A DNA stretch of 64,000 nucleotides from Nakamurella antarctica (lineage in GTDB: Bacteria > Actinomycetota > Actinomycetes > Mycobacteriales > Nakamurellaceae): NCBI RefSeq assembly GCF_003860405.1, contig NZ_CP034170.1, positions 1,302,001-1,366,000 on the forward strand, given 5' to 3'. Numbering within the stretch: position 1 is the first letter of the stretch; each line of letters opens with the position of its first letter. Made by a program: the position numbers and the translations under genes. The notes under the pieces are model-generated. The model was not told the origin of the DNA. It did not search any database and saw nothing but the letters and a program-made list of their open reading frames with translations. Positions 1-64,000 of the stretch are shown piece by piece.

Positions 1-453
1 GGGAAGGGCGATCCGGCGGCGCTGCTGGAACTCGCCGGACCAGATCTTGCCCCGCACCTGCACCTGCTGGGGTTGGTGAGCGAAGAAGACAAGGTCTCGA
101 TGCTCGCATCGGTCGATGCGTACTGCGCGCCGAACACCGGCGGCGAAAGTTTCGGGATGATCCTCACCGAAGCGATGGCCGCCGGCACCCCCGTTGTCGC
201 CAGCGATTTGGACGCGTTCAAGCGGGTTCTCGAAGGCGGCAAAGCCGGCCGGCTATTCCCAGTGGGGGACGCGGCCGCCTTGGCAGCGACGCTCGATGGC
301 GTCCTTTCAGACCCTGCGGCAACTGCTGCGATGGTCGTGCGGGCCACGGCTGTGGTCGCCCCGTACGACTGGAAAGTGGTGACGGCCCGCATCCTTCAGG
401 TCTACGAGACCGTGATCGCCGCGGACCCCCGCTCCGTGATCGAGGCCGACTGA
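1..453 (+). CDS. pimA: Phosphatidylinositol alpha-mannosyltransferase, C-terminal part
   Basis: The gene enters from the left edge, so only the last 150 codons are present. They form the donor-binding half of a GT4 (GT-B fold) glycosyltransferase. The EX7E motif, which binds the nucleotide-sugar, is visible in PNTGGESFGMILTEAMAAG, followed by VVASDLDAF and a C-terminal YDWKVV helix. This pattern matches mycobacterial PimA, which transfers mannose from GDP-mannose to phosphatidylinositol on the cytoplasmic face of the membrane. The stop codon overlaps the start of the next gene (TGATG), and the next gene is the same Nudix partner that follows pimA in mycobacteria, which supports the call. A different GT4 mannosyltransferase is possible but less likely. 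Confidence 0.85.
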   Translation, partial: GKGDPAALLELAGPDLAPHLHLLGLVSEEDKVSMLASVDAYCAPNTGGESFGMILTEAMAAGTPVVASDLDAFKRVLEGGKAGRLFPVGDAAALAATLDGVLSDPAATAAMVVRATAVVAPYDWKVVTARILQVYETVIAADPRSVIEAD

Positions 454-1436
454 TGGGCTTTGTCGTCGCGATCGTCATTGCACTGCTGTTGGTGGCAGCG
501 CTGCGGCTGTGGAGAATCGCTGTTCGTGTCGATCGCCTGCATCGGCGTACCGAGGCAGCATGGGCTGGCCTGGAAGTCGCGCTGGCCCGCCGCGCCGTCG
601 CTGCCAGAGCATTGGCGGCCGCCGGGGGACTCGACCCCGACCTGGCAGCAGTCCTGCGGTCGAGCGCACTCGCGGTCGAGTCGGCCAGCCGGCCCGATCG
701 TGCTGACGCGGAAAACGAGCTGACCAGGGCTCTCCAGCTACTCCCAATCAGCATCGACCCGGGCCTTGCCGCCGAGCTGTTCGAAACAGCAGATCGCGTC
801 ATGCTGGCTAGGCGCTTTTACAACGATGCGGTCCGCGATACCCGTGCGCTGCGCAGTGACCGCTTCACCAGGATGTTCCGGCTCGCAGGCCGCGCATCCC
901 TGCCGCAGTACTTCGAAATCGCGGAATATCAGCTGCCGAAGGCGGTGGCCCGCGTGTCCGCCCGGGTCGTGCTATTCAACGAGGACGACAAGGTCCTGCT
1001 CATGGAGGGCCACGACCCGTCGGCACCTGGCGCCAACTGGTGGTTCACCCCCGGGGGCGGCGTCGAAACCGGCGAATCCCTGGTGCAGGCGGCGGTGCGT
1101 GAGCTGCACGAGGAGACCGGCCTAGCTTTGGCCGAGAGTGATCTGCACGGGCCGATCTGGTGGCGCGTCGCGCGCATCTCCTATGACGGCGCCATCTTCG
1201 AGCAGACCGAACACTTCTTCCTGGCCAGAGCCCACCCCGATCCCGACAAGTGGCTCAGCCGAGCAGGTTTCACCGATCTGGAGCGGCTCGCCATCGGCGA
1301 ACTTCGGTGGTTTGACAGGGCCGAACTGGTGGGCGCGGACAGTCCGGTGTACCCGGTGGAGTTAGCCGCCAAGCTGCCCGCCGCGTTAGCAGTGCTACAG
1401 GCGCCGACCGACGCCTCGCCCACCCAGATCCATTAG
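453..1436 (+). CDS. LemA-like/Nudix hydrolase fusion, membrane-anchored
   Basis: 327 aa. Residues 3-18 form a single hydrophobic membrane anchor. Residues about 22-140 look like a LemA-type helical domain: a VDRLHRRTEAAW stretch near the start and an ARRFYNDAV signature near residue 119. The C-terminal half is a Nudix domain with the full box at about 201-224 (GGGVETGE followed by RELHEETGL), which binds metal for hydrolysis of a nucleoside diphosphate linked to another group. The substrate cannot be read from sequence. The start codon overlaps the pimA stop, so the two are translationally coupled, as in the mycobacterial pair (Rv2610c-Rv2609c). A role near phosphoinositide mannoside synthesis is inferred from this linkage only. 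Confidence 0.85.
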   Translation: MGFVVAIVIALLLVAALRLWRIAVRVDRLHRRTEAAWAGLEVALARRAVAARALAAAGGLDPDLAAVLRSSALAVESASRPDRADAENELTRALQLLPISIDPGLAAELFETADRVMLARRFYNDAVRDTRALRSDRFTRMFRLAGRASLPQYFEIAEYQLPKAVARVSARVVLFNEDDKVLLMEGHDPSAPGANWWFTPGGGVETGESLVQAAVRELHEETGLALAESDLHGPIWWRVARISYDGAIFEQTEHFFLARAHPDPDKWLSRAGFTDLERLAIGELRWFDRAELVGADSPVYPVELAAKLPAALAVLQAPTDASPTQIH

Positions 1437-1617
1437 CTTTCATCATCATCTCGAAGGCCGCGCCCGCGCGCTGATGTTCACATTCCGCCCATCCCATGGC
1501 ATAGCGTGGGATGCGGGTGGGGTGAACACGGTCGCGCCCTGCGAAGAAGAACTAGCACCCCGGCCACAGACGTAGCAAAATTTACGCGCAGCACATGAGC
1601 AGTGGAGGTATCTCACG

Positions 1618-2787
1618 TTGTTGACTTCAAGGTTGTCCCCGTCCCAGCGGACATTTTCCAGACGCGCCCCGAAGCTCGCTGGTTTTGCCGCGTCAGTGGT
1701 GGCAATGACGGTGCTGGCAGGGACGGTGCTGGCAGCCTGTGGCTCCGCCGACGTCGCCGTCGAATCCAGCGCGGCGCCCAGCACTGTTTCCACGTCGAGC
1801 ACCACGAAGACCACTCCAAAGACCACCTCCACGACGACGACGCCCACCCCTACCCCCACCCCGGTTCCGGAGTCCACGCCGGAGCCTGCTCCGGCACCAC
1901 CCGCGGCCCCCGCACCGATCAACCCTCTGACCGGCTTAGATTTCTCCGCTAACCCGGTGCTCGCGGTCAAGATCGACAACACCGACTTCGGCGGGCTGCA
2001 ATATGGCACCTCCGCAGCCGACATCGTCTACGTCGAACAAGTCGAAGGCGGTCTCACCAGGCTCGTTGCCGTGTTCCACAGCACCCTGCCCGAAGAGGTC
2101 GGCCCAGTCCGCAGCGTTCGAACCACCGACGCCGAACTGTTGCGGCCGCTGGGAAAACCCGCGTTGGTGTTCTCCGGCGGTTCGGGAGTTCCCGTCCAGG
2201 CTCTGCGGGAATCACCCGTCATTGACGCGTCCCAAGGCGCCATCGGCGGGGCCTACTGGCGCTCGTCGGTCGCGTCCGGCTCGTACAACTTGCACGCGAA
2301 CTTGGCACAAATCTCCACCTCGATTCCGGATATCAGCCAACCCAACAACATTGGCTTCACCTTCGGCGCCGACTACCCGGCCATGGCCGCCGGGCGCGAC
2401 GTCACCAGCCTGGCAGTCAGCATGAGTAGGACCATCAAATTCACCTACAACGACGGCGCCTACCAGTACATCCGCAAGGACAAGGTGTCAGTGGACGGTA
2501 ACGACGGCGCCACCATCGCGCCCGTCAATCTGCTCGTGCAGAACGTCCAAAACCAGCCGGACGGCGTCGTCGATACCAATGGAAGCCCCTCGTACAAGAC
2601 CGACACCGTCGGCTCGGGCACCTTCACGCTGTATCGCGACGGCAAGGCTATCGACGGAACGTGGAGCCGCACCGAACTCGACGGCGCCACCAGCTACCTC
2701 GATGGCGCCGGCGCGCCCGTCCTGTTCAAGCCGGGCAAGACCTGGGTGATGTTGGCGCCGCAGAACTCTTCCGTTTCGGAGGGCTAG
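1618..2787 (+). CDS. DUF3048 (YerB-like) lipoprotein
   Basis: 389 aa. A TTG start at 1618 is preceded by GGAGG at about 1604-1608; a second TTG directly follows and could also be used. The N-terminus has basic residues, a hydrophobic segment and a lipobox LAAC with Cys41, so the protein should be lipidated and surface-exposed. Residues about 50-100 are a Thr/Pro-rich linker. The rest is a DUF3048 domain (conserved KIDN, YVEQVEGGLTR and GPVRSVR motifs). The biochemical role of the family is not established. The gene stands alone, convergent with the MocR gene downstream. Confidence 0.85.
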   Translation: MLTSRLSPSQRTFSRRAPKLAGFAASVVAMTVLAGTVLAACGSADVAVESSAAPSTVSTSSTTKTTPKTTSTTTTPTPTPTPVPESTPEPAPAPPAAPAPINPLTGLDFSANPVLAVKIDNTDFGGLQYGTSAADIVYVEQVEGGLTRLVAVFHSTLPEEVGPVRSVRTTDAELLRPLGKPALVFSGGSGVPVQALRESPVIDASQGAIGGAYWRSSVASGSYNLHANLAQISTSIPDISQPNNIGFTFGADYPAMAAGRDVTSLAVSMSRTIKFTYNDGAYQYIRKDKVSVDGNDGATIAPVNLLVQNVQNQPDGVVDTNGSPSYKTDTVGSGTFTLYRDGKAIDGTWSRTELDGATSYLDGAGAPVLFKPGKTWVMLAPQNSSVSEG

Positions 2788-2802
2788 GGCGCCGGCCGGG
2801 GA

Positions 2803-4296
2803 TCAGGTCATCCAGCGTTCGGGGATGCCGGGCCGGGCCGCCGCGGCCGCAGCGTCGATACTCGCAAGCCGGATGACGGCTGCCGTCAGTTGCTCGGGCG
2901 CGGCGGTGAACGGCAAGCGAAGGTAGGAGTCCATGGTTCCGTCTGGTCCGAACCGTGGTCCCGGAACGATGTGCACTCCGACGCCGGGGGCCATCCTGGC
3001 CAGTTCGCTGGCATAGGGCCCGGGAAGTTCGACCCACAATGACGCCCCACCGCTGGGCGTGGTCGGGGTCCACTTCGGTAGATGTTCCGCCAGTGCCTCC
3101 AACAGTGCCGCGCACCCCGCCGCCAGCCTCGTTGCTTGAGAAAGCATTGCGGTGCCTGGGTTTTCGAGGATGGCGAGAACCACAAGCTGATCCAGAACCG
3201 ACCCGGCCATGTCGCCGAGCGAGCGCGCCTCGCCGAGCCTGTTGACCAGCGTCCGGGTGGTGCGGATCCACCCGACCCGAAGCCCGCCCCACAGCGATTT
3301 GGAGATCGAACCGATTGTGAGCACGCGGCTGGCGTCATCGAAGGCGGCCAGGGGCGGCGGCAACTCTCCGGTGCTCGGGAACGGGACTTCGCGCAGCGAC
3401 TCATCGACCACCAGCAGCGTTGACGTGCCCGCACACGCTGCGATCACACGTGCCCTAGTGTCCGCATCCATCAGTGCGCCGGTCGGATTGTGAAAGTCGG
3501 GGATCAGGTACGCCAGCCGCGGGCTTGCCTGCCGCAGGGACGCCGCGATCAGGTCGATATCCCACGCGTGTGACGGGTCCGCACGCACGGGGATCGGTAC
3601 CGGAACCCGGCGCGCCGCGCGGACGGCGTCCAAGGCGAGCGGATAGGTCGGGCACTCCAGCAGCACCCGGTCGCCGGGAGCGGACAGCGTCGCCAGAATC
3701 AGCGACCACGCGTGCTGCGCGCCGTTGGTGATCAGTATTTCGTCTGCGCTGGTGGGCAGATGAGCGTCGGTGTAGCGGCGGGCGATCCCTTCACGAAGCT
3801 GCCGCAGGCCCAAGGGGTGGTAGCCGTCAGCTCGGAGCAGCGCAGGCAATTGCTGGGCGGCGGCGGCAACGGCGGTGAGAATTTCGTCCGCCGGTGCTGG
3901 GGAGGATGCGGTGGTCAGGTCGATGGCGCCCGAGTCATCCGTCGCGATTTTTCCGCCAATCGCCCACGCGCCAGCCGATTTCGTATCGGCGGGGAACGTG
4001 AGCCGGCTACCGGATCCGCGCACACTGCTCAGCCAGCCGTCATCGCGTAGCAACCCGTAGGCAGCCGCCACCGTAGTGCGCGACAGGCCCGCGGCGGTGG
4101 CAAGTTCGCGCTCGCTGGGGAGCCCGGTGGACACCGCGAGCCTGCCCTCAAGAAGTGCCGATCGAATGCGCCGCGCCAGCTCTCGGTAGCTCGGGCCCAC
4201 GCGCGACAGGTCGTCGGCGAGCCGATCGGGAGTGACGCCGACGCTGACCTGGCGAACAAGGCTTGGCGCGGAAATGCGCAACTGTGGCATCGACAT
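2803..4296 (-). CDS. MocR-family (GntR/aminotransferase) transcriptional regulator, YczR-like
   Basis: 497 aa from the ATG at 4296; the frame stays open for 52 more codons upstream, but those would erase the divergent promoter, and a GGGAAAG motif precedes 4296. Residues about 36-98 are a GntR winged helix (PSERELATAAGLSRTTV). The remainder is a fold-type I aminotransferase domain with an FHNPTG motif near 270, VVDES near 298 and the PLP lysine in SISKSLWGGLRVGW at about residue 333. MocR proteins use PLP as a sensor cofactor rather than for catalysis. The adjacent divergent gene encodes a YczE-type membrane protein, a pairing known for the YczR group, so control of that gene is the most likely job. 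Confidence 0.88.
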   Translation of the reverse strand: MSMPQLRISAPSLVRQVSVGVTPDRLADDLSRVGPSYRELARRIRSALLEGRLAVSTGLPSERELATAAGLSRTTVAAAYGLLRDDGWLSSVRGSGSRLTFPADTKSAGAWAIGGKIATDDSGAIDLTTASSPAPADEILTAVAAAAQQLPALLRADGYHPLGLRQLREGIARRYTDAHLPTSADEILITNGAQHAWSLILATLSAPGDRVLLECPTYPLALDAVRAARRVPVPIPVRADPSHAWDIDLIAASLRQASPRLAYLIPDFHNPTGALMDADTRARVIAACAGTSTLLVVDESLREVPFPSTGELPPPLAAFDDASRVLTIGSISKSLWGGLRVGWIRTTRTLVNRLGEARSLGDMAGSVLDQLVVLAILENPGTAMLSQATRLAAGCAALLEALAEHLPKWTPTTPSGGASLWVELPGPYASELARMAPGVGVHIVPGPRFGPDGTMDSYLRLPFTAAPEQLTAAVIRLASIDAAAAAARPGIPERWMT

Positions 4297-4310
4297 CAGT
4301 CCACTTTCCC

Positions 4311-4373
4311 GTAATTGGCACTGGCTGTCCAGGCCACTTTTGATCAAAATAGCGAATATGACAGGCCAATTAC
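4311..4373. promoter_or_regulatory. Nested palindromes between mocR and yczE: candidate MocR operator
   Basis: GTAATTGGC at 4311-4319 is matched by its exact reverse complement GCCAATTAC at 4365-4373. Centred almost on the same point lies the perfect 12-bp palindrome TTTTGATCAAAA at 4338-4349. TGTC and GACA flank the inner side of the outer arms. MocR regulators generally bind repeated sites near their own promoter, so this is a good operator candidate. The right arm falls just inside the yczE reading frame if the ATG at 4358 is used. Confidence 0.5.
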
Positions 4374-5110
4374 CTCGAGCTGCACACGCGCAGCCCGCAC
4401 CCGAACCCTCATATTTCGTCCACCGCGGTATCTTTCGCGCCGTGCAACCCATTCCCCGCGATCAGCTGGTGCGAAGGTTTGGACAACTCTCGGTCGGTCT
4501 TCTGCTGTACGGGCTATCGATGGCGCTCATGATCCAATCCAGCCTTGGCCTCGGCCCATGGGATGTATTCCATCAAGGTGTGGCCAAACGTGTACCGGTG
4601 AGTTTCGGTGTGGTCGTCATTGCCGTCTCCCTCGTCGTGCTGCTGCTCTGGATACCGCTCAAACAAAAGCCCGGCATCGGCACCGTCGCGAACGCGTTCG
4701 TGGTCGGAGCCGCTACCGACTTGGGCCTGTGGCTCTTTCCCGTCATTCACCAGGTGGCATGGGGGATCGCGGCTATGGTCCTGGCCATCGGAGCCAACGC
4801 TCTCGCTGGCGCCCTATACATCGGCGCCGGGTTGGGACCGGGCCCGCGTGATGGGCTGATGACGGGGCTCGTGCGGCGCGGAGTCGGATCGGTGTTCGTC
4901 GTCCGAAGTTGCCTCGAGGGCACCGTGTTGCTGATCGGCTGGTTACTCGGCGGCACCGTCTTCGTCGGCACCGTTCTCTACGCCGCAACGATCGGGCCCT
5001 GCCTGCACTGGATGATGCCGATCTTCCACATTAAACCGCGACCCCCTGCAACTGAACCCGCTGGGGCTGGCCCGGAGCAGCCGCGCGCGGGTGCCCCGGA
5101 GTCCCGATAG
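4358..5110 (+). CDS. YczE/YitT-like integral membrane protein
   Basis: 250 aa with about five hydrophobic segments (first near residues 45-60, last at the C-terminus). Conserved motifs of the YczE group are visible: LLYGLSMALMIQ, GLGPWDVFHQG and GAGLGPGPRDGLM. Transport substrate unknown. The ATG at 4358 has no clear ribosome binding site and may be leaderless; a GTG at 4442 would give a protein starting closer to the conserved region, so the start is uncertain. It is divergent from the MocR regulator, which probably controls it. Its stop codon sits in TAGAAT, a possible -10 element for the next gene. Confidence 0.82.
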   Translation: MTGQLPRAAHAQPAPEPSYFVHRGIFRAVQPIPRDQLVRRFGQLSVGLLLYGLSMALMIQSSLGLGPWDVFHQGVAKRVPVSFGVVVIAVSLVVLLLWIPLKQKPGIGTVANAFVVGAATDLGLWLFPVIHQVAWGIAAMVLAIGANALAGALYIGAGLGPGPRDGLMTGLVRRGVGSVFVVRSCLEGTVLLIGWLLGGTVFVGTVLYAATIGPCLHWMMPIFHIKPRPPATEPAGAGPEQPRAGAPESR

Positions 5111-5163
5111 AATCAACCCTCGGCCATAAGGTCGGCATCTCGATCTAAAGGGGCATCAGCGCT

Positions 5164-5919
5164 ATGAGCGGCCACTCAAAGTGGGCAACCACCAAGCACC
5201 AGAAGGCAGCCAAGGACGCCAAGCGGAGTAAAAACTTCGCCAAGCTGATCAAGAATATCGAGGTGGCGGCTCGTTCCGGCGGCGGCGATGTTAACGGCAA
5301 CCCCACGTTGTTCGACGCGGTCGCGCGCGCGAAGAAAGAGTCTGTTCCCAAAGACAACATCGACCGCGCCGTCAAGCGAGGCTCGGGCGCCGACGGCGGC
5401 GGCGTCGAATACACCGCCATCACCTACGAGGGCTACGGTCCGAGCGGGGTCGCGATCATGATCGAGTGCCTCACCGAGAACCGTAACCGGGCAGCCTCCG
5501 AAGTTCGTGTCGCCGTTACGCGCAACGGTGGCAATATGGCCGAAATCGGTTCGGTGTCCTACCTTTTCAACCGCAAGGGCAGCATTGTCCTGCCCAAGGG
5601 CGACCTCAGTGAGGACGACCTTCTGATGGCGGTACTGGACGCCGGCGCCGAAGAAGTGATCGACCAGGGTGACACCTTTGAGGTGCTGGCCGAGACCACT
5701 GACCTCTCTGCTGTCCGCGCCGCGCTGATCGAAGCGGGCATGGAATATGACTCCGTCGATCTCACCTTCATCCCCACACTCCACGTGGCGGTGGATGTGG
5801 AGGCGGCCCGCAAGGTCCTGCGATTAGTGGACGCCATTGAAGACCTTGACGACGTGCAAAACGTCTACACCAACGTTGACATCTCCGACGAGGTGGGCGC
5901 GGCGCTCGAAGAGGACTGA
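5164..5919 (+). CDS. yebC: YebC/PmpR-family translation/transcription factor
   Basis: 251 aa, full length for the family. The N-terminus [14 protein letters not shown] is the family hallmark, followed by the [24 protein letters not shown] region and the acidic C-terminus. An AAAGGGG motif about ten bases upstream of the ATG is the ribosome binding site. Members have been described as DNA-binding regulators and, more recently, as ribosome-associated factors that ease translation of difficult sequences. It lies directly before ruvC, as in most actinobacteria. Confidence 0.95.
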
Positions 5920-5998
5920 GCGGGGCCCGGCCATCCGCCGCGCCAACCCGGCGTGGCGCTGCGGCCAGCTGTCGGTGCTTGCCGGTAGCGTCCTAACA

Positions 5999-6012
5999 CG
6001 TACACCTGTTCG
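5999..6012. promoter_or_regulatory. Candidate LexA (SOS) box upstream of ruvC
   Basis: CGTACACCTGTTCG differs at one arm position from the actinobacterial LexA pattern CGAAC-N4-GTTCG. It lies 53 bases before the ruvC start. ruvC is a known LexA target in mycobacteria. The identical 14 bases recur at 21225-21238. Confidence 0.55.
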
Positions 6013-6064
6013 GGTCATCCGTTCGCTTGAAACTGCTCGGCAATCAGTACTGGAGGTCCGGCCC

Positions 6065-6721
6065 ATGCGCGTGCTCGGCGTGGATCCCGGGCTGACCAGG
6101 TGCGGGGTGGGCGTGGTCGATGAGGGTCTGGGCAGACGCTGGAAGCTCATTGACGTCAGCGTCGCGCGGACGCCATCGGGCTCGGATCTCGCGCACCGGC
6201 TGCTGTCTGTTGCCTCCCATGTCGAGGCCGCGATGGACCTCCACCGGCCGGATGCGGTCGCCATCGAGCGCGTCTTCAGCCAACAGAATGTGCTGACGGT
6301 GATCGGGGTAGCGCAGGCCACCGGCGTGGTGGCGCTGGCTGCCGCTCGGCGCGGAATCCCGGTCGCTTGGCACACGCCCAGCGAGGTGAAGGCCGCCGTC
6401 ACCGGAAGTGGCGTCGCCGACAAGGCGCAGGTCACGTTTATGATCACCAAATTATTACGCTTGACGGCAGCGCCCAAGCCGGCTGACGCTGCGGATGCGT
6501 TGGCATTAGCCATGTGTCACCTGATGCGGTCGCCGCTGATCGGACGGTTGGCTGCCGTCCAGCAGACGGGCAAGATCGCCGCGGCCGAGGCTAAAGCCGC
6601 GGGCGCGCCGCCGTCCCGGTGGGAGCTCGCGGAGCGCGAGGCGCGCAAGCAAGCACCCATCGCGCTTGCCCGTCGCCGAGCGGCGCTGCAGGCAGAAACG
6701 AAGAAGGCAGGGTTACGGTGA
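6065..6721 (+). CDS. ruvC: Crossover junction endodeoxyribonuclease RuvC
   Basis: 218 aa. It cuts Holliday junctions symmetrically as a dimer. The acidic catalytic residues are visible in [12 protein letters not shown] (Asp7), AIERVF and the C-terminal [12 protein letters not shown]. The ATG at 6065 is preceded by GGAGG at 6051-6055; the longer open frame upstream overlaps yebC and is not used. The C-terminal extension of about 40 residues is Ala/Arg rich. It is the first gene of ruvCAB and overlaps ruvA by GTGA. Confidence 0.96.
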
Positions 6722-7335
6722 TTTCGTCTTTACGCGGCACGGTCCAAGGCATCTCATTGGACAGGGTGGTGATCGAAGTGGGCGGCGTCGGAATGTCGGT
6801 CCGCGCCACCCCCGCGACGCTGGCAACCCTGAAGCGGGGGACCGAAGCCTACCTCGCGACCACGCTGGTGGTGCGCGAAGATTCGCTCACCCTCTACGGT
6901 TTCGCCGCCGACGATGCGCGCGACCTCTTCGAATTGGTGCAGTCAGTGTCCGGCGTCGGTCCCAAAATTGCGATGGCGTTGCTCGCCGTTTTCCCGCCGG
7001 ACGAGCTGATCCAAGCGCTGGGGACGGGTGATGTCAAACGTTTGACCAGAGCGCCGGGCATCGGCACCAAGGGTGCGGAGCGCTTAGTGCTGGAACTGCG
7101 CGACAAGGTCGGCCGCCTCGCCACTGCAGGAGGCGCGACCTCGCTCTCCGCGGGCTCCGGGTTGGGCTGGACCGACAAACTGACCGAGGCTTTGGTGGGG
7201 CTCGGCTGGAGCGCGAAGCAAGCAAGTGACGCCGTCGAGTCAATTGCTGCCGAAACCACCGATGCCGCAGTCGTTTCCGGTGACGTCGGCGTATTGCTCC
7301 GTCGCGCTTTGGCGTTGCTGGGGCGTTCCCGATGA
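6718..7335 (+). CDS. ruvA: Holliday junction DNA helicase subunit RuvA
   Basis: 205 aa. The GTG start overlaps the ruvC stop (GTGA). Domain I (OB-fold) starts [11 protein letters not shown]; the two helix-hairpin-helix motifs are in [13 protein letters not shown] and [16 protein letters not shown]; the C-terminal domain that contacts RuvB is at about 150-205. RuvA binds the four-way junction and loads RuvB. Confidence 0.96.
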
Positions 7336-8417
7336 CGGATATTCCGGAGTTCCGGTCCGAATTTCACGAACCCGATCTAGACCCGCACGCCGACACTTCT
7401 GTCGTGGTCCCCGACGAAATCCCCGGCGACGAACTTGAAAGCTCCTTGAGGCCAAAGAATCTCCGGGAGTTCGTGGGGCAGCACCGGGTACGCGAACAAT
7501 TGGAGCTGGTGCTTTCCGGCGCGAAGCAGCGCGGCGCAGTACCCGACCACGTTCTCCTCGCAGGTCCGCCCGGGCTGGGCAAGACCTCGCTGGCAATGAT
7601 CATCGCCGCCGAGTTGGGTACTTCGTTGCGGATCACCTCGGGGCCGGCGCTGGAGCGAGCCGGCGACCTGGCGGCGATGCTGTCGAACCTGGTGGAAGGT
7701 GACGTCCTGTTCATCGACGAAATCCACCGGATCGCCCGCCCCGCAGAAGAAATGCTCTACCTGGCGATGGAGGATTTCCGAGTGGACGTCATCGTCGGGA
7801 AGGGCCCCGGTGCTACCTCGATCCCGCTCGAGATCGCGCCGTTCACCCTGGTCGGCGCAACAACCCGCTCCGGGCAACTGACCTCGCCCCTGCGTGACCG
7901 GTTTGGGTTCACCGCCCATATGGAGTTCTACTCGCCGGAAGAGTTACAGCACATCATCACTCGCTCCGCCGTCATCCTCGGCGTCGACCTTCGGGCCGCG
8001 GGCGCGGAGGAAATTGCGCGTCGCTCGCGAGGAACCCCTCGCATCGCCAACCGCCTGCTGCGGCGCGTCCGCGACTTCGCCGAGGTCCGATCAGACGGCG
8101 CCGTCACCGTCGATATCGCCCGTCAGGCACTCAAGGTCTACGACGTAGACGAACTCGGGCTGGACCGACTCGACCGTGCGGTCCTGCGGGTGCTGTGCGA
8201 ATCCTTCGGCGGGGGGCCCGTGGGCCTGACCACGCTGGCCGTCGCGGTCGGTGAGGAGCCGACCACGGTAGAAGAAGTGTGCGAGCCCTTCCTCGTGCGG
8301 GTGGGAATGCTGGCGAGAACCCCGCGCGGCCGGGTAGCAACATCCAGAGCCTGGGAACACCTCGGCCTGAGCCCGGACACCGGCGCCTTCGCCCCGACAC
8401 CGCTCTTTACTGACTAA
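7332..8417 (+). CDS. ruvB: Holliday junction branch migration ATPase RuvB
   Basis: 361 aa AAA+ motor. Walker [10 protein letters not shown], Walker B FIDEIHR, sensor 1 GATTRSG, the arginine-finger region PLRDRFG, and the C-terminal winged helix ([10 protein letters not shown]) are all visible. The ATG overlaps the ruvA stop (ATGA), so the three ruv genes form one coupled operon, probably under the SOS box at 5999. Confidence 0.97.
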
Positions 8418-8555
8418 TTCCGACATGTGCGTCCGGTACTCTCAGACTCGTATGCCCTGATCTGGGCGGACAGCATGCTCTCAAAATACTCCGGAGAGCC
8501 ACGCGTGCGTGCGCTCTGACCGGCACTCATAGCCCAGCAACACGTTCGAACCGAA

Positions 8556-8571
8556 GGTGCCGCGAGGCACC
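8556..8571. other. Small GCGA-tetraloop hairpin in the yajC leader
   Basis: GGTGCC, a GCGA loop and GGCACC form a 6-bp stem with a GNRA-type tetraloop just upstream of the yajC ribosome binding site. It could tune translation of yajC or stabilise the leader; no function is proved. The rest of the 172-base ruvB-yajC gap shows nothing clear. Confidence 0.35.
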
Positions 8572-8589
8572 ACCGAAAGAGGTAACGAG

Positions 8590-8955
8590 ATGGACCAACT
8601 TTTGCTGCCAATCATCCTGATCGGCGCGCTCGTGGTGGTGATGTACTTCTCCTCCAAGAAGCGCAAGAAGATGCTTGCCGACGACAAGGCCATGAAGGAC
8701 TCGATCGTCCCCGGCACCCGCATCATGACCACCTCCGGTTTGCACGCAACGGTCACCGCGATGGCTGACGACACCGTCGAGCTGGAAATTGCCCCCGGCG
8801 TCCGCACCACGTGGATCAAAGCTGCAATTCGTGAAGTTGTCGTGCCGGTCCTCGATGAGCCGCTGGACGGCTTCGAGGACGATTACGCCGACCTGGGCGA
8901 CGACACCGATTCCGACCAGACCAATGTGGATCTGCGGAAGAAAGACCTCGGCTAA
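8590..8955 (+). CDS. yajC: Preprotein translocase accessory subunit YajC
   Basis: 121 aa. One membrane helix at residues 3-20 (LLLPIILIGALVVVMYF) followed by a basic KKRKK stop-transfer and a cytoplasmic domain with VPGTRIMTTSGLHATV. The C-terminus is acidic. The ATG at 8590 has AGAGGT upstream. It precedes secD and secF, its partners in the SecDF-YajC complex that assists protein export. Confidence 0.95.
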   Translation: MDQLLLPIILIGALVVVMYFSSKKRKKMLADDKAMKDSIVPGTRIMTTSGLHATVTAMADDTVELEIAPGVRTTWIKAAIREVVVPVLDEPLDGFEDDYADLGDDTDSDQTNVDLRKKDLG

Positions 8956-9088
8956 ACTTCCCGATCGGTACCTGTCCAGTTTCTTGCCTTCCCGACGCCG
9001 TCGACGATGCGAGATGGTGGATTCAGCTGTGCAAAATGTATTCAAAACGGGCGACACCTTCACCCGGATACCAGCGTAAGTATGGTGG

Positions 9089-9110
9089 CCCGGCCTGCAA
9101 TGCGGCCGGG
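9089..9110. other. GC-rich stem-loop before secD
   Basis: CCCGGCC at 9089-9095 pairs with GGCCGGG at 9104-9110 around an 8-base loop. No U-run follows, so it is not a typical intrinsic terminator; it may sit in the secD leader. Confidence 0.35.
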
Positions 9111-9147
9111 GAGCCAACTGTGCGTGTCATGAGGAGATAGACGAAAC

Positions 9148-11019
9148 GTGGCAACACCGGCCGGGCAGTTCCGACCATGGCGACTGATCATGAGCTTCAT
9201 CGTGATCACCCTTGGTCTATATTCATTGGTTTTCTTCACAGCTGGATCCAATTCCCCCAAGCTGGGAATTGATCTCCAGGGCGGAACGCGGATCATTCTG
9301 ACCGCGCAGACCGGTGATAAGACCACCCCGGATCGCAACTCGATGGCCTTGGCTCGGGATATCCTCGAGCGCCGCGTCAATGGCTCCGGTGTGGCCGGCG
9401 CGCAGGTCCAGATAGACGGCGCCAACCAACTCGTGGTGACCGTTCCCGGCACCGAGGATCTGAGCAACCTGACGCGTAGCGCGCAGCTCAACTTCCGTCC
9501 GGTCGTCGGGCAGGGCCTCTCGGCCAGCTTCGCTCAGCAGGCTCAGGCCAGTGCTGGCGCAACTGCACCCGGGACTCAGGCACCTGCGTCGGCCGATGTT
9601 TCGGGCGCAGCCACCGTCGGATCGGACCCCGCGAGCGCACCCGCCACCACCAGCGCCCCTGCAGAGACCGCAGCGCCCAGCAGCCAGGGCTTGCGCAACC
9701 CCTACATGGCCGCCCGGACCAGCGAAAGCGGCGCAGTTCCGTCTGATGCAGCTGTCACTTCTGGCACTGGCGCCGCTGTCACTTCTGGCGCCGCTGTCAC
9801 TTCTGGCGCCGCTGGCACCGACGCCGCTGGGGCCAGCGCTCCTGTGGCAACCGGTACCGAAGCCGCCGCCGCTCCCAAGTCCGTGGACTTGCCTGTCGGC
9901 GGCGATCCGAACAACCCCACGCAACCCGCAAGTTCGGTAGCCGGCGACTGGGCTCCCTGGATCACTGCGGCGACCACAGCTATTCAATCCGGCGGCTTGT
10001 CGTGTGAGCAGCTGGCGCCCTACGAAGGAATCGATGATCCTGCGAAGCCGCTGATCGCCTGCGACTCCAAAGGCGTCTACATTTACCTGCTGCAGGCCAC
10101 CATCATCCCGGGTAGCGAAATCAAGTCGGCTACTTCGTCCCTGAGCCCGGTAGACGGCTGGACAGTCAGCCTTGACTTCAAGACCACGGGCTTCAACAAC
10201 TGGGCCGCTTACACCACCGCCAACATCGGCAAGCAGGTTGCGTTCGCCCTCGACGGCCGCATCGTGGTGGCACCCCGAATTAACAGCGCCATCACCACTG
10301 CCACCGCCATCACCGGCAGCTTCACACAAGCCGAGGCCGTCGACTTGGCGAACTCGCTGAAGTACGGCGCGCTCCCGCTGGCATTCGAACGGTCATCATC
10401 CGACAGCGTTTCCGCCGAGCTCGGGCTCGAGTATCTGAAAGCTGGCTTGATCGCTGGCGGTATCGGTTTGCTGCTTGTGGTGCTGTACTGCCTGATCTAC
10501 TACCGCCTGCTGGGCGTCATCACCATCCTTTCGTTGCTGCTCTCATTCGGGCTGGTGTACGCGGTTCTGGTCCTGCTGGGCCGTTGGATTGGTCTGGCAC
10601 TGGATATGTCCGGTGTCGCTGGGTTGATCATCGCGATTGGTATCACCGCTGACTCGTTTGTCGTTTATTTTGAGCGAATAAAAGACGAAGTCCGGGAGGG
10701 GCGGACGTTCCGCTCCGCGGTGCCTCGCGGGTGGGCCAGGGCAAAGCGGACCATTCTTTCCGCGGATGCCGTCTCGTTCCTTGCAGCGGCGATCTTGTAC
10801 GCATTGGCGGTCGGTGAGGTCAAGGGCTTCGCCTTCACCCTCGGGCTGTCCACAGTCCTCGACCTGGTGGTCGTGTTCTTGGTAACGCACCCGCTGGTGG
10901 CGCTTGCCTCCGGCAACAAGATCTTCGCTTCACCGCGGTGGTCTGGCCTTGGCGCGGTCGCTGCAGCCGGTAACCGGTTGCGCGTCAACCAATCCAAGCT
11001 CGTCAAGAAGGAGGCCTGA
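9148..11019 (+). CDS. secD: Protein translocase subunit SecD
   Basis: 623 aa. First membrane helix at about residues 12-30, then the P1 head starting GIDLQGGTRIIL, and five more helices in the last 200 residues including GVAGLIIAIGITADSFVVYFE, a SecD hallmark. The GTG start at 9148 is preceded by GAGGAGAT. Residues about 125-255 are an Ala/Thr/Ser/Pro-rich insertion typical of actinobacterial SecD but here with an internal direct repeat (9751-9816). SecDF uses the proton gradient to pull proteins across the membrane. Confidence 0.96.
   Translation: MATPAGQFRPWRLIMSFIVITLGLYSLVFFTAGSNSPKLGIDLQGGTRIILTAQTGDKTTPDRNSMALARDILERRVNGSGVAGAQVQIDGANQLVVTVPGTEDLSNLTRSAQLNFRPVVGQGLSASFAQQAQASAGATAPGTQAPASADVSGAATVGSDPASAPATTSAPAETAAPSSQGLRNPYMAARTSESGAVPSDAAVTSGTGAAVTSGAAVTSGAAGTDAAGASAPVATGTEAAAAPKSVDLPVGGDPNNPTQPASSVAGDWAPWITAATTAIQSGGLSCEQLAPYEGIDDPAKPLIACDSKGVYIYLLQATIIPGSEIKSATSSLSPVDGWTVSLDFKTTGFNNWAAYTTANIGKQVAFALDGRIVVAPRINSAITTATAITGSFTQAEAVDLANSLKYGALPLAFERSSSDSVSAELGLEYLKAGLIAGGIGLLLVVLYCLIYYRLLGVITILSLLLSFGLVYAVLVLLGRWIGLALDMSGVAGLIIAIGITADSFVVYFERIKDEVREGRTFRSAVPRGWARAKRTILSADAVSFLAAAILYALAVGEVKGFAFTLGLSTVLDLVVVFLVTHPLVALASGNKIFASPRWSGLGAVAAAGNRLRVNQSKLVKKEA
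9751..9816 (+). repeat. In-frame short direct repeats in secD
   Basis: GCTGTCACTTCTGGC begins at 9751, 9775 and 9793 (steps of 24 and 18 bases), giving AVTSG repeated three times in the exported linker of SecD. It keeps the frame. Confidence 0.8.
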
Positions 11020-11021
11020 TC

Positions 11022-12347
11022 ATGGGTATCGATCCCACCAAGGAGGACTTCAGTATCACCTCCGCCGGTTCAGAGGTGAGAGCCACCGGCCCCGCTCCTT
11101 TACCGGTGGGGTTCATCGCCCGGCTTTCGACGGGCACCGGCGCTTTCAATATCTTGGGCAAGCGGCGTTATTACTACATCATCGGAGTCGCCATGGCAGC
11201 TCTGGCGATTTTGCTGATCCTGGTGCGAGGATTCAACCTCGGCATTGATTTTGAGGGCGGCACCAAGCTGCAGTTCCCACCCGGAAATTCCACGACCACC
11301 CAGCAGGTCACCGATCTCGTCGCCGATAGCGTTGGTATCAAAGATGCCACCGTGCAGACCGTGGGCACCGGCACTGCCTCGGTGATTCAGGTCCGCGTCA
11401 AGACGCTGTCAGCTGATCAAATCGTGGCGGTAAAACAAGCTCTGACCGCCTCCTTCGGAATCGCCGAAAATCAGGTGTCAGATTCAGCCGTCTCCGAGAC
11501 CTGGGGCGGCGAGATCTCGCAGCGAGCGTTGATCGCTCTCATCGTGTTCCTTGTGGTCGTCTCGCTGTTCCTCTGGATCAGGTACGAGAAGCGCGTGGCC
11601 GTCGGGGCCGTTGTCTCTGTCCTTCACGATTTGCTCGTCACCGCCGGTGTGTACGCATTGGTCGGCTTCGAGGTCACGCCGGCAACCGTGATCGGTCTGC
11701 TGACGATCCTCGGGTTCTCCCTGTATGACACCGTTGTCGTGTACGACAAGGTGCAGGAGAACACCAAGGGCCTTACCAGCCTGATCCGCCGCAACTATTT
11801 GGAAGCGTCGAACCTGGCGATCAACCAAACCTTGATGCGGTCGATCAACACCACCATCATCGCGCTGCTGCCCGTCGGCGGTCTGCTGGTCGCGGGCGTA
11901 GTGATTCTGGGCTCTGGAACCTTGAAGGACCTCGCGCTGGTGCAACTCGTCGGCATGATCGTGTCTGGTTACTCCTCGGTCTTTATCGCCGTCCCGTTGG
12001 CCGTTGACCTGAAAATGCGTGACCCGTTGATCAAGGCGCACACCGCTCGGGTGGCTGCCAAGCGCAAGTCGGAGGGACTCGTCGTTGATGCTGACGGCGA
12101 CCTCATTGGCCGGGTAGCGGTGCCGGCGAAAGCGCACTCCACAGGCGCGAAGTCCGCCAGCGGTCCGGCGGCAGGCTCGGTAGCGCTGCTGGAGCGCGAA
12201 ACGGATTCGGGTGCAGCGGCTGGTACCCCTACCGCGGCGTCCACGAAAACAGCTCCGCTCCAGTCGGGCCAGGCACCTCGACCCGGCGTCAAGCCGCAGC
12301 GGCCCAGCGGCAAGGGACAACGTCCCGCTGGCAAACGATCTCGCTGA
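11022..12347 (+). CDS. secF: Protein translocase subunit SecF
   Basis: 441 aa, two bases after secD. It has a first helix near residue 48-66, a GIDFEGGTKLQF P4-type motif and five further helices including GLLTILGFSLYDTVVVYDKV, the SecF signature. The last 110 residues are a basic, Ala/Pro/Gly-rich cytoplasmic tail, longer than in enterobacteria but common in actinobacteria. Partner of SecD and YajC. Confidence 0.96.
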   Translation: MGIDPTKEDFSITSAGSEVRATGPAPLPVGFIARLSTGTGAFNILGKRRYYYIIGVAMAALAILLILVRGFNLGIDFEGGTKLQFPPGNSTTTQQVTDLVADSVGIKDATVQTVGTGTASVIQVRVKTLSADQIVAVKQALTASFGIAENQVSDSAVSETWGGEISQRALIALIVFLVVVSLFLWIRYEKRVAVGAVVSVLHDLLVTAGVYALVGFEVTPATVIGLLTILGFSLYDTVVVYDKVQENTKGLTSLIRRNYLEASNLAINQTLMRSINTTIIALLPVGGLLVAGVVILGSGTLKDLALVQLVGMIVSGYSSVFIAVPLAVDLKMRDPLIKAHTARVAAKRKSEGLVVDADGDLIGRVAVPAKAHSTGAKSASGPAAGSVALLERETDSGAAAGTPTAASTKTAPLQSGQAPRPGVKPQRPSGKGQRPAGKRSR

Positions 12348-12350
12348 CCT

Positions 12351-12923
12351 ATGACGCATAGCAGCCCAGCTCCCACGCGCGCGGAGCTGTTGGGCTCTGC
12401 CGTCACCGCTCTCGAGCAGCTGACGCGTGTGGTGTCGGATTTTCCCAGCGCCGGTGTGGTGTTTCGTGACATCACTCCGGTCCTGGCCGACCCTGGGGGG
12501 CTGATGGCGGTGACTCAGGCACTCTCGGTAGCCGTGACTCAACCCTTCGACCTCGTCGCCGGCCTCGATGCCCGCGGGTTCTTGTTGGGCGCGGCTGTTG
12601 CAGTGCACACAGGCTGCGGGGTACTTGCAATCCGCAAGGCTGGCAAACTCGCCGGCGCCGTCATCGGGAAGGACTACTCACTCGAGTACGGGACGGGTCG
12701 ACTCGAGTTGCATCCCGACGACGTCCCCGCTGGCGCCCGTGTTCTGGTCGTCGATGACGTCCTTGCGACCGGGGGAACCGCCGCGGCCGCCTGTTCGCTG
12801 CTGATCCAGGCAGGCGCGAGGATTGCTGGTGTTGCTGTCGTGATGGAACTCGTCGACCTAGGCGGACGCGCCCGGGTGGAGGCCGCCACGGACGCTCCGG
12901 TGGTCGCCATCTGTGCGCTGTAG
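12351..12923 (+). CDS. apt: Adenine phosphoribosyltransferase
   Basis: 190 aa. It salvages adenine with PRPP to AMP. The motif VLVVDDVLATGGTAAAA (PRPP loop) is at about residues 124-140; FPSAGVVFRDITPVL and LDARGFLLG are typical of APT. It starts three bases after secF, within the secDF-apt-rel block seen across actinobacteria. Confidence 0.94.
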   Translation: MTHSSPAPTRAELLGSAVTALEQLTRVVSDFPSAGVVFRDITPVLADPGGLMAVTQALSVAVTQPFDLVAGLDARGFLLGAAVAVHTGCGVLAIRKAGKLAGAVIGKDYSLEYGTGRLELHPDDVPAGARVLVVDDVLATGGTAAAACSLLIQAGARIAGVAVVMELVDLGGRARVEAATDAPVVAICAL

Positions 12924-13046
12924 CCGCTGCCCACTATCGTCATCCGGCCGTAACGCCCGGCGACTATGATTAGCCGTAGCCAACCCCGCCGTAGCCTGAG
13001 TCTGTGCGGCGCGATCCGGTCTAGCGCGTAACAGAGGGAGGGCCCG

Positions 13047-15395
13047 TTGAGTTCAGACGTCGCGGGCGTGGAAAAGACCATGCTGGATGGCGCCGATGTC
13101 GGCGCGGACCCGGTGATGCCTGAGCCTGTACCGGCAACTCCTGAGACCATCTCTGCCACGCGGCGGGTGCGAAACCGACTCACCCGCCGGATGAGCGGCC
13201 AGCGACTGGCTTCCGGTCCGACTACGGTCTTGGAACCCTTGTTTGCGGTGCATCGGTCCTACCACCCAAAAGCTGATCTGAAGCTGCTCCAACGGGCTTA
13301 CGAAGTTGCAGATGAGGCGCACAACGGTCAGTTCCGGAAGTCGGGCGACCCTTACATCACCCACCCTCTCGCGGTAGCAACCATTTTGGCCGACCTGGGC
13401 ATGGACACCACGACTGTGGTGGCGGCGTTGCTGCATGACACGGTGGAGGACACGCCGTACAGCCTCGAGCAGGTGACGGCGGACTTCTCCGCTGAAATAG
13501 CGCATTTGGTCGACGGGGTGACCAAGCTGGACAAGGTCAACTTCGGTGAGGCAGCCGAAGCAGAAACCATTCGCAAGATGGTGATCGCCATGGCGCGGGA
13601 TCCCAGGGTCCTCGTCATCAAACTCGCTGACCGCCTGCACAACATGCGGACGATGCGATTTCTGGCACCGGAGAAGCAGGCGAAGAAGGCTCGCGAGACC
13701 CTGGAAGTGTTAGCGCCGCTGGCGCATCGGCTCGGGATGGCCACCATCAAGTGGGAATTGGAGGATCTAGCGTTCGCGATCCTGCACCCGAAACGCTATG
13801 GCGAAATTGTCCGACTTGTTGCTGATCGTGCGCCGTCGCGGGATACGTATCTAGCGACCGTGACCTCGCAGCTGTCGATGGAGATGAGTACCGCAAAGAT
13901 CACCGCGGAGATCGTAGGCCGCGAAAAGCACTACTACTCGATTTACCAGAAAATGCAGGTCCGCGGCCGCGACTTCGACGAGATCCACGACCTCGTTGCG
14001 GTCCGAATTCTGGTTGGATCGCTGCGGGAATGTTACGCGGCCATGGGGGTGGTGCACGCGCTGTGGCAGCCCATGCCGGGGCGGTTCAAGGACTACATCG
14101 CGCAACCTCGGTACGGGGTGTATCAATCGCTGCACACCACGGTGATCGGCCCCGGCGGCAAGCCGCTGGAGGTGCAGATCCGGACACACGAAATGCACCA
14201 CACAGCCGAATACGGGATTGCTTCGCACTGGCGGTACAAGGAGACTCGAGGCACCCATCAGGGCGGCGCCGCTGGTGTCGACGAGATGGCATGGATGCGA
14301 CAGCTGCTCGATTGGCAGCGGGAGGCGGGCGACCCGGGGGAGTTCCTTGACAACCTGCGCTACGAAATGGCGTCCCGCGAGATCTTCGTCTTCACTCCCA
14401 AGGGCGACATCATCACGTTGCCCGCCGATTCGACACCTGTGGACTTGGCGTATGCCGTCCACACCGAAGTCGGCAACAGGTGCATCGGCGCCAAGGTCAA
14501 TGGCCGGTTGGTGGCGTTGGAGCGCACTCTCGACAACGGGCAGATCGTCGAAATTTTTACATCGAAGGCCGTCGGTGCCGGACCGAGCAGGGATTGGCTG
14601 AACTTCGTCGTCTCCTCGCGAGCGAAGAATAAGATTCGGCAGTACTTTGCCAAGGAACGCCGCGACGAAGCGATTGAGGCTGGCAAAGAAGGCATCACCA
14701 AAGCCTTCCGGCGCGCTGGGTTGCCGGTACAGCGAATGATTTCCCACGACAGCCTCGCGGCTGTTGCTCATGAGTTGGGCTACCGCGATATCGCGGCGCT
14801 TTACGCTGCAGTTGGCGAAAGTCACGTAGCAGCAACCACTGTCGTTTCCAAGGTTGTGTCAATGCACGGCGGGGCCGAAGAGGCCGGCGAAGAAATGGCC
14901 GAAAGGTCGGCGCCGCTGCGCCCGCGTCGCAGCACTGCCGTCGGGGATGCCGGCGTGCTCGTCAAGGGTGTATCCGACTTGCAGGTCAAGCTTGCTCGGT
15001 GTTGCACCCCGGTGCCCGGCGACGAGATCTTGGGCTATATCACCAAAAGTGGAGCGGTGTCGGTTCACCGCGAGGATTGCACCAACGCCGAGTTCTTGCA
15101 GGGCGCGCCCGAGAGGCTGATCCCGGTTGAATGGGACCCTAGTTCGGCCTCTGTGTTCTTGGTGGCCATCCAGGTGGAGGCCCTCGATCGGCACCGGTTG
15201 CTTTCCGATATCACCAAGACTTTGGCGGATGAGAAAGTCAACATCCTGTCTGCGAACCTTCAGATGACGAAGGACCGGATGGCGATCACCAAGTTCTCCT
15301 TCGAGATGGCCGATCCCAAACATTTGGGCCATCTCTTGCGAGCCGTCCGCGGGGTCGAGGGCGTCTACGACGTGTACCGGGTCACCAACGCCTAA
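13047..15395 (+). CDS. rel: Bifunctional (p)ppGpp synthetase/hydrolase Rel
   Basis: 782 aa. TTG start after GAGGGAGGG. HD hydrolase domain with LLHDTVEDT near residue 130-140; synthetase domain with [21 protein letters not shown] (the RXKD form found in bifunctional enzymes), then TGS ([11 protein letters not shown]), a zinc-finger region ([13 protein letters not shown]) and an ACT domain at the C-terminus. It makes and degrades the alarmone in the stringent response. Distal gene of the secDF-apt-rel block, with 123 bases between it and apt that may hold a promoter (TATGAT at 12965). Confidence 0.96.
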
Positions 15396-15617
15396 AGGCG
15401 TGAATGCCTGAATGCGTGGTCTCGTGTCGTGGCTAGAGCGGCAGTGATGTTTTCTTGATGAGGAATAGATAGCGGGTTGCTGCTGGTGCAGTGCCGCTGG
15501 TCGTGACCCTCGACTTCTGACCTGCGATTTCTGGTTAATCCGCGCTGGCGTGACGGTTATGGATGACCTGCCCTGTGAGCTTCGGGAATCAGCGGCATAC
15601 GCCAGCTCCGGATAACC

Positions 15618-15642
15618 ACCTCCCGTCAGAATGGCGGGAGGT
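15618..15642 (-). terminator. Stem-loop at the 3' end of the DUF222/HNH gene
   Basis: ACCTCCCG at 15618-15625 pairs with CGGGAGGT at 15635-15642 over the last codons and stop of the minus-strand gene. There is no clear U-run, so termination is uncertain. Confidence 0.35.
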
Positions 15643-17569
15643 CATATTCACACTTTGCGAGTTGGTGCTGTGTGGACTGTTCCTCACTCACCGGTTTGGT
15701 CCCGACGATGGTCGCCTCCGCTTCGGCTCCACGCTCGTCAGTAGCTGCGTTGGCACTTTTGGCGTGCAGGGGCAGTGTGTTGGGGAGGGTGGTGTTCCAG
15801 TCGTGGGGGTGGCTGGTGTGGGTGTGTCCGGTGGGGGTGGTCCAGTTCAGGGTGTGGTCGTGTTGGTGTTGGACGGTGTGGGTGGTGCGGTGTTTGGTGA
15901 GGTGATGGGTTCGGCAGAGGCTGGCGAGGTTGCAGGGGCAGGTGGGGCCGCCGTTGTCATTGGTGGGGGTCCATGGCTTTTGGTGGTCGATGTCGTTTTT
16001 GGTGGCTTTGCGGTTGCATCCGGGGTAGCGGCAGGTGTGGTCTCGGGTTTTGATGAATTTGTCGACTGTGGTGGTCGGGTATCTGACGGTGCGGCCGAGG
16101 TCGAGGAGGGTGCCGCAGTTGTTGAGTGCGAGGACGGTGATGGTGGCTGCTGATGCGGCGATGGCTCTGGACATTCCAGCGGGGAGGTAGCCGTAGTTGT
16201 CGAGGTGTCCTGGGTTGTTTGCCAAGGCAGCGAGGGTGTCGAGGTTGAGGGTGATCTGTAGGGACGGTGGTGGTCGTAGTGGTCGCCATATGGGCGTGGC
16301 TGTCCCAGGATTCGGGGTCGGGTCTGGGGCTGATGGGGCTGGGATTGGTGTGGCGGGGGTTGGTGCTGGTGGGGTTGGTGCTGGTGTGGCTGGGGCGGTT
16401 GATCTGGTCTTTTTGCGCTGATTTGATTCGGTGCCGGTTTGCGAGACAGGTCTTGGTTTGGGCTCAAGGTTGGCGGCGGGTGTGGGGTTCGGCGCTGGGC
16501 CAGATTCGGTGGGTTTTTTCCGAGGTGTTTCTCGTTCGGTCCTTGCCTGCTGACCTGTCGCCTGCAGATCTGTTGTGGTGCTGTCGGTTTCACCGGTCGG
16601 TGTTGTTGTCTTTGGTTTTGGGGTTGGTGGGGTTTGGGTGGTGAAGGGGAGGAGGTTGATGGTGCCGGTGTCGGCGATGTGGTTGATGAGGTCGCTGAAT
16701 GCGTCTGCGCGGTGTTCGCCGATGCCGCGCAGGGGGGTGGCCGGCGTGTCGGCACCGTCGCTCACGTTGCTGGTGGTGGTGGTGTGGGTGCGTTCGTGGC
16801 TGTAATTGTGATCGGCGAGGGTGTTGATGAGGTGGTAGGCGGTGGCGGCGTCTTGGGCGGGTAGGAGTGCCCAGAACTTGGCGAGGCCGTATTTGTCGGG
16901 TGTGATGCCGATGGTGCGGTTATGGCTGGCTTGTTCGTAGAGAGTTTCGGCGGTGTGGGGGTCGAGGTTGATGACGATGCGGTCGATGAGGTGTCGTAGT
17001 TTCGCCGGTGGGAGTTGGGTGCCGGTGGCGAGGAGGTGGTTTTCGGCGGTGCGTTTGTGGGTGGGGCTGAGGGTGGCGGTGCCTTCGGCGATGAGGGCGG
17101 CGCGGTAGCTGTCTATTTTTCCGGTGGTGAGTGCGGTGAGGGTGGCGGGGAGTTGGGTGACGATGGTGTGGGCGGCGTCGACTTTGATTTGCGCGGTGAT
17201 GCTGGCGATGGTGAGGGCTGGGGCGAGTTGGATGGCGGTGAGTCGGCGGCATTGTTCTTCGATTTTGGTGCGGAGCAGTTCGGGGTGGTTGCGTTCGAGC
17301 TTTTCGAGGTTGAATGCGGTGTGGGCGGCGAGCATGTCGATGGCTTCGTCGCGGGTGGTGACGCGGTCGGGTTTTGCTGCCTCGTGGAGGACTTTGTGCT
17401 GGAGGGCTTGGGTCCAGGAGGCGAGGCGGTTGAGTGCGACGGCGGCGTCGATGAGCTCGGTGGGGGTGGCGTTGGGAAGGTTGAGGGTGTGCAGCGTGGC
17501 GGCCAGTTCAGGTCCGGGTGCGGCGTTCAAGTCGCCTGGTGCTGGGTTGCCGCTGTGCATGTCTGTCAC
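15626..17569 (-). CDS. DUF222 and HNH endonuclease protein (13E12-type)
   Basis: 647 aa. The N-terminal two thirds contain a DUF222 helical region (residues about 20-300), then a long Thr/Pro/Lys-rich low-complexity linker (about 310-430), a second conserved DUF222 block, and a C-terminal HNH nuclease: CRYPGCNRKATKNDIDHQKPW, then GGPTCPCNLASLCRTHH, with four metal-binding cysteines. This is the family of the mycobacterial 13E12 repeats, often present in several copies and DNA-damage inducible. A LexA box lies 25 bases upstream of the start. The coding strand is strikingly C/A-rich (plus strand G/T-rich), unlike neighbours. Function is unknown; a repair or mobile-DNA role is inferred. Confidence 0.88.
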   Translation of the reverse strand: MTDMHSGNPAPGDLNAAPGPELAATLHTLNLPNATPTELIDAAVALNRLASWTQALQHKVLHEAAKPDRVTTRDEAIDMLAAHTAFNLEKLERNHPELLRTKIEEQCRRLTAIQLAPALTIASITAQIKVDAAHTIVTQLPATLTALTTGKIDSYRAALIAEGTATLSPTHKRTAENHLLATGTQLPPAKLRHLIDRIVINLDPHTAETLYEQASHNRTIGITPDKYGLAKFWALLPAQDAATAYHLINTLADHNYSHERTHTTTTSNVSDGADTPATPLRGIGEHRADAFSDLINHIADTGTINLLPFTTQTPPTPKPKTTTPTGETDSTTTDLQATGQQARTERETPRKKPTESGPAPNPTPAANLEPKPRPVSQTGTESNQRKKTRSTAPATPAPTPPAPTPATPIPAPSAPDPTPNPGTATPIWRPLRPPPSLQITLNLDTLAALANNPGHLDNYGYLPAGMSRAIAASAATITVLALNNCGTLLDLGRTVRYPTTTVDKFIKTRDHTCRYPGCNRKATKNDIDHQKPWTPTNDNGGPTCPCNLASLCRTHHLTKHRTTHTVQHQHDHTLNWTTPTGHTHTSHPHDWNTTLPNTLPLHAKSANAATDERGAEAEATIVGTKPVSEEQSTQHQLAKCEYDLPPF

Positions 17570-17593
17570 CCCCCGGTAACGATTGCCCCTGTG

Positions 17594-17609
17594 TCGAATA
17601 TATGTTCGA
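17594..17609. promoter_or_regulatory. LexA (SOS) box of the DUF222/HNH gene
   Basis: TCGAATATATGTTCGA has perfect TCGAA/TTCGA arms and matches the TCGAAC-N4-GTTCGA pattern at 11 of 12 defined positions. It is 25-40 bases before the start codon at 17569, where repressor would block transcription. Confidence 0.75.
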
Positions 17610-18064
17610 TTCTACCTCTTGAACACGGGAAATGATTTCCATCATAAGAGTGATGAGGGAATGCACTCCGAAGGCTACAGATTCAAGTCCGGATCGAAAC
17701 TAATCGAGCTCAGAGAGATCTGCAGGGCGCTCATTGGCGTGATGTTGTGATTCGTCGCCACGTTCGTTCGCAGTGCATGAGAGCAGTGCCTGAGTTTCGC
17801 AGTGCCTGGGTTTCGCAGTGCATGAGAGCAGTGCGTGCGTCGAGCAGGGGCCGACGAGAAAGCGTCATTGTTGATGCCACGCAGTCCACAACCCGATCCC
17901 ACGCAGGCCACAAGCCGAGCTAGCACCAGATGAGCAGCAGCGCGGGCGCTGGTAGGACCCGCAGATCCACAGCGTCGTCACCTGAGGCTGCCAAGCCAGC
18001 GCAGAAGGGGGAGAGCGCAGGTGAAAGCGGCATGCGTGCAGCTTTCATCGGCCCCCGTGACAGC
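17610..18064. other. Non-coding stretch between HNH gene and cyclophilin gene, with short repeats
   Basis: About 455 bases without a convincing gene. It holds the repeat cluster at 17767-17834 and a looser pair of ACGCAG...CCACAA motifs at 17879-17913. Open frames on either strand here (for example minus 17675-17926) have no ribosome binding site and consist mostly of the repeat. Confidence 0.6.
17767..17834. repeat. Interspersed direct repeats, 23-bp unit twice
   Basis: A 23-base sequence starting TTCGCAGTGCATGAGAGCAG occurs at 17767-17789 and again, identical, at 17812-17834. Between them TTTCGCAGTGCCTG is repeated in shortened form. Spacing is irregular and units are few. Confidence 0.8.
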
Positions 18065-19024
18065 TCAGCCAGAGGAGCTTGTCGTCGATACTGCGGGCTC
18101 CGACGTGACGGGCCGCTCGGTCAACGAAGGATCGACCGACAATTCGGCAGCCGACGTCGTAGGTGCCGGAACGGCAGTGGCGACAACCGAATCCTCCGGC
18201 ACGGCGAAAGTTTTGATCTCGACGGCCTCAGCTGGCGCATCCTTCAACCCGTTGGGACCAGCCTTCGTGCCCTTCTCTGCTATTGCGGAAATCACCGACA
18301 ACCCTGCAGCGTCAACGGTTCCGATCTTGGTAAAGGCATCCTTGGCAATGGTGGAGTCGCCGTAAACGATGAAGAACTGGGAACCGTTCTCGCCGCCTCC
18401 AGCATTTGACAGTGCGACGGTGCCTACTGCGTAGGCAGGCCCAGCGGCGGTGGCGTCAGCGGCCGGTGCAGCTGTTTCCAGCGCGTACTGGAAACCCGGT
18501 CCGCCTCGCCCAGTCTTCGACGGGTCACCACATTGCAAAACCTTGAGGTCGTCATAGTCGGTCAGGCGCCAGCATTCGGTGTCGTTGTAGAAGCCTTGCG
18601 TCGCCAGTGAAATCACGGCATTGACGCCGCACGGAGCCAAAGCCCGATCCAAGGTGACGGGGATCACGCCGGAGCCGAGTGTCAGAGTGGCGTCCACAGT
18701 CCCCGTGACCGCCGGGTCCGTGTTTGTCGGAGCCGATACCGCCTTGACTGGGCCTTCCGTCGAGTTCGGGTAAGAACACGGGGCGGCTGCCTTCGGGGCT
18801 GATCCGGAAGCCCCGTCAGAGGTGGTGGTCGCCGAAGAGGCCTGCGTATCGGAGGTTCCCCGCGCAGTGGCAAACCAGATCACGCCTGCGACAACCACAA
18901 CCGCGCCGATGACGCCTGCCACCAAGTTCCGCTGATGCCTGGAGCGGGAACGCTCGGAGCGATTAACGAGCTGATGCTCCAGCTTGCGCTTCGCGGCTTC
19001 TCGGCGTTGTTGGTTCGTCGACAC
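18065..19024 (-). CDS. ppiB: Cyclophilin-type peptidyl-prolyl isomerase, membrane-anchored
   Basis: 319 aa. A GTG start follows AGGAGG. Basic N-terminus, one membrane helix at about residues 33-52, a Ser/Thr-rich linker, then a divergent cyclophilin domain (about 105-275: TLDRALAPCGVNAVISLATQGFYNDTECWRL, GFQYALE, SNAGGGENGSQFFIVYG). The fold faces outside the membrane. The C-terminal 40 residues are low-complexity Ser/Thr. The order Rel-PPI-hydrolase-HisS equals Rv2583c-Rv2580c of M. tuberculosis. Some arginines of the catalytic site look changed, so activity may be weak. Confidence 0.9.
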   Translation of the reverse strand: MSTNQQRREAAKRKLEHQLVNRSERSRSRHQRNLVAGVIGAVVVVAGVIWFATARGTSDTQASSATTTSDGASGSAPKAAAPCSYPNSTEGPVKAVSAPTNTDPAVTGTVDATLTLGSGVIPVTLDRALAPCGVNAVISLATQGFYNDTECWRLTDYDDLKVLQCGDPSKTGRGGPGFQYALETAAPAADATAAGPAYAVGTVALSNAGGGENGSQFFIVYGDSTIAKDAFTKIGTVDAAGLSVISAIAEKGTKAGPNGLKDAPAEAVEIKTFAVPEDSVVATAVPAPTTSAAELSVDPSLTERPVTSEPAVSTTSSSG

Positions 19025-19202
19025 TGGTGGGTCCTCCTGTGAGCATTATGGCGAGCAGGGCACGAAGTGCGACGAGCTCGGGCAAAGTCTAGGTGACGAG
19101 CCTGTGTGTTCGCCCCACCGCAGTTGGGAAGTGAGTGAGTGGACGAGCCTCAAGCCGGCGAGATCGATGTATCCAGCGGTGGGCTGCCGATAAGCTCAGA
19201 AC

Positions 19203-19880
19203 GTGTTGATCGCCGGATTTGCCACAGGAGCCTTGCAGGCCAATTGTTACGTGCTCGCCCTCGACGAAGGCGCGGAGTGCGTCATTGTCGATCCCGGGGA
19301 GGGCGCTCTTGCGTATGTGAAAGAGCTGGTTTCCGACTGCTCGCTGCGACCTGTTGCGGCCGTTCTCACTCATGGGCACCTTGATCACGCAGCGAGCCTG
19401 GGGGCGGTCTGCGCCGAGTGGGCCATTCCGGGCTATATTCACGCCGCAGACGAATACATGCTTGACGACCCGATGGCGTCGTTGTCGCCGGAGTTGAGAG
19501 CGATGATGGCGGGTCAATTGATGCCCAACATGCGCCCCGCAGATCTGCGTCACTTGCACCCTGGCGCAGATCTGTGCGTGGCAGGGTTGACCTTGCACGT
19601 GGATCACACCCCAGGACATACCGGCGGCGGCGTTGTGTTCCGGTTCGACGCGGACGTAGAGGCGGAGCGCCCCGAGGTGCTGCTGACGGGCGACACGCTG
19701 TTCCAGGGCTCGATCGGCCGGACGGATCTTCCAGGGGGCTCGATGGATGAGCTCTTGTTGTCGCTGAAGACTAAGTTGCTGACTCGGCCAGATGACGCAA
19801 TGGTCCTGCCTGGCCACGGCCCCTCCAGCACCATCGGTGCGGAGCGAGCCGAGAACCCCTTTTTGGCGAATCTGGCTTGA
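19203..19880 (+). CDS. Metallo-beta-lactamase-fold hydrolase, glyoxalase II-like
   Basis: 225 aa. The metal site THGHLDH is at about residues 60-66, with further ligands in HTPGHTGGG, LTGDTLF and LPGHGPSS. This matches the hydroxyacylglutathione hydrolase-like group (Rv2581c). As actinobacteria generally lack glutathione, the true thioester substrate may be a mycothiol adduct; that is inference. The GTG at 19203 has no strong ribosome binding site. It precedes hisS by 39 bases and is divergent from the isomerase gene. Confidence 0.9.
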   Translation: MLIAGFATGALQANCYVLALDEGAECVIVDPGEGALAYVKELVSDCSLRPVAAVLTHGHLDHAASLGAVCAEWAIPGYIHAADEYMLDDPMASLSPELRAMMAGQLMPNMRPADLRHLHPGADLCVAGLTLHVDHTPGHTGGGVVFRFDADVEAERPEVLLTGDTLFQGSIGRTDLPGGSMDELLLSLKTKLLTRPDDAMVLPGHGPSSTIGAERAENPFLANLA

Positions 19881-19919
19881 TTCCGCGCCGACTACCTCAC
19901 CACACAGAAGGACAAAGAA

Positions 19920-21185
19920 ATGCCTGATTTTTATGCGCCAAAAGGCGTTCCTGACTACGTTCCGCCAGTATCGCGCGAGTTTATTGCCGTCCGAGAGGCT
20001 CTTCAGAACGCTGCCATCAGGGCCGGCTATCAGCCAATTGAGCTGCCAATTTTCGAAGACACCGGTCTCTTCGCGCGAGGGGTGGGCGAATCGACCGATG
20101 TCGTTTCCAAAGAGATGTACACCTTCGCCGACAAAGGTGACCGAAGTGTGACGTTGCGTCCCGAGGGCACGGCCGGTGTGATGCGGGCTGTTATCGAACA
20201 CGGCTTGGACCGTGGCGCTCTTCCTGTCAAGGTTTACTACTCCGGGCCCTTCTTCCGATACGAACAACCGCAGGCAGGCCGCTATCGGCAACTGCAACAG
20301 GTCGGTATTGAGGCCATTGGTGTCGACGATCCCGCGCTGGATGCCGAAGTGATCGCCGTCGCCGATGAGGGCTTTAGATCGTTGGGGTTGAAGGACTTTC
20401 GACTCGACATCACCTCCTTGGGTGATGCGTCCGAGCGCCCGGCCTACCGCGAAAAGCTGCAAGCATTCCTTGGCAAGCTGCCGCTTGACGAGGCGACCAA
20501 AACCCGTGCCCAGCTCAACCCGCTGCGCGTGCTGGACGACAAGCGTCCGCAGGTGCGGGAGATGTTGGTTGACGCGCCCCTGATGATGGACAACCTTTCC
20601 ACGGAAAGCTCGGAGCATTTCGAGGCGGTGCTGGCGGGTCTGCGGTCGCTGAAAGTGCCCTTCGTTCGCAATCCGCGCATGGTGCGCGGTCTGGACTACT
20701 ACACGAAGACGACCTTCGAGTTTGTGCACCCGGGATTGGGCGCACAGTCCGGGATCGGTGGTGGAGGCAGGTATGACGGTTTGATGGCGGAGCTGGGCGG
20801 ACAGGCGCTCTCCGGTATTGGTTTCGGTATCGGCGTTGATAGAACAATGTTGGCCGCGCGTGCAGAGGGGCTGACCGTGGCAGACCCGGCTCGGGTGGAC
20901 GTCTACGGTGTCCCGATGGGTGATGCTGCGCGCGCCGAAATGATCCGCTTGGCTGGCGAGTTGAGAGCCGCAGGAATCCGAGTCGATTCGGCGTATGGCG
21001 GCAAGGGCGTGAAGGCTTCGATGAAGGCAGCCAACGCTTCGGGTGCCGCGTTCACCTTGGTACTCGGCGAGCGTGAGCTGGCTGAGGGCACGGTGGTGGT
21101 GCGGGAGATGGAATCTGGCAATCAAGAGGCCATTTTGCTCACTGACGTGGTCGCCTCCCTGAAGCTGGCGCTCAGCCAGCGTTAA
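19920..21185 (+). CDS. hisS: Histidyl-tRNA synthetase
   Basis: 421 aa class II synthetase. Motif 2 region [17 protein letters not shown], histidine-binding motifs [12 protein letters not shown] and [13 protein letters not shown], and motif 3 GGGGRYDGL are visible, followed by the anticodon-binding domain (about 325-421). An AGAAGGAC ribosome binding site precedes the ATG. Confidence 0.97.
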
Positions 21186-21212
21186 TCCTGTCCGTCTCAT
21201 TTTCTCCCCCTC

Positions 21213-21241
21213 TTGACTTAAGACCGTACACCTGTTCGAAT
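21213..21241 (+). promoter_or_regulatory. Promoter with embedded LexA-like box upstream of the glycolipid-binding gene
   Basis: TTGACT at 21213-21218 could be a -35 element, with TCGAAT at 21236-21241 after 17 bases as a poor -10. CGTACACCTGTTCG at 21225-21238 lies across the spacer and -10, the classic place for a repressor site. It is identical to the 14 bases before ruvC, and here the right arm extends to GTTCGA. Another GTTCGAA follows at 21250. Confidence 0.5.
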
Positions 21242-21396
21242 ACAGATGGTTCGAAGTTGACCGATCCGCAGTTGATTCGAGGTCGTCCGGTGCTTGCACT
21301 GTGCACGCTGGCTGACGCGATAGACCGGTGTCGACAATTGCTACGTGAGTGGCAGGCGAGGGTCGGCTTCGTTCCGCCAAACCGAGGAGGAGTTTC

Positions 21397-22215
21397 GTGG
21401 GCATCGACAGTGACATACATAAAGACAGCTGCAGTGAAACCAGGATGGATACGAAAACCCTGTACTGGCAGTCTGTTGGCGTCGAGAGACGCTGGGAGTG
21501 TGCGACGGTGAAACGGGGCGTTTCGGGCGGTCTTCACGGCGTCGATGCGAGGCATGCAAGTGTCGCTGGCTTCAGCGCGTATGGGGAGAGCTCGACAAAA
21601 GAGTACGAACTGACCTGGCACCTCAACGCGAGCACGAGTTGGGTGATAGAAAGTTTAGAGGTTCGCATCATTGGACTCGAATCGAACAGGCGTTCGCTCA
21701 ACCGGTCACTTTTCCTATGCCGATCCCATGATGGCTCCTGGTCGAGTGAAACTGTCGCCAGTGAGTCCGCTAGCGGAGCAGCCCCGTTACCGCCCCCAGG
21801 GATGGCCAATGCGGCGGTGTTGAATGGCGTCGCCGATTGCGACCTGGATTTTAACCCGATGACGCCTGCGCTGCCGCTGCGCCGGATCAGCATGGGTGCA
21901 GGTGAGCCAGGCGCGAGCGCAAACTTCGGATTGGATCGGGGGCTCCACGTGATGGTTGCTCGGGTAGAGCTGCCCACACTCCGAGTTTTTGCTGTAAGCC
22001 GCACCTACACGTCTGAAATGATTTCGACTTCTGGAGGACCGGTCGGGATGGTCGGCGGTGTCAACTCGGTAGGGACTGACGGGGTGGAAGCCGCTCGCAG
22101 AGTGCGATATTCCGGCGACGATTTTGTCAGCGTCCTGCAGCTGGACTCGGATGGATACATTCTCGACTATTCCGGGGTGGCGCGGCGTGTTCAGGACTTG
22201 GCGGCAAGCGCCTAA
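21397..22215 (+). CDS. Putative glycolipid-binding domain protein
   Basis: 272 aa from GTG 21397, which has GAGGAGGAG at 21384-21392; an ATG at 21445 just before the domain is an alternative. The body matches the pattern of the putative glycolipid-binding family (Pfam PF06475): a YWQSVGVERRWE start, LNGVADCDLDFNPMTPALPLRR in the middle, VARVELPTLRVFAVSRTYT, and a DSDGYILDYSGVARRV end. The family is predicted to form a beta barrel; ligand data are scarce. There is no signal peptide. The LexA-like site 160 bases upstream suggests damage-linked expression, which would be unexpected for this family. Confidence 0.75.
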   Translation: MGIDSDIHKDSCSETRMDTKTLYWQSVGVERRWECATVKRGVSGGLHGVDARHASVAGFSAYGESSTKEYELTWHLNASTSWVIESLEVRIIGLESNRRSLNRSLFLCRSHDGSWSSETVASESASGAAPLPPPGMANAAVLNGVADCDLDFNPMTPALPLRRISMGAGEPGASANFGLDRGLHVMVARVELPTLRVFAVSRTYTSEMISTSGGPVGMVGGVNSVGTDGVEAARRVRYSGDDFVSVLQLDSDGYILDYSGVARRVQDLAASA

Positions 22216-22242
22216 CCCAGCAGGCTCCTGTGGGGCTTGGGG

Positions 22243-22962
22243 TCAGAGCAGGCGGAGTACGAGACCTATCAGGACGAGCCCGGCCAACGCAGCCGTGATG
22301 GCCCCAGCCGCGAGACAGGCGAGCGCAAGCATCCAGGTGCCACGTAACCGGATAGGTGTGAACGGGCGAACCAGGTCCAATCCTTCAAAGTGACCGGTGG
22401 CCTCAGCGGCAATCGCAGTCAGTGCTCGCCACCCGCGAAGAAATGTCATTGCTGCGCGGGGGCCCGATCGCTGGTCGGCTCTATTTGAGCCAAAGGCTAG
22501 GGAGGAAAGCTTGTCTTGAACTCTGCTCCACGCAGACGTGACTGAGAACGCCTGCATCAGTTCATCTCTCAGCGCTTCCCTGTCCTGAACTGCAGCCATC
22601 ATGGCGAGTCGGCGTCGGCGAAACGCGAGCATCAGAAGTACGACGAGAGCGGCGAAAACGAGAAGGATCCACTTTGCTGGGGCATCGCAAAATAGGGCTA
22701 CAAGGCCTAGAAAACCGGCGGGAACAAGAGCCGCCATCATCACCAGCCAGCTGGGAAAGCGAAGGAGCCGCACTGCTTTTTCGAGGCCGCCGGCAGCATG
22801 CCCGAGGCTAGCCATCCTGACATCATCGGCGCGTGCAGCCACGAGTCTTACCCGAGACGCCGGCGGCGCAGCAACCGGCGGCCCAGGCTTTGCAAGCGAC
22901 ACGGAATCGACTTGCTGAGCAGGGTCACCGACAGGCTCGTTGTTTGTGTAAGGCTGTTCCAC
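22243..22962 (-). CDS. Hypothetical protein with three to four membrane helices
   Basis: 239 aa from a GTG at 22962 with AGAGGAG upstream. The open frame extends to 23061, but that start lies inside the terminator of the helicase gene. Residues 1-70 are polar. Two adjacent helices follow (about 75-125: WLVMMAALVPAGFLGLVALF and WILLVFAALVVLLMLAF) with an RRRR stretch, then a soluble region of about 85 residues and a C-terminal pair of helices. I do not recognise the family. Confidence 0.7.
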   Translation of the reverse strand: MEQPYTNNEPVGDPAQQVDSVSLAKPGPPVAAPPASRVRLVAARADDVRMASLGHAAGGLEKAVRLLRFPSWLVMMAALVPAGFLGLVALFCDAPAKWILLVFAALVVLLMLAFRRRRLAMMAAVQDREALRDELMQAFSVTSAWSRVQDKLSSLAFGSNRADQRSGPRAAMTFLRGWRALTAIAAEATGHFEGLDLVRPFTPIRLRGTWMLALACLAAGAITAALAGLVLIGLVLRLL

Positions 22963-23047
22963 CGCTGATTGTCTCCTCTGAACGCTGAGCCAGTGTTCCT
23001 GAAGCTCCCTGTTTTTTGCAGTACCCCCGAGGGGCCAAAACACACAA

Positions 23048-23081
23048 GAGGCGGTGCACACCAGATGGTGTGCACCGCCTC
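23048..23081 (-). terminator. Strong intrinsic terminator of the DEAD-box helicase gene
   Basis: A perfect 15-bp stem (23048-23062 with 23067-23081) around a 4-base loop begins 17 bases after the helicase stop on the minus strand. It is followed in that direction by TTGTGTGTTTT. Confidence 0.88.
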
Positions 23082-23097
23082 CTGAATAAGGCTTAGG

Positions 23098-25239
23098 TCA
23101 GTTGGAGCGAACCGGCCGACGAGTGGTCGACCACTTGGAGCCGCTAGCCGGCGCCTGCGCCCGGGAATAGCCTTCGCTGCGATCGTCGCGGCGGTAGCCA
23201 CCTTCACTGCGAGCACCACTATCGCTGCGAGCCGGGCAATCGTAGCTGTCGCGGCGGGGTGCCGAGCGAGGAGCCTCGGTCGACGGTGCGCCATTGTCAG
23301 CCTGGATCCGCAGTTCGCGGCCGCTGACCTTGGCCGAGGAGATGCGGGAGAACGCATCCGGGCTCAAATCCGCGGAGATTTCCACGATGCTGTGGTTGTC
23401 GTAGATGTCGATCTTGCCCAGGTCGCGGCCATTGACGCCACCCTCACCGGTGATCGCACCGACAATGCCAGCGGGGCGAACGCCGTCGTTGTGACCAACT
23501 GCGACGCGGTAGCGCTTACCTGCCGGTCGGCTGGTGCGACGATCAGCGCCTGGACGATCGAAGGACGGACGATCAGCGCCTGGACGATCGAAGGACGGAC
23601 GATCAGACCGGGGCCGATCAAACGATGGACGTTCCGGGCGATCGCCATAACTGCGCTCGCCATGGCTACGGTCAGCGAACGGGCGGTCTGCGTAGGAGCG
23701 CTCGCGCGGCGCGCGGTCGCGGTCGAAGCTGCGCCCACCTTGTCCACGATCCGATTTCTCGCGGGTCAGGGTGTGCGGTGCCGAGATTCTGACCTCGGGG
23801 GCCTTCCCGTCGTCTCCGGCTGCAAGAGCTGCCAACGTGGCTGCCAAGTCGCCGGCCGTCATCGGGCTGTTCGCCAGGAAGGTCTCCACGGCGGTGCGAT
23901 AGGTCTCCAACCGACCGACCTCGGCGCGAGCCGCGGCCTTGGTCAAAATCTTGGACGCACGCTGAACGGCAACGTCGGCGGGGGAGGGAAGCTTGATTTC
24001 TTCCAACTTGACCCTGGTGGCGCGCTCAATAGCCTTCAGCCGCGAAGTCTCCCGCGGGGTGAAGAAGGTGAGCGCTTCGCCGGTGCGCCCTGCACGGCCG
24101 GTGCGGCCGATGCGGTGCACGTACGCCTCGGGCTCACCCGGTGCGTCGAAGTTAACGACGAGGTCGATGCGGTCGACGTCAAGGCCGCGAGCCGCGACGT
24201 CGGTAGCGACAAGCACGTCCAGGCGACCGTTGCGCAAACGCTCAACGATGCGCTCGCGTTCGCGCTGGGCGACATCGCCGCTGATGGTGGCCGCGGAGAT
24301 GCCCTTGGCAATCAGCTCGGAGCCGACAGTTTCAGCGGCGTCCTTGGTGCGGGTGAAAACGATGGTGGCATCAGCGTCGGAAACTTCGAGGATGCGGGCC
24401 AGTGCTTCGACCTTGTCCCGGAAAGGCACCACGGCGTAGGTCTGGCGGACGTTGGCCACCGTCGAAGACTGCCGGGATACGGCGATATCGATGGGGTTCG
24501 TCATGTGGCGCTCGGCAACCCGGCGGATGGGAGGCGGCATTGTTGCGGAGAACAACGCTGTCTGACGGTCCTTGGGAGCATCGGTCAGAATGCGATCAAC
24601 GTCCTCGGCGAAGCCCATGCGAAGCATTTCATCCGCTTCGTCCAAGACCAGGTAACGCAGGCCTGTGAGGTTGAGGGTCTTACGTTCCAAGTGGTCAATG
24701 ATGCGGCCGGGGGTACCGACAACTACCTGGACACCCTGGGACAGCGCACGCTGCTGCGGGGTGAAAGCTGATCCGCCGTAGACGGCGAGGACGCGGACGC
24801 CGGGCAAGTGTGCGGCCATCGAAGCGATAGCGTCACTGACCTGCATGGCAAGTTCGCGGGTCGGGGTCAGGACAAGGGCCTGAACGCCGCGCACAGACGT
24901 ATCGATTGCCGCGAGCAACGGCAAACCGAATGCTGCGGTCTTGCCGGTGCCGGTTTGCGCAACGCCGGTGATGTCGCTACCTGCGAGCAATGCCGGGATG
25001 GCGGCAGCCTGAATGTCGGAGGGGATGGTGTAACCGAGGTCCTTGACTGCTCGCAGCAGTGCTGCGGGAAGGCCCAAGTTTTCGAAACCGACAGTGTCGT
25101 CGTCTTCGGTATCGACCATGTCGACGACATCATCGAGGTTCTCAACTTCATCAGCAGAGAGGTTTTCGCTGAGCAAATCAGCTTCGTTGTAGGAGTGGGA
25201 CGGGTCGGACAGGACAGCAGGGGTCGCCATTTGCGCCAT
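23098..25239 (-). CDS. deaD: DEAD-box ATP-dependent RNA helicase, DeaD/CsdA-like
   Basis: 713 aa. An acidic leader (1-45), then the Q motif, Walker A AQTGTGKT, PTRELA, GTPGRI, DEAD (VLDEADEML), SAT (LFSATMP) and the second RecA domain ending HRIGRTGRAGRTG. Residues about 480-570 are Arg/Asp/Ser-rich repeats, followed by a DbpA-type RNA-binding domain (RVAVGHNDGVRPAGIVGAI, IDIYDNHSIVEI) and a basic tail. It unwinds structured RNA in ribosome assembly and cold adaptation. Two in-frame ATGs (25239 and 25230) are possible starts, neither with a strong ribosome binding site. Confidence 0.95.
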   Translation of the reverse strand: MAQMATPAVLSDPSHSYNEADLLSENLSADEVENLDDVVDMVDTEDDDTVGFENLGLPAALLRAVKDLGYTIPSDIQAAAIPALLAGSDITGVAQTGTGKTAAFGLPLLAAIDTSVRGVQALVLTPTRELAMQVSDAIASMAAHLPGVRVLAVYGGSAFTPQQRALSQGVQVVVGTPGRIIDHLERKTLNLTGLRYLVLDEADEMLRMGFAEDVDRILTDAPKDRQTALFSATMPPPIRRVAERHMTNPIDIAVSRQSSTVANVRQTYAVVPFRDKVEALARILEVSDADATIVFTRTKDAAETVGSELIAKGISAATISGDVAQRERERIVERLRNGRLDVLVATDVAARGLDVDRIDLVVNFDAPGEPEAYVHRIGRTGRAGRTGEALTFFTPRETSRLKAIERATRVKLEEIKLPSPADVAVQRASKILTKAAARAEVGRLETYRTAVETFLANSPMTAGDLAATLAALAAGDDGKAPEVRISAPHTLTREKSDRGQGGRSFDRDRAPRERSYADRPFADRSHGERSYGDRPERPSFDRPRSDRPSFDRPGADRPSFDRPGADRRTSRPAGKRYRVAVGHNDGVRPAGIVGAITGEGGVNGRDLGKIDIYDNHSIVEISADLSPDAFSRISSAKVSGRELRIQADNGAPSTEAPRSAPRRDSYDCPARSDSGARSEGGYRRDDRSEGYSRAQAPASGSKWSTTRRPVRSN
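23541..23600 (-). repeat. 30-bp tandem repeat in the helicase gene
   Basis: A 30-base unit beginning GATCAGCGCCTGGACGATCG at 23541 is repeated exactly at 23571, with a partial third at 23601. It encodes DRPSFDRPGA in the Arg-rich linker and stays in frame. Confidence 0.9.
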
Positions 25240-25538
25240 TTCTCATGGGCCCATTTTCAGGGCTGGAGTTTCTCTGGCGCGAATGCCGTCTACCTGGCTA
25301 TGCACCGTGCCGCTGTGTTGTCGCGACGAACTCCGTGAACGATTCAGAGTAACCCGGATGTGCACCCAAAGTCGAGGGTTTACGGGACCGAATCGTTACC
25401 AAAAAGTGTGATCTGTGTCTTGTATCGGACGATCATCATGGGCTCGCAACGCTCGAGGCGACAACAGCCCAGTGTTTCGGGGACACTACGATAACGCCCA
25501 TCGAGCTTGTCGAGCACACTCACCACCTAAGGACTTTC
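25240..25538. other. Divergent intergenic region between deaD and aspS
   Basis: 299 bases that must contain promoters for both genes. GTGT-N7-ACAC at 25472-25486 is a small inverted repeat, and TACGAT at 25487-25492 could be a -10 for aspS without a matching -35. I see no T-box or other known riboswitch. The helicase side may be a long leader, as in cold-induced helicase genes. Confidence 0.4.
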
Positions 25539-27329
25539 GTGATCCGCACCCACGCCGCAGGAACCCTCCGTCCCGAACATGACGGGCAGAGCGTCACACT
25601 GACTGGTTGGGTGGCTCGGCGCCGGGATCATGGCGGCGTCATATTCGTTGATCTCCGCGACGCGTCGGGATCTGCGCAGGTGGTTTTCCGCGAAGGTGAA
25701 ATGGCCGAACAGGCGCATAAGCTGCGCAACGAGTTCTGCGTGAAGGTTGTCGGGGCAGTCGCGATCAGGCCCGCAGGCAATGAGAACGCAGACCTCCCAA
25801 CGGGAGCCATTGAGGTACTTGTCGACGAGATTGAAGTCCTCAACGAGGCCGGACCGTTGCCGTTCCAGATCGACGATCACGTCGAGGTCGGCGAAGAGAC
25901 TCGATTGAAATACCGCTACCTGGACCTGCGCAGGAGTGGACCAGCCGCGGCGCTACGACTGCGGTCGCAGGTCAACAAGGCAGCACGTCGGGTACTGGAC
26001 GAACAGGACTTTGTCGAGATCGAGACCCCCACGCTGACCCGCTCCACCCCCGAGGGTGCCCGCGATTTTGTGGTGCCGGCGCGACTGCGTCCGGGTTCCT
26101 GGTACGCGTTGCCGCAGTCGCCGCAGCTGTTCAAGCAACTGCTGATGGTGGCGGGCATGGAGCGGTACTACCAGATTGCACGCTGCTACCGCGACGAGGA
26201 TTTCCGCGCGGACCGGCAACCAGAATTTACTCAACTCGACATCGAGATGTCTTTCGTCACCGAGGATGACGTGATTGCTCTCGGCGAGAGCATTATCTCG
26301 GCGTTGTGGAAGTTGATTGGGCATGAGATCACTATTCCCATCCCAAGAATCACCTACCACGACGCCATGAACAGGTACGGCAGCGACAAGCCCGACCTGC
26401 GCTTCGACCTCGAGATCCAAGAGCTGACAAGCTATTTCGCGAATACGGAGTTTCGGGTCTTTCAGAACCCCTTCGTGGGAGCAGTTGTCCAGACAGGCGG
26501 CGCCGCAACCCCGCGCCGCGGCTTCGATGCGTGGCAGGAGTGGGCAAAGCAGCGAGGCGCTCGCGGACTCGCCTACGTCACCATTGCCGAGGACGGCACG
26601 CTCGGTGGCCCGGTAGCCAAGAACATCTCAGACGCCGAACGCGAAGGGCTGGCCGCCGCGACGGGCGCGAAGCCGGGAGATGCGATTTTCTTTGCGGCCG
26701 GCACCCGCAGACAGAGCCAGGAACTGCTCGGGGCTGCACGGCTAGAAATCGGCAAACGCGGCGGTCTAATCGACGAAAACGCGTGGTCATTCGTGTGGGT
26801 CGTCGATGCACCATTGTTCGAGCCAGCGGGCGAAAACGGCGACGTGGCAGTGGGCAGCGGCGCGTGGACCGCAGTCCACCACGCGTTCACCTCGCCCAAG
26901 CCCGAAAGCATGGAGAGTTTCGACACCGATCCCGGTGCGGCGCTGGCCTACGCGTACGACATCGTCTGCAACGGCAACGAAATTGGCGGCGGCTCCATTC
27001 GCATCCACCGCCGCGACGTGCAGGAGCGGGTCTTTGCCGTCATGGGGCTGTCGGAAGAGGATTCGCAGGAGAAATTCGGATTCTTGCTTGACGCCTTTGC
27101 ATTCGGCGCCCCGCCACACGGTGGAATTGCCTTTGGTTGGGACCGGATCGTCATGTTGATGGCGGGTGCAGAATCCATTCGCGACGTCATTGCGTTCCCG
27201 AAATCCGGTGGCGGATACGACCCGTTGACGGCTGCCCCAGCCCCCATCACACCGCAGCAGCGCAAGGAGGCAGGAGTTGACTACGTTGCTCCCGTCAAGC
27301 CCGCGGAGCCGCAACCAGTCGCTGAGTGA
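25539..27329 (+). CDS. aspS: Aspartyl-tRNA synthetase
   Basis: 596 aa. N-terminal OB-fold anticodon domain ([21 protein letters not shown]), class II core with motif 2 [19 protein letters not shown], the bacterial GAD insertion (about 290-420), and motif 3 [16 protein letters not shown] start with AAGGA upstream. Bacterial-type enzymes of this form in actinobacteria are often non-discriminating and also charge tRNA-Asn; whether that holds here depends on the presence of gatCAB and asnS elsewhere. Confidence 0.96.
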
Positions 27330-27446
27330 GAGCTGGTCAACTCACTCCAAAAGGAACACACTGAGTTCAGTGCCGGGGCCGACCTTCTAGTTGTGGGTAA
27401 TGGCGCCCGGCACAGTGGGAATCGACGAGGCAAAGGAGCCTGCGAA

Positions 27447-28340
27447 ATGTCCATCGCCTGGATCGGTTTGGGAAATATGGGCGGCCCGATGGCTGCCAAC
27501 CTGGTGCGCGCAGGTCATCACGTCACGGGTTTTGACCTCAACCCGGCGGCACTCGAGGCCGCCGCAGCAGCGGGAATCGAGGTTGCCGCCTCGGTGGCTG
27601 AAGCGGTGCTGTCTGCGGAGATTGTCTTCACCATGCTTCCCAAAGGTGAGCATGTGCGCTCGGTTCTTCAGGGTCCGGAGGGAATCTTGGCTTCGGTTGC
27701 GCCAGGAACTCTGATTGTTGATAGCTCGACCATTGACATTGACAGCGCGCGCCAGTTCCACGAGCAGGTATCTGCCGCCGGGTTTAGATTTTTGGATGCG
27801 CCGGTTTCTGGCGGCGTCTTCGGGGCTGTCGCAGGGACGTTGACGTTCATGATCGGCGGCGCTGATGACGACCTTGCGCAAGCGCGCCCGTTCCTTGATG
27901 TGATGGCCGGTCGCGTTTTCCATACCGGCGGCGCTGGCAATGGACAAGCCGCGAAGATCGTCAACAACATGATGCTCGGGATCACCCTTGCAGCAACATG
28001 CGAAGGGGCCGTGCTGGCCGAGAGGCTCGGGCTCGACGCAGCGACATTCCGCACTCTGGCGAGCTCGTCATCTGGCGATTCCTGGCCCTTGCGAACGTGG
28101 TATCCGGTGCCGGGAGTGGTTGAAACTGCCGCCGTCAACAGGGATTTCGAGGGTGGGTTCGCCACGGTGTTGATGCACAAGGACCTATCGCTGGCATTGG
28201 CGGCCGGCGAAAGCACACATACGCCACTGGATTTCGCTATCGCGGCACATGGCCGGATGGCGGCGCTGATCGAGGCCGGCTACGGGGACAAGGATTGTTC
28301 GATCCTCGTGCGGCAGGTCGACGGCACTATTCAGATCTGA
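27447..28340 (+). CDS. NAD(P)-dependent 3-hydroxyisobutyrate dehydrogenase-like protein
   Basis: 297 aa. The Rossmann motif GLGNMGGPMAANL lies at the N-terminus, DAPVSGGVFGA is the substrate-binding signature, and GAGNGQAAKIVNNMM carries the catalytic lysine of beta-hydroxyacid dehydrogenases. AAAGGAG upstream supports the ATG at 27447 over the longer frame from 27393. The next gene is an aldehyde dehydrogenase, so the two may act on successive steps, for example in valine catabolism, but the true substrate is not shown. Confidence 0.88.
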   Translation: MSIAWIGLGNMGGPMAANLVRAGHHVTGFDLNPAALEAAAAAGIEVAASVAEAVLSAEIVFTMLPKGEHVRSVLQGPEGILASVAPGTLIVDSSTIDIDSARQFHEQVSAAGFRFLDAPVSGGVFGAVAGTLTFMIGGADDDLAQARPFLDVMAGRVFHTGGAGNGQAAKIVNNMMLGITLAATCEGAVLAERLGLDAATFRTLASSSSGDSWPLRTWYPVPGVVETAAVNRDFEGGFATVLMHKDLSLALAAGESTHTPLDFAIAAHGRMAALIEAGYGDKDCSILVRQVDGTIQI

Positions 28341-28487
28341 CAGATCAGCAAGCGGGAACTTCCGCTGCAGAGTCTTCGCTGCCAGGGCACCTTGTCGCCC
28401 GGCAGCTTGTCTCCGATACCCTGCAAAGCAGTGCAGTGCGACGCTTGGCGGTGCACTGAATCCTCACGACCTAAAAGGACGAGAATC

Positions 28488-29981
28488 ATGTCTGTATCTG
28501 GAGTTACCGTGGCAAAGCCCTTTGACGGCACCGCCCCCGACCGGCCCATGTTGATTGGTGGCCAATGGGTGGAAGCGGTTGCAGGGGAATGGATTGATGT
28601 GGTGAGCCCCGGTCACCGTGGACTGAAACTGGCCCGGGTTCCGCGCGCCCGCGAAGAGGATGCAGACCGCGCTGTCGCAGCCGCTCGCAAGGCTTGGCCG
28701 GCTTGGCGCGACCTGCATTTCAAGGAACGACAAAAGGCGCTGCTACAGATCGCTGACGCGTTGGAGAAGGCAGCTGAGGATCTAGCGCAGCTGACGGCTT
28801 GGGATACTGGCAATGCGCTGCGTCCGCAAGCTCGCCCCGAGTCGCAGACGTTGGTCAATCTTTTCCGTTATTTCGGCGGAATCGCCGGTGAGTTCAAGGG
28901 GACGGTGCTGCCAGCGGGGAGTGATCAGCTCCAATACACGCGCCGCGAATCGCTCGGGGTGGTTGCAGGCATTCTGCCGTGGAACTCGCCGTTGATGATT
29001 GCCGGAATGAAGGTCCCCGCTGCGCTCGCGGCAGGAAACACTATCGTTCTCAAAGCAGCCGAAGACGCGCCTCTGACGATTTTGCTGATGGCCGAGATCG
29101 CTTCCAAGTTCCTGCCTGACGGAGTTCTCAACGTGCTCACCGGGTTTGGCACGGAGGTTGGCGAAGCGCTGGTGCAGCACAAAGGCGTCGATAAGGTTTC
29201 GTTCACCGGATCTAGCCGGGTCGGACACCACGTCGCCGAGGCCGCTGGTTCCCGGCTTGCGCACGTCTCGCTAGAACTCGGTGGCAAGAGCCCGAGCATC
29301 GTGTTCCCGGATGCTGCGACCGACGCCACCGTCGACGGCCTTTTGACGGCCATGCGGTTTACGCGCCAGGGCCAGAGCTGCACCGCTGGGTCCAGACTCT
29401 TTGTGCACGAGGACGTTTTCGACGACGTGGTTGGCCGGTTGGTGGAGAAGGTGAAGCTGCTCAAGGTCGGCGACCCGCTGGATGAGGCGACCGATATGGG
29501 CGCCATCATCAACCAAAAGCAGTTTGACCAGATCAAGAACTACATCGAAGACGGTCGCTCGCAGTCCGGTGTGCGCGTGGCGCTTGACGGCGAAGGCAAA
29601 GTGCCGGACGGGCTTGACGGTTTCTACCAAGCGCCCACCATTTTCGCCAATGTCGACAACTCATGGCGGATTGCGCAGGAGGAAATCTTCGGGCCGGTGC
29701 TCGTTGCCATCCCATGGAGGACGCGTGATGAAGTGATCCGGATGGCTAACGATTCGACCTACGGGCTTGCTGCGTACGTGTGGTCGAACAAGCTCGACGA
29801 GGCGATCGACACGGCCAACCGGATAGAGTCCGGCTGGGTCCAGGTCAATCAAGGCGGCGGGCAGAACATAGGCCAGTCTTATGGTGGCTATAAGAGCAGC
29901 GGAATTGGCCGGGAATTCTCTCTCGAAGGTGCGATGGAGTCTTTCACACAGATTAAGCAGATCAACGTGAAGATCGGCTAG
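28488..29981 (+). CDS. NAD(P)+-dependent aldehyde dehydrogenase
   Basis: 497 aa, full length. The Asn of the active site is in GILPWNSPL, the glycine motif in FTGSSRVG, the general base in ELGGKSPSIVF and the catalytic cysteine in RQGQSCTAGSRLFV. AAAAGGACGAG precedes the ATG at 28488. Similar to betaine/semialdehyde dehydrogenases; the substrate is unresolved. It likely pairs with the upstream 3-hydroxyisobutyrate dehydrogenase-like gene, although 147 bases separate them. Confidence 0.92.
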   Translation: MSVSGVTVAKPFDGTAPDRPMLIGGQWVEAVAGEWIDVVSPGHRGLKLARVPRAREEDADRAVAAARKAWPAWRDLHFKERQKALLQIADALEKAAEDLAQLTAWDTGNALRPQARPESQTLVNLFRYFGGIAGEFKGTVLPAGSDQLQYTRRESLGVVAGILPWNSPLMIAGMKVPAALAAGNTIVLKAAEDAPLTILLMAEIASKFLPDGVLNVLTGFGTEVGEALVQHKGVDKVSFTGSSRVGHHVAEAAGSRLAHVSLELGGKSPSIVFPDAATDATVDGLLTAMRFTRQGQSCTAGSRLFVHEDVFDDVVGRLVEKVKLLKVGDPLDEATDMGAIINQKQFDQIKNYIEDGRSQSGVRVALDGEGKVPDGLDGFYQAPTIFANVDNSWRIAQEEIFGPVLVAIPWRTRDEVIRMANDSTYGLAAYVWSNKLDEAIDTANRIESGWVQVNQGGGQNIGQSYGGYKSSGIGREFSLEGAMESFTQIKQINVKIG

Positions 29982-30001
29982 CCGAGGTCTAATTTGGCGG
30001 A

Positions 30002-30038
30002 GGCGGCGTTTGGGATATCTATTCCAGACGCCGCCTTT
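30002..30038 (+). terminator. Intrinsic terminator after the aldehyde dehydrogenase gene
   Basis: GGCGGCGTTTGG (30002-30013) pairs with CCAGACGCCGCC (30024-30035), a 12-bp stem with one G-U pair, followed by TTTAGCTTT. Confidence 0.75.
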
Positions 30039-30054
30039 AGCTTTAATCTGGAGA

Positions 30055-30083
30055 GCAGGCGACCCGGCCTGCTTGTTTTTATT
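30055..30083 (+). terminator. Second terminator-like hairpin with U-run
   Basis: GCAGGC (30055-30060) pairs with GCCTGC (30067-30072), followed directly by TTGTTTTTATT. It backs up the first terminator and marks the edge of the repeated unit that begins at 30066. Confidence 0.6.
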
Positions 30084-30673
30084 GGCCGGGTATTGCTGGG
30101 GTGTTTGGTATTAGGACTGTTCGCCATTCTCCGACGTAGAGGTTGGTGTTTGATACGCGTGTTGGGGCTTGGATGTTGCCGGACTCGCCGGTGTTTGCGG
30201 TCCAGGTGATGGTCCAAGATGCGGCGGCGGTGACTGGCCATGTGCGGGCATCGTTGGTTCGTTCTGGGGTGGATTTGGTGCGGTATTTGTAGGCGCATGC
30301 TCCGGGTATCGGATTTTTGGCGGCGATGTCTACGTCGGGTCCGGGGTTGATTCCGCCTCCTGCGCAGGTGATGGGTGGTGCTGGTTCTGTGAAGTGGGTG
30401 GCTGAGACGGGTTCGCCCATTGTCCAGACGACTTTTGACAATGTGGCGGTTGCTGTGACGGTGACCGTGCCGGCGGTCGCGCTGGCGGTGAGTGGGGCCG
30501 TGTCGCCGGCCCACAGGTAGACCCAGTAGTTGACCGCTACCTGGTTGGCGTTGGGCCCGAAGTTGATTTGTGGGTTCGGGATTTTTAGTGCTTGGTAGGC
30601 CTGTTGAGCTAGGACGGCTGGATCTACCGGTGGGGGAGCGGCGGGGGCGGCGGGATCTGCGTTGGGGCGAAAG
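30066..30673. repeat. Module A, 3' conserved flank (copy of 32043-32650)
   Basis: About 608 bases nearly identical to 32043-32650 at a constant offset of 1977. The visible differences are a patch near 30167-30178 and a few single bases. It encodes the C-terminal half of the secreted protein. Identity ends abruptly at 30673. Confidence 0.92.
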
Positions 30674-31053
30674 CGCGGCGTTGAATCTTCAGCCCACAGA
30701 CCGGCAGGACACACCCATCTGACCACTAGGCCCTCAGTCGCATTCTGACCAGACCACCAGGGGCTTCCAGCAGTCGGCTGAGGCGACAGTGGTACCTCTT
30801 CGCAGGTTGGCGACACTTCGACGTGAGTCGGCACCTCTCCAGTTTTAGTGCCACCGTTCTGAACCCCCGCAGTCTCAACTGCAACGTTCTCTTTGCCCAC
30901 CGTGGGACTGCCACCGGAGGTGCCAGGGTCAAATGCACTGAGTCCGCATCTATCTTTAATACATCCCACAGGGACGTCCGCGATTGCACTTTTAGCTGTA
31001 CTCAAGAACGTGAGCGCTGCGATGAGAGCGACCGTCGCCGTCCGAGTCAGCAT
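30079..31053 (-). CDS. Module A secreted beta-rich protein
   Basis: 324 aa. A Sec signal peptide covers about residues 1-25 (ALIAALTFLSTAKSAIA, cut near ADV). Residues 26-125 carry four cysteines (GCIKDRC, TCEE, VCPAG). A Pro/Ala linker leads to a C-terminal domain: LKIPNPQINFGPNANQVAV, YWVYLWAG, TASATAGTVTVTATA, VVWTMGEP, a cysteine pair, YRTKSTPERTN and WPVTAAASWTITWTANTG. This layout occurs in many unnamed secreted actinobacterial proteins; no function is known to me. The start overlaps the upstream lipoprotein stop by 7 bases (ATGCTGA), so translation is coupled. The C-terminal half is nearly identical in DNA to module B; the N-terminal half is not. Confidence 0.85.
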   Translation of the reverse strand: MLTRTATVALIAALTFLSTAKSAIADVPVGCIKDRCGLSAFDPGTSGGSPTVGKENVAVETAGVQNGGTKTGEVPTHVEVSPTCEEVPLSPQPTAGSPWWSGQNATEGLVVRWVCPAGLWAEDSTPRFRPNADPAAPAAPPPVDPAVLAQQAYQALKIPNPQINFGPNANQVAVNYWVYLWAGDTAPLTASATAGTVTVTATATLSKVVWTMGEPVSATHFTEPAPPITCAGGGINPGPDVDIAAKNPIPGACAYKYRTKSTPERTNDARTWPVTAAASWTITWTANTGESGNIQAPTRVSNTNLYVGEWRTVLIPNTPAIPGQ

Positions 31054-31760
31054 GAGGTCGTGTAGTCACTCGTGGTGCTAGTGACTAGCCAGACGCCAGG
31101 TTCATACTTGGCCACTTGCACCTTCGAAGGATGCCGAAAATAGGAGCCAGCGGCGTCGGGTGCCTTAATTGACGCTCCGTCTTTGTCGTAGAACCCGGCT
31201 GAGGTCGAGTCCACGCAGACCGCCATATCAACAAGTCCTGTCTGCACCTGCGTGACTCTCGGATAGATAGCGATTGCCCCGTCCCCGTACTGGCCGAGCG
31301 CGGCAGTGCCCGCAAGGCTTCGGAGAAGATCCGACTTCTCCGGGTCTGCAGCCCATTTCGCAGCTTCAGCTGACCAGTCATCGCCAGGAGTTGCAAATGC
31401 CTGGTCGACAAATCTGTTGTAGCCCACGTAGGCGTCTATTGCTGCTTGGGCGTCGAGGGCTTGCTCGGGTGTGAGGTTTGCTGGGAGTGGGCTGTTGGGG
31501 GATGGTTCGATCGATTCGGGGCTGTTGGCGGTTGTTTCAGAGCGCGGGCTGTTGTCAGCGGTAGGGGCCGTAGTGATAGCCGTTGCTTGGGTGGGAGCCG
31601 ATGTGACTACCGGAGTTGCCGTTGACGTGGTTGTGGCTGACGTGATCGTCGGTGCCGTGGTTGCGAGCGATGAGGTAAGCGAAATGGGTTTGGTGTCTGA
31701 CGACTGAGCAGTGCAGGCAGTGAGGGCCCCCAATAATGCGATCATCCAAATGCGTCTCAT
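31047..31760 (-). CDS. Module A lipoprotein
   Basis: 237 aa from the ATG at 31760 (AAAGGGGGAG upstream). Signal MRRIWMIALLGALTAC gives a lipobox cysteine at 16. Residues 17-85 are a Thr/Ser/Pro linker that would span the cell wall. The folded part (about 90-237) starts LTPEQALDAQAAIDAYVG and has a VCVDSTSAGFYDKDG motif and a final Cys; it resembles NTF2-like secreted domains in size, which I cannot confirm. The first 113 codons match module B in DNA; the rest has diverged. The gene precedes and overlaps the secreted-protein gene, and both are probably made from the promoter in the 31761-32000 repeat. Confidence 0.85.
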   Translation of the reverse strand: MRRIWMIALLGALTACTAQSSDTKPISLTSSLATTAPTITSATTTSTATPVVTSAPTQATAITTAPTADNSPRSETTANSPESIEPSPNSPLPANLTPEQALDAQAAIDAYVGYNRFVDQAFATPGDDWSAEAAKWAADPEKSDLLRSLAGTAALGQYGDGAIAIYPRVTQVQTGLVDMAVCVDSTSAGFYDKDGASIKAPDAAGSYFRHPSKVQVAKYEPGVWLVTSTTSDYTTSC

Positions 31761-32000
31761 GGAAAGTCTCCCCCTTTGCCTACGAGCAGTTACATCATTG
31801 CAGGTTTTGCCGCCTGCGGGGTGGGCAGTTAACAATTTGCATCAAATGTCAGATGTGCAGTTTGACCGAAATACACCTTTCCTTCAGGTTCGGGGATGTG
31901 GGATTTGTCTGGGCTGATACTGCGGATTATTCAGTGAACTAGGCGAAATAGATTCGTATGTCGGGAGCAGCGGGCTATGGCGAGTTCGGATGTCCGGCAG
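31422..32000. repeat. Module A, 5' conserved flank (copy of 33387-33961)
   Basis: About 579 bases nearly identical to 33387-33961. The offset shifts from 1965 to 1961, fully explained by one single-base and one three-base deletion in copy B. It contains the presumed promoter region (240 bases) and the lipoprotein N-terminus. Confidence 0.92.
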
Positions 32001-32008
32001 TCTAAAGC

Positions 32009-32042
32009 GCTATTCGCTGACATCCTGGGCACTGGGCGCTAG
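32009..32042 (+). pseudogene. Remnant resembling the 3' end of module C
   Basis: GCTATTCGCTGACATC and the next 18 bases match the end of the module C secreted gene and its trailer (from 35763, GCTGTTCGCTGACACC...) at roughly 30 of 34 positions, including the in-frame CGC TGA. It sits exactly between modules A and B, suggesting a third-type module once lay here or that this sequence marks the recombination joint. Confidence 0.55.
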
Positions 32043-32650
32043 GGCCTGCTTGTTTTTATTGGCCGGGTATTGCTGGGGTGTTTGGTATTAGGACTGTTCG
32101 CCATTCTCCGACGTAGAGGTTGGTGTTTGATACGCGTGTTGGGGCATCAATTTCGCCGGACTCGCCTGTGTTTGCGGTCCAGGTGATGGTCCAAGATGCG
32201 GCGGCGGTGACTGGCCATGTGCGGGCATCGTTGGTTCGTTCTGGGGTGGATTTGGTGCGGTATTTGTAGGCGCATGCTCCGGGTATCGGATTTTTGGCGG
32301 CGATGTCTACGTCGGGTCCGGGGTTGATTCCGCCTCCTGCGCAGGTGATGGGTGGTGCTGGTTCTGTGAAGTGGGTGGCTGAGACGGGTTCGCCCATTGT
32401 CCAGACGACTTTTGACAATGTGGCGGTTGCTGTGACGGTGACCGTGCCGGCGGTCGCGCTGGCGGTGAGTGGGGCCGTGTCGCCGGCCCACAGGTAGACC
32501 CAGTAGTTGACCGCTACCTGGTTGGCGTTGGGCCCGAAGTTGATTTGTGGGTTCGGGATTTTTAGTGCTTGGTAGGCCTGTTGCGCTAGGACGGCTGGAT
32601 CTACCGGTGGGGGAGCGGCGGGGGCGGCGGGATCTGCGTTGGGGCGAAAG
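32043..32650. repeat. Module B, 3' conserved flank (copy of 30066-30673)
   Basis: Second copy of the unit encoding the C-terminal half of the secreted protein. It starts with the same GGCCTGCTTGTTTTTATTGG edge as module A. Confidence 0.92.
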
Positions 32651-33018
32651 TAGGGGGTGATGCTGGACATCAGTACCCCGTTGCAATTCCACATCATGAG
32701 CTGGCCATCTCCAGGGGTATGGCCGGACCACCAAGGGTTGGTTGCAGAGGGCTGCGGATTCAAGGCAGTTTCTACACACTGGGGTGCCGGATCAATGATC
32801 ACGGCGCCAGCGGTCACGTCCCTGGCTACCGCCGGTTTACCGTCGACGGAACCTGCCGGGCCGGCGTTGCTGCCCGGGTCGTACGCATTAACGCCGCAGC
32901 CCCCATACGTGCAACCTGAACCGGTCAAAGGAAGCGGAGCTTCGTCGGCGATAGCAACAGTCGGAAGCCAAGGCATCGATATCGCAGCTATTGCCAAGAA
33001 CCTTCTGATATTCAACAT
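32056..33018 (-). CDS. Module B secreted beta-rich protein
   Basis: 320 aa from the ATG at 33018, which overlaps the upstream stop by 7 bases (ATGTTGA) exactly as in module A; the frame is open further up but that part lies in the other gene. Signal peptide at about 1-24 (FLAIAAISMPWLPTVAIA). The N-terminal domain (25-115) keeps the cysteine layout of module A (GCTYGGCG, QCVE, NCNG) but has a different sequence. From FRPNADPAAP onward it is nearly identical to module A. Function unknown. If the upstream lipoprotein frame is broken, coupling could reduce its expression. Confidence 0.83.
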   Translation of the reverse strand: MLNIRRFLAIAAISMPWLPTVAIADEAPLPLTGSGCTYGGCGVNAYDPGSNAGPAGSVDGKPAVARDVTAGAVIIDPAPQCVETALNPQPSATNPWWSGHTPGDGQLMMWNCNGVLMSSITPYFRPNADPAAPAAPPPVDPAVLAQQAYQALKIPNPQINFGPNANQVAVNYWVYLWAGDTAPLTASATAGTVTVTATATLSKVVWTMGEPVSATHFTEPAPPITCAGGGINPGPDVDIAAKNPIPGACAYKYRTKSTPERTNDARTWPVTAAASWTITWTANTGESGEIDAPTRVSNTNLYVGEWRTVLIPNTPAIPGQ

Positions 33019-33721
33019 GAATTTGAGTAATCTTCTTGAATCAACGTCACTAGCCATTGTCCTGTGTCGTATTGAGCAACCTGGACTTGAGAGATATTTC
33101 TCCAATAGGTACCTGCAACATTCGGTGATTTAATCGATTTCCCATTGGCGTTGAAAATATCACTTTCGGAGGAGTCCACACACACCGTCATTTTTACTAG
33201 GGCTGGCTCGGCTGAATCAACGACAGGAAAAACCTGGGTAAATCCAGACCTGTACTGACCCCTGAGTGCTGTTTGTTCTAGGGCAGTGAGCAGTCCCTGT
33301 TTGGCCGGCCCGGTTGCATACTGAGCTACCTGCGAGGTCCAGTCTCTTCCGGGATCTGCAAATCCTTGATCAACAGTCTGGAAGAAGCCCACGTAGGCGT
33401 CTATTGCTGCTTGGGCGTCGAGGGCTTGCTCGGGTGTGAGGTTTGCGGGGAGTGGGCTGCTGGGGATGGTTCGATCGATTCAGGGCTGTTGGCGGTTGTT
33501 TCAGAGCGCGGGCTGTTATCAGCGGTAGGGGCCGTAGTGATAGCCGTTGCTTGGGTGGGAGCCGATGTGACTACCGGAGTTGCCGTTGACGTGGTTGTGG
33601 CTGACGTGATCGGTGCCGTGGTTGCGAGCGATGAGGTAATCGAAATGGGTTTGGTGTCTGACGACTGAGCAGTGCAGGCCGTGAGGGCCCCCAATAATGC
33701 GATCATCCAAATGCGTCTCAT
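33012..33721 (-). pseudogene. Module B lipoprotein, frameshifted
   Basis: The ATG at 33721 opens MRRIWMIALLGALTAC as in module A, but the frame runs out at 33401 after a shift. In module A the linker has a run of five G on the plus strand (31497-31501); here it has four (33462-33465). Restoring one base would give a 236-aa protein that continues to 33012 with FFQTVDQGFADPGRDW and the CVDSSESDIFNANG motif. The downstream reading is well conserved, so the shift is recent, reversible, or a sequencing error in a homopolymer. A GTG near 33392 could in principle restart translation but lacks a ribosome binding site. Confidence 0.78.
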
Positions 33722-33961
33722 GCAAGTCTCCCCCTTTGCCTACGAGCAGTTACATCATTGCAGGTTTTGCCGCCTGCGGGGTGGGCAGTTAACAATTTGC
33801 ATCAAATGTCAGATGTGCAGTTTGACCGAAATACACCATTCCTTCAGGTTCGGGGATGTGGGAATTGTCCGAGCTGATACTGCGGATTATTCAGTGAACT
33901 AAGCGAAATAGATTCGTACGTCGGGAGCAGCGGGCTATGGCGAGCTCGGATGTCCGGGCAG
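33387..33961. repeat. Module B, 5' conserved flank (copy of 31422-32000)
   Basis: Second copy of the promoter region plus lipoprotein N-terminus. Outside it (from 33962) the sequence is unique. Confidence 0.92.
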
Positions 33962-34119
33962 CCCCTTCAAATATCTGGGCGTTACGGAGCCTTTGTCCTA
34001 CGACGCCCCTATTGTCTTATCGTTCTTCCACACAGGTTTTGTGAGGGCTTTCACTGGCCATGACGGTGTGGTTTGCTTGGCCGGTAGGTGCGGGGCAAGG
34101 TTGGAGGTCTGGGGGGCGA
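33722..34119. other. Divergent intergenic region between modules B and C
   Basis: 398 bases. Bases 33722-33961 are the repeated upstream region also found before module A; it contains GCAGG-N8-CCTGC (around 33763-33780) as a weak hairpin. The remaining 158 bases are unique and hold a promoter candidate for module C. Confidence 0.6.
33992..34020 (+). promoter_or_regulatory. Candidate promoter of module C
   Basis: TTTGTC at 33992-33997 and TCTTAT at 34015-34020 are separated by 17 bases, a fair match to a SigA-type promoter, 100 bases before the lipoprotein start. Confidence 0.4.
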
Positions 34120-34875
34120 ATGAACAAAATTTTAAGGGGAGCGATACTCGCTGTGCTGCTGACAAGCTGCTCAGCTGATCCAGCGCAGGTTCTTGGTGAC
34201 GTGGAAACTTTGCCAGCCCAGTCTTCCGCTGTGGAGCCCGAGCTCCCCGCTACCGAAACGACCTCTATTTCAGCGGCAACCACTGATGCATCAACAACCT
34301 CGGTGGTGCTGACCCTGCCGGCAGGGCCCGAGCTTTCGGCGACTGAGCCTTCGGAGACGACATCGATCGCCATCGAGAGTGTTACACCTTCGACCACAAG
34401 CGTCGATCCAGTTCCTGGCAGTGCTGCGATTGATCCGAGTCTGAGCCTGAGCGCCGAGGAGCTAGCCGACCGGACAGAGATCGAGCGCGTCTGGCGCGAG
34501 TTCTGGGTCTTGTATGCGCGGATTAATAGGGTCGAACCTCTTGATCGCGCGGCGCTGCTGGGCATGCTCGTAATGGACCCCGCGCTGACTGCCATCTTGG
34601 CTGAGGCGACCGATTTTGACGCGAGAGGTCTCGACAGTTACGGGACCGTTGAGCTGCACCCCTATTGGGAATATCCGGTCGCTGGCTTTGCGACTGCCCA
34701 AATCAGTGACTGTCGGGACGCAAGTCAATTTGGTTCGCTGTACGCGTCCAGCGGAGAAAAACGCTCGGTCGGTGTAGCCGCCAGCAATACTGTGGGTGCA
34801 TTCGCTCGGTTGGACGGCGTTTGGCGGCTCTATGAGATTAGCTACCGGCCGGATCTCCCATGCCAAGTTTCATGA
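34120..34875 (+). CDS. Module C lipoprotein
   Basis: 251 aa from the ATG at 34120, with GGGGGG nine bases upstream. Signal MNKILRGAILAVLLTSC gives a lipobox cysteine at 17. A Ser/Thr/Pro/Glu linker runs to about residue 105. The folded part shares the module A/B layout: an initial helix (SAEELADRTEIERVW), a DCRDASQFG...SSGEKR motif in the place of CVDSTSAGFYDKDG, and a Cys near the C-terminus. Sequence identity to A and B is low. The stop overlaps the next start (ATGA). Divergent from module B. Confidence 0.82.
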   Translation: MNKILRGAILAVLLTSCSADPAQVLGDVETLPAQSSAVEPELPATETTSISAATTDASTTSVVLTLPAGPELSATEPSETTSIAIESVTPSTTSVDPVPGSAAIDPSLSLSAEELADRTEIERVWREFWVLYARINRVEPLDRAALLGMLVMDPALTAILAEATDFDARGLDSYGTVELHPYWEYPVAGFATAQISDCRDASQFGSLYASSGEKRSVGVAASNTVGAFARLDGVWRLYEISYRPDLPCQVS

Positions 34876-35774
34876 GAACTCTGGTGGGGCTCGTGGTGAT
34901 TTTATTGACGACTTTGTTATTCACACTTACCGCCGCAGCCGACGAAATTATCACCAGCACTGGGTCTGGCAAAGAGGGCACCTACAACGTATCCGTGGGC
35001 AAGACGGCTGGCAAAGTTGCCACTCCAGACGCGGCGACCGCGGCCCAGAGTCCCGAAGAAGCAAACTCTCTTGGGGGGATCATCGACAATCTTCACTTGG
35101 CGTGCGTGGTCAATGCTGCCGGCGGGACCCAGTCTGAAGCTTGCGCGGCAGCGCAGATCGCGTTTGATTGCACCTATGACGGTGGTTTCCCGGATTTAGT
35201 AGGTACGGCTGCGGATCCGTGTGCTGCTGTACCGGTAGTGCCGACCGTGACTGCGGAGCAGTTGGCTGAGCAGGCGTTTGGGCAGTTGAAGTTGCCGTCG
35301 CCGCGATTGAACTTTGGTCCCGATCCAGCGAAAATCGCGGTGAAGTACACGACGTGGTTATGGATGGATAACGCGCAGCAGCGCACCGTTTCGGTAAGTG
35401 CGGGCGGGATAACAGTTACTGCTACGGCGTCTGTCTCGACTACTTCATGGGATATGGGGGAGCCGGTTGACCCTGCGGTGCCGAGTGTTAAGGCGGATCC
35501 GGTGGTGTGTGCTGGGCCGGGTGTGGCACCCCCGCTTTCAGTGAATGAACTGTCGTCGGCGCCCTGTGGCTACACCTATGCGTGGCGTTCAACTGCTGAG
35601 CGGACAAACGGTCAACGGGCATGGCCAGTGACCGTCACTGCCGCCTGGGATGTCCGATGGGAGTCGAACACGGGGCTTTCGGGGAGCACGACGTTGACGA
35701 CGCAGAACACGGCGAGCACCTATGTGGGTCAGTGGAATGTGGAACTCGTTCCCCCACCAATCGCTGTTCGCTGA
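34872..35774 (+). CDS. Module C secreted beta-rich protein
   Basis: 300 aa from ATG 34872 (ATGA overlap with the lipoprotein stop; an in-frame ATG at 34860 is also possible). Signal peptide at about 1-23. N-terminal domain with cysteines in LACVVN, EACAAA, FDCTYDG and DPCAA. The C-terminal domain clearly matches A and B: LKLPSPRLNFGPDPAKIAV, TWLWMD, SAGGITVTATASV, SWDMGEPV, a cysteine pair, YAWRSTAERTNGQRAWPVT and WESNTGLSG. It is an older paralogue rather than a recent duplicate. Confidence 0.84.
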   Translation: MRTLVGLVVILLTTLLFTLTAAADEIITSTGSGKEGTYNVSVGKTAGKVATPDAATAAQSPEEANSLGGIIDNLHLACVVNAAGGTQSEACAAAQIAFDCTYDGGFPDLVGTAADPCAAVPVVPTVTAEQLAEQAFGQLKLPSPRLNFGPDPAKIAVKYTTWLWMDNAQQRTVSVSAGGITVTATASVSTTSWDMGEPVDPAVPSVKADPVVCAGPGVAPPLSVNELSSAPCGYTYAWRSTAERTNGQRAWPVTVTAAWDVRWESNTGLSGSTTLTTQNTASTYVGQWNVELVPPPIAVR

Positions 35775-35827
35775 CACCACTGGGCACCGGGCGCTAAGTC
35801 CAGGCAGGTACAGGTAGCGTCACACGC

Positions 35828-37309
35828 GTGGATGAACTGGATCTTTTCGGCACAGGCACAGGCACAAGCCCCGGCACTACCCGTGCTGCCGATCAGCATC
35901 CCGACCCCCGCCCGCTCGATCCGAAAGCGTTCAATCCCAACGCGCCGCTGGCAGTTCGGATGCGGCCCCAGACGCTCGACGAAGTTCTTGGCCAGCAACA
36001 CCTCCTCGGCCCGGGCGCTCCGCTGCGCCGGCTGGTGCAGGGCGGTGCACCGTCATCGATGCTGCTTTACGGACCACCGGGTACCGGGAAGACGACCCTC
36101 GCGACTCTTGTCGCCGGGGCAACCGGCCGGAGATTCGCTCAACTCTCCGCTGTTTCGGCAGGCGTGAAGGAGGTCCGTGCTGTCATCACAGACGCCGCCG
36201 CGAGCCTTCGGCGCATCGGTGAGCAGACCGTCCTTTTCATCGACGAAGTGCATCGCTTTTCCAAGACCCAGCAAGATTCGCTGCTCGGCGCGGTCGAGGA
36301 CCGCACCGTCATCCTGATTGCCGCGACCACCGAAAATCCCTTCTTCTCAGTGGTTTCGCCGTTGCTGTCACGATCGCTAATACTTCAATTACAGCCGCTG
36401 GGAGATAACGACATCACCGAATTATTGCAACGGGCGATCATAGATCCCCGCGGATTTGGTGGTCGAGTTCGTGTGACAGACGATGCGCTCGCACACTTGG
36501 TGTCACTGGCAGGTGGAGATGCCCGACGCTCCCTCACCGCACTGGAGGCTGCCGCAGACTCCGTCCTCGATGACTCCGCCGAAGCATTTATAGCGGTCGT
36601 ACCGAGTGATGTTTCCGCAAAATCAAGCCCGAAAATACCTGCGACAGAGGTTGATTCGCTTCAGGCGGTAGTCGATCTCGCTGCCGTGGAGCGCGCCGTG
36701 AACAGGGCCGCGGTGCGCTACGACAAATCCGGTGATCAGCACTACGACGTCACAAGCGCCTTCATTAAATCGATTCGCGGATCCGACGTCGACGCAGCTT
36801 TGCACTACTTGGCCAGAATGTTGGAGGCGGGTGAGGATCCCCGATTTATTTCACGGCGGCTGATGATTCACGCCTCCGAAGATATTGGGCTGGCAGACCC
36901 GACGGCGTTGCTCGCCGCTGTCGCAGCCGCCCAGATCGTACAGTTGGTCGGGATGCCGGAAGCGCGAATTGCGCTGGCGCAGGCCACGATTCATCTAGCA
37001 ACGGCGCCGAAATCGAACGCGGTGATCGTTGCCATCGATGACGCTATGGCGGATGTGCGTGCCGGAAAGACAGGATCGGTCCCACCTCATCTGCGCGACG
37101 GCCACTACCCCGGGGCCAAGAAACTGGGCAATGCCAAAACCTATGTGTATCCACACTCGCTTGCCGAAGGCATTGCGCAGCAACAGTATTCACCAGACGA
37201 CCTGATAGGTAGGGACTACTATCAACCCACTGCCCGGGGCGCTGAGAGGGCGATCGCAGAGCGGCTTGGAAAGCTCCGGCGTTTGATTAGGGGCGGACGC
37301 GAAGGGTAA
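35828..37309 (+). CDS. rarA: Replication-associated recombination protein A (AAA+ ATPase)
   Basis: 493 aa. Walker [11 protein letters not shown], Walker B FIDEVHRF, sensor 1 ATTENPFF, then the tetramerisation domain with [12 protein letters not shown]-like ([17 protein letters not shown]) and [13 protein letters not shown] motifs, and a C-terminal [14 protein letters not shown] region. GTG start. It acts at stalled replication forks. Typical of the rarA-alaS neighbourhood in actinobacteria. Confidence 0.95.
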
Positions 37310-37322
37310 AAAGCGCAGGGGA

Positions 37323-37353
37323 GCGCGCGCGGGGTAGGCCCACCCGCGCACGC
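37323..37353. terminator. GC-rich hairpin between rarA and the GH13 gene
   Basis: An 11-base arm at 37323-37333 pairs, with one mismatch, with 37343-37353. It lies in a 186-base gap between two convergent genes but lacks a U-run. Confidence 0.4.
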
Positions 37354-37495
37354 GGTGCCTGAACTGCGAGTGGGCCGAATATTTCACCCACCTGCGCAGC
37401 TCAGGCCGCTGAACACCTCGCCGCACGCCGGGCTTGCGGAAACCTCTGCCGATTCCGTAGTCCCACGACGCGAAACCACATCAACCACCGCCAGC

Positions 37496-39304
37496 TCAGA
37501 TCAGCCAGACCGACGCATTGGGCGGCAGCATTCGAGCATCCAGTTCGGCCTCGGTGAAGGCGCCGGAGGCGAGAAGCACTGTGCCCAGTGGCATTTCGAC
37601 GCTGGCAGCGCCCATATTGCACATCACCGTGAGGGGGCCATTGCGGAAAGCGACGACGTCATCGGAACTGGGGCTGAGCCAGCTCAGCTGACCGGAGCCA
37701 ACCCCGTATTCCCGGCGCAGCCGAAGTGCGCTGCGGTAGAGCTCCAGGGTGGACCCGGGGTCGCCAACCTGTCGGTCTCTGGCCAACATCGCGAAAGATT
37801 CAGGCTGGGGCAACCAGGTCTGGTCGGAAGGGCCGAAACCGTAAGCGGGCTCCGCAGACTCCCACGGCAGCGGTACCCGGCAGCCGTCGCGCCCCAGTTC
37901 CACGCCGTGGGTGCGGAAAAATGTGGGATCCTGGCGCACCACATCGGGCATAAAGGTGTGCTCCGGTAGGCCGAGCTCCTCTCCTTGGAACAGATAGGCC
38001 GAGCCCGGCAGCGCAAGCATCACCATGGTTGCAGCGCGTGCCCGAGCAAGGCCCAGCTCGGCGTCCGGTTGGACGTCGTTAGCGCCGATGCCGTTGGGAC
38101 GTTTGCCTTGGTTCGGGAGACCGAATCGCGAAGGGTGCCGTACAACGTCATGATTGGAAAGTACCCACGTGGTGGGTGCTCCGACTGCCGCGTTTGCTGC
38201 AGTGGTGGCGGTGATGACAGAACGCAGCGCTGTTCCACTCCAGGGTGTTTCGAGGTAATCGAAGTTGAATGCCTGATGCATTTCGTCTGGCCGAACGTAC
38301 ATCGCGAGGCGTTCTGCGGGCTGAACCCATGCTTCTGCGACCAGAATTCGTGCCGGCTGGTAGGTGTTGAGTAAGGCGCGCCATTCGCGATAGATCGGGT
38401 GCACCTCGTCTTGGTCCCACATGGGCGATCGCGCTTCGGTGACCAGGGTGTGCGGGATCGCATCCGGTGCAGTGTCTGGCTGAAGCCCACTGAGCACCCC
38501 CAACTCGCCGGGTACCGAGTCGGGTAGCCCTGGAGCCTTCATCAAAGAGTTGGCCACGTCCACCCGGAATCCGTCGACACCGCGGTCGAGCCAGAATCTC
38601 AGGACGGAGAGGAACTCCTCGCGTACCAACGGATTGTTCCAGTTGAAATCGGGCTGACGAACGTCGAAGAAGTGCAGATACCACTGGCCCGGCGTGCCAT
38701 CCGGATTGGTGGTGCGCTCCCATGCGCCGCCGCCGAATACGGACTTCCAATTGTTGGGCGGTTCGTCGCCGTTCGGCCCCCTGCCATCAACGAAGTGGTA
38801 GAGGTCCCGCTCTGGGCTACCCGCGGGTGCGGCCAGCGCGGCTTGGAACCATACATGGTCGTCGGAAGAGTGATTAGGAACTAGGTCGACGATGACCTTC
38901 AGGCCCAGGTCGTGCGCCGTGGCCAGTAGTCGATCAAAATCCTCGAGGTCGCCAAAGATCGGGTCGACCGCTCGGAAGTCTGCAACGTCGTAGCCTGCAT
39001 CGGCCTGGGGGGATGTGTAAAACGGCGAGAGCCAAATTGCGTCGACGCCCAGATCAGCAATGGCCGCCAGACGGGAGGTAATTCCAGGAAGGTCGCCAAT
39101 ACCGTCGCCGTTGGAATCTGCAAAGGAGCGCGGATAAATCTGGTACACCACGGCTTCTCGCCGCCAATCGCCCCATTCGGCGGGGGTGACATCAGCCGGA
39201 TCCAGCGGTGTCAGCACGTCCACGCTCGCTTCGATCGCATCGGCCTGGTCAATGGTTGCATCTTCGTTGGGCTCTTCTGCAACGTCAACGGTGGGGACTG
39301 TCAT
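37496..39304 (-). CDS. GH13 alpha-glucosidase (oligo-1,6-glucosidase family)
   Basis: 602 aa. A 45-residue polar leader precedes the TIM barrel: WWRREAVVYQIYPRSF-like start, DLVPNHSS (region I), GFRVDVAN with the nucleophile Asp (II), LVAEAW with the acid/base Glu (III) and LSNHDVVRHP (IV). It should release glucose from alpha-glucosides in the cytoplasm; there is no signal peptide. CAGGAG stands ten bases upstream of the ATG. The leader is Glu/Asp-rich and unusual. The exact linkage specificity is not certain; trehalose synthase-type enzymes look related. Confidence 0.9.
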   Translation of the reverse strand: MTVPTVDVAEEPNEDATIDQADAIEASVDVLTPLDPADVTPAEWGDWRREAVVYQIYPRSFADSNGDGIGDLPGITSRLAAIADLGVDAIWLSPFYTSPQADAGYDVADFRAVDPIFGDLEDFDRLLATAHDLGLKVIVDLVPNHSSDDHVWFQAALAAPAGSPERDLYHFVDGRGPNGDEPPNNWKSVFGGGAWERTTNPDGTPGQWYLHFFDVRQPDFNWNNPLVREEFLSVLRFWLDRGVDGFRVDVANSLMKAPGLPDSVPGELGVLSGLQPDTAPDAIPHTLVTEARSPMWDQDEVHPIYREWRALLNTYQPARILVAEAWVQPAERLAMYVRPDEMHQAFNFDYLETPWSGTALRSVITATTAANAAVGAPTTWVLSNHDVVRHPSRFGLPNQGKRPNGIGANDVQPDAELGLARARAATMVMLALPGSAYLFQGEELGLPEHTFMPDVVRQDPTFFRTHGVELGRDGCRVPLPWESAEPAYGFGPSDQTWLPQPESFAMLARDRQVGDPGSTLELYRSALRLRREYGVGSGQLSWLSPSSDDVVAFRNGPLTVMCNMGAASVEMPLGTVLLASGAFTEAELDARMLPPNASVWLI

Positions 39305-39425
39305 CGGTGATGGCTCCTGTCATCAGGGGGCCGGAACAGCCCATGGACGGCGCATTGATACAAGTTCACTGCCGGTGCTTATCGTACGGGGGAGTCTTCG
39401 ACCGCTTCTGGCACCATCGCAGATT

Positions 39426-39986
39426 ATGGACGAATCAGTAATGCTGCGGCTTATGCCGCTTTCCGAGGCCACGTGGCTGTTAGCGGGTGGCCGGCCACAG
39501 GACGGAAGCTGGCACCCCGAATATCCGCTGGACGGCGACCAACGAGCATGCGGCGGGTATGTAGACCGTGCCACCAAAGACCGTGCCACCAAAGACCGTG
39601 CCACCAAAGACCGTGCCACCGAAGACCCCTCCGCTGCGCACCCCTTCGGCTACTACCAAGTGCTCAGGAACGGCGTGGTGATCGGGGGCGCTGGCTTCCA
39701 CAGCCCGCCCGCTTCGGGAGTCGTGGAGATTGGCTACGGCATCGTTCCTGCTGAACGCGGCCGGGGTAGTGCAACCGCCGCGCTCCGGATGCTGCTGGCA
39801 ATCGCGACCGAGGCCAACGCTGACCCCCACGCTGTGGCCGGAGTCGAGTTGGTAATCGGGTCTGCAGACCACGGAAACGAGGCATCCCAGCGGGTAATGC
39901 TGGCGGCAGGCATGCGCTGCGACGGTCCGGGTACCGATGAGATGGGTGAAGCTATTGTCCGGTTTTCCTGGGACGTGCCGGTCTAG
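39426..39986 (+). CDS. GNAT-family N-acetyltransferase with internal repeat
   Basis: 186 aa from the ATG at 39426. It follows the RimJ-type pattern: MLRLMPLSEAT, GYYQVLRNGVVIGGAGFHSPP, VEIGYGIVPAERGRGSATAAL (acetyl-CoA loop) and NEASQRVMLAAGM. A 15-base tandem repeat inserts DRATK units near residues 46-66, ahead of the central strands. The substrate is unknown. Starts codon-close to the divergent GH13 gene. Confidence 0.82.
   Translation: MDESVMLRLMPLSEATWLLAGGRPQDGSWHPEYPLDGDQRACGGYVDRATKDRATKDRATKDRATEDPSAAHPFGYYQVLRNGVVIGGAGFHSPPASGVVEIGYGIVPAERGRGSATAALRMLLAIATEANADPHAVAGVELVIGSADHGNEASQRVMLAAGMRCDGPGTDEMGEAIVRFSWDVPV
39564..39623 (+). repeat. 15-bp tandem repeat, four copies, in the acetyltransferase gene
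   Basis: GACCGTGCCACCAAA is repeated at 39564, 39579, 39594 and 39609 (last copy ends GAA). It encodes DRATK three times and DRATE, and keeps the frame; copy number could change by slippage. Confidence 0.95.
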
Positions 39987-40086
39987 CCTGGCGAAAGCCA
40001 TCACCGAACACCAAAGCGTGGCGCAGAGCCGGGTAACCTAAGCCGGGGCGGATTTCCCGCTCGTCTGTCGGAGGTATGAAAAAAAA

Positions 40087-40485
40087 ATGACTGTGGCCGA
40101 GATCATTCTTGCCGTAGCAGCAGCGGCATTCTTGGTGTTGGTGTTGTTTGCCGTCATCACGCTGAGCAAACTCGGCAGGACCTTGGACGTTGCTCGCACC
40201 ACGATGGAATCCACCCAGCACGATGCGAGCCCCGTCATCCGGAAAGCGGATACGACGCTGGCACTTCTCAACACGAACCTGTCCAACATTGCCGGCGTCA
40301 CGGGCGCTGCTCGCTCCGTAACGACCAACGTGTCCGGGCTTGTTAGCGTGGCTGCTGCCACGCTGGGCGGGCCCGTAGTGAAGACCGCAGCATTCACCTA
40401 CGGAGTGCGGAAAGCTTTGGCAGCTCGCGGAGCCGCAAAGTCGGCGACTAATGCGCGGAGCCGTTCGAAGGGACGCAACAGATGA
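40087..40485 (+). CDS. DUF948 membrane protein
   Basis: 132 aa. One N-terminal membrane helix (residues 4-27) followed by a helical, coiled-coil-like segment with VARTTMESTQHDASPVIRKADTTLALLNTNL, then a basic tail. GGAGG lies 14 bases before the ATG, behind an A-run of nine. DUF948 genes regularly sit just before alaS in actinobacteria. Role unknown. Confidence 0.88.
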   Translation: MTVAEIILAVAAAAFLVLVLFAVITLSKLGRTLDVARTTMESTQHDASPVIRKADTTLALLNTNLSNIAGVTGAARSVTTNVSGLVSVAAATLGGPVVKTAAFTYGVRKALAARGAAKSATNARSRSKGRNR

Positions 40486-40808
40486 GAAGGTCCTTCTACA
40501 TCGCAGTGGGGGCCGCCCTCGGCGTCGCAGCAACCAGGCGCACTCAGCGTGCGAAACACCAACTGCAGGCTGCTTTGACGCCGCGCTCCGTGGCGGGGGA
40601 AATCGCCGACGCGATCGCGGAGTTCGGTAATGCCGTGGGGGGCTTTGCGGCCGACGTCCGAGCCGGAATGCACGAGCGAGAAGCGCAGTTCGTGGCCGTC
40701 GTCGATGATTTCAGCGGGGCTGTGGTGATGTCGCCGCCAGAGCTTGCCGCACCCGACATACGGTCACTCCCCGCCGGGCAGGCCAGCACGGATCGCAGGC
40801 GCATGTAG
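40482..40808 (+). CDS. DUF6167-like small protein
   Basis: 108 aa, overlapping the DUF948 stop (ATGA). N-terminal short hydrophobic segment with a [20 protein letters not shown] start, then helices ([32 protein letters not shown]). It is the constant companion of the DUF948 gene before alaS. Function unknown. Confidence 0.8.
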
Positions 40809-40870
40809 CGAGGGGGTCCGATACTCGCCCACGCCAACACCTCTCAGGTTCTCTCACGTCAAGGAATTTC

Positions 40871-43543
40871 ATGAAGACAGTCGAAATCCGCCAGCGGTTC
40901 TTGGATTACTTTGCTCGCACCGGGCACACGGTGGTGCCGTCAGCTTCGCTCATTAGCCAAGACCCGACCGTCTTGTTCACGATCGCCGGCATGGCCCCGT
41001 TCAAGCCTTACTTCTTGGGACAACAGACACCGCCTTACACGCGCGCCACGAGCGTCCAAAAGTGTGTTCGGACATCGGATATCGACAATGTCGGTATCAC
41101 TACGCGGCACAACACCTTCTTCCAGATGGCGGGTAATTTCTCGTTCGGCGACTACTTCAAAGAGGGCGCCATCACGCATGCGTGGGCGCTGCTCACATCG
41201 TCGATCGAGGACGGTGGTTTTGCGCTGGACAAGGATCGTCTCTGGGTGACTGTCTATGAGACAGATGACGAAGCCATCGAACTGTGGCACCGGATTGCCG
41301 GGCTGCCACTGGAGCGCATCCAGAAGATGGGGATGGCGGACAACTTCTGGTCCATGGGCGTCCCCGGGCCTTGCGGTCCGTGTTCAGAGATCTATTACGA
41401 CCGCGGCCCCGCTTTCGGTAAAGAAGGCGGCCCGGTTGCTGACGAGAATCGCTACCTCGAGGTGTGGAACCTCGTTTTTATGCAGGATATTCGTGGCGAG
41501 GGCGGCGACAAGGGGGCGTTCCCGATCCTGGGGCCGCTACCGCAGCAAAACATCGATACCGGGTTGGGCGTGGAGCGGCTCGCGTTCCTGCTGCAAGAAG
41601 TCGAGAACGTCTACGAAACCGACCTACTTCGCCCGCTTATCAGCACCGCGGAAGCATTGTCCGGCAAGGTCTATGGCGCTGAGGGCGGCAAGACCGACGA
41701 TGTTCGCTTTCGCGTAATTGCCGACCACATTCGCTCCGGCACACTGCTCATCGCCGACGGCGTTGGCCCGGGTAACGAGGGGCGCGGGTACGTGCTTCGT
41801 CGGCTGCTCCGACGCACAATCCGCTCGGCACGACTGCTGGGCGTGACCGAGCCCGTGATGCCCGCCCTCGTCGCTCAAGTGCGAGACCTTATGACGCCGC
41901 TCTACCCGGAGCTGACCTCGGATTTTGCCAGGATCGAACGGGTCGCCGTCGCCGAAGAGGTGGCCTTCCTCAAGACGTTGGAGACTGGGTCGAAGCTGTT
42001 CGGCACGGCGGCGTCAGACACTAGAGATTCGGGCAGCACGGTAGTGCCCGGCGACACGGCGTTTGCGCTGCACGACACCTATGGATTCCCGATCGACCTC
42101 ACACTTGAGATGGCCGAGGAATCAGGACTTACCGTGGATACGGCCGGCTTCATCCGCCTGATGGACGAGCAAAAGCAGCGGGCCCGCGCCGATGCCAAGG
42201 CACGCAAGGGCGGTTTCGCCGACCAATCCGTCTACCGCGAACTGCTCGAGGCGGGAGCAACGGAGTTCACCGGCTATGACGAGCTCAACTCTGAAGCGGC
42301 CGTGCGCGGCGTCATTAGCCAGGGTCAGCGCATCCCCGTGGCGCGCGTCGGCGACATCGTAGAAGTGGTTCTGGACCGCACCAGCCTGTACGCCGAAGCC
42401 GGCGGGCAGGATTCGGACTCGGGGTCAATCCTGGGAGCCGGCATGTCAGCGGAAGTGCTTGATGTGCAGAAGATCTCCCGGAAACTCTGGGTACACCAGG
42501 TGCGCATTACCGAGGGCGAGTTAGCAGAAGGCGACGCTGTCCTGACCCAGGTCGACCCCGCGGCAAGGGCCAGGTCCAACCAGGCCCATACCGGTACCCA
42601 TTTAGTCAACGCCGCTCTGCGCGAGTTGCTTGGTCCGGACGCTTTGCAGGCTGGCTCCTACAACAAGCCCGGTTATCTGCGTCTGGACTTCTCGTGGTCG
42701 GGGTCGCTTTCTGCGGGCGCAGCCTCCGAGATCGAGGAAGTGGCCAACAGAGCGATCCGTTCTGACCTGGCGGTCTCGACAAGCCTGTCCACCGTGGCTC
42801 AGGCCAAGGCTCGCGGGGCGGTGGCACTCTTCGGGGAGGTGTACGGCGACGAGGTGCGGGTGGTGGAGATCGGCGGTCCGTGGTCGCTCGAACTGTGCGG
42901 TGGCACCCACGTGCAGCATTCGTCGCAAATCGGCACACTCGTCCTGCTCGGCGAATCCAGCGTCGGGTCGGGGGTGCGGCGCATCGAGTCCTACGTCGGC
43001 TACGAAGCATTCCAGCACCTGGCTACCGAGCGGGCGCTGGTGGAAAACCTCTCAGGGATGCTGAAGGTCCCCTCCAAGGAACTGCCTGGCCGCGTTTCCG
43101 GCCTCGTCGAACGTCTGCGCTTGGCGGAGAAGGAACTCGCGGGCTTGAAGTCGGCCGCGGTGCTTTCCTCCGCCCAAGGACTCATTGACGGAGCGGAGCA
43201 GGTAGGTGACACCGCCGTCATTTCGGAGCTGCTGCCAGCCGGCATCAGCGCTGCGGATTTGCGCACACTCGCAACCGATATCCGTAGCCGCCTCGGCAGC
43301 CGGGTGGGTGTGGTTGCACTGTTCGCCATCGTCGATGACGCGGTCTCGTTCGTGGTCGCCTTAACCCCCGCCGCAGTGAGCGCGGGTAAAAACGCCGGCG
43401 CCTTGGTCACGTCGTTCCTCCCCTCGATCCAGGGTCGCGGCGGTGGCAAGGCCGAAATGGCGCAGGGCGGCGGGACCAATCCGGCGGGCGTGACCGACGC
43501 CCGCGCAGCCCTCCGCTCGGCCATCAGCGGGGCGGCTGGGTGA
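40871..43543 (+). CDS. alaS: Alanyl-tRNA synthetase
   Basis: 890 aa, full length. Class II core at the N-terminus ([43 protein letters not shown]), an editing domain with the zinc ligands HTGTH (near 576) and CGGTH (near 676), and the DHHA1 C-terminal domain with [20 protein letters not shown] precedes the ATG. Followed by ruvX with a GTGA overlap. Confidence 0.97.
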
Positions 43544-44064
43544 CGTCCACTCCTGCTGAACCCCAGCACGCCCCTACCGACCACTCGCGCGCGGTGAGTT
43601 CGGCCGCAACGAACACGGCTGCGGTCGGTGTGCGTCTTGGCGTTGACGTCGGCACCGTTCGGGTGGGGGTTGCGATCAGTGACCCGCACTCAATTCTGGC
43701 TACCCCCTTGCAAACGCTCGCAAGAGATGCCAAGTCGGGCAAGGACCAGCTCCTATTGGTGGAGCTGATCGCCGAACACCGCGTCGTGGAGGTAGTGGTG
43801 GGGCTGCCACGATCGCTGTCCGGGCGCGAAGGCCCAGCAGCAGAAGCGGCGCGGGCTTACGGGAGTGCACTCGGTAAGCGGATCGCTCCCATTCCGGTGC
43901 GGTACGTCGATGAGCGATTAACGTCGGTGACGGCCGAGAGGATGCTGCGCGAGAGCGGCGTCAAATCTCGATCACGACGTGCGGTGGTAGACCAAGTGGC
44001 CGCAGTGCAGATCTTGCAGACCTATTTGGACACGGCAGCGCGAGAGCGTGGGGTGTCCCCTTGA
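43540..44064 (+). CDS. ruvX: Holliday junction resolvase-like/pre-16S rRNA nuclease (YqgF)
   Basis: 174 aa. RNase H-like fold: [15 protein letters not shown] at about 32-46 with the first catalytic Asp, [14 protein letters not shown], and [15 protein letters not shown]. Family members mature the 5' end of 16S rRNA. GTG start overlapping alaS. The N-terminal 30 residues are extra relative to short homologues. Confidence 0.93.
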
Positions 44065-45404
44065 ACGACAATCTCAATATCTTCGGGTCCCGAGATGACG
44101 GCTCGGAGGAAGTGGACGTCGACGAGCTCCGCCGCAGATTAAAAGAGAACCCGACCGCCAGTCACGTGCTGCCCGGCAATCGAGCCCAGCGCAGCCGCGT
44201 GCAGCGGCAGGGTCGGGACGCGGCGAAGAAGCGTCGTCGACGTCGCCTGCGCGCTTCGTTGGTGGCATTAGTGGTTCTCGGACTCATCGGCGCTGGCGCC
44301 GCGCTGCTCGTGCGCAGCTTGTCCAGCAAGACTGAAGTGGCGCCGAATTATGCCGGTAGCGGCACCACCGAGACGATCATCAGAGTGCGTCAAGGCGACG
44401 GCGCTGGCGACATCGCCAAGACGCTCGTGGACGCTGGCGTCATCAAATCGGCTGCCGCTTATGTAAGCGCCGCCGATGGCAATACCGACCTGACGCGGAT
44501 CCAGGGTGGCTATTACAAACTGAAGCAGCAGTCTGGTGTTGACGAAACCATTGCGGCTCTGCTGAATCCCGACAGCCGCGTGGGCCAGGTTGACTTGACC
44601 CCGGGTGTGGCGCTGGCCGACTTTGAGGTACCTGCCAACACGACCACCGGCGCAGCGGCAACTGTGATTCCTGGTTACATCAGCCAACTCACCAAGGCCG
44701 CGTGCGTGCCGCTCAACGGCGATTCCCAGTGTTTCACCGCCGACCAATTGTGGGAGGTGGCCAAAACTGCTGATCTGGGGCCCAAAGGTTTAGGTTTGGT
44801 CGATTGGGCTGTGGCGGATGTGACCGCGGCCCCGGATCAGAAAAGGCGTTTGGAGGGCATGATCTTGCCCGGTACTTACAACGTTCCACCGGGTACCGAC
44901 GCGCTGGCAGTGCTGCGGTCCGTCATTACAGAATCAGCTGTGGAGTGGTCGACTACGAATATCAAGGCGAAAGCTGTCCAGCAGGGCCACACCACCTACG
45001 AAATGGCCATCATTGCCTCCATTGTAGAAAAGGAGGCGAAAGCTTCTCAGATGCCCAAGGTTGCGAGCGTCATCGATAACAGGCTGTCGCAGACGCCCCC
45101 GATGAAGCTCCAGATGGACTCCACCGTGAACTACTGGCTGAGTCGAGCAAAAATCAGCACCACCAGCGGCTCCCGTCTGGACCCCACGAACCTGTACAGC
45201 ACCTACGCGATCGACGGTTTACCCCCGACCCCCATTAGCGCGCCGGGGCCGGACGCTATCGCGGCGACGCTCTCGCCCGCTGCGGGTAGCTGGCTGTTCT
45301 TCGTCGCAGTCGACCTCCAGGGCAATTCTTGCTTCAGCGTGACGCTTGATGAACAGAACGAGTGCATCAAAAAAGCCAGGGCTGCTGGTGTTTTCGACGG
45401 CTGA
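44061..45404 (+). CDS. mltG: Endolytic transglycosylase MltG
   Basis: 447 aa. A cytoplasmic basic N-terminus (about 1-65), one membrane helix (about 66-88), a LysM-like domain (IRVRQGDGAGDIAKTL) and the YceG catalytic domain with the glutamate in MAIIASIVEKEAK and the YNTY-like YSTYAIDGLPPTPISAPG. It cuts new glycan strands at the membrane and sets their length. Overlaps ruvX by 4 bases (start TTG). Confidence 0.93.
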   Translation: MNDNLNIFGSRDDGSEEVDVDELRRRLKENPTASHVLPGNRAQRSRVQRQGRDAAKKRRRRRLRASLVALVVLGLIGAGAALLVRSLSSKTEVAPNYAGSGTTETIIRVRQGDGAGDIAKTLVDAGVIKSAAAYVSAADGNTDLTRIQGGYYKLKQQSGVDETIAALLNPDSRVGQVDLTPGVALADFEVPANTTTGAAATVIPGYISQLTKAACVPLNGDSQCFTADQLWEVAKTADLGPKGLGLVDWAVADVTAAPDQKRRLEGMILPGTYNVPPGTDALAVLRSVITESAVEWSTTNIKAKAVQQGHTTYEMAIIASIVEKEAKASQMPKVASVIDNRLSQTPPMKLQMDSTVNYWLSRAKISTTSGSRLDPTNLYSTYAIDGLPPTPISAPGPDAIAATLSPAAGSWLFFVAVDLQGNSCFSVTLDEQNECIKKARAAGVFDG

Positions 45405-46236
45405 CCCGCTATCTGCTCGACGGGCCGGAGTTCTGGGGTTGCCCATTGCGCATTCACTCTCCCCTGTGATGCACCGAGCCGGCTACGCCGCTCTTGGCCT
45501 GAATTGGCGGTATGACGCCATCGAGTGCGACGCCGCGGCTCTCCCGGCGTTGGTGCAAGGCTGGGGCGCGGAATGGGCCGGGGTCAGTGTGACGATGCCG
45601 GGTAAGGCGGCCGCGGCGCAGATGGCGGACCAGAAAAGCGCGCGCGTGCAGCTGCTGGGGGTGGCGAACACCCTGGTCCGCACGGACCACGGATGGCTGG
45701 CCGAGAACACCGATGTGGACGGCGTTGTCGGCGCATTGCGGGCCGCTGGCGTGACGGCGCCGCATCGCGTACTGCTGATCGGTGGCGGTGGGACTGCCCT
45801 AGCAGCGGTCGCCGGACTGCACGAGCTCGGAGTAGCTGAACTCCTGGTGGCCGGCCGCCGGGTCGAAAGCACCCAACAGGCACTGGCTTTGGCCGCATCC
45901 CTGGGAATGAACGCTGAACACGTGCCGTGGGAGGGGGTGGGCGCGCATGCGCAGGGGCTGGACGTGGTGATGTCCACTGTTCCCGCGGGTGCTGCAGACC
46001 AGTTTGCTGCCGACCTCGCCGCGGTTCCCGCGCTGTTCGATGCTATTTATCATCCGTGGCCCACCCCGTTGGCCGCTGCCGGAGTCTCGGACAGGATCAC
46101 GGTCACTGGTCTGGACATGTTGTTGCATCAGGCTTTTGCCCAGTTTCGATTGATGACGGGACAGGCAGCCCCCCGCCAGCAGATGCGCGAGGCGCTTAAG
46201 AGCGCGGCCGGAGTGCACATTCCGCTTCCGATCTAG
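45388..46236 (+). CDS. aroE: Shikimate dehydrogenase
   Basis: 282 aa from GTG 45388, inside the last codons of mltG. Shikimate binding by HSLSPVMHRAGY and VSVTMPGK (catalytic Lys), cofactor site in LLIGGGGTALAAVAGL, and ENTDVDG. It reduces 3-dehydroshikimate in aromatic amino acid synthesis. The alaS-ruvX-mltG-aroE order equals Rv2555c-Rv2552c. Confidence 0.92.
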   Translation: MFSTADPLSARRAGVLGLPIAHSLSPVMHRAGYAALGLNWRYDAIECDAAALPALVQGWGAEWAGVSVTMPGKAAAAQMADQKSARVQLLGVANTLVRTDHGWLAENTDVDGVVGALRAAGVTAPHRVLLIGGGGTALAAVAGLHELGVAELLVAGRRVESTQQALALAASLGMNAEHVPWEGVGAHAQGLDVVMSTVPAGAADQFAADLAAVPALFDAIYHPWPTPLAAAGVSDRITVTGLDMLLHQAFAQFRLMTGQAAPRQQMREALKSAAGVHIPLPI

Positions 46237-46244
46237 GGGTCCAC

Positions 46245-46934
46245 TTGCCGCTGATTGGCCCCGGGTGGCACGCTGGCGTCGTGATGGGGGAGAACTGGCT
46301 AGTGGCGGGCATCGTGGCTGCGGCGGCGATACCCGCAGGGGTCGGCATTCGCGAGCTACTGCGCCGACTGCGGCGGGGGGCAGTGTTCACTGCCGGGCCC
46401 ATCGAAGCAGCGTGCGCGCTGGTCTGCGGAGGCGCGGCGCTGATCCTGGGCCCATCAGCGTTGTTGCCAGTGACACTGTGGGCGGGTTTGCTCGCCGTTG
46501 CCCTGTCCGCAGTCGATCTCACCCATCACCGCCTGCCGGATGCCATCACGCTGTCCGCATTTCCGATCACCGCGGTGATTCTCGTGGCTACCACCCTCGT
46601 GACCCCGGGGGCTGGTGATCTGGCACGCGCCGGTATCGCTAGCGCGGTAGTGGGTGGTGCCTTTTGTGCGCTGGCGTACGGCTTGCCCGTGGCTATGGGG
46701 CGAGGCGATGCCAAGCTTGCCTTCACCCTCGGCCTGCTACTCGGATATCAGTCCTGGTTGGCTGTAATTTTCGCGATTATGCTCGCGTTTTTGCTAGGCG
46801 CAGTGGTGGGGCTGGCGGGGATGGCTGCCGGCCGGATGACGGCTAAATCCGCATTGCCGTTCGGGCCATTTTTGCTTCTCGGCACTCTCGTAGCGATGGT
46901 GGCCCCGAGCTGGATCCAGACGCTGTTGAGTTAG
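46245..46934 (+). CDS. A24-type prepilin peptidase, core domain only
   Basis: 229 aa with TTG start, or 216 from an ATG at 46284. Six to seven membrane segments. The two catalytic aspartates are in AVDLTHHRLPD and GRGDAKL. It lacks the N-terminal methylase domain of PilD, as is normal for this actinobacterial form after aroE. No pilin genes are in the window. Its end overlaps the convergent HAD gene by 4 bases. Confidence 0.87.
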   Translation: MPLIGPGWHAGVVMGENWLVAGIVAAAAIPAGVGIRELLRRLRRGAVFTAGPIEAACALVCGGAALILGPSALLPVTLWAGLLAVALSAVDLTHHRLPDAITLSAFPITAVILVATTLVTPGAGDLARAGIASAVVGGAFCALAYGLPVAMGRGDAKLAFTLGLLLGYQSWLAVIFAIMLAFLLGAVVGLAGMAAGRMTAKSALPFGPFLLLGTLVAMVAPSWIQTLLS

Positions 46935-47635
46935 GGGGATGGGACAAAATCCGCCCAAGCGCACAGCTCTGGGAGCAGTTCCGCCAGCGATTGCGCTCGC
47001 CAGGTGGGAGTTCCGTCACCGCGCTGATAGCGATCGATGTAGGCCGTCGCACCGCCCGCGTGGTGGGTATCGGACAAGTCAGCCTCCCACCTGTCGCCGA
47101 CTGCCAGCAGCTGATCGGGGCGCGCATTCGGTCCCAGTTGCATCAGCATTTTGGCAATCAGCCCGGGCATCGCCGCTGGCTTGTTCGCGCTCACCAGAAC
47201 TTCGTCCACCAAGGCGCGAAGTCCGATAGCTTCAAGCACTTCGTGGACGCCAGCCGCGGGTGCATTCGTGAGCACCACGATCCGTGAACGGGGTTTGATC
47301 TCGGCAAGGAACTCCGCCATCCCGGCGACCGGTTCGAGAGCAAAAGCGCTGCGCGCCAAATCATGTCGGCTCAGTTGGTAGGCATCCTGGCGGATCGTTT
47401 CGTCCAGCCCGGCGTCCCTAGCCAACAGATGCACAGCGCTGTAGCCGTCATCTGCCTCCGCAATCACCGGCGGTATTTCGCCCGCTCCCTCAAGGAAGGC
47501 CCGCATGCCCGCAATAACCCGTTGACCCGCATCGGGTTCGAGAGCACCCGCCACCCGACGGGCATAGGCTTGGATGGGCAAATCGCCGGTATAGAGGGTT
47601 CCGTCAAAATCCAGCAGCAGCCCCAACATCGTCAT
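46931..47635 (-). CDS. HAD-family hydrolase
   Basis: 234 aa from the ATG at 47635 (GAGGGT upstream); a second ATG follows two codons later. Motif I LLLDFDGTLYTG gives the nucleophile Asp, motif II VVLTNAP, motif III Lys in VSANKPAAMP and motif IV AVGDRWEADLSDTHHAGG. A phosphatase or phosphoglycolate-type enzyme of unknown substrate. Confidence 0.88.
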   Translation of the reverse strand: MTMLGLLLDFDGTLYTGDLPIQAYARRVAGALEPDAGQRVIAGMRAFLEGAGEIPPVIAEADDGYSAVHLLARDAGLDETIRQDAYQLSRHDLARSAFALEPVAGMAEFLAEIKPRSRIVVLTNAPAAGVHEVLEAIGLRALVDEVLVSANKPAAMPGLIAKMLMQLGPNARPDQLLAVGDRWEADLSDTHHAGGATAYIDRYQRGDGTPTWRAQSLAELLPELCAWADFVPSP

Positions 47636-47707
47636 AAAAATACCCTCGCCCCTGTATTCGCCGGTCCTGAAATTCAAAGCCCGGTACGGTCGTCGTAGCA
47701 ATTCGGT

Positions 47708-48313
47708 GTGGCGAGGTATCTCCCTCCCGCCGCAACGACAGTTTCAGCGAAGAAAGACGCCACCTTGCCAGCTCCGATACGCCCTCACATCACCCTACGC
47801 ATTGCGCTGGCCGCCTCGGTGGTCGTCGGTGTTGGGCTCGTGGTGGTGGGTGGGTTTGTGACCTGGCTCAGGGTGGACGCCGGCGACCTGGCTGGTCTGA
47901 CGGTATCCGGTTGGGGTCTGATTGGTGGCACCAGTGACTTGGCCGGCTCCAACATCAACGACCTGCTGGCGGACGTGAGCGGTTCTTACCGGCAAGCGGT
48001 GTTGCCTGTGATTTTTGCCGGTCTCGCCGCCATCGCGGCGATCCGGCTCGGCTGGGGCCCGTCGAAGATTGGCGCCGCCACCCTGGTGGCCTGCGGCCTC
48101 TGCGTCGCTGGCTGGGGGCTATACCGGGGGCTCAACCCTGGGAATCTGGTGAACATTCTTGACAGCGGGGAATCACGTGCGGGCGTCGGACCGTGGCTGG
48201 TGTTTGCCGGCGGTGTGGAAATGATCGCCGTGGGGGCAGGGCTGCTCGCTGGGGTGGCGAAAGCCCCGGCAGCCCCACACTTTCGCCGCGCACGCGGGAT
48301 TTCTCCGCGCTGA
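47708..48313 (+). CDS. Hypothetical membrane protein, four helices
   Basis: 201 aa with GTG start. Helices at about 28-52, 96-112, 122-140 and 163-183, with an outside loop containing WLRVDAGDLAGLTVSGWGL. This pattern resembles tetraspan proteins near secretion or cell-wall genes in actinobacteria (Trp_oprn_chp-like), which I cannot confirm. Divergent from the HAD gene. Confidence 0.7.
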   Translation: MARYLPPAATTVSAKKDATLPAPIRPHITLRIALAASVVVGVGLVVVGGFVTWLRVDAGDLAGLTVSGWGLIGGTSDLAGSNINDLLADVSGSYRQAVLPVIFAGLAAIAAIRLGWGPSKIGAATLVACGLCVAGWGLYRGLNPGNLVNILDSGESRAGVGPWLVFAGGVEMIAVGAGLLAGVAKAPAAPHFRRARGISPR

Positions 48314-48320
48314 ATGCTGT

Positions 48321-49232
48321 TTAGAAACCTACGATGCCGCCGTCGCCCAACAGGCTCGCAGCATGCTCCAATACTGCTGGATCACCCGCGTATTCGCCTT
48401 CGGGGCGCGGCCAGTGCGTCACCACATCGGTAAATCCCAATGCCGCTGCTCTGCCGCAAGCATCGGTGAAAGCATCGATGCTGGCGAGCGAAAACACCGG
48501 CGCCCCATCAAGACTGAGATATCGGAGGCTAGCTTCGGGAGGTTCCGCCGCGTTATAACCGTCGACGAGTCGCGCCACCCCTGCCCACCATTGGTCCATG
48601 GTCAGAGTTTCGCGGTCCTCCCACTTCTGCAGTGGGGCGCCGGTTGTCGCCCACGCGCCGAAGCTTGCTGCGAGGCGCATGGTGCGCTTGCCGTTTGCGG
48701 CAATGACCAGTGGAAGCCGGGGTTGTTGGATGCAGCCGGGAATCATCCGCGCCCGCACGGCATCGAAATAGTTGCCGCTGAAGGAGGTCTCGCTCTGGCG
48801 CAGGAGCAGGTCGAGGAGCGTGACGAACTCGACAAGCCGATCGGCCCGCTCTCGGGGAGTGATGTCGTCCTGGCCGAGCACCGCGCTGTCCCAGCCCTCA
48901 CCGCCAGCGCCGATTCCGGCGATCATGCGGCCGTCGGAGATGTCGTCCAGGGTCATCAGATCTTTGGCCAGCGTTACCGGGTGTCGGTAGTTGGGCGAAG
49001 TCACCCACGTCCCTATTTTCATCGTCGTGGTCGCCAGAGCAGCCACCGCCAAAGTAGGGATGGTGGCGTGCCACGGTTCGTCGGCCAAGCTACGCCACGC
49101 GAGGTGGTCGTAGGTCCAGCCGTGGGCAAAGCCCATCTCCTGCACTGCTTTCCATCGTGTGGCAGTTTCCCGGTGGCCGAACTGCGGCAGGATGACCACT
49201 CCAGCTCGGATTCCCGCTTCGGATGTCGTCAT
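48321..49232 (-). CDS. Luciferase-like (LLM) flavin-dependent oxidoreductase
   Basis: 303 aa TIM barrel. Visible motifs: TYDHLAWRS near the N-terminus, KIGTWVTSPNYRHPVTLAKDLMTLDDISDGRMIAGIGAGGEGWD, and PLVIAANGKRTMRLAA. These are typical of F420 or FMN-dependent members; actinobacteria favour F420 but the cofactor is not decided by sequence here. Its start overlaps the def stop by one base. Confidence 0.88.
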   Translation of the reverse strand: MTTSEAGIRAGVVILPQFGHRETATRWKAVQEMGFAHGWTYDHLAWRSLADEPWHATIPTLAVAALATTTMKIGTWVTSPNYRHPVTLAKDLMTLDDISDGRMIAGIGAGGEGWDSAVLGQDDITPRERADRLVEFVTLLDLLLRQSETSFSGNYFDAVRARMIPGCIQQPRLPLVIAANGKRTMRLAASFGAWATTGAPLQKWEDRETLTMDQWWAGVARLVDGYNAAEPPEASLRYLSLDGAPVFSLASIDAFTDACGRAAALGFTDVVTHWPRPEGEYAGDPAVLEHAASLLGDGGIVGF

Positions 49233-49855
49233 CAGAATCCCAACATGTCGCGGGCGGCCTCAATGCCGGGGCGCGCCCAGTATTTTACGTAGTGTTCGTT
49301 GTCGCTGAGGGACCTCATCACTGCTCGGTCGAGGTACAGAACGCCGCGTAGGTGGTCTGTTTCGTGTTGGACAATGCGCGCTGCCCAGCCAGCGACCTCT
49401 TCGTCGACCGCAGCTCCATTCTCGTCTCGACATTGCAACCGCACCGCCGCGCCGCGCGCCACCACAGCCTGATAGCCCGGCACGGACAGGCATCCCTCGT
49501 AAAACACCGCCGGCTCTGCAGAGGTCACTTCGTAAACCGGATTGATGATGACCCGAAACGGAAGCGGCTGGCGGTTGCGAGCATCTGCTACCTCCGCCGA
49601 CACCTGGGCGCTATCTTCCAGCACGGCAAGCTGCAGCCCGACGCCGACTTGCGGCGCCGCAAGCCCGACGCCGGGAGCTGCGTGCATCGTTTCGCGCATG
49701 GCCTCGATGAGGTCGGCGAGCACCTCGTCGTCGAGCTGCCCGTCCACAGGGGCCGCTGGGATCCGAAGCACTGGATGGCCAGCGGTGAGGATAGGCAGTG
49801 GCCGTGGCTGGGCCAGAATACTTTCGACATGCTGCGCCAGGGTCAGATTCACCAC
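49232..49855 (-). CDS. def: Peptide deformylase
   Basis: 207 aa. All three motifs are present: GVGLAAPQVG, EGCLSVPGY and QHETDHLRG (Cys and two His bind Fe/Zn; Glu is catalytic). It removes formyl groups from new proteins. N-terminal extension of about 20 residues. It is transcribed ahead of the LLM gene. Confidence 0.95.
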   Translation of the reverse strand: MVNLTLAQHVESILAQPRPLPILTAGHPVLRIPAAPVDGQLDDEVLADLIEAMRETMHAAPGVGLAAPQVGVGLQLAVLEDSAQVSAEVADARNRQPLPFRVIINPVYEVTSAEPAVFYEGCLSVPGYQAVVARGAAVRLQCRDENGAAVDEEVAGWAARIVQHETDHLRGVLYLDRAVMRSLSDNEHYVKYWARPGIEAARDMLGF

Positions 49856-49901
49856 CCAAGTTTAGGGCAGCCGCACAGCTCGGGCGCAGGCGGCGAATCG
49901 C

Positions 49902-50846
49902 TTAGTCGTAGAGGTCGGACTTTCGGAACCGCTGTGGGGGAGCGGTGTGTGGGGCGTTGGCGGCCGGCGCGGTGGGTGTCTGAGCAGAAACCGGCAGGGG
50001 GGAGGGGATCGACTGCAGGACGGCTGGATCTGGGAAATCCTTCTCGGTGCCGCCGACATCTTCGGTCCCGCCCTCGTGGAACTCCCGGTAGCCGAAGAAG
50101 CCGATTGCGATCAGGGCAATGAGGCCAAAAGTAATCCACTGCAACGCATACGAGAGGTACGGACCGCTTTCGATCTGCGGCATGCCCACGGCAATCATGG
50201 CGCCGGGGGATGCTGCGGTCAGTTGAATGAAACCCTGCAGGGCTGGCGTTTTGCCTGCCAGAATGACGGCAGAATCGATGCCATAGACCTCGACCCGGTT
50301 CCCATTGCGCACGGCTTCCCGGTTTGCCGGGTACGGCTGGTCCGCCTGGACTCGGCCGGTGATGGTGACGGGTCCGGATGGCAGCGCTGGCGGCGTTTCG
50401 CCGTCGACAATTTGTTTGTTGGTGAGGTAGCCCCTATCCACCAAAAGCCACTGACCAGAGGTAAGCCGGAAGGGGACGATCACTTCGTTGGCATTGTTGC
50501 CTTCGTATTGGCGCAGCCGCGACTGCACCTGCCCCGACTCGTCGAACACCCCGGTGGCAGTAACGGGGAGCCAGGTGGCATCCGATGACGGTTGCGACGA
50601 AGTGCTGAACTTGTCCAAGACCGGTACCGGTGGCGCGTCGACAGCGGCCGAAATCTGGTTGTTTCGCAGCTCTCGTTCGCTGTTGCGGCCAAACTGCCAC
50701 GGAGCGAGAATCCAGAAACAAGCGCCGGCAAATATGAGCGCGATGACAACAACGGCTATCCAGTTCGGATTGAGCAGCCCTCGCCAGCCTGGACGCTTCG
50801 GTGTGGATTCGCCCAATTCGGCTGCTGGGCGGGTGTCGGTGCTCAT
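49902..50846 (-). CDS. SURF1-family cytochrome oxidase assembly protein
   Basis: 314 aa. Membrane helices at about 30-48 and 230-250 flank an external domain with the SURF1 patterns VTATGVFDESGQVQSRLR and QWLLVDRGYLTN. It assists assembly of heme-copper oxidase. The C-terminal 60 residues are a Pro/Ala tail. The start overlaps the phosphatase stop (ATGA), matching the order of mycobacterial Rv2234-Rv2235. Confidence 0.9.
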   Translation of the reverse strand: MSTDTRPAAELGESTPKRPGWRGLLNPNWIAVVVIALIFAGACFWILAPWQFGRNSERELRNNQISAAVDAPPVPVLDKFSTSSQPSSDATWLPVTATGVFDESGQVQSRLRQYEGNNANEVIVPFRLTSGQWLLVDRGYLTNKQIVDGETPPALPSGPVTITGRVQADQPYPANREAVRNGNRVEVYGIDSAVILAGKTPALQGFIQLTAASPGAMIAVGMPQIESGPYLSYALQWITFGLIALIAIGFFGYREFHEGGTEDVGGTEKDFPDPAVLQSIPSPLPVSAQTPTAPAANAPHTAPPQRFRKSDLYD

Positions 50847-51379
50847 GGTGTCGGCTCAAAAGGAGCATCGGCGGGCGAGCTCGAACGCGACTGGAGCCGG
50901 CGGCTGATTTCGGCAACCACCCCGGGCACTGCGGCTTCGATCATCTTCAGCACCCGGACGAATTCGGCTTCGTCGCGGCCGTAGGGATCTGGGACATCGC
51001 TCGCGCCATCGCTGGTGGGGTCGAAGCTGCGCAGCAACATCACGCGCTCCCCGGTTGGGTCTGGGCGTAGTTGCAGTAAATCGTGCAGATGCCCGCGATC
51101 AGCTGCCAGGGCGAGGTCGATGCGATCCAGTTTTTCGGCGGTAATCTGCTGCGCCACGTGGTCGTGGGGATAACCGTGGTCGGCGAGAACCTTGGCAGCG
51201 GGCGGGTTGGCTCCTTGGCCGACGTGCCATGACCCGGTGCCCGCACTGCTGACCCGCACCTGCTCAGACAGGCCAGCCTCGGCGATTGCCGCGCGCAAGA
51301 CGTGTTCGCCGATGGGCGAGCGACAGATGTTGCCCGTGCAGATAATGCTCACGTGGAGGCGTGAGTCGGAGGTCTGCAT
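50843..51379 (-). CDS. Low-molecular-weight protein tyrosine phosphatase
   Basis: 178 aa from the ATG at 51379. The P-loop CTGNICRSP (C-X5-R) is at about 13-21, the general-acid DPYG near 145. Similar to PtpA (Rv2234). The frame is open upstream to 51574 and a GTG at 51397 is possible, so the start is uncertain; no strong ribosome binding site is seen. Confidence 0.88.
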   Translation of the reverse strand: MQTSDSRLHVSIICTGNICRSPIGEHVLRAAIAEAGLSEQVRVSSAGTGSWHVGQGANPPAAKVLADHGYPHDHVAQQITAEKLDRIDLALAADRGHLHDLLQLRPDPTGERVMLLRSFDPTSDGASDVPDPYGRDEAEFVRVLKMIEAAVPGVVAEISRRLQSRSSSPADAPFEPTP

Positions 51380-51539
51380 CGTCGGGGAGGGGCCTGGCAC
51401 CAGTTCATTGTCCCCTACGTTGATGTGGACCCTGGTGTGAGCCTTGCGGCGCTTTCGTGGGGGATCGAGGCGCATCCGCGTGGCACCGCGGCGGGGCGGC
51501 GGCGGGACTGGGGTGTAGGCACTGGCAGACTCACCGGGC

Positions 51540-52382
51540 ATGACTAGCCCACCCGTCCTCCTCGCCGACATCATCGATGTGCTGCAGCAGGCCTATCCGC
51601 CGGCTTTGGCGCAGTCTTGGGACACCGCCATCGGGTTGACCTGTGGCGATCCGAGCGTGGCTGTGACCAAGGTCTTGCTGGCCGTCGATGTCGATAGCGC
51701 CACAGTGGGCGAGGCTATCGACTCCGGAGCCGGGCTGCTGCTGACGCACCATCCTCTTCTCTTTGCGCCGGTGCAGTCGGTGGCAGCCGACACCGAAAAG
51801 GGTGCGCTGATCCATCAGCTGATCAGGGCGGGGGTGGCGCACTTTGCGGCCCACACCAATGCCGATAGCGCTGCGGGCGGGGTCAATGACGCCTTGGCGC
51901 AGGCGCTCGGATTGCGGGAGATCTGTCCGCTGCAACCCTCCCCAGATCTGGAAGACCTGAGCGTCCGGGACACCGTCGGTATGGGTAGAACCGGTTTCCT
52001 GGCAACGCCGGTGACGATGCAGCAGCTGGTCGAGGTGGTTGCCCGGGTGCTGCCAGCTTGCGCTGGCGGAGTCAACGGCACCGGCGATCCCGCGCGGTTA
52101 GTGCACAAAGTCGCAGTGTGCGGTGGATCCGGTAGTTCCCTGCTGGGCCGGGCAGCAGAAGTCGATGCCGACGTGTTTTTGACATCTGATGTCAGCCATC
52201 ATCTGTCGGCGGAATATGTCGCAGTGCCCGGTAACCCGGCTCTGATCACGGTGGCGCATTGGGCGGGGGAATGGCCGTGGTTGCCGCTGGCTTCCCGCGT
52301 TCTGACCGAAGCATTTCCTGGCCGGCTGGAGGTCTGTGTGTCAACACTGCGCACCGACGCCTGGACTATCCATCAGGCCTGA
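51540..52382 (+). CDS. Nif3-like dinuclear metal centre protein
   Basis: 280 aa. Metal-binding motifs LLTHHPLLF, the Asp/His region near VAHFAAHTNAD, and SDVSHHLSAEY with VAHWAGEWPW. Equivalent to Rv2230c. The family (GTP cyclohydrolase I type 2/NIF3) has an unclear substrate. ATG start; the gene is divergent from the phosphatase. Confidence 0.9.
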   Translation: MTSPPVLLADIIDVLQQAYPPALAQSWDTAIGLTCGDPSVAVTKVLLAVDVDSATVGEAIDSGAGLLLTHHPLLFAPVQSVAADTEKGALIHQLIRAGVAHFAAHTNADSAAGGVNDALAQALGLREICPLQPSPDLEDLSVRDTVGMGRTGFLATPVTMQQLVEVVARVLPACAGGVNGTGDPARLVHKVAVCGGSGSSLLGRAAEVDADVFLTSDVSHHLSAEYVAVPGNPALITVAHWAGEWPWLPLASRVLTEAFPGRLEVCVSTLRTDAWTIHQA

Positions 52383-52492
52383 TCCAGGTCTTGGATGCTG
52401 CGTCGGAACGCTGAGCGGGATAGGTTCACGCGAGGTACGTTTGCCGCAGCGCCTGCGGCGACGCAGCAGCACTCTCGGTGGAGGTTAGAAAC

Positions 52493-53224
52493 GTGGCTGG
52501 ACTCAAGCTTGACCCTTTCATTCAGCGTCGGTTGTTGGACTTGGCCGCAGCTGATCAAGTGATCGGGGCCGCTGAGCATCGCCGCAGGACCCTGCCGGAG
52601 CTGGCTGTGATTGCCGAAAGAGGTGACAAGGCAACGGAACTGGCGCGAGACGTGGTGGTCGCCGACACGGAAGTGGGCGACCTTCGTCGTGCGATGAACA
52701 AACTGGAGATGGAAATAGATCAAGTTCGTGGACGCGCCCAACGGGATGCCGATCGGGTTGCCTCGGGCTCTGCCAGTGCCAAAGAGCTGGAGAACCTGCA
52801 GCATGAAATTGAATCGCTGAAGCGCCGGCAGGGTGTGTTGGAGGACGCCGAGCTAGAACTGATGGAACAGCGCGAGGTTGCCGAGTCGGTGCTTGCCGAT
52901 GCAAGGACTGCCCTAGAAGAAGTGAACGGAGCCCTGGGCAACGCCACCACAGCCAGGGATGCCGCTTTTGCAGAGATTGATGCGCTCCTGGGGGTTCAGC
53001 AGGCCGATCGGTCTGAGATCAGCGCGAGCCTTCCGGCCGATGTGTTGGCTTTGTACACCAGGATTCTGGGCAGTGGCCAGGTTGCCGCGGCGCAGCTCGC
53101 TGGCGCAAGGTGCGGCGCTTGCCGAATCGAAATTGACCGCACCGCGCTGTCTGAAATCCGCAGCGCCCCGGTTGACGAAGTCGTTCGCTGCAGCGAATGC
53201 GGCGCCATCTTGATTCGCTCGTGA
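52493..53224 (+). CDS. Coiled-coil zinc-ribbon protein (CT398-like)
   Basis: 243 aa from GTG 52493, with GGTGGAGGTT upstream. Residues about 25-175 are a long antiparallel coiled coil (heptads in ELENLQHEIESLKRRQ); the C-terminus is a zinc ribbon with CGACRIEI and CSECGAIL. It equals Rv2229c in position. Proposed as a nucleic acid-binding or tethering protein; role unproven. Next gene overlaps by GTGA. Confidence 0.9.
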   Translation: MAGLKLDPFIQRRLLDLAAADQVIGAAEHRRRTLPELAVIAERGDKATELARDVVVADTEVGDLRRAMNKLEMEIDQVRGRAQRDADRVASGSASAKELENLQHEIESLKRRQGVLEDAELELMEQREVAESVLADARTALEEVNGALGNATTARDAAFAEIDALLGVQQADRSEISASLPADVLALYTRILGSGQVAAAQLAGARCGACRIEIDRTALSEIRSAPVDEVVRCSECGAILIRS

Positions 53225-53868
53225 AATCGGCCCGTGTCGCTCGGGCAGCCGACGTGACGTCGTTGTTGATCGTGCGACATGGGCAGACGACGTGGGGCGC
53301 ACAAGGCCGGTTTGTGGGCCGCACCGATATCGAGCTCACCGGGCGAGGGATCCGACAGGCGAAGGCCGTGGGCCATCGGCTGCTACCGATGCGGCCTGAT
53401 CTGGTGGTGAGTTCGCCCCTCCTGCGGTGCCGCGTCACGGCCGATGCCATCGTCTCGGCAGCGGGGGTGGCGCACCCGGTGCTCGTTCACGATGGTCTGA
53501 TCGACGGTGAGTTGGGGGAATGGACCGGGATGTCGGCTGACGATATCGAGCAGCGCTACCCGGAGCAGTTCGCGGCGTGGCGCTCCGATGCCGACGCCGC
53601 CCCGCCCGGGGGCGAGTCTTTTGCTGACATCCGGAGACGCATCACCGCAACGGTCTGCCAATTGGTGGAAGAAAATAGGGGCAAGGTGCTCGTGCTGACG
53701 ACCCACGCGGCCCCGAGCAAAATGGTGGTGATGTGGGGCTTGGGCGCTCCGACGGAAGTCGCGTATCGCATTCGCGTCGATAACGCATCCGTCACCGGCA
53801 TTGACGTCGACGCGGAGAACGTGAGGACCGTGTGGACGGTCAACGACACCGGACACTTGATGGGCTGA
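53221..53868 (+). CDS. Histidine phosphatase family protein, without RNase HI domain
   Basis: 215 aa, GTG start inside the previous stop codon. The phosphohistidine motif LLIVRHGQTTWG is at about 18-29; the second catalytic His is in VLTTHAAPSK. In mycobacteria (Rv2228c) the equivalent gene is fused to an N-terminal RNase HI; here only 16 residues precede the phosphatase, so the RNase HI part is absent. Acid phosphatase or CobC-like activity is possible. Confidence 0.9.
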   Translation: MKSARVARAADVTSLLIVRHGQTTWGAQGRFVGRTDIELTGRGIRQAKAVGHRLLPMRPDLVVSSPLLRCRVTADAIVSAAGVAHPVLVHDGLIDGELGEWTGMSADDIEQRYPEQFAAWRSDADAAPPGGESFADIRRRITATVCQLVEENRGKVLVLTTHAAPSKMVVMWGLGAPTEVAYRIRVDNASVTGIDVDAENVRTVWTVNDTGHLMG

Positions 53869-53898
53869 TCCAGAAGGTTTGCGAGCGCAGGCGCACAA

Positions 53899-53928
53899 TT
53901 GGGATGGTTCCCCAACGATGCGTACCAT
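53899..53928 (+). promoter_or_regulatory. Candidate rnpB promoter
   Basis: TTGGGA at 53899-53904 and TACCAT at 53923-53928, 18 bases apart, lie seven bases before the predicted 5' end of RNase P RNA. Confidence 0.4.
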
Positions 53929-53935
53929 CACTGAC

Positions 53936-54348
53936 GGACGAGTTGGCTGGGCAGCCGCGTCACTGGTCGAGGGATCGGTGTCGAGGAAAGTCCGGGCTCC
54001 ACAGGGCAGGGTGGTTGTTAACGGCAACCCGGGGCGACCCGCGGGACAGTGCCACAGAAAATAGACCGCCAGCGAGGGCTTTCGAGCCCACGCCGGTAAG
54101 GGTGAAACGGTGGTGTAAGAGACCACCAGCGTGCCGGGCGACCGGTGCGGCTAGGTAAACCCCACCCGGAGCAAGGTCAGGATCCGCGGCTTAGGCTGCG
54201 GTGCGCAAGTGTTTGAGGGCGGCTCGCCCGAGCTTGCGGGTAGACCGCTAGAGCGTGCTGGCAACGGCATGCCGAGATGGATGGTTGCCGAACGGGATTG
54301 CCGCGAGGCACCCGGGAACAGGACCCGGCTTATAGGCCAACTCGTCCC
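53936..54348 (+). ncRNA. rnpB: RNase P RNA, bacterial class A
   Basis: About 413 bases. Ends are set by helix P1: GGACGAGTTGG (53936-53946) pairs with CCAACTCGTCC (54337-54347). The universally conserved parts are visible: GAGGAAAGTCCGGGCTCC near 53980, ACAGAAAATAGACCGCC near 54055, GGTAAGGGTGAAACGGTG, GTAAACCCCA and a 3' CCCGGCTTATAGGCC. It is the catalytic RNA that removes tRNA 5' leaders. The actinobacterial position downstream of the phosphatase gene matches M. tuberculosis. No clear U-run follows. Confidence 0.96.
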
Positions 54349-54372
54349 TTTAAGCGCTGAGCGCAGAGTCGG

Positions 54373-54537
54373 CTACGCCTTCGTCAGCGTGATGATCAAG
54401 AAAGTGAGCGCGGCCAGAATGGCCACGACACCGATGAGGACCAAGGCTTTCGGCCGGAGGAAGCCGAGCGGCTGTTGGCTATCCAGGCTCTCCTCTACCT
54501 TGATCAACGATGGCTTCTTATCGGGCGAATCTGTCAT
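54373..54537 (-). CDS. Small single-helix membrane protein, 54 aa
   Basis: ATG at 54537 is preceded by GAGGAGACCAAT, an excellent ribosome binding site. The 54-residue product starts MTDSPDKKPSLIKVEESLDS, and residues about 31-50 (ALVLIGVVAILAALTFLIIT) form one membrane helix; the tail is LTKA. Codon use looks coding. It lies tail-to-tail with rnpB. No known family comes to mind. It is too short for standard ORF cut-offs and easily missed. Confidence 0.72.
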   Translation of the reverse strand: MTDSPDKKPSLIKVEESLDSQQPLGFLRPKALVLIGVVAILAALTFLIITLTKA

Positions 54538-54723
54538 ATTGGTCTCCTCGGAACTATCGTGCCGGTATCTGAGGTGGACAAGCTGCCGCTGATACCCACG
54601 TGACTGGGCCTGCTCAGAACGTAAAACCCCACCAAGTTATTCGTAGCGCGGGGCCGACGGGATTGCCCGGCCGCGGCCGCACACCTTCGCCCTTACCCCA
54701 CTGACCCACACTGAGGAGCCTGC

Positions 54724-55104
54724 GTGCGAGATCAAGATTCGGCATCGGACCTGGTAGCCGTTCTTCATGAGCTACAACAAACGGAGATGACGACCGAGCA
54801 ACGGCAACGGCTACTGCGGGAGGTCGTGCCCGCGGTGGTCGCGATAGTTCAAGAGAGCCTTCGTCCAGAGCCTGGGCCGCAGTCTGAATTGCAGCAAGAA
54901 GTGCGGCATCGGACCAGCGCCGACCTGGTGTGGGTCGAGTGGCTCCGCACCGCGCTCCTCACGCCGACGGAGGAAGCGACTTCAGGGGCCCGCGCGAGTG
55001 CGATCCGATCCGGAATGGCTGCCGGAGTGCCTGGTTCTGCCTACGTAGCCCCCACCGGTTTGACGCTTGCACGGATCTACCAAATTCGCGACGGCCGACG
55101 GTAG
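54724..55104 (+). CDS. Small putative helix-turn-helix protein
   Basis: 126 aa. GTG start with GAGGAG eight bases upstream. Residues 8-50 are helical and acidic; the C-terminus TLARIYQIRDGRR matches the last helix of small HTH proteins that end in ARIYQIRDGRR. It may bind DNA; partner or target unknown. It lies 61 bases before the RNB ribonuclease gene and may share its transcript. Confidence 0.6.
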   Translation: MRDQDSASDLVAVLHELQQTEMTTEQRQRLLREVVPAVVAIVQESLRPEPGPQSELQQEVRHRTSADLVWVEWLRTALLTPTEEATSGARASAIRSGMAAGVPGSAYVAPTGLTLARIYQIRDGRR

Positions 55105-55165
55105 TAGGCGCCACGACGTTACCCCTGCGCGCCTGTGCCCAAAGGCGGCGAAGTACGCTGCCGGA

Positions 55166-56593
55166 GTGCTCCAGCGCCGGATTTACTTCGCTCCTGCCCC
55201 GATCGACTTTGCGGCGATCCGCCGCAGCTTGAGCATTCCCGAGCAGTATCCCGCGGAAGCTGTCGATGACGCGGTCCGTAGTTGTGCGGCCGGCCCTTGG
55301 ATCGCGCCCGAGCGACGGGATGCCACAGATCTACCCTTGGTGACTCTGGATCCCGCTGGTTCGATGGATCTGGACCAAGCGGTGCTCATTGAAGTTGCAC
55401 CGTCTGGTTACCGCGTCCGGTACGCCATCGCCGACGTTGCCGCGTATGTCCATCCCGGGGGCGCCCTCGAAGAGGAGTCGTTCGCTCGCGGGCAAACGCT
55501 GTATAGCCCGGACCTCGCGACCCCGCTGCACCCCGTTCAGCTTTCCGAAAGTGCGGTGAGCCTGCTACCCGCCCAGCGGAGGGCTGCGGTGCTGTGGACA
55601 ATCGATCTTGATTCGTCCGGCGCCAGCACGGGTGTGGACGTCGAGCGGGTATGGGTGCGATCGATAGCCCGGCTCGATTACGTCTCGGCGCAGCGCGACA
55701 TCGAAATGGGCACCCTGCACCCGTCGATAGCCTTGTTGCCCGAAGTGGGAAAGCTGCGACAGGATCTCGCCCGGCAACGGCACGCGATCAGCTTGGACCT
55801 CCCGGATACCAATGTGCTTGCAACGCCCGGTGGCCAGTGGACCCTTGAGCTGCGAGCGATCACCCCGATTGAGCAGTACAACGCCGAAATTAGTCTGCTC
55901 ACCGGGATGTGCGCGGCTGAAATAATGATTCGGGGAAATGTCGGCATTCTGCGTACACTGCCTGTTCCCGACCAGAAACAGGTCGAAGAGTTGCGCTCCT
56001 CGTTCGTAGCACTGGGAGTGGCGTGGCCCGAAGGGGCCCCCGCGGGCAGCATCGTGGCAGCACTGGATTCCAGCAACCCAAAACACGCTGCTTTGTTGGA
56101 ACAAGCCGTCAAATTGCTGCGGGGGGCCGGGTACACCGTTTTTGACGGTGCGCCACCCACCGCAATTGCTCACGCCGGTGTCGGTGCCCCCTACGCACAC
56201 GTGACCGCGCCGCTGCGACGTCTGGTCGATCGGTTCGGCACAGAAGTGGTGTTGGCGTTGCACTCCCGCGCGCCAGTGCCCAGCTGGGTCACCGATCGGT
56301 TGAAGTCGCTGCCGGAGGTGATGGGAACTTCGGATCGCCTGGCGAACACCCTCGAAAAGGCCTGCGTCGGGGCAACCGGAACATTCTTGCTGTGCGACAG
56401 GATCGGCGAGTATTTCTCTGCCACCGTCTTGCATGTTGACAGCGAGAAAAATCGGGCATCGGTGATTCTTTCCGACCCCCCGGTTCGGGCGAAGTGCGAG
56501 TCCGCCGGATTGTCGGTGGGGGCGGTGATCAAGGTTGTGCTTCTCGCGGCTGATGTCGCCGCTAACACCTACACGGTCCAAGCGCTCACCTGA
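55166..56593 (+). CDS. RNB-domain 3'-5' exoribonuclease
   Basis: 475 aa from GTG 55166. The RNB catalytic region is TLDPAGSMDLDQAVLIE (metal-binding aspartates), followed by YAIADVAAYVHPGG, TLYSPD, and the late motif YAHVTAPLRRLVDRF. A C-terminal S1-like segment is at about 400-475. The protein lacks the N-terminal cold-shock domains of RNase R, matching the short actinobacterial RNB enzymes. It degrades RNA in the cytoplasm. Confidence 0.92.
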   Translation: MLQRRIYFAPAPIDFAAIRRSLSIPEQYPAEAVDDAVRSCAAGPWIAPERRDATDLPLVTLDPAGSMDLDQAVLIEVAPSGYRVRYAIADVAAYVHPGGALEEESFARGQTLYSPDLATPLHPVQLSESAVSLLPAQRRAAVLWTIDLDSSGASTGVDVERVWVRSIARLDYVSAQRDIEMGTLHPSIALLPEVGKLRQDLARQRHAISLDLPDTNVLATPGGQWTLELRAITPIEQYNAEISLLTGMCAAEIMIRGNVGILRTLPVPDQKQVEELRSSFVALGVAWPEGAPAGSIVAALDSSNPKHAALLEQAVKLLRGAGYTVFDGAPPTAIAHAGVGAPYAHVTAPLRRLVDRFGTEVVLALHSRAPVPSWVTDRLKSLPEVMGTSDRLANTLEKACVGATGTFLLCDRIGEYFSATVLHVDSEKNRASVILSDPPVRAKCESAGLSVGAVIKVVLLAADVAANTYTVQALT

Positions 56594-56644
56594 GAGCCAA
56601 GAAACTGCCACCAAGCCACCACCGCGAAGAGGGACGTGAAAATT

Positions 56645-56842
56645 ATGGGTGATGAAATAGGCCGCAAGACTCAGTATTTTTTTAACATCAAGACACACCA
56701 AGTGGAACAAGAAGGCCAGAGCAGGGCCGCTGACCTGCTCGGTCCCTTCCCGGACGCGGCATCCGCGGCTAACGCGCTCGCCACGATTCACGAACGGGAG
56801 GACCGCAAGGAAGCGGAGGACCGTCGGTGGAGAGAAAGCTGA
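56645..56842 (+). CDS. Short SPOR-like protein
   Basis: 65 aa from the ATG at 56645, with GAAGAGGGA 11 bases upstream; the GTG at 56636 is too close to that site. Pattern: TQYFFNIKTHQVEQEGQSRAADLLGPFPDAASAANAL, the small SPOR-domain form seen in many actinobacteria, followed by a charged Glu/Arg tail. No signal peptide. Function unknown. Confidence 0.8.
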   Translation: MGDEIGRKTQYFFNIKTHQVEQEGQSRAADLLGPFPDAASAANALATIHEREDRKEAEDRRWRES

Positions 56843-56900
56843 CCCTCGTGTCGCTCGCGTTTTCGCCCTGCCGGCCGAAAGTGCTGGCAGGATCGGCGAG

Positions 56901-58679
56901 GTGAAGAAAACACTGAGTGCTCGGGCTCGAATCCTTGGCGTCGTGGCCGTAGCCTCTCTGCTCGCGTCGTGTAGTTCGAGCATTTCTGGGCTGGCTGCGC
57001 CTGCCACATCGCTCACCGCTTCGACGAGCGCGGGTGCCGAGCCTGCAGCTCCGCCTCAATCCGACCAACCTGCTCCTTCTACGCCTAGCCCGGCCGATAC
57101 GACGCCAAGTCAGACTGCGGCCGCTCCCACAGCACCTGCCACGGACGGTGCCGCAGCGGGCCCACCGCAGGCCGAGATCGGTCGCCCTCTGAGCGGTGGC
57201 AAGGGAGCGGGGGTCATCCCCGCCGGACTCGAGGAATTTTATAATCAGTCTTTGCAATGGGGTAGCTGCAGTCCCTACGCTCCGGACGCCGCCTCCGCTG
57301 CGTCCTATGCCAGCAAGGATTTTGACTGCGCCAATTTGATTGTCCCGCTCGATTACGGCGATCCTGCTGGAAAGACTGTCTCCGTGGGTGTTCTGCGCTC
57401 GGTCGCGAGCGGTCCCAACCGGGTGGGAACACTTCAGGTCAACCCCGGGGGGCCAGGCGGATCCGGGATGGCTTCCGTCGCGAGTCTTGCGACTGACCCC
57501 AGCACCGCCGCTTTGAAGAAAAGCTTCGATCTGATCGGTTTTGACCCTCGTGGCATCGGTGGATCGCGGCCGCTCATCGCGTGTAAAACTGACGCCGAGA
57601 AAGATGCGAGCAGGGCTGAGAACAACCGCTTGCTGACCCCCGAGCAGGTCGCTGCCGCCGCCCAGGAATTGAAGGATGAGGCTGCACTGTGCGCTCAGCG
57701 CTCAGGCGCGGCGGCTGGCATTAATGGCGCAGCGTTTTTGGGCAGCGTGGGCACCAGCACGGTCGTAAAGGACATGGACGTGCTGCGCTCAGTCCTCGGC
57801 GACGACAAGTTGTCCTATCTCGGATACTCCTACGGCACCAGGCTTGGTTACGTCTATGGCGGCCAATTTCCGGCCAATGTCCGCGCCATGGTCCTTGATG
57901 GGGCAGTGAACCCGGACGACAACAGCAGTGATTCGATTTTGGGGCAGGCCAAGGGGTTTCAGTCAACATTCGACGCGTTCGCAGCGGCCTGCACCGCAAA
58001 GCAGGGTTGCATCCTCGGCCAAGATCCAGGAAAAGCTACCGCAGTATTCCAAGCCCTCACGCGGCCACTGTTGGAAAAGCCGCTCAAGATCTCAGACGGC
58101 CGACTGCTCACCTACAATGACGTGATTACTGCGACGGTGTTCACAATGTACTCCGAAACCTATTGGCAGTACTTGGAAACCGGCCTGACGAACCTCACCC
58201 AGCAAAATGGTGACCTGCTCATGTTGCTCGCTGACAGCTACGAAGGCCGGGACGAAACCGGTCACTACTCCGAACTGACCGACGCACTGACCGCGGTTCG
58301 CTGCGTCGATGATCCTGTCGATACCACGCCTAGCATGGGCGCCGCATACAACGCGGCAGCGCCCTTCCAGGACAGTGGCGACCCCGTCGTAGAGCTCCCA
58401 AGCGTGTGCGAATCTTGGTCCGCACCAGTAAGTTTGACCCCTGGAATACCCGCAACGCCTGGGCTGGCACCGGTCGTGGTGATTTCCACGACCGGTGATC
58501 CGGCTACCCCGTACGAGTCGGGGGTGCAGCTGGCCAAGCAACTGGGTGGTTCGTTAATAACGGTGGAAGGAGATCGGCACACCGCTTTCCTTAGCGCTGG
58601 CATTAGCTGTGTCGACGACGCTGGCACCGCCTACTTGGTCGACTTAGCGCTTCCAGCAACTGGTTTGACCTGCAAGTAA
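56901..58679 (+). CDS. Secreted alpha/beta-hydrolase (tripeptidyl aminopeptidase-like) lipoprotein
   Basis: 592 aa, GTG start. Signal VVAVASLLASC with lipobox Cys about 24, then an 80-residue Ser/Pro/Ala/Thr linker. Catalytic core: oxyanion-hole motif VNPGGPGGSG, DLIGFDPRGIGGSRPL, nucleophile in YLGYSYGTRLG, and the C-terminal TAP-like domain with STTGDPATPYESG (Asp) and EGDRHTAF (His). It is related to the Rv2223c/Rv2224c (CaeA/Hip1) serine proteases found next to glnA2 in mycobacteria. Confidence 0.92.
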   Translation: MKKTLSARARILGVVAVASLLASCSSSISGLAAPATSLTASTSAGAEPAAPPQSDQPAPSTPSPADTTPSQTAAAPTAPATDGAAAGPPQAEIGRPLSGGKGAGVIPAGLEEFYNQSLQWGSCSPYAPDAASAASYASKDFDCANLIVPLDYGDPAGKTVSVGVLRSVASGPNRVGTLQVNPGGPGGSGMASVASLATDPSTAALKKSFDLIGFDPRGIGGSRPLIACKTDAEKDASRAENNRLLTPEQVAAAAQELKDEAALCAQRSGAAAGINGAAFLGSVGTSTVVKDMDVLRSVLGDDKLSYLGYSYGTRLGYVYGGQFPANVRAMVLDGAVNPDDNSSDSILGQAKGFQSTFDAFAAACTAKQGCILGQDPGKATAVFQALTRPLLEKPLKISDGRLLTYNDVITATVFTMYSETYWQYLETGLTNLTQQNGDLLMLLADSYEGRDETGHYSELTDALTAVRCVDDPVDTTPSMGAAYNAAAPFQDSGDPVVELPSVCESWSAPVSLTPGIPATPGLAPVVVISTTGDPATPYESGVQLAKQLGGSLITVEGDRHTAFLSAGISCVDDAGTAYLVDLALPATGLTCK

Positions 58680-58686
58680 GTCGACG

Positions 58687-58713
58687 GGCCGACCAGCTCA
58701 CCGCTGGTCGGCC
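58687..58713. terminator. Bidirectional terminator-like hairpin between convergent genes
   Basis: GGCCGACCAGC (58687-58697) pairs perfectly with GCTGGTCGGCC (58703-58713) around 5 bases, at the junction of two convergent genes and overlapping the stop of the minus-strand one. No strong U-run. Confidence 0.55.
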
Positions 58714-59942
58714 ACGTACATGGCCATGAGTCCGCGAAAGTGCCCCAGGAACCGGTCGTGTTCGCTCGCCGGATACGTGGTGGTGACTGTTCGAACAAGA
58801 AGGTCATCAAATGCGGGGGAGTCCACCCAGTCCAGCACGATGGCGGGCAGGCTGGCCAAGGATGTAGCGCAGAACTCCTCGTAGGCTTGGGTCTGGAAGT
58901 ACTCATCGGCCAAACCTGCATAACCAGCGAGCTTGTCGTTCCAGCTGAAGTCCGGGTTATCTGCAATGTCGAACCACTCGCGGCTCGATGTATCTATCTT
59001 GGTCTTGCGGCCAGTCACCGCGCAGAAGATCGACCAGCTGATCAGCTGCGTGATGGCCCATGGAAAGTAGTAATGCAGGCTGGTAATGGAAATGTCGGGG
59101 CAAGCATTGGCGTAATCGATGGGTTGCACCCGCGTGCCGGTCACCAACGCCTCGCACGAGTTAAATTCCCAGCGAAAGAAAGCGTTGATTGTTCTTGACA
59201 GGGTTTCGATCTCGGCGCCCGCGCTCGGTGGGAGGAAGTCATGTGCGACCTCATACCTATCGTGCATCGGTAGCTCGGGCCGGAACTTCATCACCTGGGT
59301 GCGAGGGCCGATAGTGAGGGACCTCGCGAACGAATCGAAATTGTCGACTGCGGCCTGTAGATGCATCAACATTTCGCCAGACTCGTTGTATGCCTTATGC
59401 AATGCGTCCGGGTCGTCAATTTTGCTGACACCGCGCCAGGCGCCGCCGTCGAATGGCTTCATGAACATCGGATAGCCCACGCGACCGGCCACCTCGTCCA
59501 AATCGAATGGCAGGTTGTAAGTGCCGGCCGTATACGCCCACTTCTCATGGTCGATGGGATTTTTGTACGGCACGAGCACCGTCGTTGGGATGTCGAACCC
59601 CAACCGAATCATGGCGCAGTAAGCGGAGTGCTTCTCCATTGCCTGAAAGGTGAAAGGGTTGTTCAGCAAATAGGTGTCGTTGATCAACGCAGCCTTCTTC
59701 AGCCACTCCCGCGGGTGGTAGTACCACCATGCGAGTCGATCGATGACGACGTCATGCCGCACGGGATCGCGCAGATCGAACGGTTCGATGGTGACCCGCT
59801 CCGTGGTGATCGGATACTGCCGGCCGGCGTGGGGGACCGGGCCCAGTTTGCCCACGAGCGACTCAAACGCGGTGGGCCAATCGCTTTCGGTACCCAGAAG
59901 CAGGCCGATTAATCGGGACGTGTCATCGCGCGCTGTTGTCAT
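58698..59942 (-). CDS. ATP-grasp family enzyme, unknown ligase
   Basis: 414 aa. An N-terminal region (about 1-110) with LAWWYYHPREWLKK, then an ATP-grasp core: YPMFMKPFDGGAWRGVSKI (ATP-binding lysine and glycine loop), HLQAAV, and VGG-lacking C-terminal half with EFNSCEALV and PIDYANACPD. This type is expected to join a carboxylate to an amine or thiol through an acyl phosphate. It is the last gene of an operon after two esterases, divergent from a glutamine synthetase. The substrate is unknown; peptide or amide bond formation is inferred. Confidence 0.78.
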   Translation of the reverse strand: MTTARDDTSRLIGLLLGTESDWPTAFESLVGKLGPVPHAGRQYPITTERVTIEPFDLRDPVRHDVVIDRLAWWYYHPREWLKKAALINDTYLLNNPFTFQAMEKHSAYCAMIRLGFDIPTTVLVPYKNPIDHEKWAYTAGTYNLPFDLDEVAGRVGYPMFMKPFDGGAWRGVSKIDDPDALHKAYNESGEMLMHLQAAVDNFDSFARSLTIGPRTQVMKFRPELPMHDRYEVAHDFLPPSAGAEIETLSRTINAFFRWEFNSCEALVTGTRVQPIDYANACPDISITSLHYYFPWAITQLISWSIFCAVTGRKTKIDTSSREWFDIADNPDFSWNDKLAGYAGLADEYFQTQAYEEFCATSLASLPAIVLDWVDSPAFDDLLVRTVTTTYPASEHDRFLGHFRGLMAMYVADQR

Positions 59943-60022
59943 ACAGCGATCATGTCGGTATCACCACTATCCGGCAATGGGGAAACGCTGAATTCAGTGC
60001 ATCAATTCAGCGGCGCAGCGGA

Positions 60023-60769
60023 TCACCCCAGACTCGGTAAGTAGAGGGCAGCTTGCGCGTGCCAGCTCGGCCAATCATGCGGCCACTCCTGGCCCCACAC
60101 CAAGGTGGATGCGTGAAACTGTTTGCTGGCCAGCAAGTATCCAAGTTCTTGGGTGGATGCCAGCGCCCCTGTGGAGTCCTCCCACATCCCTGACCCGACC
60201 ACCAGGGTCAGTTCCAATCGCGATCGCAGGTGGTCCAAATGTGCGCCGTGTAATCCCGACACGAATTGAATCGGGTTGAGATCGTAAGTCTCGGCGCTTT
60301 CCTCGCCCCAGGCGCGCCAGGAGCACGGGTTGTAGTTCCCCGAAAGTCCTACAGCGGCGTTAAAAATATGCGCGTGCCGCAGTGCGAACAACACAGCGTG
60401 ATAGGCGCCCATCGACGGGCCAAACGTAGCGATATCTGCGCGTCCGCCGCAGTGATCCCAGATAAACGGGACAACCTGCCAGATGACCCAATCTTCGAAT
60501 CGCCGATGCGCCCTGCCTCGTTCCAGCAAAGAGAGGTCCAAGCGTGACCAGGAATCGCCATCGTAGGACGGCACACAGAAGATTTTGATCCGGCCGGCGT
60601 CAACGCTGGGACGAACAGCGTCCAGTAATCCTTGGCTGGCGAACTCGTGAGCGCTCCCGTTCTCCGACGGAAAAACGAGGATGGGACGGCCATAGTGACC
60701 GTGCACCACGATTTCTCGGGTACCGCCGATGCTGGGAGAGTCGATCCGGTGATACTCGGTGTTAGTCAC
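60023..60769 (-). CDS. Esterase family protein (short)
   Basis: 248 aa. Alpha/beta hydrolase of the esterase D type: GHYGRPILVFPSENGS, the nucleophile elbow ATFGPSMGAYHAVLFALRH, and a late acid/His region (WGQEWPHDWPSW). No signal peptide. The start overlaps the previous stop by 8 bases and the ATP-grasp gene follows after 80 bases. Confidence 0.86.
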   Translation of the reverse strand: MTNTEYHRIDSPSIGGTREIVVHGHYGRPILVFPSENGSAHEFASQGLLDAVRPSVDAGRIKIFCVPSYDGDSWSRLDLSLLERGRAHRRFEDWVIWQVVPFIWDHCGGRADIATFGPSMGAYHAVLFALRHAHIFNAAVGLSGNYNPCSWRAWGEESAETYDLNPIQFVSGLHGAHLDHLRSRLELTLVVGSGMWEDSTGALASTQELGYLLASKQFHASTLVWGQEWPHDWPSWHAQAALYLPSLG

Positions 60770-61847
60770 GTTTTCCCCCTAGGCCTGCGCCAGAGAGGGT
60801 GCGCGAGGCTGCGATGAGCAACTCCTCGAGGTCAGGAGACCAGCAGTCCCGCCACCCAATCATGGTGTGAGCGTCGGCTACTTCCCGCATGCGAAGTTCG
60901 TAACCTTGTCCGGCCAACGCCGCCGCCATGGCGAGGTTGTTGGCGAAGTTTTCTTCGACCACGCCGCAGGTGATCAGCACGGGAACCGGCCTGACTTGGC
61001 TGTGGCTCCGTTCTGCAATAGCAGTAACGGCGCTGCAGATCTGTGCGAAATGATAGAAATCGCTTTCCTGCGCATCGAGATCGGCTGTGAAGTAGGAGCC
61101 GGACTGGACGGCGAGAGCGGACACGGCCGCCGGGTGCCGCGCCTGCAAAGCCACCATCGCGAGCCCGCCGAGACTGGCTCCCAGACCGACCACGGCGCCC
61201 ACTCGCACCTTGCGGCGGATCGCGGGGAGCACGCTCCGTACGATCTCATCGGCATAAGCAGGGTTTGCCGCGTACCACTCGTCTCGCAGACCGTGAGGCG
61301 GGTCCAGCAACGCCACGCGAAACGGTCCGGCTGCTTGAGCAGCGGTAGCCCAGCCGAGAAGGCTGCCGCGGTCGGCCATGTCGCTTCCATCGTTGGCGAT
61401 CAGCAGTGGAGTCATCTGGCGGGGATCGAGTCCCTCCGGAGACCACAATGTGACGGGAACAGCCTGGGACAGGAATCTCGGTCGGGTTTTAATCGACAGA
61501 CTTGACCCAGCCGCGACAGAGTCGAGCCAGTGCGGCTCTTCGTAATCGGGGAATCGCACTTCGGACTTCGCGCCGAAGGGATTCGGCACGCTGGCGGGAT
61601 TGGCCGGATCGATAGTCCACTCGTAGTCCTGCCCCCGACGCAGTGTGAACTGATACTCGAAGCGGCCCACAGCTGGTCGGGGCAGAACCAACTGCCAGCC
61701 GCCGTCGACTGCGGAGAAGTCCAGATCTGCTGGCGCGACGGAGAAGTCAAGCTCCAATCGGACGCCGTCGTATTCGCTATGCGGATCTGGCATCAAGAAT
61801 GTGACGTCGGTCTGGGTGACGATGGGCACGCCGTCAGGGAGCTGCAT
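60762..61847 (-). CDS. Esterase with N-terminal beta-sandwich domain (enterochelin-esterase type)
   Basis: 361 aa from the ATG at 61847; the frame extends to 61916, almost into the divergent glnA, so the shorter form is preferred. Residues about 1-130 are an early-set/CBM48-like sandwich (FLMPDPHSEYDGVRLELDF, GRFEYQF, DPANPASVPNPFG). The esterase domain has LLIANDGSDMADRG, the nucleophile in VGLGASLGGLAMVALQ and a HTMIGW end. First gene of the esterase-esterase-ATP-grasp operon. Its substrate is unknown; related enzymes hydrolyse iron-loaded siderophores. Confidence 0.85.
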   Translation of the reverse strand: MQLPDGVPIVTQTDVTFLMPDPHSEYDGVRLELDFSVAPADLDFSAVDGGWQLVLPRPAVGRFEYQFTLRRGQDYEWTIDPANPASVPNPFGAKSEVRFPDYEEPHWLDSVAAGSSLSIKTRPRFLSQAVPVTLWSPEGLDPRQMTPLLIANDGSDMADRGSLLGWATAAQAAGPFRVALLDPPHGLRDEWYAANPAYADEIVRSVLPAIRRKVRVGAVVGLGASLGGLAMVALQARHPAAVSALAVQSGSYFTADLDAQESDFYHFAQICSAVTAIAERSHSQVRPVPVLITCGVVEENFANNLAMAAALAGQGYELRMREVADAHTMIGWRDCWSPDLEELLIAASRTLSGAGLGGKRD

Positions 61848-61927
61848 TTGGCCACCGTACGGCAGGTGTGCAGCGAGTCGCGCATCCTGACAACAAGATG
61901 TTGACGCGAGGGCCATAAGCTTGAGCC

Positions 61928-63268
61928 ATGGATCGACAGCGGCAGTTTGTCTTGCGCACCCTTGAAGAGCGCGATATCCGGTTCGTCCGGCTGTGGTTCA
62001 CGGACGTGCTGGGGTATCTGAAATCCGTAGCGGTTGCACCCGCCGAGCTAGAAGGTGCCTTCAACGAAGGCATCGGCTTCGACGGCTCGGCCGTCGAGGG
62101 CTACGCCCGAGTCTTCGAGTCCGATATGGTCGCCAAACCAGATCCCTCGACCTTCCAGGTTTTACCGTGGGAAACGGACAATGGTCGCGTCTATTCCGCG
62201 CGGATGTTCTGTGATATCTCGATGCCGGACGGGTCCCCGTCGTGGGCCGACCCGCGGCACGTCCTGCGGCGTGTGATGGCCGATGCCGCTGCCATGGGCT
62301 TTAGCTGCTACGTCCACCCGGAGATAGAGTTCTTCCTTTTAAAAGACCTGCCCCAAGATGGCACGGCGCCCATTCCGGCCGACAACGGCGGTTTCTTCGA
62401 CCAAGCGTCACACGACACGGCGCCACACTTTCGGCGGCGCGCCATCGAATCGCTGGAGGCGATGGGAATCTCAGTCGAGTTTTCGCACCACGAAGGCGCC
62501 CCGGGGCAGCAGGAAATTGACCTGCGCTACGCCGACGCAATGACGATGGCCGACAACATCATGTCCTTCCGCTACGTCATCAAAGAAGTAGCTATGACGC
62601 AGGGCGTGCGGGCCAGCTTTATGCCCAAGCCCTTCCCGAAACAGCCGGGATCGGCCATGCACACTCACTTCTCGCTTTTCGAGGGAGAGACCAACGCCTT
62701 CTACGACGCGGATGATCCCTACCAAATGTCGACTACGGGTAAGCAGTTTTTAGCCGGGGTCCTTAAACATGCTCCCGAGTTGACGGCTGTCACCTGCCAG
62801 TGGGTCAACTCGTACAAGCGGCTGGTGTTAGGCGGCGAAGCTCCCACCACGGTGTGTTGGGGCCAGGCCAACCGGTCTGCGCTGGTCCGGGTACCCAACT
62901 ATTCACCGGGGAAGTCGGCGAGCCAGCGGATCGAAGTTCGGTCGCCGGATTCCTCCTGCAACCCCTACTTGATGTTTGCCGTCATCATCGCGGCTGGCCT
63001 GAAGGGGATCAAGGAAGGCTACGAGTTGGCAGCCCCCGCAGAGGACGACGTCTGGTCGTTGACGGATGCCGAACGGCGCGCCATGGGATACGCAGACCTG
63101 CCCAATTCGCTCGGACACGCGCTCGAACTCATGGAGCGATCGGAGTTGGTGGCCGAAACCCTTGGCGAGCATGTCTTCGACTTCTTCCTACGAAACAAGA
63201 AGGCCGAATGGGAGGCCTACCGCAGGCAGGTCACACCTTTCGAACTGAAGCGATACCTGTCGCTGTAG
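61928..63268 (+). CDS. glnA2: Glutamine synthetase-family enzyme, GlnA2-type
   Basis: 446 aa, the same length as mycobacterial GlnA2. It has the GS beta-grasp start (IRFVRLWFTDVLGYLKSV), the EGYARVFESDM region, metal ligands in YVHPEIEFFL and FSHHEGAPGQQEID, ATP site in KPFPKQPGSAMHTHFSLF, and RIEVRSPDSSCNPYL. The tyrosine that is adenylylated in GSI-beta (in NLYDLP) is absent here: the region reads DVWSLTDAERRAMG. Paralogues of this type include gamma-glutamyl-polyamine synthetases, so glutamine production is not assured. Confidence 0.9.
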   Translation: MDRQRQFVLRTLEERDIRFVRLWFTDVLGYLKSVAVAPAELEGAFNEGIGFDGSAVEGYARVFESDMVAKPDPSTFQVLPWETDNGRVYSARMFCDISMPDGSPSWADPRHVLRRVMADAAAMGFSCYVHPEIEFFLLKDLPQDGTAPIPADNGGFFDQASHDTAPHFRRRAIESLEAMGISVEFSHHEGAPGQQEIDLRYADAMTMADNIMSFRYVIKEVAMTQGVRASFMPKPFPKQPGSAMHTHFSLFEGETNAFYDADDPYQMSTTGKQFLAGVLKHAPELTAVTCQWVNSYKRLVLGGEAPTTVCWGQANRSALVRVPNYSPGKSASQRIEVRSPDSSCNPYLMFAVIIAAGLKGIKEGYELAAPAEDDVWSLTDAERRAMGYADLPNSLGHALELMERSELVAETLGEHVFDFFLRNKKAEWEAYRRQVTPFELKRYLSL

Positions 63269-63285
63269 GGCGGTCGGCCAACGAG

Positions 63286-63951
63286 TCAGTCGACGATATC
63301 GCCGGGCCGCTTGCTCGGACGCGGTGCTCGCCAGCGGCGGATCAACATAGCGCGCTGAAAACCGTAGTACCCCAGCGAGCGGCCCTTGGTGGACATGCCC
63401 GTGGGGTCTCCCTTGGGAAATTTTGCGGCGACCTTGCGAGTGATCTGACGACCGGAAATGATGCCATCGGCAACGGCAGCCAACATGAAGATCATCAGCA
63501 CGAGCGGTGCATAGACCTGGAGTACGGGGCTTGGAACGAGAAGCGTGAGGAACGACAGCAGCGCAATGGGCAACAGGAGGCCACCCAGGTTGCGCCGAGC
63601 GTCAACCAGATCACGCACGTATTTGCGAACAGGACCTCGGTCCCGGGGGAGCACGGCACTGTCGTCGCCGCGCATCATCGCTTCGCGGCGAACCCGACCG
63701 GCTAATTTCCGCTCTTCTTTGGTGAGGGCTGTGGTGGGGGTTGATCGTGAGCGCTTAATCGCTTCGCGCTGGGTCCGCGGAGGAGGCGCCACCGGGCCAC
63801 GACGCGGTGCCTTTTCCCGCTGCTTCGGAGTGGGAACCCCTTTGCGAAGGTTGACCTCGCCGTCCTGGGGCACAGTCCTGTCAACAGCGACGTCGGGCGC
63901 ACCCGTTCCGGCGGATTTTTGGGGGCTCTTACGGTTCAAGAAATTCACCAC
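63286..63951 (-). CDS. DUF3043 membrane protein
   Basis: 221 aa. A basic, Pro-rich cytoplasmic N-terminus (about 1-105) with PTPKQREKAPRRGPVAPPP, then DLVDARRNLGG and two membrane helices (about 124-165), and a C-terminal RSLGYYGFQRAMLIRRWRAP motif; all typical of DUF3043. Function unknown; often found near glnA and lipA genes. Start is GTG at 63951 or the next codon. The last 49 bases of the window show no gene. Confidence 0.88.
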   Translation of the reverse strand: MVNFLNRKSPQKSAGTGAPDVAVDRTVPQDGEVNLRKGVPTPKQREKAPRRGPVAPPPRTQREAIKRSRSTPTTALTKEERKLAGRVRREAMMRGDDSAVLPRDRGPVRKYVRDLVDARRNLGGLLLPIALLSFLTLLVPSPVLQVYAPLVLMIFMLAAVADGIISGRQITRKVAAKFPKGDPTGMSTKGRSLGYYGFQRAMLIRRWRAPRPSKRPGDIVD

Positions 63952-64000
63952 CTCAGACTAGATGACCCGCCGCCAACCGGAGGACCGCACCGGGTGCCTC

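Follow-up and report, generated by a model that had tools for sequence, protein, structure and literature searches.

Two adjacent modules on the minus strand of Nakamurella antarctica, A and B, each encode a lipoprotein and its secreted partner, and their near-identical ends enclose a swapped core of ~740 nt that crosses the junction between the two genes (Table 1). The two protein regions that meet in this core, the lipoprotein C-domain and the secreted N-region, are inherited as a block. The modules lie in a 64,000-nt stretch of DNA, analyzed as a whole and referred to here as the window. A sequence-only reading of the window had claimed both the flank/core layout and the crossing of the junction; repeat scan and alignment reproduced its coordinates, and the alignment places the core across the junction in both A and B.

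Table 1. Features of modules A, B and C, in positions of the window
Feature	Position	Strand	Basis and remarks
Module A upstream/promoter region	31761..31997	-	part of shared 5' flank; ~96% identity to 33722-33957
Module A lipoprotein gene, 237 aa	31047..31760	-	ORF
Module A secreted partner gene, 324 aa	30079..31053	-	ORF, alignment, structure model
Module A variable core	30674..31421	-	rest of lipoprotein NTF2-like domain and N-terminal part of secreted protein
Module A shared 3' flank	30066..30673	-	Pro linker and PKD-like domain of secreted protein; ~99% identity to 32043-32650
Module B upstream/promoter region, shared 5' flank	33722..33957	-	alignment to A
Module B lipoprotein gene, broken by 1-nt deletion	33012..33721	-	ORFs
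Module B secreted partner gene	32056..33018	-	ORF; N-terminus GCTYGGCGVNAYDPG
Module B variable core	32651..33386	-	alignment; single copy in genome
Module B shared 3' flank	32043..32650	-	~99% identity to module A 3' flank
Module C lipoprotein gene	34120..34875	+	ORF, homology; NTF2-like domain of type II; diverged from A and B
Module C secreted partner	34872..35774	+	no Cys pair in N-terminus (EIITSTGSGKEGTYNVSVG); 41% identity to A in PKD-like domain

Shared ends and divergent cores

The tandem units of A and B are 1.96 kb long, and in each the lipoprotein and secreted genes overlap by 7 nt. Uniform divergence along the modules, which the earlier reading had named as evidence against itself, is not what the alignment gives: the 5' flanks (A ~31422-31997, B ~33387-33957) are identical at 531 of 550 columns (~96%) and the 3' flanks at ~99%, vs ~47% of columns in the core. 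The core is sharply bounded on both sides, each transition taking no more than about 50 nt and falling inside a gene. At the protein level, A and B share 95, 45, 34 and 99% amino acid identity across the linker, lipoprotein C-domain, secreted N-region and secreted C-domain, respectively. The ratio of tree path lengths, lipoprotein C-domain to secreted C-domain, is 66 for A/B vs a median of 2.3 for 435 Nakamurella module pairs; the contrast between flank and core far exceeds ordinary rate variation.

The A and B cores are of the same subtype (54% amino acid identity) and are sisters in the lipoprotein tree. Changes between them fall on codon positions 1/2/3 in 50/44/87 of 124 codons and 50/43/78 of 114, and this bias, kept in both cores, marks each of them as genuine coding sequence now or in the recent past. 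The lipoprotein gene of module B is frameshifted in a C run at ~33462-33465 (5 C in A vs 4 C in B), leaving an N-part ORF (33401-33721) and a C-part open frame (33012-33392 and beyond). The upstream, promoter-side flank is present separately in both modules. Silent cassettes of either core elsewhere in the genome were ruled out by a genome search, in which cores A and B were each single-copy.

An A/B-like layout occurs in at least two other Nakamurella genomes, within a sample of one genome per species in which these two comparison genomes are drafts and the second, G015, has N gaps: the first, G005, carries three dispersed copies, and G015 carries tandem as well as dispersed copies. The three G005 modules, on different contigs, have DNA identities of 73-98% in the 5' flanks, 89-96% in the 3' flanks and ~50% in the cores. 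For two of them (C3/C20), amino acid identities in the same four regions as above are 98/45/28/98, set against cross-genome means of 24/24/21/42. In G015, a homogenized 3' flank is common to four modules, and one module (C59b) has a core of the other ancient type, with the core and both flank motifs lying within one N-free stretch. The boundary between core and 3' flank differs by genome, falling at residue ~127 of the secreted protein in the window but at Cys positions elsewhere, the second Cys in G005 and the first in G015. Some modules besides B are also broken.

Since the layout recurs, the A/B pattern is neither an artefact nor unique, and the earlier claim that the flanks are shared by recombination gains support from the same recurrence. 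In terms of direction, flanks may have been converted onto old cores, or cores may have moved into flanks. That the A and B cores are sisters favors an old duplication followed by flank conversion, while the core type found within shared flanks in C59b is compatible with a replaced core or with both flanks having been converted.

Protein architecture and linkage to Tad pilus loci

The module A lipoprotein has a signal peptide with a lipobox (TAC16), a Ser/Thr-rich linker to ~residue 97 and an NTF2-like domain (98-236). Among 39 homologues, C16, G161, C182, W224 and C237 are invariant, and C182-C237 is a disulfide candidate. AlphaFold pLDDT is ~98 over most of the domain, which is modeled as an NTF2-like cone fold. 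Its best structural matches are ARC6/PARC6 domains (Z 13.7, rmsd 2.7 over 124 residues to ARC6 5had), PARC6 having been solved bound to PDV1, and many NTF2-like entries match at Z 9-11. The VirB8/TraH conjugation proteins likewise place an NTF2-like domain outside the membrane (TraH of pIP501, Z 10.7; VirB8-like, Z 9.6). Unlike these, the module protein is a lipoprotein with a long stalk and the candidate disulfide; the resemblance is one of fold, with no sequence-family or Pfam/NCBIfam match linking them. In the tree, the lipoprotein C-domain splits into two ancient types (support 98/87).

The module A secreted partner comprises, in order, a signal peptide, a mature N-terminus with a Cys pair (GCIKDRCGLSAFDPG), a disordered linker, a C84-C115 subdomain, a Pro linker and a candidate PKD/Ig-like domain (~155-311). 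The model of this C-domain aligns to PKD domains and a CBM at Z 8-9, with no Foldseek E below 0.001 and no Pfam match. As the N-region is largely predicted to be disordered, part of its divergence may reflect low constraint. Neither protein could be placed in a meaningful family by searches of Pfam, NCBIfam and PHROGs. Members of the secreted family are often annotated 'ATP/GTP-binding protein'.

A third, divergent module, C, adjoins A and B on the plus strand (34120-35774), and a first scan of genome contigs with it as the query gave no match. Module C, the frameshift in B and the common subtype of the A and B cores had all escaped the earlier reading. ORFs across the locus consist only of the gene pairs, with ALDH and RarA genes on either side. 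Five neighbor probes (aspS, NAD-binding, ALDH, RarA, amylase) returned only two matches, both at paralogue level (~31%), and thus no conserved genomic site was found in the compared regions.

The pair represents a family, without a name or a Pfam or NCBIfam model, that is widespread in actinobacteria and often found beside tad pilus genes. With A2 of module A as the query, eight named loci were recovered, two Nakamurella contigs among them; the diversity of A1 was too great for searching by pattern. In 57 of 60 further order-level modules, a homologous lipoprotein is directly upstream. Homologous pairs have tad genes directly downstream at eight Nakamurella loci, in Amycolatopsis eburnea and on a plasmid of Streptomyces sp. 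NBC_01455, the genes that follow being SAF/CpaB-like, CpaE-like, CpaF, TadB, TadC, Flp-like and TadE, and some homologues adjoin TraG-like and ArdC genes. Unlike these homologous pairs, which precede genes of the Tad (tight adherence) type IV pilus loci known from Gram-positive bacteria (PMC3244431), modules A, B and C are orphans, outside any tad operon: tblastn detected no Tad homologues within the window, and CpaF/TadB/TadC and SAF/CpaE genes lie in other parts of the genome. The pair was not found as a named Tad component in the Tad literature text searched. We infer that it derives from an accessory pair of Tad-type pilus/conjugation loci.

Co-inheritance across the gene junction

The proposal that the core holds paired domains that must change together fits the distribution of types. 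The type of the lipoprotein C-domain matches that of the secreted mature N-terminus in 44/45 curated modules (Fisher 8e-12, without phylogeny correction; the Cys-pair criterion for the secreted N-type was seen first and scored afterwards) and in all but 2-3 of 90 modules in a wider set, with G016_C19 and L160 as exceptions. The secreted C-domain tree conflicts with both typings, requiring 7-8 type changes vs 1 on the lipoprotein tree. In AU tests, the type II clade is rejected by the secreted C-domain (p 2e-44), and a clade of three G015 modules is rejected by the lipoprotein domain (p 1e-7). All phylogenetically independent pairs agree in type (5/5), and with only 4-7 independent contrasts, the phylogeny-corrected significance of co-typing is marginal.

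Given the secreted C-domain, the partial correlation between lipoprotein C-domain and secreted N-region is 0.38 (n=89). Within Nakamurella type II, the secreted N-region follows the neighboring gene more than its own C-domain (partial r 0.42 vs 0.09). In the wider set, a correlation between the lipoprotein and secreted C-domains persists (partial r 0.60), indicating that older lineages evolve together. We count 7-8 breaks at either side of the core vs at most 1-2 at the gene junction in its middle, over similar distances. It is because the lipoprotein C-type and secreted N-type switch together while the secreted C-domain does not that we consider the core to be inherited as a block. As this swapped middle crosses the gene boundary, the parts that are likely in contact change together.

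Candidate explanations and known systems

We favor, with moderate confidence, a model in which a surface pair from Tad/conjugative pili reassorts its docking interface as one junction-spanning cassette by homologous recombination, in a layout like those of agr and comQXP; the partners would bind directly, and there may also be switching during growth. Of the two products of each module, one would be lipid-anchored and the other secreted. The NTF2-like domain, held outside the membrane on its Ser/Thr-rich stalk, would most likely bind the partner's mature N-terminus, a short hairpin that directly follows the signal peptide and may or may not carry a disulfide, and the constant PKD-like domain would do a common job, probably contact with the pilus, wall or a neighboring surface. 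The two docking halves would form one contiguous cassette because they meet at the gene junction. At one end of the module, recombination in the flanks, by gene conversion or unequal exchange, would homogenize promoter, anchor and stalk, and at the opposite end the PKD-like domain; cores would persist or move as intact matched blocks, and the pair would have multiplied into orphan modules in Nakamurella. This model supposes physical docking, which the co-typing suggests, as well as selection for matched pairs and a surface role.

Neutral concerted evolution, which we take seriously but judge unlikely, would dispense with partner matching. Gene conversion stops at heterology, and the similar ends of old duplicates could be repeatedly converted where the diverged middle could not, with co-typing reflecting close linkage. 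Core boundaries do vary between genomes as conversion tracts would, and the sister cores of A and B are as expected. However, linkage would not favor breaks at the core sides over the gene junction at similar distances, nor a secreted N-region that tracks the neighboring gene over its own C-domain in type II, and the Ser/Thr linkers, poorly conserved between genomes, sit within the homogenized flank. Antigenic or phase variation, with A expressed, B a donor or silent cassette and cores exchanged within the population, was part of the earlier interpretation and is suggested by tandem copies with identical flanks, by the single base missing from the C run in B and by the several core variants of G005 and G015. 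This we find improbable: unlike pilin-type systems, there are no silent copies around a single expression site, B retains its own upstream flank as well as an intact partner gene, the C run is just 4-5 bases, other modules appear complete, and no recombinase or silent array was noticed adjoining the modules.

In CDI toxin/immunity exchange (CdiA-CT/CdiI), contiguous halves of two adjacent genes are exchanged as a unit, and the variable halves of this two-gene block are likewise inherited as one. A CDI- or Rhs-like polymorphic toxin/immunity pair is nonetheless very improbable, as searches of Pfam and NCBIfam assigned neither protein to a toxin or immunity family, the secreted protein varies in a mostly disordered N-terminal part rather than in a C-terminal toxin, and the anchored partner, exported with its own lipobox, is not a cytosolic immunity protein. 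Least credible of all is a collapsed or duplicated repeat in the assembly. Near-identical flanks in tandem units and two draft comparison genomes, one of them with N gaps, might raise this concern, but the window lies within a single 3.38-Mb contig, A and B are set apart by some 20 differences in the flanks as well as by divergence along the whole core, and the pattern is repeated in gap-free G005 modules on separate contigs and in the N-free stretch of G015.

A junction-crossing swapped layout is otherwise known mainly from bacterial signaling loci. In Staphylococcus aureus agr, a hypervariable block crosses agrB-agrD-agrC (PMC12312760, PMC10482373), likewise between conserved ends, and there it sets partner recognition with matched types inherited together. 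While agr types are alleles of one locus between strains, the Nakamurella copies are paralogues within one genome; and where agr comprises a secreted peptide pheromone and sensor kinase, the modules comprise a lipoprotein and a secreted PKD-like protein, with peptide signal, processing enzyme and sensor kinase genes absent among the ORFs at the locus. Adjacent genes are also polymorphic together in the Bacillus comQXP pherotype locus, giving communication groups (PMC4408185), but this is quorum sensing with a modified peptide, and no comQXP protein is encoded at the Nakamurella locus. A literature search turned up no report of variable blocks that span gene junctions and involve gene conversion. 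Of the earlier interpretation, then, the co-changing domains and recombining flanks find support; antigenic variation does not, and the statement that no described system has this layout was too strong in light of agr and comQXP.

Nakamurella are soil bacteria. More tentatively, actinobacterial Tad/conjugative pili may carry an unrecognized two-protein surface complex with its cognate interface on a junction-spanning cassette, expanded in Nakamurella into interchangeable modules whose matched interfaces are kept by recombination while constant anchors and effector domains are re-used, possibly for discrimination of kin or mating partners or for escape from pilus-targeting phages. The modules offer a natural experiment in protein-partner co-evolution, in which a single genus has repeatedly placed matched interfaces on constant scaffolds, and they bring to light, as a component that recurs in Tad-type pilus loci, a two-gene actinobacterial family that no Pfam or NCBIfam model covers. 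If the docking model is true, they would provide surface tethers that form an orthogonal set, and a case in which to test how recognition can diversify while cognate pairs stay together.

Module layout and the flank-core contrast

The source genome is a single contig of 3.378 Mb, and the window, bases 1302001-1366000, carries two tandem two-gene modules, A and B, on the minus strand, spaced about 1.96 kb apart, with a third, module C, on the plus strand in divergent orientation. In each module, a lipoprotein gene encoding a signal peptide and lipobox, a Ser/Thr-rich stalk and a C-terminal domain overlaps the 5' end of a second gene, whose product is a Sec-type secreted protein. The sequence-only reading had described near-identical flanks around a diverged core, and alignment of A with B bears this out: the 5' flank (~550-570 nt) is ~96% identical and the 3' flank (~608 nt) ~99%, whereas the core (~740 nt) is only ~47% identical. 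The anchor, stalk and PKD-like domain are constant, while the core holds most of the NTF2-like domain and the secreted N-region. Codon-position bias is kept in both cores. The module B lipoprotein gene is broken by a one-base deletion, but because the downstream frame remains open and constrained, the deletion is either recent or a sequencing error. The few A/B differences in the 3' flank are bunched, a hint that a small tract was converted from some third source.

Coordinates of features in the window and in the genomes compared
Feature	Sequence	Position	Strand	Remark
One-base deletion in C run, module B	window	33462-33465
Bunched A/B 3'-flank differences	window	~30155-30205 vs 32132-32182		AACATCCAAG vs GAAATTGATG
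HNH-nuclease-type gene	window	15626-17569	minus	extreme GC skew (0.455 at 16-17 kb) due to long Pro/Thr-rich insert
15-bp repeat, 4.3 copies	window	39563-39627		KDRAT repeat within acetyltransferase-like ORF
CpaF/TadB/TadC genes (L067/L069)	genome	near 510 kb
SAF/CpaE-like genes (L067/L069)	genome	near 967 kb
Further SAF protein (L067/L069)	genome	near 723 kb
Fourth NTF2-like homologue (L181)	genome	797752-798629	minus	apparently split across two frames
Tad-linked module with IS3-like transposase gene (L071)	G006	3636-6700

Rate variation does not account for the A/B contrast. In comparisons between genomes, mean identity is 24% for both the Ser/Thr linker and the lipoprotein domain, whereas between A and B the linker stands at 95% and the domain at 45%. 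When tree distances for the lipoprotein C-domain are divided by those for the secreted C-domain, A/B gives 66 and two pairs from another Nakamurella genome, G005, give 35-40; the median is 2.3. Either the flanks were therefore homogenised recently or the cores were exchanged.

The secreted family is present in 15/17 genomes of the genus, often in multiple copies. Three G005 modules, on contigs C3, C16 and C20, have common 5' and 3' flanks (901 nt at 98% for C3/C20, and 757 nt at 96%, respectively) around cores of ~50% identity, and on the 3.7-kb contig C11 (L103) a full module and the beginning of a next one have lipoproteins that match up to helix 1 and then differ, making another tandem case. 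The 3' flank is homogenised among four modules of G015, and the C59b core is of a different ancient type; CVADPVRGSD, the 5' motif, and CAWRSVSNN, the 3' motif, are both contiguous with it in an N-free stretch. Core boundaries shift by tens of residues from genome to genome; homologous recombination explains this better than a site-specific recombinase would.

Co-typing across the gene junction

The lipoprotein C-domain tree has two types, I and II (support 98/87). Partners of type I carry a Cys-bracketed hairpin directly after the signal peptide (GCIKDRCG in A, GCTYGGCG in B), and those of type II, such as module C, a Gly/Thr-rich hairpin without the Cys pair. By this Cys-pair criterion, spotted in the data before scoring began, lipoprotein and partner types agree in 44/45 modules, and in a larger set in 65+22 of 90, where inspection by eye puts one of the three mismatches (L161) down to the cutoff. 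Lipoprotein type changes once on the lipoprotein's own tree, 8 times on the secreted C-domain tree with 46 rows and 7 times with 91 rows (20.6 with shuffled labels); AU tests rejected alternative clades. The number of independent contrasts is small (5/5 and 4/4). Together, the counts, type changes and AU tests show that the lipoprotein C-domain and the N-region of the secreted partner are inherited as a unit despite lying in separate genes, whereas the N- and C-terminal parts of the secreted gene are not. Independent genomes and phylogeny support the earlier suggestion of paired domains that change together; its antigenic-variation reading is unsupported. The chief rival is that neutral concerted evolution produced the pattern; the scarcity of breaks at the gene junction makes this less likely.

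Tad pilus context

Five Nakamurella genomes (G003, G010, G006, G002 and G007), Amycolatopsis and a Streptomyces plasmid have the whole pair, or at minimum the secreted-protein gene, directly 5' of tad genes; on a Curtobacterium plasmid the order is reversed, with the pair 3' of the tad genes. Genes directly downstream in tad-linked loci encode SAF, CpaE-like, CpaF, TadB, TadC, Flp-like and TadE proteins, and TraG-like and ArdC genes lie upstream of the pair in G003 and G010. Both core types are linked to tad (type I in G003/G010, type II in G002b/G007b). The transposase gene in L071 separates the lipoprotein and secreted genes and removes the N-terminus of the secreted partner. The window genome's own pairs are orphans, its tad genes being scattered over other sites. 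NCBI often annotates the secreted protein as 'ATP/GTP-binding protein', as on the Streptomyces sp. NBC_01455 plasmid (L179), where the member so named is a predicted secreted PKD-like protein.

Known systems and a proposed docking interface

The most similar layouts are agr (PMC12312760) and comQXP (PMC4408185); the Nakamurella pair differs in being an unrelated, unnamed surface pair whose copies are paralogues within genomes. Structure prediction assigns the lipoprotein domain an NTF2-like fold with very high confidence. In L181, a transmembrane anchor replaces the lipobox; this homologue adjoins glycosyltransferase-like and polysaccharide-exporter-like genes and is without a secreted partner. 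The model of the secreted protein is disordered to about residue 80 and continues with a small C84-C115 unit, which a Pro linker connects to a PKD/Ig-like sandwich. The nearest structures to the lipoprotein domain are the intermembrane-space domains of ARC6/PARC6 (Z 13.7), and for one of these a complex with its partner PDV1 has been solved; scores are about 10 for TraH and VirB8-like proteins. PARC6-PDV1 sets a precedent for an NTF2-like domain holding a segment of its partner, so it is a reasonable proposal that the N-terminus of the secreted partner would dock on the NTF2-like domain of the lipoprotein.

Follow-up and report, generated by a model that had tools for sequence, protein, structure and literature searches.

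Glutathione is synthesized by GCS together with the ATP-grasp enzyme GshB, and an acyl conjugate of glutathione is cleaved by S-formylglutathione hydrolase. RimK, another ATP-grasp enzyme, carries an E-x-N metal-site motif, and gene neighbourhoods combining ATP-grasp enzymes with GCS2 amidoligases were reportedly described by Iyer et al. in 2009. A further ligase of relevance is GlnA2 of Streptomyces coelicolor, which PMC8998196 presents as a gamma-glutamylpolyamine synthetase with a changed ammonium site (Glu55, Asp150 and Pro238).

In the current work, a set of three genes from Nakamurella antarctica, encoding an ATP-grasp ligase and two esterases (EstA and EstB), is compared with these systems. 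An open-licence literature search found no description of this EstA-EstB-ATP-grasp set.

Layout of the locus and its neighbours

The genes are located in a window of 64,000 nucleotides (the whole stretch of DNA that was analysed), as follows:

56901-58679, (+) strand: TAP-like exported hydrolase (PF08386/PF00561 by Pfam), neighbour judged to be outside the unit
58698-59942, (-) strand: ATP-grasp ligase, 414 aa (ORF, model and invariant residues)
60023-60769, (-) strand: EstB, 248-aa alpha/beta hydrolase (ORF; Pfam PF00756), CE1-like by profile
60762-61916, (-) strand: EstA, 384-aa Fes-like two-domain esterase (ORF, model, PDB match and profile)
61928-63268, (+) strand: GlnA2 (Gln-synt_C, 420 bits by Pfam), neighbour judged to be outside the unit

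ORF calling in the window recovered all four ORFs of the original prediction at the coordinates first read, and the layout that it had claimed, two alpha/beta hydrolases and an ATP-grasp gene divergent from a GlnA2-type gene, is correct, including the 8-base overlap of EstA and EstB (60762-60769) and the 80-base gap between EstB and the ATP-grasp gene (59943-60022). The glnA2 start is only 11 bases from the listed, divergent EstA ATG (61916). Considering that EstA residues 1-25 are unconserved and modelled with a pLDDT <50, EstA probably starts at Met24 (ATG at 61847), which would therefore leave about 80 bases for divergent EstA and glnA2 promoters. A promoter scan found no sigma-70-like site between EstA and glnA2, and the promoter and terminator scan of the locus returned nothing exceeding shuffled sequences.

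Neighbourhoods and gene distributions were followed in a phylum sample of 396 genomes, a set of 80 related loci and a set of 13 genomes of the genus. Neighbour genes were derived with a simple GC3-based script, which overlooks small genes and places starts only approximately, and many neighbour names were assigned by eye.

The original prediction had counted GlnA2 as the fourth member of the set, and had suggested that all four genes could form one pathway to a gamma-glutamyl or amide compound. The divergent layout in the window genome and in most sampled genus members speaks for such a pathway, as does the synthesis of gamma-glutamylpolyamines by GlnA2 homologues (PMC8998196). However, GlnA2 adjoins the trio in only 5/80 loci, all of them Nakamurella-like; two genomes (G404 and G405) are without ATP-grasp and EstB and still carry GlnA2 beside the TAP-like hydrolase; and GlnA2 lies 2.2 Mb away from the trio in a third (G406). 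GlnA2 as a functional partner was rejected on these grounds, and a pathway of all four genes is regarded as highly improbable. In three genus members GlnA2 lies by the TAP-like hydrolase with no trio in between, the two genes being directly adjoining in loci L243 and L244 and 0.5 kb apart in L242. In the lineage of the window genome, the trio is regarded as only positionally inserted into this glnA2/TAP-hydrolase pair.

The earlier statement that no named pathway fits was nevertheless too strong for GlnA2 itself, given the gamma-glutamylpolyamine synthetase activity attributed to its Streptomyces homologue (PMC8998196). E57, D152 and P240 of the window GlnA2 correspond to Glu55, Asp150 and Pro238 of the S. 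coelicolor enzyme with a constant offset of 2, as judged by position rather than by alignment, which would fit an ammonium site of the same type as in that enzyme. The window protein, a neighbour and not a member of the trio, scores 308.6 bits against NCBIfam GGputSyn (NF045547), under the cut-off of 650, and 449.6 bits against TIGR00653 GlnA, over the cut-off of 429.15.

Predicted folds of the ligase and the esterases

The ATP-grasp protein matches no Pfam family at E<=0.01. Its AlphaFold2 model (pLDDT 83.8, pTM 0.85) predicts a RimK/LysX-like fold spanning residues 8-312 and, after it, a C-terminal extension that is entirely helical and about 100 residues long. When compared with the PDB, 692/999 chains aligned at Z>=8 and the top rows were all ATP-grasp enzymes, the best match being RimK 7qys_A (Z 17.0, rmsd 2.9, 251 aligned residues), with LysX at Z 15.0 and ArgX at Z 14.8. 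Because PurK/PurT, synapsin and inositol kinases also reach Z 14-15, the reaction is not fixed by the fold. PDB profile matches were confined to the ATP-binding stretch (profile positions 135-207), and comparison with a single E. coli RimK sequence gave no sequence-level support for a link to RimK (hhalign probability 0.2%).

K104, K162, R207, E264, D276 and N279 are invariant in 26/26 relatives of the ligase and are also kept in relatives of 28-44% identity; by analogy, these six residues may represent ATP and Mg ligands. The protein appears to share with RimK, LysX and ArgX the fold of residues 8-312, a pair of lysines at the ATP site, an arginine, and acidic/Asn residues at the metal site. 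It differs in having D-x-x-N where RimK has E-x-N, and in its extra helical C-terminal part and its fixed esterase partners. RimK and the graspetide macrocyclases MdnB/MdnC are among its best fold matches, so that the ligase could be imagined to modify a protein or ribosomal peptide, with the esterases processing the product; however, nothing resembling a precursor gene lies in the 80-base gap and flanking genes vary between lineages, and this modification is considered distinctly unlikely.

The EstA model (pLDDT 89.0, pTM 0.86) aligns with the enterobactin esterase Fes (3mga_A) at Z 31.2 over 338 residues with 20% identity, while the EstA profile matches Fes 2b20 at E 2.4e-17. Model and profile both indicate an N-terminal beta domain and an alpha/beta hydrolase domain, corresponding to the full Fes architecture, and S248, E321 and H350, the same Ser, His and acidic residue types as in Fes, are invariant in 21/21 aligned sequences. 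The protein is termed Fes-like rather than Fes, since its 35.4 bits against NCBIfam PRK10439 are below the curated cut-off of 222. This architecture would suit an esterase which cuts a depsipeptide or siderophore ester and releases iron as in enterobactin use, a role held here to be very unlikely: reading by eye of the neighbour sequences that recur around the 80 loci showed no gene for making or importing a siderophore, and CE1 carbohydrate esterases with CBM48 also reach Z 23-24 against the EstA model. EstA is also unlike Fes in its low identity and its ATP-grasp partner.

EstB scores 27.7 bits against PF00756 (Pfam gathering cut-off 22), and its profile matches CE1 and other esterases at E 2.5e-5. 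S119, E197 and H231, invariant in 24/24 aligned sequences, are the presumed catalytic residues, and inspection of the protein by eye revealed no signal peptide. Taken together, fold and residues bear out the proposed pairing of a bond-making ligase with bond-breaking esterases, in that they fit a ligase and two serine hydrolases.

Co-inheritance of the trio

Co-inheritance, which had been set beforehand as the check able to refute the prediction, was found for EstA, EstB and the ATP-grasp ligase. Of the 396 genomes, 29 have the ligase, 27 EstA and 30 EstB, and 25 carry the complete trio, against a chance expectation of about 2 genomes per gene pair (Fisher p ~1e-32 to 1e-33 for each pair, uncorrected for relatedness). 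The trio is complete in 9/10 families having the ligase. The count of 29 refers to matches at E<=1e-20, out of 49 genomes at E<=1e-3, and most of the 20 genomes left out contain short matches to the ATP-binding stretch. One of them (G017, E 1e-9) encodes an ATP-grasp fragment, which could be genuinely related. Within the genus, the ligase and EstB are jointly present in 10/13 genomes and jointly absent from the other 3.

One or both esterases are located just upstream of the ligase gene and on the same strand in 69/80 loci (both in 34, only an EstA-like gene in 24, only EstB in 11), with neither adjoining in the other 11 loci, mostly of Nonomuraea. The three genes are consecutive in 18 of the 25 three-gene genomes and interrupted by a contig end in one more, while in the remaining 6 the esterases are divergent or away from the ligase gene, and the single-unit arrangement is therefore not universal. 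These data support EstA, EstB and the ligase as one conserved, co-inherited unit; of the four-gene conserved set originally proposed, the trio stands (25/396 genomes) and GlnA2 (5/80 loci) does not.

Flanking genes also raised the idea of glycogen, or some related glucan, as the target of the trio, with an ester or amide decoration. In one genome (G177) the cluster is enclosed by genes identified by eye as glgC, glgA, glgB and GH57-like, and pgm- and glgB-like genes are found close to the cluster in G085 and in several loci of Micrococcales type. However, pgm-like genes occur in 9 and glgB-like genes in 8 of 108 stretches (some loci being represented twice), mostly from one synteny block, and neither lies beside the trio in the window; a glycogen linkage as a general trait was rejected on account of these counts, and action on a glucan seems a remote prospect.

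A phage or anti-phage defence origin was rejected for the trio, as EstA, EstB and the ligase gave 0 PHROGs and PADLOC matches at E<=0.001. Plasmid carriage of the ligase was likewise rejected, the window type having no match in 72,556 plasmid records, as was that of the distant ATP-grasp form. In other phyla, EstB relatives directly adjoin ATP-grasp genes in 3 of the 5 plasmid matches examined (Peptoclostridium, Pararhizobium and Sinorhizobium), the other 2 having no ATP-grasp match alongside.

GCS2-type ligases, longer clusters and possible function

A GCS2-type carboxylate-amine ligase adjoins the cassette in 12/80 loci, in three arrangements, and forms part of an overlapping operon of EstB, a distant ATP-grasp, a CP-ATP-grasp and GCS2 in G256, to which a cluster in G042 is related. 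These neighbourhoods resemble those attributed to Iyer et al., in which hydrolases reportedly occur alongside ligases of the ATP-grasp, CP-ATP-grasp and GCS2-fold types, but differ from them in the window genome, where the only GCS2 copy found (63% identical, at C1:2446553-2448022) is unlinked to the trio. The 490-aa GCS2 occurs in 17 of the 29 genomes having the ATP-grasp ligase, compared to 4.8 expected. The supposition that a GS-fold ligase works with the ATP-grasp enzyme may thus be right with a GCS2-type carboxylate-amine ligase in place of GlnA2.

By analogy with glutathione, GCS2 might form a first amide (for example gamma-glutamyl), the ATP-grasp enzyme add a second residue and the esterases cut acyl conjugates. 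The adjoining loci, the operon of G256 and the cluster of G042, the excess of co-occurrence and the copy in the window genome agree with this logic, in which a GCS-type ligase, an ATP-grasp enzyme and a PF00756 esterase are combined as in glutathione metabolism. However, 12/29 ligase genomes, mostly of one family (f10), are without the 490-aa GCS2, 48/65 genomes with this GCS2 have no ATP-grasp ligase, and the window copy is unlinked, making a glutathione-like scheme unlikely, if conceivable. The proteins also belong to other subfamilies than those of the glutathione system. GCS2-type families are moreover poor discriminators because they are too common, PF04107 matching 57/80 genomes at a search threshold which misses the 490-aa GCS2 of the window genome itself.

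In some relatives the cluster is larger and includes additional ATP-grasps together with an S51-like peptidase. The long-form ATP-grasp AG2 was searched for in 80 genomes: it is present in 6/29 ligase genomes from the phylum-wide set and also in G413, as well as in 2/38 ligase-negative controls (hand-picked, not random), both of which have a divergent EstB. At E<=1e-20 it is absent from 13/13 genus members, and its presence in the window genome was rejected at the same threshold. A bolder extension, on the whole improbable, is that trio carriers make a new glutathione-like peptide, GCS2, unlinked in the window genome, forming a gamma-glutamyl or similar amide, ATP-grasp adding the next residue and EstA/EstB cutting acyl conjugates; in the long lineages this peptide would be extended by the additional ATP-grasps and degraded by the S51-like peptidase.

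The reading preferred here, to which an even chance is given, is that the trio constitutes a co-inherited cytoplasmic ligase and two esterases which make and turn over a peptide-like metabolite. The ATP-grasp ligase would convert a carboxylate to its acyl phosphate for coupling with a small peptide-like partner, through an amine (or hydroxyl) of the latter, in the manner of RimK, LysX or ArgX, and EstA and EstB would hydrolyse ester or thioester bonds of the resulting compound, or of acyl groups on it, which would allow it to be processed, released or recycled. The amide or ester chemistry, the use of one compound by all three enzymes and the hydrolytic direction are what we infer from the gene set, its order, its co-inheritance and the invariant catalytic-type residues observed, together with the predicted folds.

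The comparative data point to GCS2, not GlnA2, as the better partner candidate, and the longer versions of the cluster may reveal the chemistry of the trio, for which the presence/absence pairs within one genus provide natural comparisons. An ATP-grasp ligase outside Pfam and two recurrent esterases are kept as a unit in nine or more families of the phylum, and such retention usually means a real pathway.

Gene layout and co-inheritance of the cassette

The window lies in a single-contig genome of 3.38 Mb (G000, C1:1302001-1366000), for which the nearest named relatives retrieved with the ATP-grasp protein are Nakamurella, at 80-81% identity. An ORF check returned the four genes of the original prediction at matching coordinates, with an overlap of 8 bases and a gap of 80 bases as stated there. 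The genes discussed here are the following:

58698..59942, minus strand: ATP-grasp protein
60023..60769, minus strand: esterase EstB
60762..61916, minus strand: esterase EstA
61928..63268, plus strand: glutamine synthetase paralogue GlnA2
56901..58679, plus strand: TAP-like exported hydrolase

Since residues 1-25 of EstA lack conservation and are modelled poorly, translation of this protein probably begins at Met24 (61847). Elsewhere in the window, two 608-base stretches (30066-30673 and 32043-32650), 98.8% identical and accompanied by a further 116-base pair of 96.6% identity, lie within neighbouring genes for secreted/lipoprotein-like proteins and represent a recent tandem duplication; positions 15626-17569 display very high GC skew (0.37) and an AT skew of -0.35 across a 648-codon minus-strand ORF.

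One set of 396 genomes from the phylum was searched with each trio protein (ATP-grasp at E<=1e-20, EstB and EstA at E<=1e-10), which identified the ATP-grasp protein in 29 genomes, EstB in 30 and EstA in 27. The ATP-grasp protein co-occurs with EstB in 26 and with EstA in 25, the complete trio being present in 25, against approximately 2 expected per pair in a test that ignores relatedness; co-occurrence extends to nine of the ten families possessing the ATP-grasp protein. Exceptions are an ATP-grasp gene without EstB (G279, and G013 and G157 with partial matches), EstB without ATP-grasp (G077, G153 and G310, which belong to a single genus and are divergent, and a fragment in G287) and EstA without ATP-grasp (G091, G161). 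Within the genus, 10 of 13 genomes carry the ATP-grasp protein and precisely those ten carry EstB, neither being found in G398, G404 and G405. The three genes are consecutive in 18 of the 25 trio genomes and interrupted by a contig end in one more; in the remaining six, the esterase pairs are divergent or placed separately. EstA, EstB and the ATP-grasp protein are one unit, and the predicted co-inheritance of a four-gene set holds for this trio but not for GlnA2.

Among 80 loci drawn from titled genome records (255 relatives were found), GlnA2 lies next to the cassette in 5, every one Nakamurella-like. It stands directly beside the TAP-like hydrolase with no trio in between in G404 and G405, and the same pair is closed in G406, with the trio located 2.2 Mb from it; in G399, approximately 5 kb separates the ATP-grasp gene from the esterases. 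On the simplest interpretation, the trio lies inside an otherwise contiguous GlnA2/TAP pair, GlnA2 being only a neighbour and not the partner originally proposed. Streptomyces GlnA2 is described as a gamma-glutamylpolyamine synthetase (PMC8998196), and three of the ammonium-site residues listed for it fit the window GlnA2 at a constant offset, a correspondence inferred rather than aligned. The window protein falls below the GGputSyn cut-off.

Upstream of the ATP-grasp gene, on the same strand, 34 of the 80 loci carry both esterases, 24 an EstA-like gene alone, 11 EstB alone and 11 none, several of the last being Nonomuraea loci with a DUF2252 gene in the esterases' place. A second, unrelated small ATP-grasp protein of 271 aa (PF02655 below cut-off), encoded at Nonomuraea L081 9113-9928 and in relatives, is found near the cassette ATP-grasp gene in six loci, with a DUF2252 gene upstream replacing the esterases. 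The record for locus L067 (JOAA01000038.1), which bears the title Rhodococcus rhodnii NRRL B-16535, may be mislabelled, because its cassette surroundings share the gene order of Kibdelosporangium aridum (L057).

Folds of the ligase and the esterases

No Pfam family matches the window ATP-grasp protein at E<=0.01. PF07478 matches 13 of 26 relatives (best E 1.3e-4); in locus L036 its score is 20.8 bits, under the cut-off of 24. A model built from 26 sequences (pLDDT 83.8, pTM 0.85) has RimK 7qys_A as its top structural match (Z 17.0, rmsd 2.9, 251 aligned), followed by synapsin, LysX and ArgX, and then by PurK/PurT and inositol kinases. The modelled fold points to a RimK-like ATP-grasp ligase and, since PurK/PurT and inositol kinases score Z 14-15, does not fix the substrate. 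K104, K162, R207, E264, D276 and N279 are invariant, even among relatives of 28-44% identity.

For the EstA model (pLDDT 89.0), the top match is Fes, an enterobactin esterase of two domains (Z 31.2, 338 residues), followed by CBM48-CE1 feruloyl esterases (Z 23-24); EstA scores far under the Fes equivalog cut-off. EstB is a PF00756 esterase with weak profile matches to CE1 and related esterases. Each esterase has an invariant Ser, His and one acidic residue.

GCS2 ligases, longer forms and a possible role

A GCS2-type carboxylate-amine ligase of approximately 490 aa (PF04107) immediately adjoins the cassette in 12 of the 80 loci. In six Pseudonocardiaceae-type loci and three MAGs it lies downstream, on the strand of the cassette; two other loci have it downstream and convergent, and one upstream and divergent. 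This 490-aa GCS2 is present in 17 of the 29 ATP-grasp genomes (4.8 expected) and in 48 genomes without the ATP-grasp protein. The boldest reading, a glutathione-like system of GCS, ATP-grasp and PF00756 esterase, has its main weakness in the 12 of 29 ATP-grasp genomes that lack the 490-aa GCS2. The source genome has one GCS2 (63% identity), unlinked to the trio and beside genes named by eye from the sequence as an M20-type peptidase and methylmalonyl-CoA mutase. A distant form in G256 is an overlapping operon whose ATP-grasp protein has 28% identity, and G042 carries ATP-grasp, CP-ATP-grasp and GCS2 genes alongside a convergent EstA/EstB pair. There is also a long form, in which the ATP-grasp protein is accompanied by an S51-peptidase-like protein (22.2 bits against a cut-off of 23.9), a divergent EstA/EstB pair and as many as three additional ATP-grasp proteins. 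Complete or incomplete versions occur in G075, G299, G177, G279 and two Pseudonocardia loci, and in G085 and G183 the ATP-grasp gene is located elsewhere.

Distant and long forms of the cassette
L181 (G256) 6501-10594: four-gene overlapping cluster of EstB-type esterase, distant ATP-grasp, circularly permuted (CP) ATP-grasp and GCS2 ligase
L205 (G177), L202 (G075), L207 (G299), L201 (G183), L078, L100: long-form loci

The long cluster of G177 is enclosed by genes resembling glycogen genes.

In the surroundings of 5 of the 14 plasmid matches, EstB relatives immediately adjoin an ATP-grasp gene in Peptoclostridium, Pararhizobium and Sinorhizobium, and no ATP-grasp match was found beside the EstB relative on the Thiodictyon and Rhizobium plasmids. 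The ATP-grasp partners of EstB-type esterases thus belong to more than one subfamily, and such pairs occur in more than one phylum.

Neighbourhoods that combine ATP-grasp, GCS2 and hydrolase genes are reportedly of a known kind, from work by Iyer et al. in 2009; no published description of the EstA-EstB-ATP-grasp set was found among the open-licence literature searched. Acyl-phosphate activation is established chemistry for ATP-grasp enzymes, and from this and Fes-like/CE1-like esterase chemistry a make-and-cut role is proposed, in which the ATP-grasp protein most likely makes a peptide-like amide (or ester), EstA and EstB would cut esters or thioesters of its compound, and ligase and esterases would have a substrate in common.
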